The position numbers were made by a program, and so were the translations under genes. Shown piece after piece: positions 1 through 46,577 of a stretch of DNA of 46,577 nt. Numbering within the stretch: position 1 is the first letter of the stretch; the number at the start of each line of letters is the position of its first letter. Source of the stretch: Bacteroidetes bacterium MED-G13 (GTDB lineage Bacteria > Bacteroidota > Bacteroidia > Flavobacteriales > Flavobacteriaceae). Below the pieces are notes generated by a model, which saw nothing but the letters and a program-made list of their open reading frames with translations, made no database searches and had not been told where the DNA came from. Location of the stretch: the NCBI GenBank assembly GCA_002457735.1, contig NTKO01000004.1, forward strand, positions 1 through 46,577. Reading direction: 5' to 3'.

Positions 1-1
1 T

Positions 2-664
2 GACAATATGCCAGACGTATCAAACTATGATATTGAAGCATCAATTTCCGGAACAGCATCAGCTGTAGCCGGTGCTGTTGGACTTGGTGATGGTGGTGGT
101 GGTGCTGGAATCTGGCCCATTTATCTATCTTCTTACGTTCACTTTATGAAAGCTGAAGCTGCAATGTGGTTAGGACAAACTACTACTGCTAGAGATTTAA
201 TGGAAATTGGAATGCAACACTCATTCACGAAAGTATTAGGATTTGGTGCTCTTGATGCTAATGCAGATCCAAACTTTTTAGCAACTCAAGCTGAAGTTGA
301 TGACTTTATTGCTTCTATCTTAACTCAGTTTGATAACGCTGCTACTTTGGATACAAGTTTAGATACATCAACGTTAAATGATAATTTTGGTTATCCAATT
401 AATAAATCTCAGCTAGATATTCTAGGTGAGCAATATCTTGTAGCGATGTTTGGTGGAGCTATGGATGCATGGAACTTTATAAGAAGAACTGGTCACCCAA
501 GAACTCTTTCAAGGGGTCTTATGGCACCTGTAGAGTCAGGACCGTTCCCAAGAACTGGACTTTACCCTTTTGGAGAAATAAGTGCTAATCCAAACATTAT
601 TCAAAGAGAAGACAATAACACCCTCGTATTTTGGGATGCGGGTGCACAAAATCCAGCTAATTAA
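2..664 (+). CDS. SusD/RagB-like outer-membrane nutrient-binding lipoprotein, C-terminal part
   Basis: This is the C-terminal part of a SusD-like protein. Such proteins are surface lipoproteins that cap a TonB-dependent SusC-type channel and bind its substrate. The reading frame is open to the left edge, so the Met at position 8 is probably internal and the start, signal peptide and lipobox lie outside the window. Visible family features are a helical stretch with the AEAAMWLG pattern (TPR-like helices), a segment rich in W and R (AWNFIRRTGHPRT), and a C-terminal N/R/Y-rich tail. It looks closest to the SusD-like_2 group. A lipoprotein gene follows after 12 bases, so the two are probably one transcript. 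The substrate cannot be read from what is here. Confidence 0.75.
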   Translation, partial: DNMPDVSNYDIEASISGTASAVAGAVGLGDGGGGAGIWPIYLSSYVHFMKAEAAMWLGQTTTARDLMEIGMQHSFTKVLGFGALDANADPNFLATQAEVDDFIASILTQFDNAATLDTSLDTSTLNDNFGYPINKSQLDILGEQYLVAMFGGAMDAWNFIRRTGHPRTLSRGLMAPVESGPFPRTGLYPFGEISANPNIIQREDNNTLVFWDAGAQNPAN

Positions 665-676
665 AAAAAGATAATT

Positions 677-1606
677 ATGAAAAATATATTTAAATTATTA
701 TTTACTGCAAGTATTTTATTATTCGCTTATGGTTGTACTACTGATGGTGAGCATTTAGCTTCATTTGATCACAGTGGACAAGTTGAATACGGAGCAGTTT
801 TGAGAACAATCGACGATATGCCTTCAAATAGTCTAATCAATACTAGTTTTGATGATAGTGCTTTTATAATCACTGTTGAAGAGCAAGATATTGAAGACGG
901 AGGTTTACTACAAGAAATGAGAATTTCGGTTGTTTATGATGATTATTCACCTGATAATGGAATTACAGAAGCTTCAGGATTAGTTCAATCAGTTCCTGCT
1001 AGTGAATTTTATACAGACACTGAATTCGGTTTTCCAAGATATGATATTAATGTATCGTGGGGATCAATGAAAGATGCTTTAGGATTTGTTGCTGATGAAT
1101 ATTCACCTGGTGATATCGTAAGAATTGAACTTGAATTAGAATTAACAGACGGAAGAGTATTTGGACCAGAGAGTGCATCTTCTATTATTTCTAGTGGATT
1201 TTTCTCTTCACCTTTTGCTTACAACTCTCTGCTTGCTTGTTCTCCAATGTCTGGAGAATATTCAATAACCATGTGGGATGGGTATGGTGATGGTTGGCAA
1301 AGTGATGGAATTGAAATTTGTTTAGATGGCGATTGTAGCTACTTTACAATTCCTGCTGGAAATTACAACGAAGGATCAATTTTTGTTCCAGAGGGAACTG
1401 GAGAAATGACTGTTTCATGGCCTGGAGACGAGTGGCCAAACGAAGTTGTTGTTTTAATTGTAGCCCCTAATGGTCAACAATTTGTTTTCCGTGGTGCAGA
1501 ACAAATGGCATTATATACTAATGGTTTATTCCCTGATGATGCAATATTTGAATTATCATCAGTAATGACCCCTGGATTATTACCAGTAGCTGTTTGTGCG
1601 AATTAA
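677..1606 (+). CDS. Surface lipoprotein downstream of susD-like gene
   Basis: This is a 309-residue predicted lipoprotein. A hydrophobic N-terminal signal ends in a lipobox-like FAYGC with the lipidated Cys at residue 20. Residues about 40-180 look like a beta-rich domain of unknown family. The C-terminal half contains a DGYGDGW motif (near residue 200) followed by a Cys-containing loop, a pattern I associate with secreted Bacteroidota proteins that carry GDGW-type beta modules. In SusCD loci the gene after susD often encodes an extra surface glycan- or protein-binding lipoprotein, and the position here fits that. A strong terminator follows, so this is the last gene of its transcript. The specific ligand is unknown. 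Confidence 0.7.
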   Translation: MKNIFKLLFTASILLFAYGCTTDGEHLASFDHSGQVEYGAVLRTIDDMPSNSLINTSFDDSAFIITVEEQDIEDGGLLQEMRISVVYDDYSPDNGITEASGLVQSVPASEFYTDTEFGFPRYDINVSWGSMKDALGFVADEYSPGDIVRIELELELTDGRVFGPESASSIISSGFFSSPFAYNSLLACSPMSGEYSITMWDGYGDGWQSDGIEICLDGDCSYFTIPAGNYNEGSIFVPEGTGEMTVSWPGDEWPNEVVVLIVAPNGQQFVFRGAEQMALYTNGLFPDDAIFELSSVMTPGLLPVAVCAN

Positions 1607-1623
1607 TACAACTTTTTAATTGT

Positions 1624-1659
1624 AAAAAAAGCCTTACTTAAACGTAAGGCTTTTTTTTT
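1624..1659 (+). terminator. Rho-independent terminator after the susD-like/lipoprotein unit
   Basis: A 7-bp stem (GCCTTAC at 1631-1637, GTAAGGC at 1644-1650) encloses a 6-base loop. It is preceded by seven A and followed by nine T, so the stem can extend through A-T pairs. It lies 17 bases after the lipoprotein stop and ends the outer-membrane unit before rlmB. Confidence 0.9.
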
Positions 1660-1681
1660 ACATGCCTTACAAAAAAATTTT

Positions 1682-2401
1682 ATGGAAATATTTGGAATCA
1701 GAGCAGTAATGGAGGCAATTAATTCTTCCAAGGATATAGATAAGGTTTTTATTCAAATTGGATTAAAGGGAGGTCTAATTGGCACATTAGAATCGCTCAT
1801 TAGAAAAAATAAAATTAACTTTTCTTATGTCCCAAAGCAGAAACTTGATAGATTATCTAAAAAAAATCATCAAGGGGTAATTGCAAGGATTTCTCCAATT
1901 AAATTTTTAGATCTCAATCAAATTGATAGAATTATTACAGAAAATAAATTGCCACTCCTTTTAATATTAGATCAGATAAATGACGTAAGAAACTTTGGAG
2001 CAATTATTAGAACAGCAGAAGTTGCTGGAGTAACGGCAGTAGTTATTCAAAATAGTTCCTCTGCTCCCGTAAACTCTGATACAATTAAGACAAGTGCAGG
2101 TGCAATTTTTAATATTCCTGTATGTAAAGTTAATCATATTAAAGATGCTATTTACCATTTTAAATCTTTGGGTATATCAATTGTATCTGCATCAGAAAAA
2201 TCTGATAAAAATCTCTATGATACCAATTTAAAAAAACCTGTTGCAATAGTAATGGGTTCTGAAAATAAAGGAATCAATAAGTCTGTTTTAAAAATTTCAG
2301 ATGAAATTGTAAAACTACCTATATATGGAAAAATAGAATCTTTAAATGTTTCCGTTGCTTGTGGAATATTTTTATATGAGGCAATAAGACAAAGAATCTA
2401 A
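1682..2401 (+). CDS. rlmB: 23S rRNA (guanosine-2'-O)-methyltransferase, TrmH/SpoU family
   Basis: This is a SAM-dependent 2'-O-ribose methyltransferase of the knotted SPOUT/TrmH family, most like RlmB, which acts on 23S rRNA. Residues 1-75 form the small substrate-binding domain. The SPOUT domain shows the three expected motifs: DVRNFGAIIRTAE around N104 and R110, MGSENKG at 191-197, and LNVSVACG at 221-228, which forms the knot. The length of 239 residues is normal. It starts 22 bases after the preceding terminator's T-run and abuts the stop of a convergent HAD gene with no gap. A tRNA-directed TrmH relative is a possible alternative because the substrate cannot be told from the motifs alone. 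Confidence 0.85.
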   Translation: MEIFGIRAVMEAINSSKDIDKVFIQIGLKGGLIGTLESLIRKNKINFSYVPKQKLDRLSKKNHQGVIARISPIKFLDLNQIDRIITENKLPLLLILDQINDVRNFGAIIRTAEVAGVTAVVIQNSSSAPVNSDTIKTSAGAIFNIPVCKVNHIKDAIYHFKSLGISIVSASEKSDKNLYDTNLKKPVAIVMGSENKGINKSVLKISDEIVKLPIYGKIESLNVSVACGIFLYEAIRQRI

Positions 2402-3091
2402 TTATAAGATATCTTTTAATTCTAATAAATTATTTATTATCAAAACTTTATCAAGCTGCTGTTCCTTTATTTTATGGAAATTATAAAAGATTGCTTTCAT
2501 TCCGATACTTTTTGCCCCTATTATATCAGCATTGAAATTGTCTCCAATCATTACTGAATTTTCTATTACAGCATCGGCTTTTGTGATTGCATGTAAAAAA
2601 ATTTCTTTACTAGGTTTTTTAAATCCAACATTTTCAGAAATAGTAATTGTTTTAAAATACTTTAATAAGCCTGACTTTTCTAGTTTTTTATTTTGTACTT
2701 CTTTGAAGCCATTTGTAATTATGTGCATATTATAATTTAAATTAAACTTTTCAAGGATGGTAAGAGCATTCGGTATTAAGTAATTAAAATCTGAAAGATG
2801 ATTAATATAGTCTATTGAAAGTTTATTAACTTGATTATCAGAAACTTCTACACATAGCTCTTTAAATGTATCTGATAATCTGTAAAATCTTAAATGAGCT
2901 TTACTGACTTTATTTAATCTATATAAATCCCAATATTTTCGATTTATGGGGTGATAGACTTTTAAAAATAAGGATATATCCACTTTTATATTATTCTCAT
3001 TTAGTATTTTAAGAAACGTTAAATCTGAGTTTCTATCAAAATCCCAAAGGGTGTGATCTAAATCCCAAAATATGTTATTTATATTTTTCAC
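2402..3091 (-). CDS. yjjG: HAD-superfamily hydrolase, YjjG-type pyrimidine nucleotidase
   Basis: This is a 229-residue haloacid dehalogenase-like phosphatase. The nucleophile motif DLDHT (D10, D12, T14) is followed by an alpha-helical cap. Motif II is the TNG of ITNGFKEVQ, and GFKKPSKEIF plus the MIGDNFNADIIGA signature provide the Lys and the acidic metal-binding residues. The pattern WDLDHTLWDFDRNS matches the YjjG family, which dephosphorylates non-canonical pyrimidine nucleotides. The gene overlaps mpl by 4 bases and is the last member of the adk-obg operon. YjjG is the best family match; another small-phosphate substrate is possible. Confidence 0.8.
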   Translation of the reverse strand: MKNINNIFWDLDHTLWDFDRNSDLTFLKILNENNIKVDISLFLKVYHPINRKYWDLYRLNKVSKAHLRFYRLSDTFKELCVEVSDNQVNKLSIDYINHLSDFNYLIPNALTILEKFNLNYNMHIITNGFKEVQNKKLEKSGLLKYFKTITISENVGFKKPSKEIFLHAITKADAVIENSVMIGDNFNADIIGAKSIGMKAIFYNFHKIKEQQLDKVLIINNLLELKDIL

Positions 3092-4443
3092 TTCAGAATT
3101 TTTTTAATCTTTTTATAATCAAATCCATTAAAATTTCCTGAGCTCATAAGTAACAAAACAGAATTTGATAAATCAAAAGAAAGCAAAATTTGCTCAAATG
3201 ATATTAAATCGGTTGCAATATTAATTTTTTGATGATTAAATGCATTAATAATTAATTCATGAGCAATTGGTTTAAACCTTTTTATTTTCATATTCTTTTC
3301 AGAAAAGGATATTACGCAATCATCCGCATTTTTTAATGTATTCCTATACTTTTTTATAAATACTGGATTTAAACTACTATAAGTATGCAATTCAAAAGCA
3401 ACAATTAATTTTTTATTAGGATATTGTAGTTTAACAGCATTTACAGTAGCTTTAACCTTACTAGGGGAATGTGCAAAGTCTTTATAAACAAAAGATGAAT
3501 TTGATTTGTAAATTAACTCAAGTCTGTTATCGGCCCCTTTGAAAGTTTTTATTGCATTAAAAAAATCTATTTTTTCAACCCCCATTAATGTACATATCTG
3601 ACATGCAGCAGAAATATTTTCAAGATTGTGTTTTCCAAATAATTGTATGGGAAATAAATCCCTTTCGAATCTAATGTTAGTTATTCCATTGATTATTTCA
3701 TTTTTAATAATTGAATAGGGTATCATTTTAATTTTCTTTTTTATAGATTTTATAATATTGCTTACATGAATATCATTTGAGTTATAAACTAAAATGCCAT
3801 TATCTTCAATTGTCTCAATAAAAATTTTAAACTGATTATAATAGTCCTCAAATGTTTTAAATACATTTATGTGGTCCCATGCTATTCCGCTAAGGACTGC
3901 AAAATTTGGTTTATATAAATGAAACTTGGGCCTTGGATCAATTACAGATGATAGATATTCATCGCCTTCTAATACAATAAACTTCGATTTTTTAGAAAGT
4001 TTTACCATAACATCAAATCCACTTAGTTGAGCCCCAACCATAAAGTCGGTTTCAATATTTTGAATGTTCAAGACATGTAATATCATGGAAGTAATTGACG
4101 TTTTTCCGTGACTACCACCAATTACTACTCTTAACTTATCCTTAGACATCTCAAATATAAATTCAGGATATGAGTAAATTTTTAAACCATTTTTTTTTGC
4201 TTCTAGTAATTCGGGGTTATCTTTTTTGGCATGCATACCTAAAACAATTGCATCAAGGTCTTTCTTAATTTTTTCTGGAAACCATCCTTCGCTTTCAGGT
4301 AATAAACTGTATTTAGCCAATCTTGATTTTGAAGGTTCCCTTATAATATCATCGCTTCCGGAAATCAAAAAACCCTTTAATTTTAGAGCTATTGCTAAAT
4401 TATGCATAGCTGAACCTCCAATGGCGATGAAATGAATCTTCAT
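3088..4443 (-). CDS. mpl: Mur ligase family protein, UDP-MurNAc:tripeptide ligase Mpl
   Basis: This is a peptidoglycan-recycling ligase that joins UDP-MurNAc to a recovered L-Ala-gamma-D-Glu-meso-DAP peptide in the cytoplasm, using ATP. An N-terminal Rossmann-like UDP-binding segment begins IHFIAIGGSAMHNLA. The ATP loop is GGSHGKTS at residues 109-116. The central Mur ligase residues include the E of LEGDEYLSS, and a C-terminal domain carries FKGADNRLE and DFAHSPSKVKAT. MurC has a related layout, but the IAIGGSAMHNLA start and the 451-residue length point to Mpl. It overlaps both neighbours by 4 bases, which suggests coupled translation. Confidence 0.85.
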   Translation of the reverse strand: MKIHFIAIGGSAMHNLAIALKLKGFLISGSDDIIREPSKSRLAKYSLLPESEGWFPEKIKKDLDAIVLGMHAKKDNPELLEAKKNGLKIYSYPEFIFEMSKDKLRVVIGGSHGKTSITSMILHVLNIQNIETDFMVGAQLSGFDVMVKLSKKSKFIVLEGDEYLSSVIDPRPKFHLYKPNFAVLSGIAWDHINVFKTFEDYYNQFKIFIETIEDNGILVYNSNDIHVSNIIKSIKKKIKMIPYSIIKNEIINGITNIRFERDLFPIQLFGKHNLENISAACQICTLMGVEKIDFFNAIKTFKGADNRLELIYKSNSSFVYKDFAHSPSKVKATVNAVKLQYPNKKLIVAFELHTYSSLNPVFIKKYRNTLKNADDCVISFSEKNMKIKRFKPIAHELIINAFNHQKINIATDLISFEQILLSFDLSNSVLLLMSSGNFNGFDYKKIKKILK

Positions 4444-5285
4444 TCTTCTAAAAGTATTTTTAGTCTTTTAATTTTATTACTTAAACCTTTGTCTTGTTTT
4501 TGACTCTTCAGTAATTCAATAGATTTGGTTAAATATCTTAAAGAATTATCCTCATTTAATTTAAAATTATTAAAAGCAAGATAATAATATGCTTCAGCCT
4601 TACTTATGCGATCGACATGTGAATGATTTTCTATGTATAGATTTAAATATAAATTAGATAAATTAAAATCTGCATGAGAACTTTTAGAAAGGAACTTGGC
4701 TATTAAAAAATTAAAATGGTTGTAATCAAAAAATCTTTTTTTCTTAAAAAGTAGATCAATAATTATCAGTTCAGTTTGATATGCTTGATCATATTCTTTG
4801 AGATAATTATGAATATAACTTTTTGAGATTAATCCATGCAATTTTGAAATTTTATATATTTCATTTGAAAATTTCAAAGCTAGTTCATCATCCCCACCAA
4901 AAAAATTTGGTAGCTCCAATAAAATCTGAACTAATGCCCATCGACTATATATATCTCTTTTGTCGAGATTTGATGATTTTATCAGATTTACTTTTGCACT
5001 ATTGATCAATGATAAAACTTTAAATTTACTAGCTGATTCTGAGTGTGCTGCCTGTGAGCCACCAAGTCTATAAAGATAATTAGCATTATTAGAATTTATA
5101 TCAACTAATTTCTTGTAATAAAAAATAGCTAAATCCCATTTTTTTTGGGAAGCATACGATTCTCCTATTGAAATTAACAACTTTTCGTCCTTATTATTAG
5201 GCTCAAGTAAACTTACTAATGAATCTATTTTTGAATTTTGTGATATTAACAAAATAGGAAGTAAAAAAAATAAGAGAAACCGCAT
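4440..5285 (-). CDS. Exported TPR-repeat protein
   Basis: This 281-residue protein has an N-terminal signal sequence (hydrophobic residues 2-14, likely cleavage near the SQN) followed by helical tetratricopeptide-like repeats. One clear repeat has the WDLAIFYYKKLVDINSNNANYLYRLGGS pattern around residues 55-82; further helical pairs continue to the C-terminus. TPR proteins are scaffolds, and this one should sit in the periplasm. It lies between obg and mpl, 6 bases after obg and overlapping mpl by 4 bases, so it is cotranscribed with them. I do not recognise a specific named family. Confidence 0.65.
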   Translation of the reverse strand: MRFLLFFLLPILLISQNSKIDSLVSLLEPNNKDEKLLISIGESYASQKKWDLAIFYYKKLVDINSNNANYLYRLGGSQAAHSESASKFKVLSLINSAKVNLIKSSNLDKRDIYSRWALVQILLELPNFFGGDDELALKFSNEIYKISKLHGLISKSYIHNYLKEYDQAYQTELIIIDLLFKKKRFFDYNHFNFLIAKFLSKSSHADFNLSNLYLNLYIENHSHVDRISKAEAYYYLAFNNFKLNEDNSLRYLTKSIELLKSQKQDKGLSNKIKRLKILLEE

Positions 5286-5291
5286 AGAATA

Positions 5292-6287
5292 TTAGTTAAG
5301 CATTTTCCAAATTTCGTCCTTCAATTTACCCAATCCTATATTTGATATAGATGATATAAAAATAAATGGAACTTTTATACTTTTAACTATTTCTGATGCA
5401 ATTTCTTCTTCCAATTCACTATCCAATAAATCAGATTTTGTAATTGCTATTAATCTACTTTTATCCATCAACTCAGGATTATACTTTTTTAACTCATTTA
5501 TTAAAACATTATAACTTTGTACAATATCATCAGAATCAGCAGGAATCATAAATAATAAAGTTGAATTTCTCTCAATATGTCTTAAAAAATAGTGCCCAAG
5601 TCCTTTTCCTTCCGATGCTCCTTCAATTATTCCAGGTATATCTGCCATAACAAAGGATTTAAAATCTTTATAATTAACAATACCTAAATTAGGTTTTAGC
5701 GTAGTAAATTCATAGTTCCCAATCTTTGGTTTTGCATCCGTAATCACAGAAAGCAGTGTAGATTTTCCAGCATTAGGAAAACCAACTAAACCTACATCAG
5801 CCAAAACCTTTAACTCCAAAGTTATTTGCATTTCTTGCTTTCCTATTCCTGGCTGGGCATATCTTGGTGTTTGATTCGTAGATGATTTGAAATGCCAATT
5901 TCCTCTACCACCCTTGCCACCTTCACAAATAATCTTTTCTTCTCCATCCTTGGTGATTTCAAAAAGTAGTTTTTCATCTTTACTATTTTTTACAACAGTT
6001 CCTAGTGGAACATCTATATAAATATCTTTTCCATTAGATCCAGTAATTCTGTTTTTGCCACCGTCACTCCCACTATCAGCTTTGAAATGCCTTTTAAATT
6101 TTAGATGATATAATGTCCAGAATTGTGAATTTCCTTTTAAAATTATGTGCCCTCCTCTACCGCCATCTCCACCATCGGGCCCACCTTTGGCAATATACTT
6201 TTCTCTTCTTAGATGTGTGGATCCTTTACCCCCCTTACCAGAAGCTACATTTATTTTTACATAATCAACAAAATTACCCTCAGTCAT
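5292..6287 (-). CDS. obg: GTPase Obg (CgtA), ribosome assembly factor
   Basis: This is the conserved Obg GTPase needed for 50S ribosome assembly. The glycine-rich Obg fold occupies residues 1-158 (repeated GGxGG patterns such as [12 protein letters not shown]). The GTPase domain follows, with G1 GFPNAGKS at 169-176, G3 DIPG, and an ITKSDLLD stretch for G4. At 331 residues it lacks the extra C-terminal OCT domain found in some Obg proteins, which is usual in Bacteroidota. The gene is 6 bases downstream of adk and 6 bases upstream of the TPR gene. Confidence 0.95.
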
Positions 6288-6293
6288 GGATAC

Positions 6294-6866
6294 CTAAAGT
6301 TCATTAATTACTTTTATAATTCTTTCAGTAATTTCATCAATTTTCCCGACTCCGTCAATCCCAAAATAACAATTTTTTTTCTGATAAAATGTCTTCAGGA
6401 TTGCTGTTTTACTGTAATATTCTTTAATCCGGTTTTCAATAATTGATTTGTTTGAGTCATCTGCTCTTCCGCTTTGCTTTCCCCTTTCTGTTAATCTTTC
6501 TATAAGAACCTCATCTGCAACTTCTAATGCAATCATTGCAGAAATACTTGAATCATATTTTAACAATAGGTGATCAAGTGCATTTGCTTGACTTTTTGTT
6601 CTTGGAAATCCATCAAAAATAAACCCGTTAACATCTAAATTATTTTCAACAACTTTATTTAACATTTGAATAGTAACCTCGTCAGGGACCAAATCACCTT
6701 TTTCCATATACTGCTTAGCAAGAACACCAAGCTTAGTATTATTTTTTATATTAAACCTAAAAACATCTCCAGTTGAAATATGAAATAAGTTGTACTTATT
6801 TTTTATCCTGTCAGCCTGTGTACCTTTTCCTGCTCCCGGAGGCCCAAACAAAACTATATTTTTCAT
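6294..6866 (-). CDS. adk: Adenylate kinase
   Basis: This enzyme interconverts ATP + AMP and 2 ADP. Residues 8-15 are the P-loop GPPGAGKG. FDGFPRTKSQA is the AMP-binding signature, and the LID region is the short, Cys-free form (ERGKQSGRADDS), so no zinc site is expected. I place the start at the ATG at 6866, giving MKNIVLFGPPGAGKG and 190 residues, the usual family length. An in-frame TTG at 6887 would add seven residues, but it lies inside the predicted -7 promoter box at 6885-6892 and would be upstream of the transcript start. The gene heads the operon adk-obg-TPR-mpl-yjjG. Confidence 0.95.
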   Translation of the reverse strand: MKNIVLFGPPGAGKGTQADRIKNKYNLFHISTGDVFRFNIKNNTKLGVLAKQYMEKGDLVPDEVTIQMLNKVVENNLDVNGFIFDGFPRTKSQANALDHLLLKYDSSISAMIALEVADEVLIERLTERGKQSGRADDSNKSIIENRIKEYYSKTAILKTFYQKKNCYFGIDGVGKIDEITERIIKVINEL

Positions 6867-6884
6867 TAAAAAAAGTTTAGTACA

Positions 6885-6892
6885 CAAATATA
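6885..6892 (-). promoter_or_regulatory. Predicted adk operon promoter (-7 box)
   Basis: On the minus strand the sequence reads TATATTTG, a perfect match to the Bacteroidota -7 consensus TAnnTTTG. It lies 18 bases upstream of the adk ATG. No good -33 TTTG is visible at the usual spacing, so the call rests on the -7 box and its position. Confidence 0.55.
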
Positions 6893-6935
6893 CTCTTTGA
6901 AATATTGAATTTCTAATTGATTAAATATTAAAATG

Positions 6936-6943
6936 TATTTTTG
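6936..6943 (+). promoter_or_regulatory. Predicted purK promoter (-7 box)
   Basis: TATTTTTG matches TAnnTTTG and lies 31 bases before the purK ATG. A TTG at 6917-6919 is only 16 bases upstream, closer than the usual 19, so the -33 element is weak. With the adk box on the other strand this gives a back-to-back divergent promoter region. Confidence 0.45.
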
Positions 6944-6974
6944 CATGATATACATGATTATTTATTTATAATAA

Positions 6975-8126
6975 ATGCATTTTTTTAGCTCAAAATTTAA
7001 GATAGGAATTTTAGGTGGTGGTCAATTAGGTAAAATGCTACTTTTTGATTCAAGAAGATATGATTTGCATACAAAAGTGATGGACCCAAATAATAAAGCG
7101 CCATGTAGTAATATTGCAGATGAATTTATTGTCGGAAATCTAAACGATTATAATGATGTGATAAATTTTGGGAAGCTAGTTGATATTATCACTATTGAAA
7201 TAGAAAATGTGAATACTGATGCACTAGAATACCTAGAAAAAATTGGGAAAAAAGTTTATCCTCCCTCAAAAGCAATAAAAATTATTCAGAATAAATGTGA
7301 ACAAAAAATATTTTATAAATCAAATAACCTTCCAACTTCAGCATTTACAAACTACTCAAATTTAGCTAATTTAAAAGAAGATCTGGAAAAAGGAAATCTT
7401 AAATTTCCCTTTGTATGGAAAAGTGCAAAATTTGGCTACGATGGTAAAGGGGTAAAAATTATCGGCAACCATGATGATTTAAAATCAATAAATGATAGCC
7501 CGTGCTTAGTTGAAGAAAAAGTTTCAATTAAAAAGGAAATATCTGTGATAGTTTCAAGGAATTTTGATGGAAAAATGAAATGTTTCCCAGCTGTGGAAAT
7601 GGAATTTAATGATAATTCTAATTTAGTTGAGTATGTGATATGTCCTGCTAATATTTCAGAGGAAATTTCCACACATGCATATGAAATTGCACAAAAAATT
7701 TCTCAAAAACTAGAAATGGTTGGACTTCTTGCTGTTGAATTATTTATTTCAAATGATGATAAAATATTAATTAATGAGGTTGCACCTCGACCACATAATT
7801 CAGGACATCATACTATAGAATGTTGTATTACATCACAATTTGATCAGCATATTAGATCAATTTTAAATTTAAATCCAGGAAAAACTGATATTAAAATTCC
7901 TGGAATTATGGTTAATCTAGTCGGTGAAAATAAGATTGAAGGAGATGCTATATATAAAAATATTAATTATATTTTTGATTTGCCTGGCGTAAATATTCAT
8001 ATTTACGGAAAGGAAAAATCAAGGTTGAATAGAAAAATGGGGCATATTACTATTGTTAATAAAGAAATTTCTAAAGCCATAGAAATTGGAAAAAAAATTA
8101 AGAAAAAAGTTAAAGTAACATCATGA
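6975..8126 (+). CDS. purK: N5-carboxyaminoimidazole ribonucleotide synthase (PurK)
   Basis: This is the ATP-grasp enzyme of purine biosynthesis that makes N5-CAIR from AIR, bicarbonate and ATP. The N-terminal nucleotide-fold motif [12 protein letters not shown] is followed by ATP-grasp segments: [17 protein letters not shown] for ATP binding, and the metal-binding [16 protein letters not shown] signature, which is diagnostic of PurK. The length of 383 residues is typical. The gene overlaps purE by 4 bases (ATGA), so the product can pass directly to the next enzyme from coupled genes. Confidence 0.95.
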
Positions 8127-8602
8127 AAAAAGTTGGAATAATAATGGGTAGTAAAAGTGATCTGCCAATTATGCAAGATGCCATTGATATTTTAAAAGAA
8201 TTTAACATCGAATCTGAAGTTAACATTGTATCTGCACACAGAACTCCTAATAAAATGTTCGACTATGCAATTAAGGCAAAGCAGGATGGTATCAATGTGA
8301 TTATCGCAGGTGCTGGTGGAGCTGCACATCTTCCTGGAATGGTAGCTTCGATTACTACTCTTCCTGTTATTGGTGTTCCTATTAAATCCAGAAACTCTAT
8401 TGATGGATGGGATTCTGTTTTATCTATTTTACAAATGCCAAATGGCGTTCCCGTTGCTACCGTTGCTTTAGACGGAGCTATGAATGCTGGGATTTTAGCT
8501 GCTCAAATTATCGCATTAAATGACAATAATATAGCAAAAAAACTAATTGATTATAAGAGTAAATTACAGCAAAAGGTAATTGACTCCGAAAAGGATTTAT
8601 AA
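8123..8602 (+). CDS. purE: N5-carboxyaminoimidazole ribonucleotide mutase (PurE, class I)
   Basis: PurE converts N5-CAIR to CAIR, the step after PurK. The protein shows the class I pattern: [10 protein letters not shown] near the N-terminus, SAHRTP with the catalytic His at residue 39, and [14 protein letters not shown] followed by GVPI. The length of 159 residues is normal. Its last 6 bases overlap the 3' end of the convergent UbiA-like gene. A PurK neighbour confirms the bacterial two-step route. Confidence 0.95.
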
Positions 8603-9403
8603 TTTAAGAGCTAAAAAAAACCAAAAAATTGGTAGTGATTCAACAAAAAAAGAACTGTAGTAAGGTTTTTGTTTTTTAGTTGCCTTTTTAATCAAAATTC
8701 CTAGAGCTATTAATGCTATTAACAGGTCAACGTCTATTAGGTTTTTATTCATCAACAAAGAAAGCAATAAAACAAGTATTAAACAGCAATAGCCAAACCT
8801 TTTAACATTATTTATCCCATAAATATTAATAATATTTTTGAGATGCTTTTTGTCAGATTCAAAATCCCTAATTTCAAAAGGAATCATTTGGGCAAATATT
8901 ATTAAAAATATGATAATAAAATAATAGATTAGCTTCCATAGTTCCATCTCATAAAAAAAAGGAAAAAAAACTATTAAAGTAGCCCAACAAATAGGTACAG
9001 CTAATAATTTAAATACTATATTTTTTCTCATGGAAGATTTTCTAAAAACTGGAACAGAATAAAGCACAGTAATGATACTTAAAGCAAAGAATATTATTTG
9101 TTCAATTATCCCAAAAAAATAAAAGAGTATAATTGAAAAAAAAATAAAAAAAGCTATATAAAGAAAAATAAGTTTTTTAGAGAATTGCGTGTTTTCATTA
9201 GTAAATTTATTTTCGTTAAATTTTATGAAATTGTAGGCCCCAAATACAAATAAAAACATCAAAAAAATATAAGTATTTTTTAGGTGAATATCATTTTTAA
9301 AGCTTATAGTCAAAGAATAAAATATTAAGCATACTGAAACATGAATATTTGATTTTATATAAACTGAGAAAAATTGCATCATTTTATTTGTTAATAAACG
9401 CAT
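8597..9403 (-). CDS. UbiA-fold multi-pass membrane protein (prenyltransferase-like)
   Basis: This is a 268-residue, very hydrophobic protein with about eight to nine predicted membrane helices. Two stretches recall UbiA prenyltransferases: [11 protein letters not shown] at 114-124 (family pattern LYSxPxxxK) and EIRDFESD at 177-184, which keeps the second Asp motif (D180, D184). The first Asp-rich motif expected near residues 58-66 is not intact; the sequence there is [10 protein letters not shown], with Asn but no Asp pair. UbiA enzymes attach prenyl chains to aromatic acceptors within the membrane, but the altered first motif leaves the activity open. The gene converges on purE and shares its upstream region with gcvP. 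Confidence 0.55.
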
Positions 9404-9457
9404 AAATCTTGTTCATTAATTATTTTTTAATATATGGTAATTAGATGTTATATTATT

Positions 9458-9465
9458 TAATTTTG
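9458..9465 (+). promoter_or_regulatory. Possible gcvP promoter (-7 box)
   Basis: TAATTTTG fits the TAnnTTTG consensus and lies 17 bases before the gcvP ATG. No convincing -33 TTTG stands at 19 bases upstream. The region is so T-rich that a chance match is possible. Confidence 0.35.
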
Positions 9466-9482
9466 AAAGATATTTTTTTAAA

Positions 9483-12329
9483 ATGAATACAGAATCTTTT
9501 GAAAGAAGACATATAGGTCCAAGGGATATTGAGATTGAGCAAATGCTAAAAGTTGTAAATGCTAAATCTATTGATGATTTGATAGACCAGACCATACCAA
9601 AAAGTATAAGAAATACTAAAGAAATGGTTTTGGATCCACCGATGTCAGAGTCTGATTATCTAATGCATTTGAAAAAGATGTCTTCATTAAATAAGGTTTA
9701 TAAGACATATATTGGAATGGGTTATAATAGATCTTATCTTCCAGCTGTAATTCAAAGAAATATATTAGAAAATCCTGGTTGGTATACAGCCTACACTCCT
9801 TACCAGGCAGAAATTGCCCAAGGAAGACTTGAGGCACTATTAAACTTTCAAACCATGATCACAGATTTGACTGGTATGGAAATTTCTAATGCATCCTTGC
9901 TTGATGAAAGTACTGCTGCTGCAGAAGCTATGACTCTTATGTTTTCCACAAGAACAAGAGAACAAAAAAAGGAAAATATCAATTCATTTTTTGTTTCAAG
10001 TGATACTTTTCCACAAACAATAGCATTACTAAAAACAAGATCAAAACCATTGGGCATAAAATTAGAAATTTCTGATTTAGATAAGTTTGATATTTCTAAA
10101 GGTTATTTTGGTATTTTTTTACAATATCCTGGTCTTTCCGGAAATATAAATGATATTGAGCCTATAATTAAAAATTGTAAAGAAAAAGAAATTAAGGCTG
10201 CAGTTTCTGCAGATATTCTTTCATTAGCACTATTGAAATCCCCAGGAGAGATGGGTGCTGATGTTGTTGTTGGAAGCACACAAAGATTTGGAATCCCTCT
10301 TGGATATGGGGGGCCACACGCAGCTTACTTTGCAACAAAAAGAGAATTTAAAAGAAATCTCCCTGGAAGAATAATTGGAGTTAGTATTGATCAAAACGGA
10401 AGTAGAGCATTGAGAATGGCTCTACAAACAAGAGAACAACACATTAAAAGAGATAGGGCCACATCAAATATTTGTACCGCACAAGTATTACTTGCTGTAA
10501 TGGCAGGTATGTATTCTGTATATCATGGGCCCGATGGATTGAAAGAAATAGCAAAAAAAGTTCACTCTAATGCATGTATTTTGGAAGAAAATTTAAATCT
10601 CCTTGGATTTAAAACACCAAATAAATCTTTCTTCGATACAATATTAGTTAAATGTGATTCAAACACAATTAAAGGTAAAGCTTTAGAAAATGAAATCAAC
10701 TTTCATTACCCTAATGAAAATTTGGTTTCAATTTCTATAAATGAAACAACAACAACAAAGGATATATTTGAGATAATTTCAATATTTGCGTCTTCAATCG
10801 ATTCAAATATTGAAAACTTTTCAAATTTTGAAAGTTTAAATAGAATCCCAAAAAAATATGTAAGGACTTCGACTTTCTTAACAGATGAAGTTTTTTCTAA
10901 ATATAAATCTGAAACTTCTCTAATGAGATATATTAAATCTTTAGAAAATAAGGATCTTGCATTAAACACTTCAATGATTTCATTGGGATCATGTACCATG
11001 AAATTAAATGCAGCTGCTGAAATGCTTCCTCTAAGTTGGAATCGCTGGTTAAATATTCATCCGTTTGCTCCAAAAAATCAAGCAATTGGATATGAAAAAG
11101 TTTTAAAAAAATTAGAAAATCAATTAAAAGAAATCACAGGGTTTGATGCTGTTTCTTTACAGCCAAATTCTGGAGCTCAAGGGGAATATGCTGGACTAAT
11201 GGTAATAAAATCCTACCACGAAAATAATGGTGATTTTCATAGAAATATTTGTTTAATACCTTCTTCAGCACATGGGACAAATCCAGCTAGTGCAGTTATG
11301 GCTGGAATGCAAGTTGTAGTTGTAAATTCATCTGAAAACGGAAATATTGATATTATTGACCTAGAAGAAAAAGTATTAAAATACAAAGAAAGACTTGGAG
11401 CCTTAATGATTACATACCCATCAACTCATGGAGTTTTTGAATCCGATATCTTAAAAATTACAAATATTGTTCATGAAAATGGAGGACAAGTTTATATGGA
11501 TGGAGCTAACATGAATGCTCAAGTAGGTCTAACAAACCCAAAAATTATAGGTGCTGATGTATGTCATTTGAATTTACACAAAACTTTTGCCATTCCTCAT
11601 GGTGGTGGGGGGCCTGGTGTTGGCCCAATTTGTGTTGCAAAACATTTAAGTCCATTTTTACCCTCAAACCCTATTATCAAAACTGGAGGCGATCTTGCAA
11701 TTCCAGCTATCTCTGCTGCTCCATATGGATCAGCACTTGCATGTTTAATTTCATATGGATATATTTCAATGTTGGGTGCCCAAGGTCTAGCTAGATCTAC
11801 AAAAATTGCAATTCTAAATGCAAATTATATAAAAGAAAGACTACAAAATGATTATAATATTTTGTACACTGGTGAGTTGGGAAGATCTGCACACGAAATG
11901 ATTATCGATTGTAGACCATTCAAAGAATATGGTGTTGAGGTTGTAGATATTGCCAAAAGATTAATGGATTATGGATTTCATGCCCCGACCGTTTCATTCC
12001 CAGTTGTTGGAACAATGATGATTGAGCCAACCGAGAGTGAAAATAAAAAAGAAATAGATAGATTTTGTGATGCAATGATTTCAATCAAACAAGAAATATT
12101 ACTTTGTAATTCTAATGATACTGATAATTTATTGAAAAACTCCCCACATACATTAGAGATGGTCACTTCAGATTCTTGGAATTACAAATATTCCCGCAAA
12201 AAAGCTGCATTTGCCTTGGATTATATAAGAGAAAATAAATTTTGGCCACCCGTAAGAAGAGTTGATGATGCTTATGGTGATCGCAACTTAATTTGTAGTT
12301 GTAATCCGATTGAATTATATGCGGATTAA
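9483..12329 (+). CDS. gcvP: Glycine dehydrogenase (decarboxylating), P protein
   Basis: This is the PLP-dependent P subunit of the glycine cleavage system. It decarboxylates glycine and passes the aminomethyl group to the lipoyl H protein. It is the long, fused homodimeric form of 948 residues, with the N-terminal half starting ESFERRHIGP and the catalytic C-terminal half holding the PLP Lys at residue 700 in HLNLHKTFAIPHGGGG. The glycine-rich loop GGGGPGVGP follows that Lys. No gcvH or gcvT is in the window, so the other subunits are elsewhere. A three-gene set begins 55 bases downstream with no strong hairpin between, so read-through is possible. Confidence 0.97.
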   Translation: MNTESFERRHIGPRDIEIEQMLKVVNAKSIDDLIDQTIPKSIRNTKEMVLDPPMSESDYLMHLKKMSSLNKVYKTYIGMGYNRSYLPAVIQRNILENPGWYTAYTPYQAEIAQGRLEALLNFQTMITDLTGMEISNASLLDESTAAAEAMTLMFSTRTREQKKENINSFFVSSDTFPQTIALLKTRSKPLGIKLEISDLDKFDISKGYFGIFLQYPGLSGNINDIEPIIKNCKEKEIKAAVSADILSLALLKSPGEMGADVVVGSTQRFGIPLGYGGPHAAYFATKREFKRNLPGRIIGVSIDQNGSRALRMALQTREQHIKRDRATSNICTAQVLLAVMAGMYSVYHGPDGLKEIAKKVHSNACILEENLNLLGFKTPNKSFFDTILVKCDSNTIKGKALENEINFHYPNENLVSISINETTTTKDIFEIISIFASSIDSNIENFSNFESLNRIPKKYVRTSTFLTDEVFSKYKSETSLMRYIKSLENKDLALNTSMISLGSCTMKLNAAAEMLPLSWNRWLNIHPFAPKNQAIGYEKVLKKLENQLKEITGFDAVSLQPNSGAQGEYAGLMVIKSYHENNGDFHRNICLIPSSAHGTNPASAVMAGMQVVVVNSSENGNIDIIDLEEKVLKYKERLGALMITYPSTHGVFESDILKITNIVHENGGQVYMDGANMNAQVGLTNPKIIGADVCHLNLHKTFAIPHGGGGPGVGPICVAKHLSPFLPSNPIIKTGGDLAIPAISAAPYGSALACLISYGYISMLGAQGLARSTKIAILNANYIKERLQNDYNILYTGELGRSAHEMIIDCRPFKEYGVEVVDIAKRLMDYGFHAPTVSFPVVGTMMIEPTESENKKEIDRFCDAMISIKQEILLCNSNDTDNLLKNSPHTLEMVTSDSWNYKYSRKKAAFALDYIRENKFWPPVRRVDDAYGDRNLICSCNPIELYAD

Positions 12330-12384
12330 TTTTTTTATGGTTTTATTAATTTTTAAGTTTACTTTTTAATATTAAAAATAAATT

Positions 12385-13446
12385 TTGATTAAAAATGTTA
12401 AAATAATTGGAAGCGGATCCTTTCTGCCAAAAGTAATCCAAGATAATTCAAAATTTTTAGATAAAGTATTCTTTGATAATTCCAATAATAGAATTGAAAC
12501 CGATAATAAACTGATCACTGAAAAATTTGAAAAAATAACTGGCATCAAAGAAAGAAGATATGCAGAAAAGAAAATGAATACTTCAGATTTAGCTTATTAT
12601 GCTGCAAAAAATGCAATAAAAAATGCAAATATTGATCCTGAAACTATTGATTACATAATCCTTGCACACAACTTTGGAAATGTAGATAATAAACATCAAG
12701 TAGATGTATTTCCAAGTATCGCAGTTCGAGTAAAAAATCTCTTGAAAATTAAAAACCCGAAATGTGTAGCCTATGATATTCTTTTTGGATGTCCTGGATG
12801 GCTTGAGGGTATGATTCAAGGATTTAGCTTTATTAAATCAGGTTTAGCAAAAAGATGTTTAGTGATAGGAGCTGACACGCTTTCAAGAGTCGTAGATCCT
12901 TCTGATAGAGATTCTATGATTTTTGCTGACGGAGCTGGTGCTAATATTATTGAGGCATCTAATTCTTCAGGTGGTATTCTTTCACATAATACAGCAACAT
13001 ATGCTAATGACGAGGTTTTTTATTTATTTTATGGTAAATCATATAACCCTAATTCTGATCAAAATAAAAAATATATAAAGATGAGAGGAAGAAAAGTTTA
13101 TGAATTTGCATTAAAAAATGTTCCAGCTGCAATTAAAGAATGTATTGATAAATCTAAATCTAATATTTCAGAAATAAAAAAAATACTTATTCATCAAGCT
13201 AATGCAAAAATGGATGATGCAATTGTAAAACGACTTTATAAACTTTATAGTTTAGAAGCTCCAGAAAATATTATGCCACTAACTGTAGATAGATTTGGAA
13301 ATAGTTCAGTGGCCACTGTACCAACAATGTATGATTTAATATTAAATGAAAATTTGGATAATCATCAAATAAAAAAAGGAGACAAAATTATTTTTGCCAG
13401 CGTTGGTGCAGGAATGCATATAAATGCAATGGTATATGAACACTAA
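12385..13446 (+). CDS. FabH-like beta-ketoacyl-ACP synthase III family protein
   Basis: This is a 353-residue thiolase-fold condensing enzyme. The catalytic triad is visible: Cys136 in LFGCPGW, His270 in LIHQANAK, and Asn306 in RFGNSSVAT. FabH enzymes start fatty-acid synthesis by joining acyl-CoA to malonyl-ACP; relatives make other ketoacyl products. The segment before the Cys and the ILAHNFGNVDNKHQVDVFPS stretch differ from standard FabH, so a specialised substrate is plausible. The start is TTG: a stop sits at 12379-12381, and no in-frame ATG occurs until the middle of the first domain (residue 62), past conserved sequence. It is followed after 2 bases by a methyltransferase gene. Confidence 0.8.
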   Translation: MIKNVKIIGSGSFLPKVIQDNSKFLDKVFFDNSNNRIETDNKLITEKFEKITGIKERRYAEKKMNTSDLAYYAAKNAIKNANIDPETIDYIILAHNFGNVDNKHQVDVFPSIAVRVKNLLKIKNPKCVAYDILFGCPGWLEGMIQGFSFIKSGLAKRCLVIGADTLSRVVDPSDRDSMIFADGAGANIIEASNSSGGILSHNTATYANDEVFYLFYGKSYNPNSDQNKKYIKMRGRKVYEFALKNVPAAIKECIDKSKSNISEIKKILIHQANAKMDDAIVKRLYKLYSLEAPENIMPLTVDRFGNSSVATVPTMYDLILNENLDNHQIKKGDKIIFASVGAGMHINAMVYEH

Positions 13447-13448
13447 TC

Positions 13449-13979
13449 ATGTACGTAACTAATTTTCCAAAAAAGAGATATCATAAGACCTTAAACTTTT
13501 TTAAAAGATTTATTTCAAAAGATGAAAATATTTTAGACTTGGGGATTAAAAATCCTCTATCTAAAATTCTAATTAAAGAAGGATATAAGATTACAAATAC
13601 AACTGGCGAAGATCTTGATTTTAACAGGTCATGTATTCATTCTAGCGATCATTCTGTTATTTCAGCATTTCAAATTTTTGAGCATATGCTCAACCCCTTT
13701 CAATTATTAAACGAAATTAAATCTAAAAAATTAATTTGTAGTGTTCCTCTAAAATTATGGTTTGCTAAAGCATACAGAAACCCACAAGATATAAGAGATA
13801 ATCACTATCATGAGTTTGAAACATGGCAATTTAAAATGCTATTAAAAAAAACTGGGTGGAATATAATTGCCGAAGAAAAATTCACAAACCCAGTTTCAAA
13901 AATTGGTTTTAGACCAATATTAAGATTATTTACTCCTAGATACCTTTTGATATATGCTGAAAAAATAAATATTCAATGA
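13449..13979 (+). CDS. Small SAM-dependent methyltransferase-like protein
   Basis: This is a 176-residue protein resembling short class I (type 11) methyltransferases. Motif I is reduced to ILDLGIKNPLS at 28-38, without the usual GxGxG. A FQIFEHMLNPFQLLNEI segment resembles the HLxDPxxxLxE motif seen after motif II-III in these enzymes. Later pieces (YHEFETWQFKMLLKKTGW) also match the family. It sits between the FabH-like gene (2-base gap) and a glycosyltransferase (4-base overlap). The weak SAM loop means the activity is not certain, and the acceptor is unknown. Confidence 0.6.
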   Translation: MYVTNFPKKRYHKTLNFFKRFISKDENILDLGIKNPLSKILIKEGYKITNTTGEDLDFNRSCIHSSDHSVISAFQIFEHMLNPFQLLNEIKSKKLICSVPLKLWFAKAYRNPQDIRDNHYHEFETWQFKMLLKKTGWNIIAEEKFTNPVSKIGFRPILRLFTPRYLLIYAEKINIQ

Positions 13980-14833
13980 GGATATATGTAATAATTGCTA
14001 TTTACAATGAAGATTCTTTTTTAGAGAGGTCAATTAATTCAATTATTAATCAAACTATTATCCCTGAAAAGGTCATTTATGTAGATGATAATTCAACTGA
14101 TTCATCCAAAAATATACTATCTAAATACTCTCAAAAATTTAATTGGATAGATCTAATTCACATTGAAACTTCAAATCAGCATATTCCTGGATCAAAAATT
14201 ATTAATGCTTTTTATGAAGGATTGAAAAATTTGGATGATGATTATGATATAGTTTGTAAGTTTGACGGAGATATTATTTTACCAAAAGATTATTTTGAAA
14301 AGTTAAATAAGATTTTCCTTAATAATAAGAAAGTTGGAATAGCCGGTGGTAATATGTATATTTTGAAAAGAAATAAATGGGTTTATGAAAATATATCCTC
14401 AAAAAATCATGTAAGGGGTCCAATCAAAGCTTATAGAAAAGAGTGTTTTATTGAAATAGGAGGCCTAAAAGCTCATATAGGATGGGATACATTAGATGTA
14501 TTATTAGCTAAAAAAAATGATTGGGAAATTTATACAGATAAAAATCTTCAAGTAAAACATTTAAAGAGAACTGGATCTAGCTATACTTTTAAATCAAAAT
14601 TCCTGCAAGGTAAAGCACTGTATTGCATGAGATTTGGAATTATACTTTCAATACTAACACTAACAAAATCATCTTACAATACAGTAGATATTTCAAAGCT
14701 TTTATTTGGAATATTTGGTTACGTGTATGCTTTCATTTCTAGAAAAGAACGAATTGTTAATATCAGTGAAGGTAAATTCATCAGAAAATATAGGTGGAAT
14801 TCATTCAAAAAAAAATACTTTACAAAAGACTAA
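13976..14833 (+). CDS. Family 2 glycosyltransferase
   Basis: This is a 285-residue GT-A fold glycosyltransferase. It begins IYVIIAIYNEDSFLERSINSI, the typical GT2 opening, then VDDNSTDSS, and the metal-binding DGD at 97-99 in KFDGDIILP. A W/R-containing acceptor region (RGPIKAYRKECF, GWDTLDVLL) follows. There is a weakly hydrophobic stretch near 220-255 but no clear set of membrane helices. It overlaps the methyltransferase by 4 bases and its 3' end overlaps the convergent alaS by 4 bases. Together with the FabH-like and methyltransferase genes it may make or modify a lipid or surface glycan; that is inference. Confidence 0.8.
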   Translation: MRIYVIIAIYNEDSFLERSINSIINQTIIPEKVIYVDDNSTDSSKNILSKYSQKFNWIDLIHIETSNQHIPGSKIINAFYEGLKNLDDDYDIVCKFDGDIILPKDYFEKLNKIFLNNKKVGIAGGNMYILKRNKWVYENISSKNHVRGPIKAYRKECFIEIGGLKAHIGWDTLDVLLAKKNDWEIYTDKNLQVKHLKRTGSSYTFKSKFLQGKALYCMRFGIILSILTLTKSSYNTVDISKLLFGIFGYVYAFISRKERIVNISEGKFIRKYRWNSFKKKYFTKD

Positions 14834-17451
14834 AATAGCTTAGAAATACTTTTTTTACATAAATCTAAAATCTCATTTGGTCTTGAGCCTACAAAAGAGT
14901 ATGTAGAATAAAAATCCTGCCCACCACCTTTACCATCAATTTTTTTAATAACTGGGTCAAATAATATTTTAGATGTTATACCCGTTTTATCAATTATATT
15001 TTTTGAAATATAGCACGAGCAATTTACAATATCATTTGAATGACATATCATCAGAATCAATATATCAGTATAACCTTTGACAATAGAAAAGATTAAATTT
15101 CTAATTTGCTTTGGATCAATATCGACAATTCCAATGTATTTTGTAATCCCAGAAATATTTTCAAGTTTTCCCTCAATTTGATTTTTTAGTGTTGAGATTC
15201 TTTGATTTTCTAATAACTCAATATTTTTTTTGAGTTTATTACTTTGATTTTTCAGGTTTTTAATTGTTTCAACAACATCAACTGGATTATTTAGTAAATT
15301 GTTTATGCTATCAAATTCTTTTAATCTGTGATTATAATAATCTTTAAGAGAGTAATTAGTTATTGCCTCTATTCTTCTTATTCCAGAAGCAATAGCAGTT
15401 TCATTGATAATTTTAAATCTCCATAGTTCTTTTGAATTATTTACATGAGTGCCTACACATAATTCATAGGATTCATCAAATTTTATGGTTCTTACTTTAT
15501 CTCCGTACTTCTCTCCAAAAATTCCTATCGCACCCATTTTAAACGCTTCTTCAGTCGAGACATTAGTTTGAACTTCAAGACCAATCTCCTTATCAATTAA
15601 ATTATTAATATCAATTTCAATTTTATCTAAAGTAGTTTTTTCAATTTTCTCAAAATGAGAAAAATCAAATCTAAAACTTTTATCACTTACTCTACTACCT
15701 TTTTGCTGAATGTGATTGCCAAGAATTGACCTAAGTGATAAATTTAATAAATGTGTAGCTGTATGATTACACTCAACTGCATGCCTAAATAATTTATCAA
15801 CGGAGACAATAAATTTAGGGGAACTAAACTCCGGAAGTTCTTTTGTAATATGTAATACCAAACTTCCTTCCTTCAATGTATCTGTAATATTGATAAATTT
15901 CCCATCTTTTAAATTAATTTTTCCTTTATCACCAATTTGACCGCCCGCTTCTGCATAAAATGGGGTTTGATCAAAGATTAACTGGTAAGAAATACCTTCT
16001 TTTTTTGAATCAATTTTCCTGTATTTTAATATACTGATCTCTGCTTCTAAAAAATCATATCCTATGAATTTACTATTATGATTTTTTTTAGAAATTACAA
16101 TCCAATCTCCAACAAAGCTTTCACCTGCATTTTTGGATCTATTTCTTTGTTTTTCTAATTCAAGCTCAAAGCCATTTTTATCAACCTTGAAACCTTTTTC
16201 TTTAGCAATAATTTTGGTCAAATCAAATGGGAAACCAAATGTATCATATAGTTCAAATGCTTTTTCACCTTTAATTATTTTATCTTTTGATTTCGAGGTT
16301 AGAGAATTTAACATTACTAAACCTTGATCCAAAGTTCTTAAAAATGAGAGTTCCTCTTCTCTAATAATACTTTTAATAAGCTGCTTATTTGTGACTAATT
16401 CCTCAAAATCTGAGCTCATTTTTTTTATTAAAATTTCAGATAAATTTCCAAGAAATGGTTTTTTTATTTCCAAAAAAGAGTATGCATATCTTACAGCTCT
16501 ACGAAGAATTCTTCTGATAACATATCCAGCTCCATTATTTGATGGCAACTGACCATCAGCTATAGAGAAGCAAACAGCTCTTAAATGGTCAGCAATAACA
16601 CGCATGGAAATATCCTTTTGCTCATTGTCACCATATTTAGAATTAGATATTTTTTCAATTTCTTTAATAACTCCAGTAAAAATATCTGTATCATAATTAG
16701 AACTAACTCCCTGAAGAACCATAGACAATCTCTCTAGCCCCATACCAGTGTCAATATGTTTTTTGGGTAAATTAATTAAAACCCCATCCGATTTTCTTTC
16801 ATATTGTATAAAAACCAAATTCCATAATTCTATTACTTTTGGATTATCTTTATTTACCAACTCAGCGGCGTTAACCTTGCTCTTTTCAATTTTATCCCTT
16901 AAATCCACGTGAATTTCACTACAAGGCCCACAAGGACCATGACTACCCATTTCCCAAAAATTATCTTTTTTACCACATAATATTATTTTATCTTTGGATA
17001 TTATGTTACTCCAAATTTCATAGGTTTCCTTATCAATACTCAAATTATCTTCCTCAGAACCTTTATATACGGTCACATAAAGGTCTTCAGCTGGGATTTT
17101 ATAAACCTCAGTTAATAGTTCCCATGCCCACTGTATTGATTCTTCTTTAAAATAATCTCCAAAGCTCCAATTGCCCAACATTTCAAAAAAAGTGTGATGG
17201 TATGTATCATGTCCTACTTCTTCTAGGTCATTATGTTTTCCAGAAACTCTAAGGCATTTTTGAGTATTGGTAATCCTAAGTTGAGTTGGTTTTTTATTCC
17301 CTAAAAAATAGTCTTTAAACGCAACCATTCCAGCATTGACAAACATAAGAGAGGGGTCATTCTTACAAACAATTGGGCTAGAACTAACTATCTTATGTTT
17401 TTTACTTTTAAAAAAATTTAAGAACTTATTTCTGATTTCTGAAGAGTTCAT
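14830..17451 (-). CDS. alaS: Alanine--tRNA ligase
   Basis: This class II aminoacyl-tRNA synthetase charges tRNA-Ala and edits mischarged Ser/Gly. The catalytic domain includes FVNAGMVAFKDYFLG and HIDTGMGLERL. The tRNA-binding helices contain NGAGYVIRRILRRAVRYA. The editing domain has HTATHLL near residue 560 and the CVGTH pair near residue 668. A coiled-coil linker (about 700-760) leads to the C-Ala domain with GGGQDFYS. At 873 residues it is full length. It is divergent from the M23 peptidase gene, with an 87-base intergenic region carrying promoter boxes on both strands. Confidence 0.97.
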   Translation of the reverse strand: MNSSEIRNKFLNFFKSKKHKIVSSSPIVCKNDPSLMFVNAGMVAFKDYFLGNKKPTQLRITNTQKCLRVSGKHNDLEEVGHDTYHHTFFEMLGNWSFGDYFKEESIQWAWELLTEVYKIPAEDLYVTVYKGSEEDNLSIDKETYEIWSNIISKDKIILCGKKDNFWEMGSHGPCGPCSEIHVDLRDKIEKSKVNAAELVNKDNPKVIELWNLVFIQYERKSDGVLINLPKKHIDTGMGLERLSMVLQGVSSNYDTDIFTGVIKEIEKISNSKYGDNEQKDISMRVIADHLRAVCFSIADGQLPSNNGAGYVIRRILRRAVRYAYSFLEIKKPFLGNLSEILIKKMSSDFEELVTNKQLIKSIIREEELSFLRTLDQGLVMLNSLTSKSKDKIIKGEKAFELYDTFGFPFDLTKIIAKEKGFKVDKNGFELELEKQRNRSKNAGESFVGDWIVISKKNHNSKFIGYDFLEAEISILKYRKIDSKKEGISYQLIFDQTPFYAEAGGQIGDKGKINLKDGKFINITDTLKEGSLVLHITKELPEFSSPKFIVSVDKLFRHAVECNHTATHLLNLSLRSILGNHIQQKGSRVSDKSFRFDFSHFEKIEKTTLDKIEIDINNLIDKEIGLEVQTNVSTEEAFKMGAIGIFGEKYGDKVRTIKFDESYELCVGTHVNNSKELWRFKIINETAIASGIRRIEAITNYSLKDYYNHRLKEFDSINNLLNNPVDVVETIKNLKNQSNKLKKNIELLENQRISTLKNQIEGKLENISGITKYIGIVDIDPKQIRNLIFSIVKGYTDILILMICHSNDIVNCSCYISKNIIDKTGITSKILFDPVIKKIDGKGGGQDFYSTYSFVGSRPNEILDLCKKSISKLF

Positions 17452-17488
17452 ATAAATTGAAAGATTTAAGCGATAAAAAAACTATTGT

Positions 17489-17496
17489 TATCTTTG
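17489..17496 (+). promoter_or_regulatory. Predicted promoter of the M23 peptidase-merR pair (-7 box)
   Basis: TATCTTTG fits TAnnTTTG, 42 bases before the peptidase ATG. It forms an exact 8-bp inverted repeat with the box at 17520-17527, so it could also be one arm of an operator. The -33 region has only TTTA at a loose spacing. Confidence 0.45.
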
Positions 17497-17519
17497 CTGA
17501 AATTTTAATATTACAGATA

Positions 17520-17527
17520 CAAAGATA
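17520..17527 (-). promoter_or_regulatory. Predicted alaS promoter (-7 box)
   Basis: The minus strand reads TATCTTTG, a consensus -7 box 68 bases before the alaS ATG. It faces the plus-strand box at 17489-17496, so the two transcripts would start within about 10 bases of each other and overlap at their 5' ends. No clear -33 TTTG is seen. Confidence 0.4.
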
Positions 17528-17538
17528 TAATTTTAAAA

Positions 17539-18510
17539 ATGGCTAAAGTAAAATATTATTATGATTCTGAATCACTGTCCTACAAAAAGATAAAGCCTAG
17601 TAAGAAAAGCGTATTTAAAGATGCATTTAGATATATTTTTAGTTCAGTAGCATTAGCTTTCATATTTATTATTACTGCAGGTTATTTCTTCAAATCTCCT
17701 CAGCAAAAATCCATGGAAAGAGAACTTGAAAATATGATTTTTCAATATTCTCAACTTGATAAAAAAATTGAAGAATTAGATCTCGTGTTAAATAATATAG
17801 AGGACAGAGATAACTCAATTTACAGAATATACTTTGAAGCAAGTCCTATAAGCTCTGATAAAAGGAAAGCAGGTATTGGGGGTATAAACAGATATAAAAA
17901 ATTTGACGGATATGAGTATTCAGACTTAATTAAAAATACTAATGAAAAAATTGATGTCTTACAAAAAAGACTTATTATTCAATCTAAGTCCCTTGACGAA
18001 ATTTCTAAGTTAGCTAATGACAAAAAAGAGTTTTTAAAATCTATACCTGCGATTCAACCTGTTAACAATGATGATTTAACCAGAATTGCATCTGGCTTTG
18101 GGAAACGTAATGATCCTTTTACAAAAATTATTAAGTTTCACCATGGAGTTGATTTTGCTGCTCCTCAGGGGACACCCGTTTATGCTACAGGTGATGGTGT
18201 AATTAAAAGAGTTGATAATAGATCCTCAGGATATGGGAATCATATAAGAATTGATCATGGATATGGGTATATGAGTTTATATGCTCATTTATATAAGTAT
18301 AATGTTGAAAAAAATCAAAAAGTAAAAAGAGGCGATCTTATTGGTTATGTAGGAAATACGGGGCGCTCAAATGCTCCACATCTTCACTACGAGATTTTTA
18401 AAGATGGTGTTCGAATAAATCCAATTAATTTCTATTATGGTAGTTTAACTGCAAAGGAATATGATGAGCTTTTAAAACAAGCATCTGTTGTTAATCAATC
18501 TCTTGATTAA
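17539..18510 (+). CDS. Membrane-anchored M23 (LytM-type) peptidase
   Basis: This is a 323-residue peptidoglycan endopeptidase-like protein. A cytoplasmic stretch of about 30 residues is followed by one membrane helix (about 34-53), a coiled-coil region (about 58-175), and a C-terminal M23 domain. Zinc ligands are visible as HHGVD near residue 200 and HLHYE near residue 281, with the conserved YGNHIRIDHGYG and LYAHL between them. Because the key His and Asp are present it is probably active, unlike degenerate LytM regulators such as EnvC. It should cut cell-wall cross-links in the periplasm. Its stop codon overlaps the ATG of the merR gene (TAATG). Confidence 0.9.
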   Translation: MAKVKYYYDSESLSYKKIKPSKKSVFKDAFRYIFSSVALAFIFIITAGYFFKSPQQKSMERELENMIFQYSQLDKKIEELDLVLNNIEDRDNSIYRIYFEASPISSDKRKAGIGGINRYKKFDGYEYSDLIKNTNEKIDVLQKRLIIQSKSLDEISKLANDKKEFLKSIPAIQPVNNDDLTRIASGFGKRNDPFTKIIKFHHGVDFAAPQGTPVYATGDGVIKRVDNRSSGYGNHIRIDHGYGYMSLYAHLYKYNVEKNQKVKRGDLIGYVGNTGRSNAPHLHYEIFKDGVRINPINFYYGSLTAKEYDELLKQASVVNQSLD

Positions 18511-18836
18511 TGAAATTTAATAGTACCGAAAAAAGATATTACTCAATTGGGGAGGTTTCATCTAAATTTAATGTTAATCCATCACTAATAAGATTTTGGG
18601 AAAAAGAATTTTCAATTCTAAAACCAAAAAAAAATTCCAAAGGAAATAGAAAATTCACTTCAAAAGATATTGAAAACTTTAGTAAAATTTATTTTTTACT
18701 AAAGGAAAAAGGATATACAATTCAAGGTGCAAAAGATTACTTAAAAAATAATATCAAATCCCATTTAAAACTTAATGTAATTAATAGACTTAATGAAATC
18801 AAGTCAAAATTAATTGAAATTAGAGATCAGATTTAA
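18510..18836 (+). CDS. Short MerR-family transcriptional regulator
   Basis: This 108-residue protein is a MerR-type DNA-binding domain: YYSIGEVSSKFNVNPSLIRFWEKEF forms the winged helix-turn-helix, then LKPKKNSKGNRKFTSKDIENF, and a short helix. It has no separate effector domain or metal-binding Cys, so any signal is not evident. Its start shares a base with the M23 peptidase stop, which implies coupled translation, and it ends two bases before the 3' end of der on the other strand. The target is unknown; it may act on its own operon. Confidence 0.85.
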   Translation: MKFNSTEKRYYSIGEVSSKFNVNPSLIRFWEKEFSILKPKKNSKGNRKFTSKDIENFSKIYFLLKEKGYTIQGAKDYLKNNIKSHLKLNVINRLNEIKSKLIEIRDQI

Positions 18837-18838
18837 TA

Positions 18839-20143
18839 TTATTTTTTTCTTAAATAAATATTCATTGGTACCCCAGTAAATTTAAAATTTTCTCTGATTT
18901 TATTTTCAAGAAATCTTTTATATGGTTCTTTGACGTATTGTGGTAAATTACAAAAGAATACAAATTGTGGATAATTTGTAGGTAACTGAGTAATATATTT
19001 TATTTTAACAAATTTTCCCTTTACAGAAGGCGGTGGAAGATTCTTTATAATTGGCAACAATATATCATTTAAATTTCTTGTTTTAATTTTTATAGATCTT
19101 CTATTGTAAATATCTACTGCAGTTTGTACTGACTTATGAATTCTTTGTTTATTAAGAGCTGATACAAAGAGAATATCAATATCTGTAAAAGGCTCAATTT
19201 CCTCTTTTATTTTTTTTTCAAAAAACTTAGTTGTAAAATTTTCTTTATCTATTAAATCCCATTTATTAGCAATTAATATTATGCCTTTATTATTCCTATG
19301 GCACAACCAAAAGATATTTTTAACTTGAGTATCAAAACCTCGATTCACATCAAATAAAATAATACATACATCAGAATTTTCAATTGCTCTTACACTTCTC
19401 ATTACTGAATAAAATTCTAAATTTTCTTTAACCTTAGTTTTTTTTCTAATTCCAGCTGTATCAATTATCTCAAACTCAAACCCAAAACCCTTGAATTTGG
19501 TGTTTATTGAATCCCTAGTTGTTCCAGCTTTTTCAGTGACAATATTTCTTTTTTCCCCAATAAGGGTATTAATAAATGAAGATTTTCCAGCATTTGGTCT
19601 CCCAACAACTGAAAATTTTGGAATTTGATTATTTTCTTGTGTACTTTTATCTACTAAAATTTTAGAAATATCATCTAAGAGATCACCAGTGCCAAATCCA
19701 CTTGCACTAGAAATTGGATATATTTTCTCGATTCCTAATGAATAAAACTCATTAGCATCATTTATAATCGTTGAATTATCAACTTTATTTACAACTAAAA
19801 AAACTTTCTTTTTTGTCTTTCTGAGTAGCTCTGAAATATCATAGTCCATTGAAGTAATTCCTGATGACACATCAACTAAGAAAATAATTATATCTGCCTC
19901 ATCTATAGCTAACTCAACCTGATTATCTATTTCAGTTTCATAAAAATCATCACTTCCTTTCATGTACCCTCCTGTATCAATAACAGAAAAGTTTTTACCA
20001 TTCCAATCTCCTTTTCCATAATGCCTATCTCTGGTTACACCACTATTTGAATCCACAATTGCATCTCTCTTTTGAACAAACCTGTTAAAAAGAGTTGATT
20101 TGCCAACATTTGGTCTACCAACAATTGCTATTATATTACTCAT
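18839..20143 (-). CDS. der: GTPase Der (EngA), ribosome biogenesis
   Basis: Der is a double-GTPase protein required for 50S assembly. Its first G domain starts at GRPNVGKST (8-16) with DTGG; the second has GRPNAGKSS near residue 182 and DTAGIRKK. A C-terminal KH-like domain of about 90 residues follows (RNLNDILLPIIKNLPPP onward). At 434 residues it is full length. It lies 9 bases downstream of era, so two ribosome-assembly GTPases share a transcript. Confidence 0.97.
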   Translation of the reverse strand: MSNIIAIVGRPNVGKSTLFNRFVQKRDAIVDSNSGVTRDRHYGKGDWNGKNFSVIDTGGYMKGSDDFYETEIDNQVELAIDEADIIIFLVDVSSGITSMDYDISELLRKTKKKVFLVVNKVDNSTIINDANEFYSLGIEKIYPISSASGFGTGDLLDDISKILVDKSTQENNQIPKFSVVGRPNAGKSSFINTLIGEKRNIVTEKAGTTRDSINTKFKGFGFEFEIIDTAGIRKKTKVKENLEFYSVMRSVRAIENSDVCIILFDVNRGFDTQVKNIFWLCHRNNKGIILIANKWDLIDKENFTTKFFEKKIKEEIEPFTDIDILFVSALNKQRIHKSVQTAVDIYNRRSIKIKTRNLNDILLPIIKNLPPPSVKGKFVKIKYITQLPTNYPQFVFFCNLPQYVKEPYKRFLENKIRENFKFTGVPMNIYLRKK

Positions 20144-20152
20144 TTCTAAAAA

Positions 20153-21028
20153 CTATTTATAACCAAATTTTTTCAATTCAATATCACTAGATCTCCAATT
20201 CTTACTTACTTTAACTTTGATTTCTATAAAAATTTTCTTTTTAAAAAAAACCTCTAAATCTTTTCTTGCTTTTGAACCAATTTTTTTAAGTGCAATTCCT
20301 CTATGACCAATTATTATTCCCTTTTGAGATTCTCTTTCTACTATTATATAACATCTCAATTTAATTATACTTGGCTTTTCAATAAATTCTTCTGTTTGTA
20401 CTTCAACAGAATATGGTATTTCTTTATCATAATACATGAAAATTTTTTGCCTTAGTATTTCATTAACGAAAAACCTTTCAGGCTTATCTGTAAATTGATC
20501 TTTAGGGAAATATGGTGGTGATAATGGAACTAAATCAATAAGTCTGTTGAGAACAGATTCAATATTAAAATTTTTCAGAGCAGAAATTGCAAAAACTTCT
20601 GATTTAGGATATAGTTCTTGAATAGTCTGAATTGTTAAATCAACTTCATTTTGAGTTGATAAATCAATCTTGTTTATCAAAATCATAACAGGAACAGTAC
20701 CATCTGTAAACTTTTGATGTAGTTTTTTTTCAATATTAATCTTCTCTCCCATTTCTATAACATAGAGAATGATATCAGCATCTTCAATAGCCTCTTTAAC
20801 AAAATCCATCATTGATTTTTGAAGAGAATATGCTGGTTTTATTATGCCTGGAGTATCAGAGAAAACAAGTTGAAAATTATCCCCATTTACAATTCCTAAA
20901 ATTCTATGACGAGTTGTTTGAACTTTAGAGGTAATAATAGAAAGCTGTTCACCAACTAATTTATTAATTAGCGTAGATTTTCCAACATTAGGATTACCGA
21001 TGATATTTATAAATCCACTCTTGTGCAT
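20153..21028 (-). CDS. era: GTPase Era, 16S rRNA maturation
   Basis: Era binds the 3' end of 16S rRNA during 30S assembly. The GTPase domain has GNPNVGKST at 11-19, TTRHRILGI as the switch I region, DTPGI for G3 and NKID for G4. The C-terminal KH domain includes the GIIIGHRGIALKKIG signature. Length 291 residues is normal. It precedes der on the minus strand; the amt terminator lies just upstream. Confidence 0.97.
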   Translation of the reverse strand: MHKSGFINIIGNPNVGKSTLINKLVGEQLSIITSKVQTTRHRILGIVNGDNFQLVFSDTPGIIKPAYSLQKSMMDFVKEAIEDADIILYVIEMGEKINIEKKLHQKFTDGTVPVMILINKIDLSTQNEVDLTIQTIQELYPKSEVFAISALKNFNIESVLNRLIDLVPLSPPYFPKDQFTDKPERFFVNEILRQKIFMYYDKEIPYSVEVQTEEFIEKPSIIKLRCYIIVERESQKGIIIGHRGIALKKIGSKARKDLEVFFKKKIFIEIKVKVSKNWRSSDIELKKFGYK

Positions 21029-21058
21029 TTGTCAAAGGTAATATTAAAATTAATGTGC

Positions 21059-21090
21059 AAAAATAAAAGGGGCTTCAAAATGAAGCCCCT
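21059..21090 (-). terminator. Rho-independent terminator after amt
   Basis: A 10-bp perfect stem (AGGGGCTTCA at 21068-21077 pairing with TGAAGCCCCT at 21081-21090) has a 3-base loop. On the minus strand it is followed by TTTATTTTT. It is 65 bases past the amt stop and separates amt from era. Confidence 0.9.
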
Positions 21091-21155
21091 AAAAAAACAA
21101 ACTAAAAACTAACTCCGTGAGAAGTTATATCTCGAAATTACTAAGATTTTTTAAA

Positions 21156-22442
21156 CTAGTATGATGCTAATTCGCCGTCAGCAGATTCACCATGCTCAGA
21201 AATATCTAATCCAGCTTTTTCAACCTCCGCACTTACTCTTAATCCAAGTGTTATTTTTAAAACATATAAAACAATTGCAGAAGTTACAGCTGCCCATAGA
21301 CAGTACGCTGATGTTCCTAAAAGTTGAGTCCCAAATACACCTAAACCGTCTGCACCTCCGTTAAAAATTCCAATTGGTGTATCACCATCAACTCCCCAAA
21401 GACCAATAACTAATGTTCCCCAAACACCAGCGGCTCCGTGAGCAGAGAATGCTCCAATTGCATCATCCACTTTTAAAACTTTTTCAACAAACTCAATTGC
21501 AAAAACAACTAGAACACCACCAACTAATCCAGCAAAGAAAGATCCCTCTATGGTCATATTACCACAACCAGCAGTGATGGAAACTAGACCTGCTATACAC
21601 CCGTTTAATGTCTGTGATAAACTAGGTTTTCCTAATCTAATCCAAGAAGCAAATAGAGCTCCAAGAGCACCAGCAGCAGCAGCGATTTGCGTTACAAGAA
21701 CTACCATAGAAGCAGCAGCTGAGTCAGCTCCACCCCATGCTAATTGAGAACCTCCGTTAAATCCAAACCATCCAAGCCAAAGGATAAAAACACCAAGTGC
21801 ACCAAGGAGTAGGTTGCTTCCAGGTATTGGGTTAACTTTTCCGCCGTCAAATTTGCCAATACGTGGCCCTACCATAGCAGCAGCAACTAGTGCTGCGACA
21901 CCGCCAACTGCGTGAACAATAGATGATCCAGCAAAGTCAATGAAACCAAGATCAGCAAGCCATGCTCCATCGCCATACCATTGCCATCCGCCTGAAATTG
22001 GATAAATTATTGCAGTCATAAAAACCGTGAAAATTATATAAGTACTGTATTTAGTTCTTCCAGCAATAGCACCAGAGACAATTGTTGCTGCAGTTGCAGC
22101 AAATACTAATTGAAAAAAGACATCATGAGCTCCAGCACCTTCATTAAACCATACATCGGAACCTAAGGAAATAAAACCCGCAGTTTTGGCTCCATACATT
22201 AGTCCATAACCACAAACTACCCAGGTAATCGTGGCGACACAAATGTCCATAAAATTTTTCATTGCAATATTAACACCGTTTTTAGCACGTGTCATACCAG
22301 CTTCAAGGGCTGTGAAACCAGCTTGCATAAAGAAAACAAGAATTCCAGAAAGAAGAATCCATAGAATTGTAAAATCATTGTTAACCGCTGCCACAATGTC
22401 TTCCTCAGCAGGGATTAACGGTAAAATATCTAAATAATTCAT
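21156..22442 (-). CDS. amt: Ammonium transporter (Amt family)
   Basis: This is an inner-membrane Amt/Mep/Rh channel for ammonium uptake with about 11 membrane helices. Both pore His positions of the family are present in SSIVHAVGG and FSAHGAAGVWG, and the cytoplasmic tail ends in the usual EHGESADGELASY-like sequence that PII proteins contact. I prefer the ATG at 22442, giving MNYLDILPLIP and 428 residues; an in-frame start at 22478 would add 12 residues of poor quality. No glnK gene is adjacent, although amt is often paired with one. A terminator follows. The 182-base upstream gap to thrB is AT-rich; no clean -7/-33 pair was found in it. Confidence 0.93.
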   Translation of the reverse strand: MNYLDILPLIPAEEDIVAAVNNDFTILWILLSGILVFFMQAGFTALEAGMTRAKNGVNIAMKNFMDICVATITWVVCGYGLMYGAKTAGFISLGSDVWFNEGAGAHDVFFQLVFAATAATIVSGAIAGRTKYSTYIIFTVFMTAIIYPISGGWQWYGDGAWLADLGFIDFAGSSIVHAVGGVAALVAAAMVGPRIGKFDGGKVNPIPGSNLLLGALGVFILWLGWFGFNGGSQLAWGGADSAAASMVVLVTQIAAAAGALGALFASWIRLGKPSLSQTLNGCIAGLVSITAGCGNMTIEGSFFAGLVGGVLVVFAIEFVEKVLKVDDAIGAFSAHGAAGVWGTLVIGLWGVDGDTPIGIFNGGADGLGVFGTQLLGTSAYCLWAAVTSAIVLYVLKITLGLRVSAEVEKAGLDISEHGESADGELASY

Positions 22443-22624
22443 AATAAAGTTTTTTGCATTATATTTAAAAGTAAACACTAATTATTGTTTATTTTTTAAA
22501 TGTATTAATTAATTGTGAGTTTTTTATCAACAACTAGCTCATTTCATTGATTTTTATATATATAATAATAATTTGGCTTTAAATTCAGAAGATGACAAAA
22601 AAAGGATTAGAAAAAACATTAAAA

Positions 22625-23545
22625 TTAAATAACCCTCACGCCTTGAGAACCAAAAGCAGACAAGTAAGAGTTGAATTCTATATCCATTTTTACAAACTCT
22701 TTATCAAGCTGTAGTTTTATTTTTTCTGCTAATTTATAATCGCATACAAGACTAAAGATTGATGGACCAGAACCAGAAATTGAACAACATATTGACCCCA
22801 TATTATAAGAAATACTTTTTATCTTTTTAAAATATGAGAAAAAAAATTCTCTTTGATTTTGCAACAAATGATCATTTAAAGAACTCTTCATCAAATCAAT
22901 ATTATTCGTGTGTAATGAATGAACAAAACTAGCAATGTTTGTTAGCTGATAAGAAGCCTTTTTCAATAATACATTTTTAGGCAACTCATTTCTAGATTCA
23001 TGTGTTGATCTAGAAATTAATGGGTGATGTATTACTGCAAATACTTCTTGAGGAGCTGGCAAGTTAATTACATGATATTTTTTAAAATTATCTACTAATA
23101 CAATACCCCCAAATAAAGCTGAAGCAATATTATCTGCTGGCGCAGATTCAGATGAAATTAATTCCCCTTCCATCGCAAATTCAACTAACTGATGTAAAGT
23201 AAATGGTTCTCCTAATAAAAGGTTTGCTGCAAATACAGAACCTGCAGCGGATGCTGCACTGCTTCCTAATCCACTTCCTGGCTTTATATTTTTTTCAATA
23301 CTAATTTCAAAACCTTTCGAGTAATTCAGCCTATCTAAAAATGCCAATAAAGCTACTGTTGCAGTATTTTTTTTAATATCTAAGGGAATATTAAAACCTG
23401 TAGTATTTTTAATAAAAACTCCCTTTTTATTTGTTTTTTTTAATGAGATAATATCCCCAAGCCCATCCACTGCAAAGCCTAAAACATCAAATCCACAACA
23501 AATATTTGAAACACTAGCTGGAGAAAAGACTTTGATTTCATTCAT
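22625..23545 (-). CDS. thrB: Homoserine kinase
   Basis: ThrB phosphorylates homoserine in threonine synthesis. It is a GHMP kinase: VFSPASVSNICCGFDVLGFA at the N-terminus, the ATP loop PGSGLGSSAASAAG near residue 91, and the late motif CSISGSGPSIFSL. Length 306 residues is normal. The neighbours are unusual: thrA and thrC are absent, and thrB sits 24 bases after the SprF/PorP gene, so it may be transcribed from the surface-adhesin unit or from its own promoter. Confidence 0.95.
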   Translation of the reverse strand: MNEIKVFSPASVSNICCGFDVLGFAVDGLGDIISLKKTNKKGVFIKNTTGFNIPLDIKKNTATVALLAFLDRLNYSKGFEISIEKNIKPGSGLGSSAASAAGSVFAANLLLGEPFTLHQLVEFAMEGELISSESAPADNIASALFGGIVLVDNFKKYHVINLPAPQEVFAVIHHPLISRSTHESRNELPKNVLLKKASYQLTNIASFVHSLHTNNIDLMKSSLNDHLLQNQREFFFSYFKKIKSISYNMGSICCSISGSGPSIFSLVCDYKLAEKIKLQLDKEFVKMDIEFNSYLSAFGSQGVRVI

Positions 23546-23569
23546 ATTTAAATAATTATAAATGAAGCT

Positions 23570-24550
23570 TTACTTGTTGTATGTTGGGCAACCAAAACAA
23601 TCTTTGTTATTTAAGAAATCATAGGTAATAGATAACTCTGAGATACCTCCATCACCACCAATATTACTGATATTAAAATCATAAGAATATCCAAACTTAA
23701 AACCTTCCCAAACAAACCCAACTACCGGGTTAATTGAAGTAATAAAATGACTTTCGTAAGAAGTTTGTATAGGGTTTGTTGCTGCCGTTAAAGCAAATGA
23801 AAATCTATCATACATATACTGAAGTCCAAAATCAAATCTGTCGTATTTAGCTTGTTGAATAAAATTCATGATCAAATTAAATCTGTTATCGTCATTATAC
23901 ATCAAAAAAGGCAACTCTAGAGATGCGTGAGCAGAAATAAATAAATCAAGAGGTAAATCGCCTTGAGATACCATTGAAATGTTAGGCTTATTTAAATGTC
24001 TTAAAGTTAAACCAAACCAATGTTGGTCCGAGTAAACTAAAAATGATGCACCAAAGTCAACATACCTAGTATTTTCTTCTAACGCAATTGGGTCATAAGT
24101 GTTCAGGCTGATTATATTTTGATAAATATTAATTTGATCCTCAAAAATAATATTATCAAATCCAAAATCTTTAGTAGCAAATCCAAAGGATACACTTGGT
24201 CTAAAATTCCAATCGTAATTAATTTGAACATCATATGCCCAGTTTACATTTAATTGATTAAGAGAGTATTTTGTAAATGTCTCTTGATGACTTACAAAAC
24301 TAATTCCAATACCACTATTAAGATCTGGATACCAGTCATCAAAAAACATGTATTCAGAGTTAACATTAAAATCAAATCCATTCCATTGTTGATTTTTGTA
24401 TAACAAACCAAATTTTGTAGATCCATTAAACCCTGAAAAAGAAGGATTAATTGTCTCAGGGACCATAAAAGACTGTGTAAATGCAATATCCTGAGAATAT
24501 GTATTCATGTAAAATAAAACTAATGCAATTATAATATTTCTCTTTAACAT
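23570..24550 (-). CDS. sprF: PorP/SprF-family outer-membrane protein
   Basis: This is a 326-residue type IX secretion accessory protein of the PorP/SprF family. A signal peptide (ends near TYSQD) is followed by the family opening DIAFTQSFMVPETINPSFSGF, then an amphipathic beta-rich barrel with repeated aromatic positions such as GLLYKNQQW and FGFATKDFGF. SprF is needed for secretion of the SprB adhesin in Flavobacterium, and related proteins usually sit beside genes for type B sorting-domain proteins. Here it starts 4 bases after the giant adhesin's stop, a direct fit. It may help anchor or export that protein. Confidence 0.9.
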   Translation of the reverse strand: MLKRNIIIALVLFYMNTYSQDIAFTQSFMVPETINPSFSGFNGSTKFGLLYKNQQWNGFDFNVNSEYMFFDDWYPDLNSGIGISFVSHQETFTKYSLNQLNVNWAYDVQINYDWNFRPSVSFGFATKDFGFDNIIFEDQINIYQNIISLNTYDPIALEENTRYVDFGASFLVYSDQHWFGLTLRHLNKPNISMVSQGDLPLDLFISAHASLELPFLMYNDDNRFNLIMNFIQQAKYDRFDFGLQYMYDRFSFALTAATNPIQTSYESHFITSINPVVGFVWEGFKFGYSYDFNISNIGGDGGISELSITYDFLNNKDCFGCPTYNK

Positions 24551-24554
24551 AACT

Positions 24555-27500
24555 TTACCTTAATAAAACAAAAACCCCTTTTAAATTAATTTTCTCGCCA
24601 AAAATCGTAGTACCGTTAACAACAATTAAGTAATTCCCACTTTCAGCTTTTTTACCATTTAGTATTCCGTCCCAACCCTGTAGATCAATACTATTTTCAT
24701 AATATATTAATGATCCAAAAGTGTCATAGACACTCATATTGATGTCATTTACACAATTATAAACAGGTCTGATAGTATCATTAATTCCATCATTATTTGG
24801 ACTGAATGCTGTTGGTAGCATTATACCAAAACCATCTGCTACCTCTATTTCCTGAGAGTATACTTCTATACAACCATAATTATATTGAACTGTAATTGTA
24901 GCCTCAAATTCTCCAACTGTCGTGTACTGATGTGTTACTACATCTCCCGAAACCAGTGGACTGCCGTCTCCAAAGTCCCATGTAATACCTAACACATCAC
25001 CATCTGACGTATTTGTAAATTCAATCTCTTCCAATACACCTAATCCACAATTTAAAGTTCCTATACTCACGTAATCAAATGAAGCTCCATTAACACTTAA
25101 GTCGTCTAAATCAACAATTATTTCGGTATCAACCTCACAACCATATTGATCGGTTACAATCACATTATAAACCCCATTCTGATAAGCTGTCATTTCTGTA
25201 TTATCTCCCAAACTTACAGCTCCAGCGGACCAGTCTATTTCATAAGGAGGTAATCCTCCCGAGATAGAAATATTATTTTGTTGTGTGACCAAACTGGTTT
25301 CGCAAACTGCAAAAGTTTGAGTAGTTAAATTGACAACCAAATCCTGTTGTCTAAAAATATTGAATACATTGGATGTATAAGCACAACCTTCATTGTCAGT
25401 AATTGTTACAAAGTAATCACCTGATGTAACTGCAGTTAAATTTTGGCTAATTGCCCCATTACTCCATAAAAAATTATAAACTCCTGAACCACCTGAAACT
25501 GTAATATCAATGGCTCCACTAAATGGATCATTACAATCAATTGCATCAGTTATATTAAAAGAGGTAATCGATATATCACTTAAAACAGAAATAGTAAAGG
25601 TCTCAGGATTGCCCGCACATGTCACACCACCATTTTCATAAGTTGGAGTAACTTCTATGGTTGCAACTATTGTACTTGTCGTATTGTTTATTGCAGTAAA
25701 TGATGGAATGTCTCCGGTACCACTTGCAGCTAAACCAATAGCTGGATTATCATTCGTCCACGCATAGGTGGTTGTACCATCTATGTTGGTCGTTGTAAAT
25801 AATATGTCATTTGTAAGCTCTCCATTACACAATACCTGATCAACTACAGAATCAACTTGTGCACCAGGATTTACGGTAATAGTGAAAGTCTCAGGATTGC
25901 CAGTGCTGCTAGTTCCACCATTCTCAAAGGTTGGGGTAACCTCTATGGTAGCGACAAATGTACTTGTTGTGTTGTTTATTGCGGTAAATGATGGAATGTC
26001 TCCGGTACCACTTGCAGCTAAGCCAATAGCTGGATTATCATTCGTCCACGCATAAGTAGTTGTGCCACCCGTATTTAAAGTGGAGAAATTAATATCTTCA
26101 ATCTCCTCTCCAGCACAAATAATACTGTTTTGAATTAATTCAACCTGTGGTACAGGATTTACTGTAATAGTGAAAGTCTCAGGATTACCAGTGTTACTAA
26201 CTCCGCCATTTTCAAAAGTTGGATTAACAGTAACTGTTGTCACTATTGGACTATTTCCCGTATTGGTTGCAATAAATTCGATATTGCCAGAGCCAGAGCT
26301 TTCCATTCCTGTAGAGGGATCTGTACTGGTCCATTCATAAGTATTTTCACCCCCAGAATTTGAACTAGAAAAAGGAATTTGGACTAAATCCCCATCATTG
26401 TATACAAGATCATCAATTTCATTAACTTGTGCATCTGGGTTGATCGTAATATTAAAATTAATTGGCTCTCCTGAACAGCTCAAACCATTTTCCTCAAAAC
26501 TCGGGATTACTTCAATTGTAGCAGATATAGGAATATCTCCATCGTTCACAGCAGCAAACTCAGAAATATTTTCATTACCGCTATTAGCTATACCTATATC
26601 AGTACTATCATTCGTCCACTGATAGGTTGTGGTTCCCCCAGTATTTATTGTAGTAAATTCAACTGGTCCAATTAATTCACCATTTGACACCACAATATTT
26701 TCAATATTATTGATCTGAGCCGTTGGATTTACGGATATACTGAAATTGATCGGATCCCCTTGATTTGAATTCCCTCCATTTGTAAAAGTAGGTGTTACAG
26801 TTATATTCGCTGTGATTGGCTGCTCTGAATTATTGGTAGCTAAAAAATCTAAATTTCCAGTACCCTCTGCAACCAGACCAATTTCAATATTATCATTAGT
26901 CCAAGAATATGTCATTGTTCCACCTGTTATGTTTGTGGAAAACTCAATTGAAAGATTTTCTTCATTACAAATGACCTGATCATCTACAGGATTTACCTGA
27001 GCTAGTGGGTTTACCGTCACAACGTAATTTGTTGGTAGTCCTTCACAATCAAATCCAACATCTCCTGTAGCAATTGCGGTATAAGTTACAGTTTGTGGCT
27101 CTGTAGTTGTGTTTAATAAAGTTTCGGGAGGGATTACATCAGTTTCAGACGTTGTAGATAAACCAGTAATTCCGTCCTCTGCTAATGCAGTCCAGGCAAA
27201 TGTCACACCATCCGTTGAACTTGATAAAGTAACAGGAACAGTTGAATTTCCACTTGTGATGAACTGATCATCCTCAGAGAATTCTACTTGAGGTGAAGGG
27301 TTAACGGTAATTGAGTATGTCTCTGATTCACCTTCACAACTTACATCATTGAATGTGTATATAGATGTCACAGTTATGTTTGCTGTAATCGGGGCTGTAG
27401 TAGAATTTGTAGTAGTAAAACTTGGGATATTTCCAGTTCCACTAGCGTCTAAACCAATATCAGTATTATCATTTGTCCATGTGTAAGAAATTTCTCCCGA

Positions 27501-30242
27501 ATCTTGAACTGTGTTGTCTGCAATTGTAGTATTAAACTCTACTGCTAGTGTATTATCCCCATTACACAAAACTTGATCAGGAATTGCATCAACAGAAACA
27601 GTTGGGTTTACAGTTATAACAATATCAAAGTCATCGCCATCACAACCATTATAATTTGGAGTAACGCTGTAAGTTAATGTCGCCGGATATTCACTTGTAT
27701 TGCTTAATTGATTACTAATTGATGACTGGGCTGATGCAGATATACCTCCGGTAACAGCATCCGTAGGATCACTTACGGGAGCAGGCCAGCTATAAGTTAT
27801 TCCAATTGGGACTATTTCAGTAGGAAAATTATCTATTGGTTGAATAGTAAATGTTTCACCATCACAAATTGTTTCTTCCTTATTGGCTATAACAGGGATT
27901 GGTTTAAGGGTTAAAGTATATTCAAATGGTGATCCAGCGCACCCATTAGCAATCGGGGTTATTGTATAAACTAAATCCTGGTCAGAATTAGTTAAATTTG
28001 TAATTATTTGAGATGGAATAAATGCAGTTGTGCCACTTTCAACATATCCAGTTAAGTTTTCATTTTCAGTTGCTACCCATGAATACGTTGTTCCATCAAC
28101 ATCTGAAGTTAAATCAAACTGAACTGATGGCTCCAAAGAACATATATCCTGAGATGTAATAGTATTGGTTATTGTCGGCTCTTGACTTAGTGTTATTATA
28201 ATAGTATCCGATGCTAGTGTGTCACAATTAGATCCAGCTGTGACAGTAATATTGTAGGTTCCAAAAGAATTTAACCGAATTGTTGGAAACTCATCAGTAC
28301 TATTTGTGTTATTTACAAAAGCATAATCATTACTGTCTATATTCAATCCGTTAACCGTCCAAGTATAATCGGACGGAGCAGAAAAACCATTTGAATAAAT
28401 TGGTATTAATTGATCAGAAAAATCAATAAGTAAAGAAGAAGTGGAACAAAATGTCATTGAATCTAACTCAATATCGACATCTGGGTTACCTAGGACATTT
28501 ATTGTTTCACTATTTGTGTCGGTACCACATTCGGTAGTAACTGACAAAGTTAAAATATAACTACCCGCTTCAGTAAAAGAAATAATTGGATTTTGACTTT
28601 GGAGTGTTGTGGGTATATTTTCAGAATCATTAAATAAGACATAACCAGAATCTGGTGAAATACTCCATAAATAAGTAGGGGTCTCATTTGCAAGCTCAAT
28701 ATCACATGTAACAGGAACAATATTTGACTCTCCCATCAAGTTTATAACATCATTTTCACAAACATCTCCAACGGGGCTAAAATTTGCTTCCGGAATATCT
28801 TCAATATTAATTATTCCAATATATTGAGATTCTGAAAGACAAGCAGCAGGGTTCACTGCTATTAATTTAATTTCCCAACAACCAATCTCATCGACATCAT
28901 TAGCAGGAATTATTAGATTTTCTCCTGACACCCAAGAATTATTTAGTAATGATACCGGTAAAAAATCTGAAAAGCTAGGTTTTTTGACTTGCCAATCATA
29001 ATTGACATCACCAGCACATTCTCCGGTAGTTGTTGGGTATGATCCTGGGATAGTAGTGTTATTAACCAAAATATCTTCGCTAATACACTGCTCAGCTGCA
29101 AGTTCAAACTGAGCATCAGGTGCCTCTGCAGTAGCAATATCTTTGGATGCCCCCAAACCATTTTGACTATAATTATCACATTGAGTATCAACTCCTTTAT
29201 TAAATAACTTGAAAGAAACCAAAAAACTTGAGTTACCATTTGCTGTACATGAAGCCTCCTCAAAAATATGTGTAATAGGATTTATAGGATCGCTATATAA
29301 TTCCAGTAACTGGGCTTGCGTGAGAATTAAATCTTCAGAACCATCACCAAAACTTATTATATAATAAGATCCCATAGAATTACTTCCAATTCCTAAGTCT
29401 CCAACATCAATATTAAATGTTACCTCCGCTCCAACGCAAACAGTTTCAGAAGATGCATTTCCAAAAATGGTTGCACTAGTATGAAAAATAAATGCTGAGC
29501 TGAAAAAAGTTGAAAATCCCTCGGTGGTAGTCTCATGAACCTGAATATTATAAGTTCCGACAAAAAGGTTTTCAGGAATTTGATAAACAGTTCCAGAAAT
29601 GGGGTTTAATGTAACAGAAGTTCCATCTGAAACATCAATTAAACTTACTTCTACTGAGCTTTGATCATTCATGGGAGTAACTGTAAAAAACTTATTACTA
29701 CTTGGCATATCAGCAGAGACAGAATTATAATTTTGATTATATGATCCAAAGAATGGATTTATTAAATTCACGTTATCATTTAAGCACTGAGTATAGCTTG
29801 AATTTGATTCAATATTTGAGGAGAGTGAAGGAGTGGAATTTATGGTTGAATTATTTACCGAAAAAAATTCTGTTTCTTCAACTAATTCTGGTTGTGTTGA
29901 CCTGATTCTTAATTTGTATTCGCCTGAATCAAGATTTTCAGGAAGAATACCATTTATTAAAGAAGTATAGAAGTCATTTGCTATATTTAAAACGGTTGGA
30001 TTATCAAAATCTCCACCAGGCTCTGAAAGCTCTAAAATAAAACTATTGTTAAGATTATCATCCAAATCAGCAGCATTTACAAAATCAAATATTCCAGAAG
30101 GGTTAATATGAACCGAAACAGAAGAACCAGAAGCATAAGAAACACTTGAGTTAAAATTAATTATCTCAATTTCTGCATCAGTTCCTTGAGGAAAAAGATT
30201 CAAGTAGGAAAATAATAAAATAAATAATAAAATATTTCTCAC
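24555..30242 (-). CDS. Giant SprB-like secreted adhesin with type B T9SS sorting domain
   Basis: This is a 1895-residue surface protein. A signal peptide (1-19) is followed by beta-rich PKD/Ig-like segments to about residue 680, one with SFGDGSEDL. Nine tandem PKD-like units of about 96 residues cover roughly 685-1551, each with VNP at the start, a TYxWTNDN core and a TGNPETFTI-like end. Then come two SprB-type repeats (about 1552-1710; GGSGVYNFLWSNG, GGLPPYEIDWS), a PKD domain with WDFGDGSP, and a C-terminal type B sorting domain (about 1808-1895; LPTAFSPNNDGINDT). It should be exported by T9SS and act as a gliding or attachment adhesin. SprF follows after 4 bases. Ligand unknown. Confidence 0.85.
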   Translation of the reverse strand: MRNILLFILLFSYLNLFPQGTDAEIEIINFNSSVSYASGSSVSVHINPSGIFDFVNAADLDDNLNNSFILELSEPGGDFDNPTVLNIANDFYTSLINGILPENLDSGEYKLRIRSTQPELVEETEFFSVNNSTINSTPSLSSNIESNSSYTQCLNDNVNLINPFFGSYNQNYNSVSADMPSSNKFFTVTPMNDQSSVEVSLIDVSDGTSVTLNPISGTVYQIPENLFVGTYNIQVHETTTEGFSTFFSSAFIFHTSATIFGNASSETVCVGAEVTFNIDVGDLGIGSNSMGSYYIISFGDGSEDLILTQAQLLELYSDPINPITHIFEEASCTANGNSSFLVSFKLFNKGVDTQCDNYSQNGLGASKDIATAEAPDAQFELAAEQCISEDILVNNTTIPGSYPTTTGECAGDVNYDWQVKKPSFSDFLPVSLLNNSWVSGENLIIPANDVDEIGCWEIKLIAVNPAACLSESQYIGIINIEDIPEANFSPVGDVCENDVINLMGESNIVPVTCDIELANETPTYLWSISPDSGYVLFNDSENIPTTLQSQNPIISFTEAGSYILTLSVTTECGTDTNSETINVLGNPDVDIELDSMTFCSTSSLLIDFSDQLIPIYSNGFSAPSDYTWTVNGLNIDSNDYAFVNNTNSTDEFPTIRLNSFGTYNITVTAGSNCDTLASDTIIITLSQEPTITNTITSQDICSLEPSVQFDLTSDVDGTTYSWVATENENLTGYVESGTTAFIPSQIITNLTNSDQDLVYTITPIANGCAGSPFEYTLTLKPIPVIANKEETICDGETFTIQPIDNFPTEIVPIGITYSWPAPVSDPTDAVTGGISASAQSSISNQLSNTSEYPATLTYSVTPNYNGCDGDDFDIVITVNPTVSVDAIPDQVLCNGDNTLAVEFNTTIADNTVQDSGEISYTWTNDNTDIGLDASGTGNIPSFTTTNSTTAPITANITVTSIYTFNDVSCEGESETYSITVNPSPQVEFSEDDQFITSGNSTVPVTLSSSTDGVTFAWTALAEDGITGLSTTSETDVIPPETLLNTTTEPQTVTYTAIATGDVGFDCEGLPTNYVVTVNPLAQVNPVDDQVICNEENLSIEFSTNITGGTMTYSWTNDNIEIGLVAEGTGNLDFLATNNSEQPITANITVTPTFTNGGNSNQGDPINFSISVNPTAQINNIENIVVSNGELIGPVEFTTINTGGTTTYQWTNDSTDIGIANSGNENISEFAAVNDGDIPISATIEVIPSFEENGLSCSGEPINFNITINPDAQVNEIDDLVYNDGDLVQIPFSSSNSGGENTYEWTSTDPSTGMESSGSGNIEFIATNTGNSPIVTTVTVNPTFENGGVSNTGNPETFTITVNPVPQVELIQNSIICAGEEIEDINFSTLNTGGTTTYAWTNDNPAIGLAASGTGDIPSFTAINNTTSTFVATIEVTPTFENGGTSSTGNPETFTITVNPGAQVDSVVDQVLCNGELTNDILFTTTNIDGTTTYAWTNDNPAIGLAASGTGDIPSFTAINNTTSTIVATIEVTPTYENGGVTCAGNPETFTISVLSDISITSFNITDAIDCNDPFSGAIDITVSGGSGVYNFLWSNGAISQNLTAVTSGDYFVTITDNEGCAYTSNVFNIFRQQDLVVNLTTQTFAVCETSLVTQQNNISISGGLPPYEIDWSAGAVSLGDNTEMTAYQNGVYNVIVTDQYGCEVDTEIIVDLDDLSVNGASFDYVSIGTLNCGLGVLEEIEFTNTSDGDVLGITWDFGDGSPLVSGDVVTHQYTTVGEFEATITVQYNYGCIEVYSQEIEVADGFGIMLPTAFSPNNDGINDTIRPVYNCVNDINMSVYDTFGSLIYYENSIDLQGWDGILNGKKAESGNYLIVVNGTTIFGEKINLKGVFVLLR
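25601..26464 (-). repeat. Tandem 288-bp coding repeats in the giant adhesin
   Basis: The segment TCTCAGGATT recurs at 25601, 25889 and 26177, an exact 288-base period (96 codons). The first two copies are nearly identical: 25681-25766 and 25969-26054 differ at 3 of 86 bases, and at protein level 36 consecutive residues are the same. The third copy is more diverged. Older, weaker copies continue to about 28190. This indicates a recent duplication within a longer repeat array. Confidence 0.9.
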
Positions 30243-30306
30243 AATTCTTTATTTATTACATTTCAATTTAACAATACATAACCTAATAATATGTAATTAT
30301 TAAGTT

Positions 30307-30339
30307 AAAAAAAAAGTCATCGTTTAAGATGACTTTTTT
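30307..30339 (-). terminator. Terminator of the initiator tRNA
   Basis: The stem GTCATC (30316-30321)/GATGAC (30328-30333) is extended by flanking A/T runs on both sides, with a 6-base loop. On the minus strand it is followed by nine T and lies just 3' of the tRNA. It may work in both directions. Confidence 0.85.
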
Positions 30340-30344
30340 GATAG

Positions 30345-30417
<73 letters not shown>

Positions 30418-30427
30418 ATATGGTCTG

Positions 30428-30458
30428 CAAATATACAAGGGATTTTAATATTTGCAAG
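30428..30458 (-). promoter_or_regulatory. Promoter of the initiator tRNA
   Basis: On the minus strand, CTTG (30455-30458) is followed by a 19-base spacer and TATATTTG (30428-30435). This is the canonical Bacteroidota -33/-7 arrangement. The predicted transcript start is a few bases before the tRNA 5' end at 30417. It is the best-formed promoter in the window. Confidence 0.8.
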
Positions 30459-30510
30459 TAATTAAATTTTATAAGTCAAAATATATTTTTATGAGAAACA
30501 CGCAGATCAA

Positions 30511-31638
30511 TTACCAACTCCACATATCATGTTCAAAGTTTCTAATCTTTTCTTTAATTCTCTCCGACTCAAGTAATCTCTGAAATGCATTATCAGTTAT
30601 ATACTCACCAATTTTTCTATCTTCATACATATTCTCTTCCAAATATATCATAGTATGAAATCTTCTGGCATTTATTAGTTCATCAAAAGACTTTCTAACA
30701 ACGCTATTTCTATCACTAAACACATAAGAGTCCTTTAGAACATTCCTTGCATCAGGATAATATATCCAAAACATTTCTACAGGAGGGGTCCTTTCTTCAG
30801 GGCTTAGACCTGCATCCTCTTTTTTATTTAACACTTGCCTTGCAACAGGTGCAATCGCAAGCGGTCTATACTTTAATTCAGCAATTCTCTTATCAAAATA
30901 CCATATACCTTTAATTTTATAATGATCAATCATATCATAAGTAAACTCATACGTGTCAACATATTTGTCTCCATAATTTTCTTGAAACCAATCCATTAAT
31001 GCTGTATCACGAGTGTTTTCATATGCCTGCAGTTCATCTTTTTTAGTTTCATCATATTGTTGGTCAAATGAAAGGACGCTAAAATATTCATCTAAATCTG
31101 CAATACTATCATACTGCGCTCCTAATGGAATTTCATTATTCATTATAAAGAAGTTACGACTACCACTAGCTTGTGTGTCAATAACGTCTCTACCTCTTCT
31201 GTTTATTTCTCTGTAGGATAAGCCTTGAAAATCTGTATTCTTATTTACGAAATCATCATACGTAATCTTGTTATTAAATTTTCCATCATCATATATTTTT
31301 GTTATATCACCGCGTTCAATTCCTTTTAGCAAATAGTAGATTAATGGTCTTCTTTCTTTTCCAACAACCATTGTATCGATTGGATATAAGTATGGAAAGT
31401 TTACCCGTTGGTCCAAATCAATAACTTCCCAAATAACTTTAGAAAACAGAATATCTCTATCATCAACATAACCATATTCAAGTTTTTGATCCTCATCTTG
31501 TCTAATCTGCATATCATCTCTGACGCCAATATCAGCAGGGTCCTTAGCATTTAGAATATTAACCTGCGAAAATGTTTCAAAACAGATTGAAATAACTAAA
31601 ATAAAAAGTATTAAATATTTATTTCTCATTAATTTCAT
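30511..31638 (-). CDS. gldN: Type IX secretion/gliding protein GldN (PorN)
   Basis: GldN is a periplasmic partner of GldK in the ring structure of the type IX secretion system. A signal peptide ends near TFSQ; then the recognised family pattern follows: DIGVRDDMQIRQDED, DDRDILFSKVIWEVIDLDQRVNFPYLYP, and IERGDITKIYDD. The C-terminus contains MFWIYYPDARNVLKDSYVFSDRNS. The 375-residue length is a little longer than many GldN proteins; residues about 125-225 include an acidic insertion-like part. Two ATGs (31638 and 31629) could start it. It is the last gene of gldKLMN, 4 bases after gldM. Confidence 0.92.
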   Translation of the reverse strand: MKLMRNKYLILFILVISICFETFSQVNILNAKDPADIGVRDDMQIRQDEDQKLEYGYVDDRDILFSKVIWEVIDLDQRVNFPYLYPIDTMVVGKERRPLIYYLLKGIERGDITKIYDDGKFNNKITYDDFVNKNTDFQGLSYREINRRGRDVIDTQASGSRNFFIMNNEIPLGAQYDSIADLDEYFSVLSFDQQYDETKKDELQAYENTRDTALMDWFQENYGDKYVDTYEFTYDMIDHYKIKGIWYFDKRIAELKYRPLAIAPVARQVLNKKEDAGLSPEERTPPVEMFWIYYPDARNVLKDSYVFSDRNSVVRKSFDELINARRFHTMIYLEENMYEDRKIGEYITDNAFQRLLESERIKEKIRNFEHDMWSW

Positions 31639-31642
31639 TTAA

Positions 31643-33256
31643 TTACATTAGGGTAAATGATGTTGATCTAGCATCTTTTATCTGCGTTGCTGTTCCAATA
31701 GCTGATGTTTTTATATCTGAAATTCTAACCAAGGAATTTCTTCCTGCTCTATCAATTGCCCGCTTTGCAGCAGCTGATAGTTCATCTCCAGTACAATCAA
31801 AAGAACCTATGCCCTCAACGGTTAACTTAAAACTCTGAACTCTAAGTCTTAACTCAAAATTAAAAGATTCACCAAATCCAGCTGTAATTCTTGCACCTTT
31901 AAAGTTAGCCTTTGTCAAGACTTCAGGATTATCTCCATCAACACTTCCAAAGGGGGTTGGCAAAGGCTTAATGTTGAATTTAACCTTTGATGAGACTTTC
32001 TCTCCAGATGGGAGTTCTCCGATCACTAGGATATCTAATTCACGCTTTCCAGCTATTTCTCTAATAGGCTTACTCAAATCTAACTCATAATCATTTGGCC
32101 CATTTAAAGTCTTTTTTCTTCCTCTATCAAAAATTGTTTTACCTTTCTTCAGTCCTGGGGTTCTGGCTGTAACCTTATTAGCAGGAATACCTGCAAAAGA
32201 AATGGTAAAAGGATTTGATACACCTTGATATACAGTATTCATCTTATCAGCAGAGATTGTTGCAGTATTAGGTTTTGGAACAACAGCATATTTACTATTA
32301 ACAGGAATTGTAATTACTTCACCTTCTTCAATAAACTGAAATTCTCCCTCGATTTCCCTTTCTCCAATTCTTCCTGCGGGAAACTTAACCAATGTTTGAC
32401 CTTCTTGCATAGACTCTTCTCCTAATTCAACACCGTTAATAATTACTTTATCCGCCTTTAATGTCTTGTCGTTCTTACCAAGAATAATTCGACCAGTAAA
32501 ATTTTCTCCAGCAAAAAATGCATTTTTGTCTGGAATCACGATGGCATCAAAATTGGTTAGCGAGGCTTCAATTTTAAGTTTACCCTCAAGCATGGTGGAT
32601 AGTAACTGAGCTTCGATATTTTTGACAGATGATTGAAGTAGCGTCATTTTAGTAATGGAAGCAATTAAAGGGAATCCTTTAAAATGATAATCTAAATATT
32701 CTAGGGCTTTCCCCTGCACAGGCTGAACCTTTTCAGTAGAAAATTTAGATAAAACTTCCTCTCCAATTGAAGCAAGCTTTGGATCATCACTTGCTATTCT
32801 AGCAAATTCATTTCTGTAAGAATTCATTTCATTTAAAAATCTTTGGCCCTCTTCTTTTAAGGCAGCGCCGTCAAAAAACAATTGATCAAAATAAACAGTC
32901 TTGTCTAATTTTTCATAAGCTGTTCTGCTAATATTTGATCTCTCAGCATCGGCATAAGCACCGTCTTTCAGTGACTCCAAGTAATTATAGAACTTTCCTG
33001 AGATCTCACGTATTGAGTCAGCCTTTAATTTCAAATCAAGGTATTTCGCAGCTTGTTCTTCAGCTTTTTCTTCTAAACCCTGCATGAATTGATCATTTCT
33101 TTCTTGTAACTCTAAATTTGTTTCAGATAATTCTTCGGTCATACTTCCAAAAGCAGTTAAAACTTCTTTGGACATATTAAGGGCCAACATGGCGATAAAT
33201 ATGAGATACATCATATTTATCATTTTTTGCCTTGGACTTTCTTTACTTCCAGCCAT
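31643..33256 (-). CDS. gldM: Type IX secretion/gliding motor protein GldM (PorM)
   Basis: GldM spans the inner membrane through one N-terminal helix and reaches across the periplasm to the GldK/N ring; with GldL it forms the proton-driven motor. The protein begins with a cytoplasmic stub and the helix MINMMYLIFIAMLALNMS, including the conserved motor-type segment. A long helical region (about 35-220) and then beta domains (about 220-537) match its known elongated four-domain shape. At 537 residues it is full length. It lies 24 bases after gldL. Confidence 0.95.
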   Translation of the reverse strand: MAGSKESPRQKMINMMYLIFIAMLALNMSKEVLTAFGSMTEELSETNLELQERNDQFMQGLEEKAEEQAAKYLDLKLKADSIREISGKFYNYLESLKDGAYADAERSNISRTAYEKLDKTVYFDQLFFDGAALKEEGQRFLNEMNSYRNEFARIASDDPKLASIGEEVLSKFSTEKVQPVQGKALEYLDYHFKGFPLIASITKMTLLQSSVKNIEAQLLSTMLEGKLKIEASLTNFDAIVIPDKNAFFAGENFTGRIILGKNDKTLKADKVIINGVELGEESMQEGQTLVKFPAGRIGEREIEGEFQFIEEGEVITIPVNSKYAVVPKPNTATISADKMNTVYQGVSNPFTISFAGIPANKVTARTPGLKKGKTIFDRGRKKTLNGPNDYELDLSKPIREIAGKRELDILVIGELPSGEKVSSKVKFNIKPLPTPFGSVDGDNPEVLTKANFKGARITAGFGESFNFELRLRVQSFKLTVEGIGSFDCTGDELSAAAKRAIDRAGRNSLVRISDIKTSAIGTATQIKDARSTSFTLM

Positions 33257-33280
33257 TTTTTAAGTTTTAATTAATGTTAT

Positions 33281-33811
33281 TTATTTTTTTGTCATTGCAC
33301 TTAAAACTCCGCCATAAACAGAATTCAAAGATTCTAGATTACTGGATAAAGCTGCCATTTGTTTTGTTAACTCATTAGCGTTTGTGGCAAAATCTTTATT
33401 AATTTTTACCATACTCTGCGCACTTTCAGCGCCAGTTTTGGCAGATGTTTCAAAGTCTTTAATACTTTTAGATAAGCTTGAAATAAGATCTTTGTCTAAT
33501 TTTGCCTCTTGTAGCATATTATCAAGTTTTTTAGATAGTAATCCACCAGGTGATTTTGCTGCTCCGCCTCCAAGTTCAGGATATACTTTTTCCCAATCAT
33601 ATTCCTTGTCCTCTTTTGCCATGTCAGGATCAACTGCAGAATAAGCAAAAATCAATGCCTCCACAACAAGGCCAATAGTTAGCATCGTATTGGCGGCAGA
33701 TGGCCAAAAGTCAGGACTAAAGTGTGTTATTTTCATGAGGGCCCCAATAATAACAATTGCAGCTCCGAATCCATAAATTGCATTACTTACTTTTTTACTT
33801 AGTTTAAACAT
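33281..33811 (-). CDS. gldL: Type IX secretion/gliding motor protein GldL (PorL)
   Basis: GldL is the inner-membrane stator-like partner of GldM. Two membrane helices are visible (about 9-27 and 37-56); the first ends in MKITHF and the second contains the Glu of VVEALIFAYSA, the residue type linked to proton use. A cytoplasmic tail follows, with coiled-coil character (LDKDLISSLSKSIKDFETSAK). The protein has 176 residues, shorter than the roughly 200 or more I expect for many GldL proteins; the shortening is in the C-terminal tail. It is 25 bases downstream of gldK. Confidence 0.93.
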   Translation of the reverse strand: MFKLSKKVSNAIYGFGAAIVIIGALMKITHFSPDFWPSAANTMLTIGLVVEALIFAYSAVDPDMAKEDKEYDWEKVYPELGGGAAKSPGGLLSKKLDNMLQEAKLDKDLISSLSKSIKDFETSAKTGAESAQSMVKINKDFATNANELTKQMAALSSNLESLNSVYGGVLSAMTKK

Positions 33812-33836
33812 AATATTTGTATTTAGTGTTTATTTT

Positions 33837-35450
33837 TTAATTTATTGAACTTTTTCTATTATTCTGTCTTCTTACAGAAGTATTAGTCATTGCATTAGCA
33901 CTGTAATCTGTACCAAGGTAATCATTTACAGTTCTAAATCCAATGTAACTTCTTGCCTGATCTGCATACTCATAATCTCTAGAGCTTACCTGTAAAAAAT
34001 ACTTTACATCTTTCCAGGAACCACCTCGGATAATTTTTTTCTTGTTAGTTGATTTATTCACATTTGGATTCATTGTTATAGAGAAATCATACGCCTCAGG
34101 CTCATAAGATGAGTCTACCCACTCAGATACATTTCCCGCCATATTGTAAAGATTATAACCATTTGGATCATATGCATTAGCTTCAACGGTGTATAATGCC
34201 TGATCAACAGCATAATCACCTCTCATTGGCTTGAAATTTGCCATAAAACATCCTCTATCATTTTTGGTGTAAGGGCCACCCCATGGATATGTTGCTCCCT
34301 GCAAACCACCTCTGGCAGCATACTCCCATTCAGCTTCAGTTGGAAGTCTAAATTTTGGAACTAAGCTCTTTTTCTTTTTAGTCTTTTGATAAGCATTTTT
34401 AGTAATTGTTCTCCATTCACAAAATGCTTGAGCTTGATGCCAAGTAACACCAACAACAGGATATTCACTATACGCATCATGCCAAAAATAATCATTGTGC
34501 ATGGGTTCGTTGTAAGAATATTTAAAATCTCTTATCCACACCGTTGTGTCAGGATAAATTGGAACCGGAACTTCGGTAATAAAATTACTTCTTTTCAAAT
34601 CAGGAAATTCATTCTGCATAAATTTATCAGTAATCTCAATTTCATCCTCAATATCAAAAGTTCCTTCTTTGTATAAAACAAACTTTGGGAAGCTTCCTGA
34701 AGTAGTAACTTCCTCATATCCCTCAGCTAATAAAGCGCTAATTAAATCTATTTTTCTTTCATCCATTTTTCTTAGATATCCATCACCTCCAGACAAATTT
34801 TTAAACTTGTGTCTGTAAATGAATTTCTCTACATCCCAAGTTCTGATATCGTTAAAAACTTCTGTTTCGTTGAGAAAAAAATCTTCAACTATCTCCAAAT
34901 AATCTAAATCAGGATAATCTTCTCTTTCTAATATAATATCGGTATCCCAATTTAACTTGCGCTTTGCATAATATTCATCATCTGTTGCAGAAATATCATT
35001 TTCAAGCTTCCATTTATCGTAAACAGACATGTCAGAGGTATCCTTATCAATAAAAGCATATTCACGAATTCCATCAGTACTTTCTGAAGCAGGTTCATCA
35101 GAGTTCATAACTTCTTCAGCTCTAATAGCCAATGCAGTTCTTAAAACAGAATCTCTTACCCAGTTCACAAATTGTCTATATTCTGAATTTGTAATTTCAG
35201 TTTCATCCATGTAAAAGGATTTTACTGTTACAGTTTTAGTGGGTGCATCTTCAACTGATGCTAAGTCGTCATCAGATTTACCCATGATAAAAGACCCTCC
35301 AGGGACTAAAACCATGCCATATGGTTTCTCAGGAAAAAACTTATTTCCCTTGACTCCAACGAGCTCTCCTTTAGATTTATTAAGATTACCATTAGAGCCA
35401 CAACTCATGAAAATGGATAGAACTACTAAGACTGTAAAAAATTTTTTCAT
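33837..35450 (-). CDS. gldK: Type IX secretion/gliding lipoprotein GldK (PorK)
   Basis: GldK is an outer-membrane lipoprotein that forms the periplasmic ring with GldN. The signal ends at a lipobox-like FMSC with Cys17. The remainder has the formylglycine-generating-enzyme (SUMF1-like) fold used non-catalytically: GMVLVPGGSFIMG near residue 44, DETEITNSEYRQFV, PVVGVTWHQAQAFCEWR, FRLPTEAEWEYAARGG, NMAGNVSEWV and IIRGGSWKD. A roughly 200-residue insertion (about 110-310) separates the first and later motifs. It is the first of gldKLMN. Confidence 0.95.
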   Translation of the reverse strand: MKKFFTVLVVLSIFMSCGSNGNLNKSKGELVGVKGNKFFPEKPYGMVLVPGGSFIMGKSDDDLASVEDAPTKTVTVKSFYMDETEITNSEYRQFVNWVRDSVLRTALAIRAEEVMNSDEPASESTDGIREYAFIDKDTSDMSVYDKWKLENDISATDDEYYAKRKLNWDTDIILEREDYPDLDYLEIVEDFFLNETEVFNDIRTWDVEKFIYRHKFKNLSGGDGYLRKMDERKIDLISALLAEGYEEVTTSGSFPKFVLYKEGTFDIEDEIEITDKFMQNEFPDLKRSNFITEVPVPIYPDTTVWIRDFKYSYNEPMHNDYFWHDAYSEYPVVGVTWHQAQAFCEWRTITKNAYQKTKKKKSLVPKFRLPTEAEWEYAARGGLQGATYPWGGPYTKNDRGCFMANFKPMRGDYAVDQALYTVEANAYDPNGYNLYNMAGNVSEWVDSSYEPEAYDFSITMNPNVNKSTNKKKIIRGGSWKDVKYFLQVSSRDYEYADQARSYIGFRTVNDYLGTDYSANAMTNTSVRRQNNRKSSIN

Positions 35451-35477
35451 TTTACTTTTTTTAAAAAAAAAGAGGCG

Positions 35478-35509
35478 TAAACTTACCCATATAAATTTAA
35501 ATTACCAAA
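35478..35509 (-). promoter_or_regulatory. Possible gldK promoter
   Basis: The minus strand has TTTTGG at about 35505-35509, a spacer of about 20 bases and TAAGTTTA at 35478-35485. The -7 box ends in A rather than the consensus G. It is 28 bases before the gldK ATG. If real, gldKLMN can be made apart from topA and the arginase-like gene. Confidence 0.35.
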
Positions 35510-35542
35510 AAACTTTTTTTATCAAATAATTAAAAATCTTAA

Positions 35543-36730
35543 TTAAAGTATATTTTTCTTCAAGGCTTTAAACCATCTTTCAGGGATATTTCCAGATTGT
35601 GCTAGCTCATAATCCTCAAAGGTACATGGTAATAACGTATTTTCATTAAAATTATTATTTTCTTCTTCACTTGGTATTTTTATCCACCATCTGGATGAAA
35701 TTTTATTTTTTAAGAAAATAAGTTCATATTCTTCTATTGAGGCAGTATATTTTTCAAAGTCTTCTAAATTAGTAAAATCACTATCATTTACCCTACAATT
35801 TATACCTTCAATAAAATACCATATAATTTGAGCAATTAAATTTTCTGTTAATTCATCTTCATTTGAGGACTTATACTCATAAATACCAAATGATGAAACT
35901 TTATTACTGATTCCTGCGTATCTACTTAAACTGCAGATTTCTTTACCGTCAAATCCATTTGGTGAGAACTTTTGCCTAGAGCTTAATTCCGATGCTTTAA
36001 TTGACTTCATATCGATAGAAACAATGTGCGCATCCCTTAGAACTGGTTCAGCCAAACTTAATTTTTGACACACATCACCAAGTCGGTACATTTCAAAATA
36101 TAAATTTTGCATCAAATCAATTTCTTCTTGTGAATTATGATATGTCTGAAAGCCAAGGTTTGAATAATTGAACAAATTATGTGGTTCATCTAATATGATT
36201 TTTCCCAAATAACTCATATTGTTCATATCTTTGGAAGAATCACCTAAATCAAAATTTGAGTCAATATTAACAATGTTTACTGTTTTTTTTAAGTCGTCGT
36301 ATGCACGGTAAGTAGCATAAACTAAATCCTGACTACCACCAATTATAATTGGAATAATTCTCTTTTCATTTAAAATATTCAGTAAAGAATTTAATCTCGA
36401 ATATGTTTGCGAAACATCTTCGCCAAGAATTAAATCCCCCAAATCTGAAATTACAGTTGACCAATTCCCAGGGTAAAGTGCATATAATGATTGTCTAATC
36501 TCATTTAAACTTTGTTCATCACCAACATAATTTACTGAGTTTCGATATTCGTTTACACCTACAATTGCAATATCAACATTGTCAAGATCAGGAATACCTT
36601 TTTCAGAGGTGTGAATTTTTATTTTATTGCCTAAAATTAACGAGGAAACAAGATCATTATGTAATAAAATCTGTTCATCCACCGGCTTTAATAAATTATC
36701 AAATAGTGAGGTTAAAAAATCTGCAGCCAT
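35543..36730 (-). CDS. Degenerate arginase/formimidoylglutamase-fold protein
   Basis: This 395-residue protein is a ureohydrolase-family member by layout, but its metal-binding motifs are altered. The usual GGxHD is GGSQD at 131-135 (Gln134 replaces His). The usual DAHxD is DSNFD at 157-161 (Asn159 replaces His). The usual SxDxDxxDP is SIDMKSIKAS at 238-247, which keeps only the first Asp. The NGFDGKEICSLSRYAG stretch afterwards keeps family character. A dimanganese urea-forming site therefore looks lost. It starts 2 bases after topA and precedes gldK by 92 bases. I infer a non-catalytic binding or structural role. Confidence 0.8.
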   Translation of the reverse strand: MAADFLTSLFDNLLKPVDEQILLHNDLVSSLILGNKIKIHTSEKGIPDLDNVDIAIVGVNEYRNSVNYVGDEQSLNEIRQSLYALYPGNWSTVISDLGDLILGEDVSQTYSRLNSLLNILNEKRIIPIIIGGSQDLVYATYRAYDDLKKTVNIVNIDSNFDLGDSSKDMNNMSYLGKIILDEPHNLFNYSNLGFQTYHNSQEEIDLMQNLYFEMYRLGDVCQKLSLAEPVLRDAHIVSIDMKSIKASELSSRQKFSPNGFDGKEICSLSRYAGISNKVSSFGIYEYKSSNEDELTENLIAQIIWYFIEGINCRVNDSDFTNLEDFEKYTASIEEYELIFLKNKISSRWWIKIPSEEENNNFNENTLLPCTFEDYELAQSGNIPERWFKALKKNIL

Positions 36731-36732
36731 TA

Positions 36733-39192
36733 TTATGTTTTTTTATTAGTGCTTGCTGAATAAATATTTTTTGCTTGATCAATATCCATGCTATGAACAT
36801 CTAAGTTTTTATCAAGCAGAATTCTTTTTTTACCTTTCACAAGATAAAATTTACCCCATCTTCCCTTTTCAATACTAATCTTTTCATCTTCCCAATTATG
36901 AATAATTTTTTCTCTTTCCTTTGTTTTTTTATTTTCAATCAGCTCTTCAATTTCATTTATTTTCAAATTTTCCCAATCATAATTCTTTGACACATTGATA
37001 AAAATATTATTCCATTTAATGTAAGGACCAAACCTTCCCTTTCCTTTTTGTACATCAAAACCTTCATAAATATGAATTGGCTTATCTGCCTCTAACTTTT
37101 CCCTAATAAGAAAGATTGACTTTTCAATGTCAATTTCATTTGGTGAGATCCCCGCAGGAATGGAAATAAATTTATTCCCAAATTTTAGGTATGGACCATA
37201 CCTACCATTGTTAGCAATAATTTTTTCACCGTTAAACTCACCAACTTTACGAGGAAGATTAAATAAAGATAAAGCCTCTTTTAGAGTTACTGACTCAATT
37301 TGAAACTCAGAACTTAGTGATGCAAATCTTGGTTTTTCATCATCATCAATAGTACCAATTTGAACCATCGGCCCAAATTTACCTAACCTCACACTAACCT
37401 CCTTCTTGTTTTCGGGATGTTCACCCAAAATTCTTTTACCGCTTTCTCTTGAGGCATTTTGTTGAACATTTTCAACAACTGGGTGGAAATTACCATAAAA
37501 ACTTTTCATCATGGATGTCCAATCTTTTTTGCCTTCTGCAATACTATCAAAATCCTGTTCAACTCGTGCAGTAAAGTTATAATCCATAATATCTCCAAAA
37601 TGATTGATTAAAAAATCTGTAACAATCATACCGATGTCAGTTGGTACAAGTTTACCTTTATCTGATCCATATTTTTCAATTACCGTGTTTTTTTCAACTT
37701 TACCAGAGCTTAAAACAATTTGAGTAATCTCCCTTGACTTAGCTTCATTTGTACCTTTTTCAATGTAACCTCGATTCTGAATAGTTGAAATTGTAGGGGC
37801 ATATGTCGATGGTCTACCGATACCTAATTCTTCTAATCTTTTGACTAGCGATGCTTCAGAAAATCTGAATGGTGGTTTGGAAAATCTTTGAGTGGCTATC
37901 ATTTTAACTAAATCAATTTGATCTTTTACCTCCAAATTGGGTAAAATTCCTTTTCCTTCTTCCCCATCATTTTCCTTGGATATCGAGTATATTTTTAAAA
38001 AACCATCAAACTTAATTACCTCACCAGAGGCAATAAATATTTCATTATTTGAAGAAGCAAGAATTTTTACATTAGTTTTTTCTATTTCAGCCTCCTTCAT
38101 TTGTGAAGCAATAGTTCTGTTAAAAATTAAATTATATAACCTTTTTTGATCATAATCAGCAATTGATTCCTGGTTTAAGAAAAAGTCAGTTGGCCTGACA
38201 GCCTCATGTGCTTGTTGTGCATTTTTTGTTTTTACGTTATAATTTTTTGGGTTTGAATAAGACTTTCCAAACTTGGAGGTTATAAAATCTTTGGCTTTAT
38301 CTATTGCAATTGAAGATAAATTAACACTGTCAGTTCTCATGTATGTAATATGCCCTGCTTCATACAATCTTTGAGCAACACTCATTGTCTTAGAAACAGA
38401 AAATGAAAGTTTTCTAGAAGATTCCTGCTGTAGAGTCGATGTTGTAAAAGGTGCTGGAGCATATCGCTTTGAAGGTTTTTTGGAAACCTCAGAAACGGAA
38501 AAAGTTGAAGAAATACAATTATTTAAAAAATCTTGGGCTAAAATTAAATCCTCAAATTCTTTCTCAAGTTTTGCTTTAAAATCTATTCCATCATCATTTT
38601 TAAATATAACATCAATTTTAAAAGAAGACTTAGGCTTGTGACTTCTAATTTCCCTTTCTTTTTCAACAAGAAGTCTAACAGCTACGGATTGAACTCTTCC
38701 TGCTGATAACCCACCTTTGACCTTTCTCCACAGAACAGGTGAAAGTTCATAGCCAACAATTCTATCAAGTACTCTTCTAGCTTGTTGCGCATCAACAAGA
38801 TTAACATCAATAGATCTGGGGTTATTTATCGCATTTGTAATTGCCTTTTTTGTAATTTCATTGAAAACAATTCTTTTTGTTGAACTATCATTAAGCTTAA
38901 GAGTTCTGAATAAATGCCAAGCGATTGCCTCTCCTTCCCTATCTTCATCACTTGCTAGCCATACTGTCTTTGATTTTTTAACTAAACCCAAAAGAGTTTT
39001 AACAACAGTTTTTTTATCTGCAGAAACTTCATATTTAGGCTCGAAACTTCCTTCAACATCAATTCCTAGATTCTTTGATGGCAGGTCAGAAATATGACCA
39101 AAACTAGATGCTACTTTATAGTCTGGTCCCAAAAACTTTTCAATTGTTTTTGCTTTAGCAGGGGACTCAACAATTACTAAATTTTCAGCCAT
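36733..39192 (-). CDS. topA: DNA topoisomerase I (type IA)
   Basis: TopA relaxes negative supercoils through a transient 5'-phosphotyrosine link. The Toprim domain starts LVIVESPAKAKTIEKFLG with SDEDREGEAIAWH; the active-site Tyr is residue 284 in HITYMRTDS. The region GIGRPSTYAPTISTIQNRGYI is also characteristic. The C-terminus has four short basic repeats (for example NNGRYGPYLKFG, GKGRFGPYIKW and EKGRWGKFYLV) instead of the four-Cys zinc fingers of E. coli TopA, as in other Bacteroidota. Length 819 residues. It heads the minus-strand run topA-arginase-like-gldKLMN. Confidence 0.96.
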   Translation of the reverse strand: MAENLVIVESPAKAKTIEKFLGPDYKVASSFGHISDLPSKNLGIDVEGSFEPKYEVSADKKTVVKTLLGLVKKSKTVWLASDEDREGEAIAWHLFRTLKLNDSSTKRIVFNEITKKAITNAINNPRSIDVNLVDAQQARRVLDRIVGYELSPVLWRKVKGGLSAGRVQSVAVRLLVEKEREIRSHKPKSSFKIDVIFKNDDGIDFKAKLEKEFEDLILAQDFLNNCISSTFSVSEVSKKPSKRYAPAPFTTSTLQQESSRKLSFSVSKTMSVAQRLYEAGHITYMRTDSVNLSSIAIDKAKDFITSKFGKSYSNPKNYNVKTKNAQQAHEAVRPTDFFLNQESIADYDQKRLYNLIFNRTIASQMKEAEIEKTNVKILASSNNEIFIASGEVIKFDGFLKIYSISKENDGEEGKGILPNLEVKDQIDLVKMIATQRFSKPPFRFSEASLVKRLEELGIGRPSTYAPTISTIQNRGYIEKGTNEAKSREITQIVLSSGKVEKNTVIEKYGSDKGKLVPTDIGMIVTDFLINHFGDIMDYNFTARVEQDFDSIAEGKKDWTSMMKSFYGNFHPVVENVQQNASRESGKRILGEHPENKKEVSVRLGKFGPMVQIGTIDDDEKPRFASLSSEFQIESVTLKEALSLFNLPRKVGEFNGEKIIANNGRYGPYLKFGNKFISIPAGISPNEIDIEKSIFLIREKLEADKPIHIYEGFDVQKGKGRFGPYIKWNNIFINVSKNYDWENLKINEIEELIENKKTKEREKIIHNWEDEKISIEKGRWGKFYLVKGKKRILLDKNLDVHSMDIDQAKNIYSASTNKKT

Positions 39193-39212
39193 ATTTTTAT
39201 TTTAATGGTCTA

Positions 39213-39242
39213 CAAATGTATATTTTTTTTTCAAATAGCAAA
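39213..39242 (-). promoter_or_regulatory. Predicted topA promoter
   Basis: On the minus strand TTTG (39239-39242), an 18-base spacer and TACATTTG (39213-39220) match the Bacteroidota -33/-7 pattern. The -7 box is 20 bases before the topA ATG. Confidence 0.6.
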
Positions 39243-39267
39243 TTCAAATATCAAGCCATAAAAAAAA

Positions 39268-39315
39268 TCATGACACGAAAATTCATGACAAATTGTCTTA
39301 TTTTTAATATATTTG
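39268..39315 (+). promoter_or_regulatory. Predicted miaB promoter with repeats upstream
   Basis: TATATTTG at 39308-39315 matches the -7 consensus, 19 bases before the miaB ATG. No good -33 TTTG is present. Where it should lie there is a direct repeat TCATGACA (39268-39275 and 39283-39290, 15-base period) and an inverted repeat GACAA-A-TTGTC (39287-39297). These could be an operator that replaces a strong -33 element; this is inference. Confidence 0.45.
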
Positions 39316-39334
39316 CTGACTAGTATTTTTAATT

Positions 39335-40786
39335 ATGTTAGAAAAAAACCCATATAAATACAATGGTGAATCTCTTCTCATTGAAGAGCATTTACAAAAT
39401 ACTAAAACTAAAAATGTGTATTTAGAAAGTTACGGTTGCGCCATGAACTTTAGTGATAGTGAAATTGTTATGTCTATACTTTCAAAAATTGGTTATAAAT
39501 CAACAGTAAACATAAATAATGCTGATTTAATATTGATTAACACTTGTTCTATTAGAGAAAAAGCTGAGTTAACTGTAAGGAAAAGACTAGAAAAGTTTAA
39601 CAGAGTAAAGAGAAGCAACAAGAATCTTAAAGTTGGAGTTTTAGGCTGCATGGCTGAAAGATTAAAGCATAAATTTTTAGATGAGGAGAAAATTGTGGAC
39701 ATGGTTGTTGGCCCTGATGCCTACAAAGATTTACCAAATTTAATCAAAGAGATAAATAATGGCAATGATGCTGTAAATGTCATTTTATCTAAAGATGAAA
39801 CATATGGAGATATAAATCCTGTTAGGATTAATACCAACAGAGTTAATGCTTTTGTTTCTATTACTAGGGGCTGTGACAATATGTGTACTTTTTGTGTTGT
39901 ACCTTTCACAAGGGGAAGAGAAAGAAGCAGAGATCCTCAATCAATCATAAATGAACTCAATGAGTTAGCTGATCAAGGGTATAAAGAAGTTACATTACTA
40001 GGTCAAAATGTTGATAGTTATTTGTGGTATGGTGGAGGTTTAAAAAAGGATTTCCAAAAAGCCAGTGAAATTCAAAAAGCTTCGTCAATTAACTTTTCAA
40101 AGCTATTAGAAATGTGTGCCATATCTAATCCAAAAATGAGAATCCGATTTTCAACATCAAACCCCCAAGACATGTCACTTAAAGTAATAAAAGTTATGTC
40201 TAAATACGAGAATATATGTAACCATATTCATCTCCCAGTACAAAGTGGAAGTAACAATATACTAAAAGCAATGAATAGACAACATACTAGAGAAGAATAC
40301 CTAGATTTAATCAATAAAATTTACAAAATCATACCTGATTGTAGTATAAGTCACGATATGATAACGGGATTTCCAAATGAAAGTGAGGATGATCACAAAC
40401 TTACACTAGACCTGATGGAAGAAGTTAAATATTGCTTTGGCTACATGTTCAAATATTCTGAAAGACCTGGCACCTTAGCTGCAAAAAAATTAAATGATAA
40501 TGTAGACGAAAAAATAAAAAGCAGAAGACTTAGTGAAATTGTAGAATTACAACAAAGACATAGTTTATTTAGAAGCAAAGAAAAAATAAATAAAGTCGTT
40601 GAGGTTTTGATTGAAAAAGAATCAAAAAAATCATCGAATCATTGGGCTGGAAGAAATCAACAAAACTCAACGGTTATTATTCCCAAGGGAAAATATAGAG
40701 TTGGGGATTTTGTAAAAGTAAAAATTAATGATTGTACAAGCGCAACGCTTATAGGAGAAGGTTTCGGGTATTCAAAAAACAATTAA
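39335..40786 (+). CDS. miaB: tRNA-2-methylthio-N6-dimethylallyladenosine synthase
   Basis: MiaB is a radical-SAM enzyme that adds the methylthio group to i6A37 of tRNAs reading codons beginning with U. The N-terminal UPF0004 domain provides Cys residues for the auxiliary cluster (SYGCAMNFSDSE, INTCSIREKAE, GCMAER). The radical-SAM CxxxCxxC motif is C180, C184, C187. A C-terminal TRAM domain follows (about 410-480, VEVLIEKESKKSSNHWAGR). Length 483 residues. It opens the plus-strand run to groEL, followed after 4 bases by the sigma-54 activator. Confidence 0.96.
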   Translation: MLEKNPYKYNGESLLIEEHLQNTKTKNVYLESYGCAMNFSDSEIVMSILSKIGYKSTVNINNADLILINTCSIREKAELTVRKRLEKFNRVKRSNKNLKVGVLGCMAERLKHKFLDEEKIVDMVVGPDAYKDLPNLIKEINNGNDAVNVILSKDETYGDINPVRINTNRVNAFVSITRGCDNMCTFCVVPFTRGRERSRDPQSIINELNELADQGYKEVTLLGQNVDSYLWYGGGLKKDFQKASEIQKASSINFSKLLEMCAISNPKMRIRFSTSNPQDMSLKVIKVMSKYENICNHIHLPVQSGSNNILKAMNRQHTREEYLDLINKIYKIIPDCSISHDMITGFPNESEDDHKLTLDLMEEVKYCFGYMFKYSERPGTLAAKKLNDNVDEKIKSRRLSEIVELQQRHSLFRSKEKINKVVEVLIEKESKKSSNHWAGRNQQNSTVIIPKGKYRVGDFVKVKINDCTSATLIGEGFGYSKNN

Positions 40787-40790
40787 TATT

Positions 40791-42011
40791 ATGGTATCAT
40801 TGCAAGCAATTAAACAAAGGTTTGAAATAATTGGAAATAGTGTTGGATTAAACAGAGCAATAGAAAAAGCGATGCAGGTTTCAGCAACGGATATTTCAGT
40901 TTTAGTCACTGGTGAGAGTGGTGTTGGTAAAGAGACCATCCCAAAAATTACACACCAGTTGTCACACAGGAAACACTCTAAATTGATAGCTGTAAATTGT
41001 GGTGCTATCCCTGATGGTACAATTGATAGTGAACTTTTTGGGCATGAAAAAGGTGCCTTTACGGGTGCTACTAAAACCCGATCTGGGTATTTTGAAGTTG
41101 CAGATGGTGGAACAATTTTTTTAGATGAGGTTGGAGAACTTCCATTAAGTACTCAAGTAAGACTTTTAAGAGTGCTTGAAAATGGTGAATTTATAAAAGT
41201 TGGATCAAGTCAAGTTCAGAAAACCAATGTAAGAATTGTTGCGGCAACTAATGTTAATATTTTTGAAGCAATTAAAAAAAATAAATTCAGAGAAGATTTA
41301 TATTACAGATTAAGCACAGTGGAAATAAATATACCTCCTCTTAGAGAAAGAAAAGAAGATATTCATTTACTTTTTAGAAAGTTTTGTTCAGATTTTGCAA
41401 TAAAGTACAATATGCCAACTATAAAGCTAAGTGACAAAAGCGTTGAAATTTTAGAAAATTACTATTGGAATGGAAATATTAGACAATTGAAAAATATTGC
41501 TGAACAACTTTCAGTACTTGAAAAAGAACGTTTAATTTTAGATGAAACACTACTTAGGTATCTACCAAAAAATAGTCAAAATAACCTGCCTGCTTTAATT
41601 TCTAAAGATGAGGGATCCTCATTTAACAGCGAAAGGGAAATACTATACAAAGTTTTATTTGACATGAAAGCAGATTTGAATGACTTAAAAAAGCTAACAT
41701 TAGAATTGATGCAAACTAAAAATTTGAGTGACTTTAAAAAAAATAATGAAAAACTAATCCAAAAAGTTTATGATGAAGGCAGCAAAGATATTGAAAAGAA
41801 AAATGTAGAAATTTTATCAATTAATCACAAGGAAAAATATGATTTTATTGAAGAAATTAAAGAAATAGAATCTTTATCAATTCATGATAAAGAATTAGAG
41901 TTAATAAAAAAATCTTTAGAAAAGCATCAAGGTAAAAGGAAACTTGCTGCTACGGAGTTAGGAATTAGTGAAAGGACATTATACAGAAAAATCAAACAGT
42001 TTAATTTATGA
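40791..42011 (+). CDS. Sigma-54-dependent activator without a receiver domain
   Basis: This 406-residue bacterial enhancer-binding protein contains the AAA+ domain from about residue 14 to 240: Walker A GESGVGKE at 41-48, the sigma-54-contacting GAFTGA at 88-93, Walker B IFLDEVGE at 109-116, and REDLYYRL with the Arg finger. A Fis-type helix-turn-helix ends the protein (about 382-403). No receiver or other sensor domain precedes the AAA+ part. Residues about 265-370 form a charged, helical linker. The GAFTGA motif is intact, so RpoN contact is plausible. Cotranscription with lptE (4-base overlap) and secG suggests an envelope-related target. Confidence 0.9.
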   Translation: MVSLQAIKQRFEIIGNSVGLNRAIEKAMQVSATDISVLVTGESGVGKETIPKITHQLSHRKHSKLIAVNCGAIPDGTIDSELFGHEKGAFTGATKTRSGYFEVADGGTIFLDEVGELPLSTQVRLLRVLENGEFIKVGSSQVQKTNVRIVAATNVNIFEAIKKNKFREDLYYRLSTVEINIPPLRERKEDIHLLFRKFCSDFAIKYNMPTIKLSDKSVEILENYYWNGNIRQLKNIAEQLSVLEKERLILDETLLRYLPKNSQNNLPALISKDEGSSFNSEREILYKVLFDMKADLNDLKKLTLELMQTKNLSDFKKNNEKLIQKVYDEGSKDIEKKNVEILSINHKEKYDFIEEIKEIESLSIHDKELELIKKSLEKHQGKRKLAATELGISERTLYRKIKQFNL

Positions 42012-42517
42012 AAATACTAAGGATTCCTACTATAGTTTTTATATTATTAATGTGCATTAGTTGCTCTGTAAAATACAGTTTCACAGGTGCATCAATCTCA
42101 TCTGAAACTAAATCATTTCAAGTAAATTATTTTCAAAATAACTCAACTCTTGTTGAACCTGGAATTGACAGAGATTTTACAAATAAATTAATTGACCTAT
42201 TGATAAATCAAACAAGTCTTGAGCTTGTTAAATCAAAAGGAGATCTAATTTTTGAGGGGGAAATTGTTGAATACAGAATATCCCCTACAACTGCAACTGC
42301 TAACAACACTGCTGCTCAAAACAGACTTACAATTGGAATTAACGTAAGATTTTTTGATAAAAATGATAGTGAATCGGATTTTGAAAAAAGATTCTCTTTT
42401 TATTATGATTTTCCAGGTAATAGTCAACTGATTGGAAGCCAAAAAGAAACAGCTGTAGACGAAATTTTTGAAAGAATAACACAAGATATATTTAACGAAG
42501 CATTAGCAAAATGGTAA
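42008..42517 (+). CDS. lptE: LPS-assembly lipoprotein LptE
   Basis: LptE is an outer-membrane lipoprotein that plugs LptD and helps insert lipopolysaccharide. The N-terminus is a lipoprotein signal with Cys16 or Cys19 in LLMCISCSVKY. The mature part follows the Bacteroidota LptE pattern, YSFTGASISSETKSFQVNYFQNNS and DLIFEGEIVEYRISP, with a beta-alpha layout. Length 169 residues is typical. It overlaps the sigma-54 activator by 4 bases and the next gene by 7 bases. LptD is not in the window. Confidence 0.88.
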   Translation: MKILRIPTIVFILLMCISCSVKYSFTGASISSETKSFQVNYFQNNSTLVEPGIDRDFTNKLIDLLINQTSLELVKSKGDLIFEGEIVEYRISPTTATANNTAAQNRLTIGINVRFFDKNDSESDFEKRFSFYYDFPGNSQLIGSQKETAVDEIFERITQDIFNEALAKW

Positions 42518-43137
42518 AGAAAAGTAAATCCAATTTGATAAAAATATTAAAAAACCCTCACAAAATATCTGAAAGCGAAGCCATCTTTGTTGATGAACTG
42601 GTTAAAGAATTCCCTTATTTTCAAGCTGTAAGGGCAATTCAATTAAAAAATCACAAAAATCATGAAAGTTTCCAGTTTAATAAAATTTTAAATAAGACCG
42701 CTGTATACACAAGTGATAGAAGAATATTATTTGATTTCATTGAACAAAATTTTTTAGCTAATAACAAAAGAACGAAAAACTTAAACAATCAAAAAGTTTT
42801 TGAAAAAAGTGAGAGTAAAACATTTGTCAATTGGTTAGAACAAGTAAATTTAATACCAATTGATAGATCTAATGAATCTTTAATAATTGATAAATTTATA
42901 TCAAAAAAACCTAAGCTTAGACCTAAAGATATTGAAGAAACGGTAGCAATTCAAGACGATAACGAAAGTCTAGAAATAAATAAAGAATCGCTTGTAACAG
43001 AGACATTAGCAAGATTATATGTTGAGCAAGAAAACTATGAAAAAGCAATTCAAACTTATAAAATTTTAATTTTGAAATTTCCAGAAAAAAACAGTTACTT
43101 TGCAAGCGCAATTAAAAAACTCAAGAAACTGAAGTAG
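42511..43137 (+). CDS. TPR-containing protein of unknown function
   Basis: A 208-residue cytoplasmic-looking protein with no signal peptide. The C-terminus holds one clear tetratricopeptide unit (ETLARLYVEQENYEKAIQTYKILILKFPEKN, about 165-195). The first 100 residues are helical and basic. The gene overlaps lptE and precedes secG by 1 base; this position between lptE and secG recurs in Flavobacteria, but the role is not established. Confidence 0.7.
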   Translation: MVKKSKSNLIKILKNPHKISESEAIFVDELVKEFPYFQAVRAIQLKNHKNHESFQFNKILNKTAVYTSDRRILFDFIEQNFLANNKRTKNLNNQKVFEKSESKTFVNWLEQVNLIPIDRSNESLIIDKFISKKPKLRPKDIEETVAIQDDNESLEINKESLVTETLARLYVEQENYEKAIQTYKILILKFPEKNSYFASAIKKLKKLK

Positions 43138-43138
43138 T

Positions 43139-43477
43139 ATGGGATCTTATTCATTTTTATTAGCCATTATTGTGATAGTATCTTTTTTACTTGTTGTAGT
43201 AATAATGGTACAAAATCCTAAAGGTGGAGGGCTTGCTTCTACTTTTGGTGGTGGAGGCACTCAGCAACTTGGTGGTGTCAAACAAACAACTGATTTTTTA
43301 GATAAAAGTACATGGACTCTTGCAATTATTTTAATCGCTTTAATTATGCTTTCAAATTTAACTTTTGACCAAGGTGAAAATAGTGTTGAATCCAAGGCAT
43401 TAGATTCTAGCGAATTGATTGATAAGCCTATCCCATTGGATGATCTACCTATTGAAATTGAACCTGATACTCAATAA
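43139..43477 (+). CDS. secG: Protein translocase subunit SecG
   Basis: SecG is the small membrane partner of the SecYEG channel. Two membrane helices are visible (about 4-23 and 58-76), joined by the family loop QNPKGGGLASTFGGGGTQQLGG. A 35-residue acidic C-terminal tail is longer than in E. coli SecG. It starts 1 base after the TPR gene. Confidence 0.93.
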   Translation: MGSYSFLLAIIVIVSFLLVVVIMVQNPKGGGLASTFGGGGTQQLGGVKQTTDFLDKSTWTLAIILIALIMLSNLTFDQGENSVESKALDSSELIDKPIPLDDLPIEIEPDTQ

Positions 43478-43552
43478 TTTCTTGTATTAATGAAATTTTG
43501 TCATATTTTTTTCAATGGCATGATTTATGAAATTTAAATAAATAAATTAATT

Positions 43553-43828
43553 ATGAAACTTAATATTAAACCATTAGGAGATAGAGTTTTAGTTGAACCT
43601 TTAGAAGCTGAAACAAAAACAGCATCTGGAATAATAATTCCAGACAATGCTAAAGAAAAGCCACAAAAGGCTACAGTTGTTGCGGTTGGAAGCGGAACTT
43701 CAGAGCATAAAATGACAGTCAAAATTGGTGATACTGTAATGTACGGTAAGTATTCTGGAAGTGAGCTAAAGCTAGAAGGAAAAGATTATCTGATTATGTC
43801 AGAAAAAGATATTTTAGCAATTGTTTAA
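43553..43828 (+). CDS. groS: Co-chaperonin GroES
   Basis: GroES caps the GroEL barrel during protein folding. The 91-residue protein has the standard pattern: [27 protein letters not shown] with the mobile loop, and [14 protein letters not shown] near the middle. It is 18 bases upstream of groEL. The 75-base gap to secG is AT-rich with a TTTTG at 43496-43500 but no clear -7 box, and no CIRCE-like inverted repeat is visible. Confidence 0.97.
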
Positions 43829-45481
<1,653 letters not shown>

Positions 45482-45500
45482 AAAATTTTACATTTTAAAA

Positions 45501-45527
45501 AAAGAGCGAATTTTCGCTCTTTTTTTA
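45501..45527 (+). terminator. Terminator after groEL, probably bidirectional
   Basis: The hairpin AGAGCGAA (45503-45510)/TTCGCTCT (45513-45520) has A-rich and T-rich flanks. Its T-run ends at 45526, touching the stop codon of the convergent HMA gene at 45525, so it can serve both strands. Confidence 0.88.
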
Positions 45528-45875
45528 TTTATGATTCTTTACAACTTCTTCATCTCGATATTTGCAGCACATATCCAGTTTAGCATAAGCTTCATCAGTT
45601 GCTACTTCTAATTTTGTATCGTGACCAATTGAAGCAATTTTTTTATGTATTTCTTCTAGTGAAATTTTTTTCTCATTATAAATTACCCTAAGCATTCTAT
45701 TTTTTTTATCCCAATCAGCCAATTTAATTCCCTTTGTAGCTAAACAATTTGATTCAATCCTCTTCTCACACATTCCGCAAACCCCATCAACAAAAATAAC
45801 GTCTGATTTGGTTTGAGAAAAGCTGATAGTTGAAAGAAAAACCGCAATTACAATTAGAAAGTTTATTTTCATCAT
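45525..45875 (-). CDS. Secreted HMA-domain metal-binding protein
   Basis: This 116-residue protein has a signal peptide (1-20, ends FSQ) and then one heavy-metal-associated domain. Its CxxC site is Cys33-Gly-Met-Cys36 in GVCGMCEKRIE, with a ferredoxin-like fold expected through about residue 95. A second Cys pair sits at 102-103. Such domains carry copper or other soft metals. The location outside the cytoplasm is less common than for cytosolic chaperones. It follows a TonB-dependent receptor gene by 9 bases, so the pair may handle a metal together. A second ATG, one codon in, is an equal start candidate. Confidence 0.8.
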   Translation of the reverse strand: MMKINFLIVIAVFLSTISFSQTKSDVIFVDGVCGMCEKRIESNCLATKGIKLADWDKKNRMLRVIYNEKKISLEEIHKKIASIGHDTKLEVATDEAYAKLDMCCKYRDEEVVKNHK

Positions 45876-45884
45876 ATTTAAAAT

Positions 45885-46577
45885 TTATTTTATAAAATAT
45901 CTTAATCCAAGATACGGGATTCTACCAAAAATTGGACCATATACATATGTAGCATCAAAATAAGCGCCAAATGGATCATCTGAAGCAAGAATTATATTTT
46001 TCTGTCTATAGTTTGTCAAATTTTCAACCCCAAGGTAAATCTGAAACGAGTCGTTAAATACCCTTGTAATTTGGGTATTTATAAGATTTAATCTTTCTGA
46101 AATATCTGAAAGTTGATATTCTGAAGGATTAGTTTCAGTAGAGGGTAGTCTTTGTTGACCAACATGGTTAAAGGTAAGATCGTACTTCCAATTTTTTCCA
46201 TTATCATTAGTTGACCCACTATATGCTATATTAAAGAAAATTCGATCGCTAGGAGTTAACGGGTTTCTCAACCTTCCATGTGTAATATAATCTGTTTCAG
46301 CAACTGTATTTTTGTATGCAAATAATAAATCAATCGAATTTGAAAGAGTAAAAGAAAATTGGGCTTGAAAGCTATTTGAGAAGCTTTTTCCAGTCAAATT
46401 ATAAAAACTAATCTGTGCTGGAGTTTCCCAGTCTGCCACTACTTTGTTTTCAAAGTCAGTGATATAATAATCAAGAATCAATCTTGATTCTTTTCCAAAT
46501 AACTTAAAACTGTTGATAATAGAAATTCCATAATTCCACGCCTCATCTGCCTTCAAATTTGCAAAATCTGAAAGATT
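45885..46577 (-). CDS. TonB-dependent receptor, C-terminal barrel part
   Basis: The frame is open to the right edge of the window. It encodes the last strands of an outer-membrane TonB-dependent receptor: N(L)KADEAWNYG, a family pattern before the late barrel, GVENLTNYRQKN near the end, and a final strand LGLRYFIK ending in K rather than F. The N-terminal plug and most of the barrel lie outside. The next gene is a secreted HMA protein, which points to a metal or metal-complex substrate, but no ligand site is visible here. Confidence 0.85.
   Translation of the reverse strand, partial: NLSDFANLKADEAWNYGISIINSFKLFGKESRLILDYYITDFENKVVADWETPAQISFYNLTGKSFSNSFQAQFSFTLSNSIDLLFAYKNTVAETDYITHGRLRNPLTPSDRIFFNIAYSGSTNDNGKNWKYDLTFNHVGQQRLPSTETNPSEYQLSDISERLNLINTQITRVFNDSFQIYLGVENLTNYRQKNIILASDDPFGAYFDATYVYGPIFGRIPYLGLRYFIK

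Follow-up and report, generated by a model that had tools for sequence, protein, structure and literature searches.

Background

Metal-free members of the ureohydrolase superfamily have been described. According to Hai et al. (2015), as cited in PMC11271267, the arginase-like protein of T. brucei (PDB 4rhm) has the ureohydrolase fold and naturally lacks the binuclear manganese site; its role is not known (see also PMC10820115). MetCb (PDB 8ryi/8x3g/8snf) is a metal-free ureohydrolase pseudoenzyme as well, and a demonstrated binding partner (PMC11271267). In type IX secretion (T9SS), the cytoplasmic protein PorX binds PorL (PMC5005315). Our search of open-access full text returned nothing relevant on a gene beside gldK/topA, or on arginase-like pseudoenzymes with type IX secretion.

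Results and discussion

A gene under purifying selection between topA and gldK

The window, i.e., the whole stretch of DNA that we analysed, comprises 46,577 nucleotides from Bacteroidetes bacterium MED-G13. The gene under study lies in it in the following order of transcription:

36733..39192, minus strand, topA, upstream neighbour, 2 nt before the start codon of the next gene (PF01131, 1e-117)
35543..36730, minus strand, pseudo-ureohydrolase gene, 395 aa (open reading frame and translation)
33837..35450, minus strand, gldK, downstream neighbour, 92 nt after the stop codon of the preceding gene (FGE-sulfatase domain typical of GldK, and syntenic position)
33281..33811, minus strand, gldL (PF22827, 2e-25)
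31643..33256, minus strand, gldM (PF12081, 5e-41, and three further GldM domains)
30511..31638, minus strand, gldN (PF19841, 1e-50)

The frame, the length and the motifs given by the initial annotation match exactly, and the strand is minus. Annotation pipelines would name this gene as a member of the formimidoylglutamase/arginase family. Its divergence from the closest relative, a 95% identical orthologue (L032), with dN 0.025, dS 0.62 and dN/dS of about 0.04, indicates a working gene under purifying selection. That the gene is under selection rather than a pseudogene, as originally proposed from the open frame, is therefore borne out by a measured ratio. In this closest pair the pseudoenzyme evolves as slowly as the adjoining secretion gene, its dN being equal to that of gldK and lower than those of topA, gldL, gldM and gldN.

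Two other features of the window may be mentioned. The gldL gene encodes only 176 aa, whereas the open frames of its relatives are usually of about 210-235 aa. Downstream of gldN, and separated from it by a tRNA gene (30345-30417, minus strand), lies a gene (24555-30242, minus strand) for a 1895-aa protein with PKD repeats, an SprB repeat and a CHU_C type IX secretion signal, which by these domains is probably a large T9SS-exported surface protein.

A ureohydrolase core with an altered metal site

The Pfam Arginase model PF00491 matches residues 53-306 of the protein (4.2e-12, 46.6 bits against a cut-off of 22), and the AlphaFold2 model of the 395-aa protein (pLDDT 89, pTM 0.91) has as its best VIA-align match the structure 2a0m (Z 33.5, rmsd 2.4, 278 aligned residues). 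Residues 22-315 align to the formimidoylglutamases of T. cruzi and B. subtilis with Z 32-33.5 and rmsd 2.3-2.4, and formimidoylglutamases are also the best solved relatives by sequence. By its PF00491 score and its predicted fold, the protein belongs to the ureohydrolase (arginase) superfamily. However, it scores far below the cut-offs of the two NCBIfam equivalog models, with 62.2 bits against 229 for hutG (TIGR01227) and 19.4 bits against 174 for agmatinase (TIGR01230), and hence is a member of neither. The core and the former metal motifs are located as follows:

35786..36667, minus strand, ureohydrolase-fold core, residues 22-315 (AlphaFold2 model and VIA-align match to 2a0m)
36326..36340, minus strand, first of the former metal motifs, GGSQD (131-135), with Gln134 in place of the ligand His
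36248..36262, minus strand, second of the former metal motifs, DSNFD (157-161), with Asn159 in place of the ligand His; Lys/Arg in most relatives
35990..36019, minus strand, former metal motif 3, SIDMKSIKAS (238-247), Asp240 retained, second ligand Asp replaced by Lys242

The initial annotation had described all three motifs as altered, and we confirmed each of them. The superfamily binds its metals through six residues, which correspond to positions 134, 157, 159, 161, 240 and 242 of the window protein. Here the protein has Q-D-N-D-D-K, as opposed to the canonical binuclear H-D-H-D-D-D of a catalytic ureohydrolase, and thus retains three of the six ligands (D157, D161 and D240). Among 196 relatives, three canonical ligands are found in 152 members, four in 15 and fewer in 29, and none has five or six. 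As a matched control, eight true ureohydrolase paralogues of the class, together with one further sequence (L141), show H,D,H,D,D,D at the same columns with one exception. Taken together, these counts and the intact control paralogues identify the loss of the metal site as a family trait. In three deep members (L196, L198 and L199) the metal motifs have disappeared, but RWW and the Cys/Asp-Tyr motif remain.

The original observation is also favoured by the result that not one of the 196 relatives has intact or near-intact metal motifs. The claim that the metal sites are lost needs to be qualified, though: no member has more than four ligands, but D157, D161 and D240 persist, and with these common aspartates some members might still bind one metal ion, which would speak against a dead enzyme. 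Nor are the particular substitutions fixed: across the relatives, Lys, Arg and Asn predominate at position 159, and His occurs at position 134 in a minority of them, including one 74% identical to the window protein (L033). We accordingly dropped the loss of H134 as a diagnostic feature. The ligand pattern suggests that metal-dependent hydrolysis has been lost.

These data also bear on the automatic name. Formimidoylglutamases are the closest characterised relatives, and the genome carries a histidine ammonia-lyase gene, yet both His ligands and one Asp ligand are gone, the hutG score is low as given above, and true ureohydrolase paralogues with intact sites coexist with the pseudoenzyme family in other Bacteroidia. 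Moreover, the histidine ammonia-lyase gene is a stand-alone hutH (578 bits, above the cut-off; contig C5, L266:7210-8712) that adjoins gcvT and yebC, not the pseudoenzyme gene. A HutG role of gene 35543-36730 is thus unlikely, and we give hardly any credence to a still-working formimidoylglutamase with an unusual site. According to one published genome description, a histidine-degradation pathway is missing "except for formiminoglutamase" (PMC11278836); this lone enzyme would fit a putative misannotated member of the pseudoenzyme family.

One vertically inherited family across the class Bacteroidia

In the maximum-likelihood tree, a branch with 100/100 support splits 53 family rows from the eight labelled true enzymes and L141. 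The latter sequence (from genome G013), first fetched as a weak match, was rejected as a family member and removed from the counts because it is placed among the true enzymes; L201 (G569) was likewise left out of the tallies, as it looks like a true HutG. The family is present in about 325 of the 346 sampled Bacteroidia genomes. Judging from the tree and from this distribution, the pseudo-ureohydrolases are one monophyletic, vertically inherited, class-wide family of Bacteroidia. The family is nearly universal in a bacterial class that ranks among the most abundant, and it would carry a misleading enzyme name. The earlier description of the protein as a conserved pseudoenzyme holds for the family under purifying selection.

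Could the protein assist an active ureohydrolase as a non-catalytic subunit, in the way that MetCb partners MetCa? There is a precedent in the same superfamily (PMC11271267), and many free-living members of the class carry two to four PF00491 genes. On the other hand, the neighbours of the gene are topA and gldK, with no ureohydrolase adjoining it, and a targeted PF00491 search of its own genome (82% complete) found the single gene 35543-36730 and no second one. (A broader class-wide PF00491 survey missed even this gene in its own genome.) We therefore regard such a partnership as quite improbable.

A conserved C-terminal extension

The protein continues beyond the ureohydrolase core into a region that the initial annotation missed, although it contains several of the protein's best conserved positions:

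35546..35785, minus strand, Bacteroidia-specific C-terminal extension, residues 316-395 (beta strands and two helices; true paralogues are without it)
35609..35689, minus strand, most conserved part of the extension, W348-W349 ... C369-xxx-D373-Y374 (column survey)

W348 occurs in 195, C369 in 193 and Y374 in 189 of the 196 members. When we ranked conservation over 57 representatives of less than 60% identity, leaving out the start Met, the top sites were W348, W304, C369, W349, Q195, F339, Y374, E228, R232 and R79, and the ligand positions ranked only 44-234. Within the core, the motif E228-P-x-x-R232 together with W304 is invariant in the family. The family and the true ureohydrolases have some of the conserved residues in common (D96, G98, G259, and partly R79 and Q195). 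By contrast, E228, P229, R232, W304 and all of the extension from about residue 315 onward are essentially absent from the true enzymes; the eight of these and L141 end before, or a few residues into, the start of the extension. An extension-only profile matched 58 of the 61 Bacteroidia genomes of a phylum sample and, among the matches listed, none of the 186 other genomes, always within an open frame of about 290-430 aa. Searches of the extension against Pfam matched no family, and those against PDB sequences gave no significant match. The extension modelled alone with modest confidence (pLDDT 72, pTM 0.59) had no significant Foldseek fold match, which does not imply a new fold.

It had been suggested earlier that the protein might sense a ligand. 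For the old active site this idea loses force, since conservation is higher at many sites other than the ligand positions. The aromatic-rich signature rather suggests packing and binding than hydrolysis. The reading we favour, with a confidence a little better than even, is that a catalytically dead ureohydrolase has taken on a binding or scaffold role in the cytosol by means of its C-terminal module. The binding role is proposed from conservation, and the cytosolic location is presumed since no signal peptide is evident.

A dead-ureohydrolase family would have been in place by the time the class Bacteroidia diversified. Its core would have lost the second metal site, with the His of motif 2 changed to Lys/Arg/Asn and the second Asp of motif 3 to Lys/Ser/Gly/Asn, and, freed of catalysis, may survive as a folded, presumably cytosolic platform. 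The surface under selection would then consist of the extension (F339, W348, W349, C369, D373, Y374, R385 and W386) together with E228-P-x-x-R232 and W304 of the core, and it most likely binds a conserved protein or small-molecule partner.

The same residues could be read otherwise, since the invariant polar C369, D373, E228, R232 and Q195 might just as well be parts of a new active site. The extension and the core invariants would then make up a different enzyme, metal-free or single-metal. In line with this are both the invariant residues that lie away from the old site (Cys, Asp, Tyr, Glu, Arg and Gln) and the three Asp that most members keep within it. However, many of the top sites are aromatic (W304, W348, W349, F339 and Y374), as is more typical of packing or binding, and we recognised no known catalytic constellation among the invariant residues. 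We consider a new enzyme unlikely.

Gene neighbourhood and the possible link to type IX secretion

According to the initial annotation, similar altered arginase-like proteins lie near topA in other Bacteroidota, and the topA-gldK neighbourhood indeed proved conserved over a wide range. Of the 109 loci from the taxonomic family of the window, 108 have topA upstream and 107 have gldK downstream; the few exceptions break off close to the gene. The order topA-(pseudoenzyme)-(porP)-gldKLMN is found in most Flavobacteriales, and the same topA-to-gldKLMN order also in six families of other lineages (f18, f21, f22, f35, f42 and f81); in several other taxonomic families a PorP/SprF gene stands between the pseudoenzyme gene and gldK. 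One locus (L259) retains the entire block, with miaB, an NtrC-type regulator and groL all in place. In contrast, in a family of the same order (f5) the gene is mostly beside topA with gldK/gldL elsewhere, and most deep-branching families have it close to neither topA nor the gld genes. The synteny is thus old and widely retained, yet dispensable.

Two side observations concern these loci. Where the gene is unlinked from topA/gld (L179, L180, L182, L184, L189 and L190), it is often head to head with an SDR/NAD-epimerase-like gene, a neighbour called from its sequence and seen in six taxonomic families. In six close marine relatives (L035, L036, L038, L039, L040 and L041), gldM is only 27-35% identical to that of the window, as is gldN in most of them where it was detected, while their topA, pseudoenzyme and gldK genes are 61-76% identical; by these identities, gldM/gldN have possibly been replaced, or are fast-evolving, in these relatives.

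A cytoplasmic accessory or regulator of T9SS/gliding, for instance one that docks on the cytoplasmic part of GldL and is co-regulated with gldKLMN, would account for the conserved gene order, and PorX provides a precedent (PMC5005315). Co-occurrence is strong too: among the 296 genomes of the order sample, 222 have both the pseudoenzyme and GldL, four the pseudoenzyme only (all incomplete genomes), 10 GldL only, and 60 neither, those listed being mainly of about 0.6 Mb. In the class sample (n=346, corrected for L201), about 323 genomes have both, two the pseudoenzyme only, 15 GldM only, and six neither. However, shared ancestry and reduced genomes without both inflate these counts, and we discounted the Fisher test of co-occurrence as evidence because the genomes are related. 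More importantly, the gene occurs neither only with nor always with the T9SS core. The 15 T9SS-positive genomes of the class sample that are without it fall into f33, f46, f69, f79, f80 and f89. Conversely, in one 99% complete genome (G513) that has a full-length gene with the complete C-terminal signature, neither GldM nor GldN was found, although a congener (G332) has both; the other pseudoenzyme-only genome (G552) is a fragmented one with a weak GldN match.

As the pseudoenzyme and T9SS are separable both ways, an obligatory secretion role is not supported, and neither, in the form given, is the earlier proposal of a job tied to secretion or gliding, the gene being unlinked from the gld genes in f5 and most deep taxa besides. 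A dedicated secretion role is possible, but the evidence does not require it, and an accessory T9SS role in some lineages is also possible; a cytoplasmic T9SS/gliding accessory as outlined above seems to us rather doubtful. For the favoured binding or scaffold protein, a housekeeping function would fit better than a T9SS-dedicated one. The family may represent either a missing cytoplasmic player in gliding/secretion or a housekeeping factor. As a tentative proposal, to which we attach slightly more weight than to the T9SS accessory, a Bacteroidia-defining pseudoenzyme with an undescribed C-terminal domain might, in lineages that retain the operon, serve as a cytosolic factor through which cell physiology is coupled to the T9SS/gliding motor. 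Alternatively, its invariant W/C/D-Y/E/R site might have acquired a new activity.

Comparison with known systems

The HutG structures (PDB 3m1r of B. subtilis; 4mxr/2a0m of T. cruzi) are the best sequence match and have their fold in common with residues 22-315, but the window protein differs from them by its lost metal site, by an identity of only 16-18%, by its score below the hutG cut-off and by the additional 80-residue C-terminal extension. The T9SS core GldK-L-M-N and PorP are conserved neighbours of the pseudoenzyme, with no sequence relation to it and with a separable phyletic distribution.

The nearest analogues are the metal-free ureohydrolases MetCb and the T. brucei arginase-like protein. 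MetCb works with the active MetCa from the same gene cluster, whereas no such partner lies beside the window gene. The title of the T. brucei quadruple-mutant PDB entry (R151H) implies a natural Arg at the position of a ligand His, which would resemble the Lys/Arg at position 159 here if the two positions are equivalent. We know of no counterpart of the C-terminal extension in the T. brucei protein. That protein is confined to a single eukaryotic lineage, with a presumably unrelated origin, as opposed to the class-wide bacterial family described here. A ureohydrolase-fold pseudoenzyme is thus of a known kind; a class-wide, vertically inherited family of them with a C-terminal module of its own is new.
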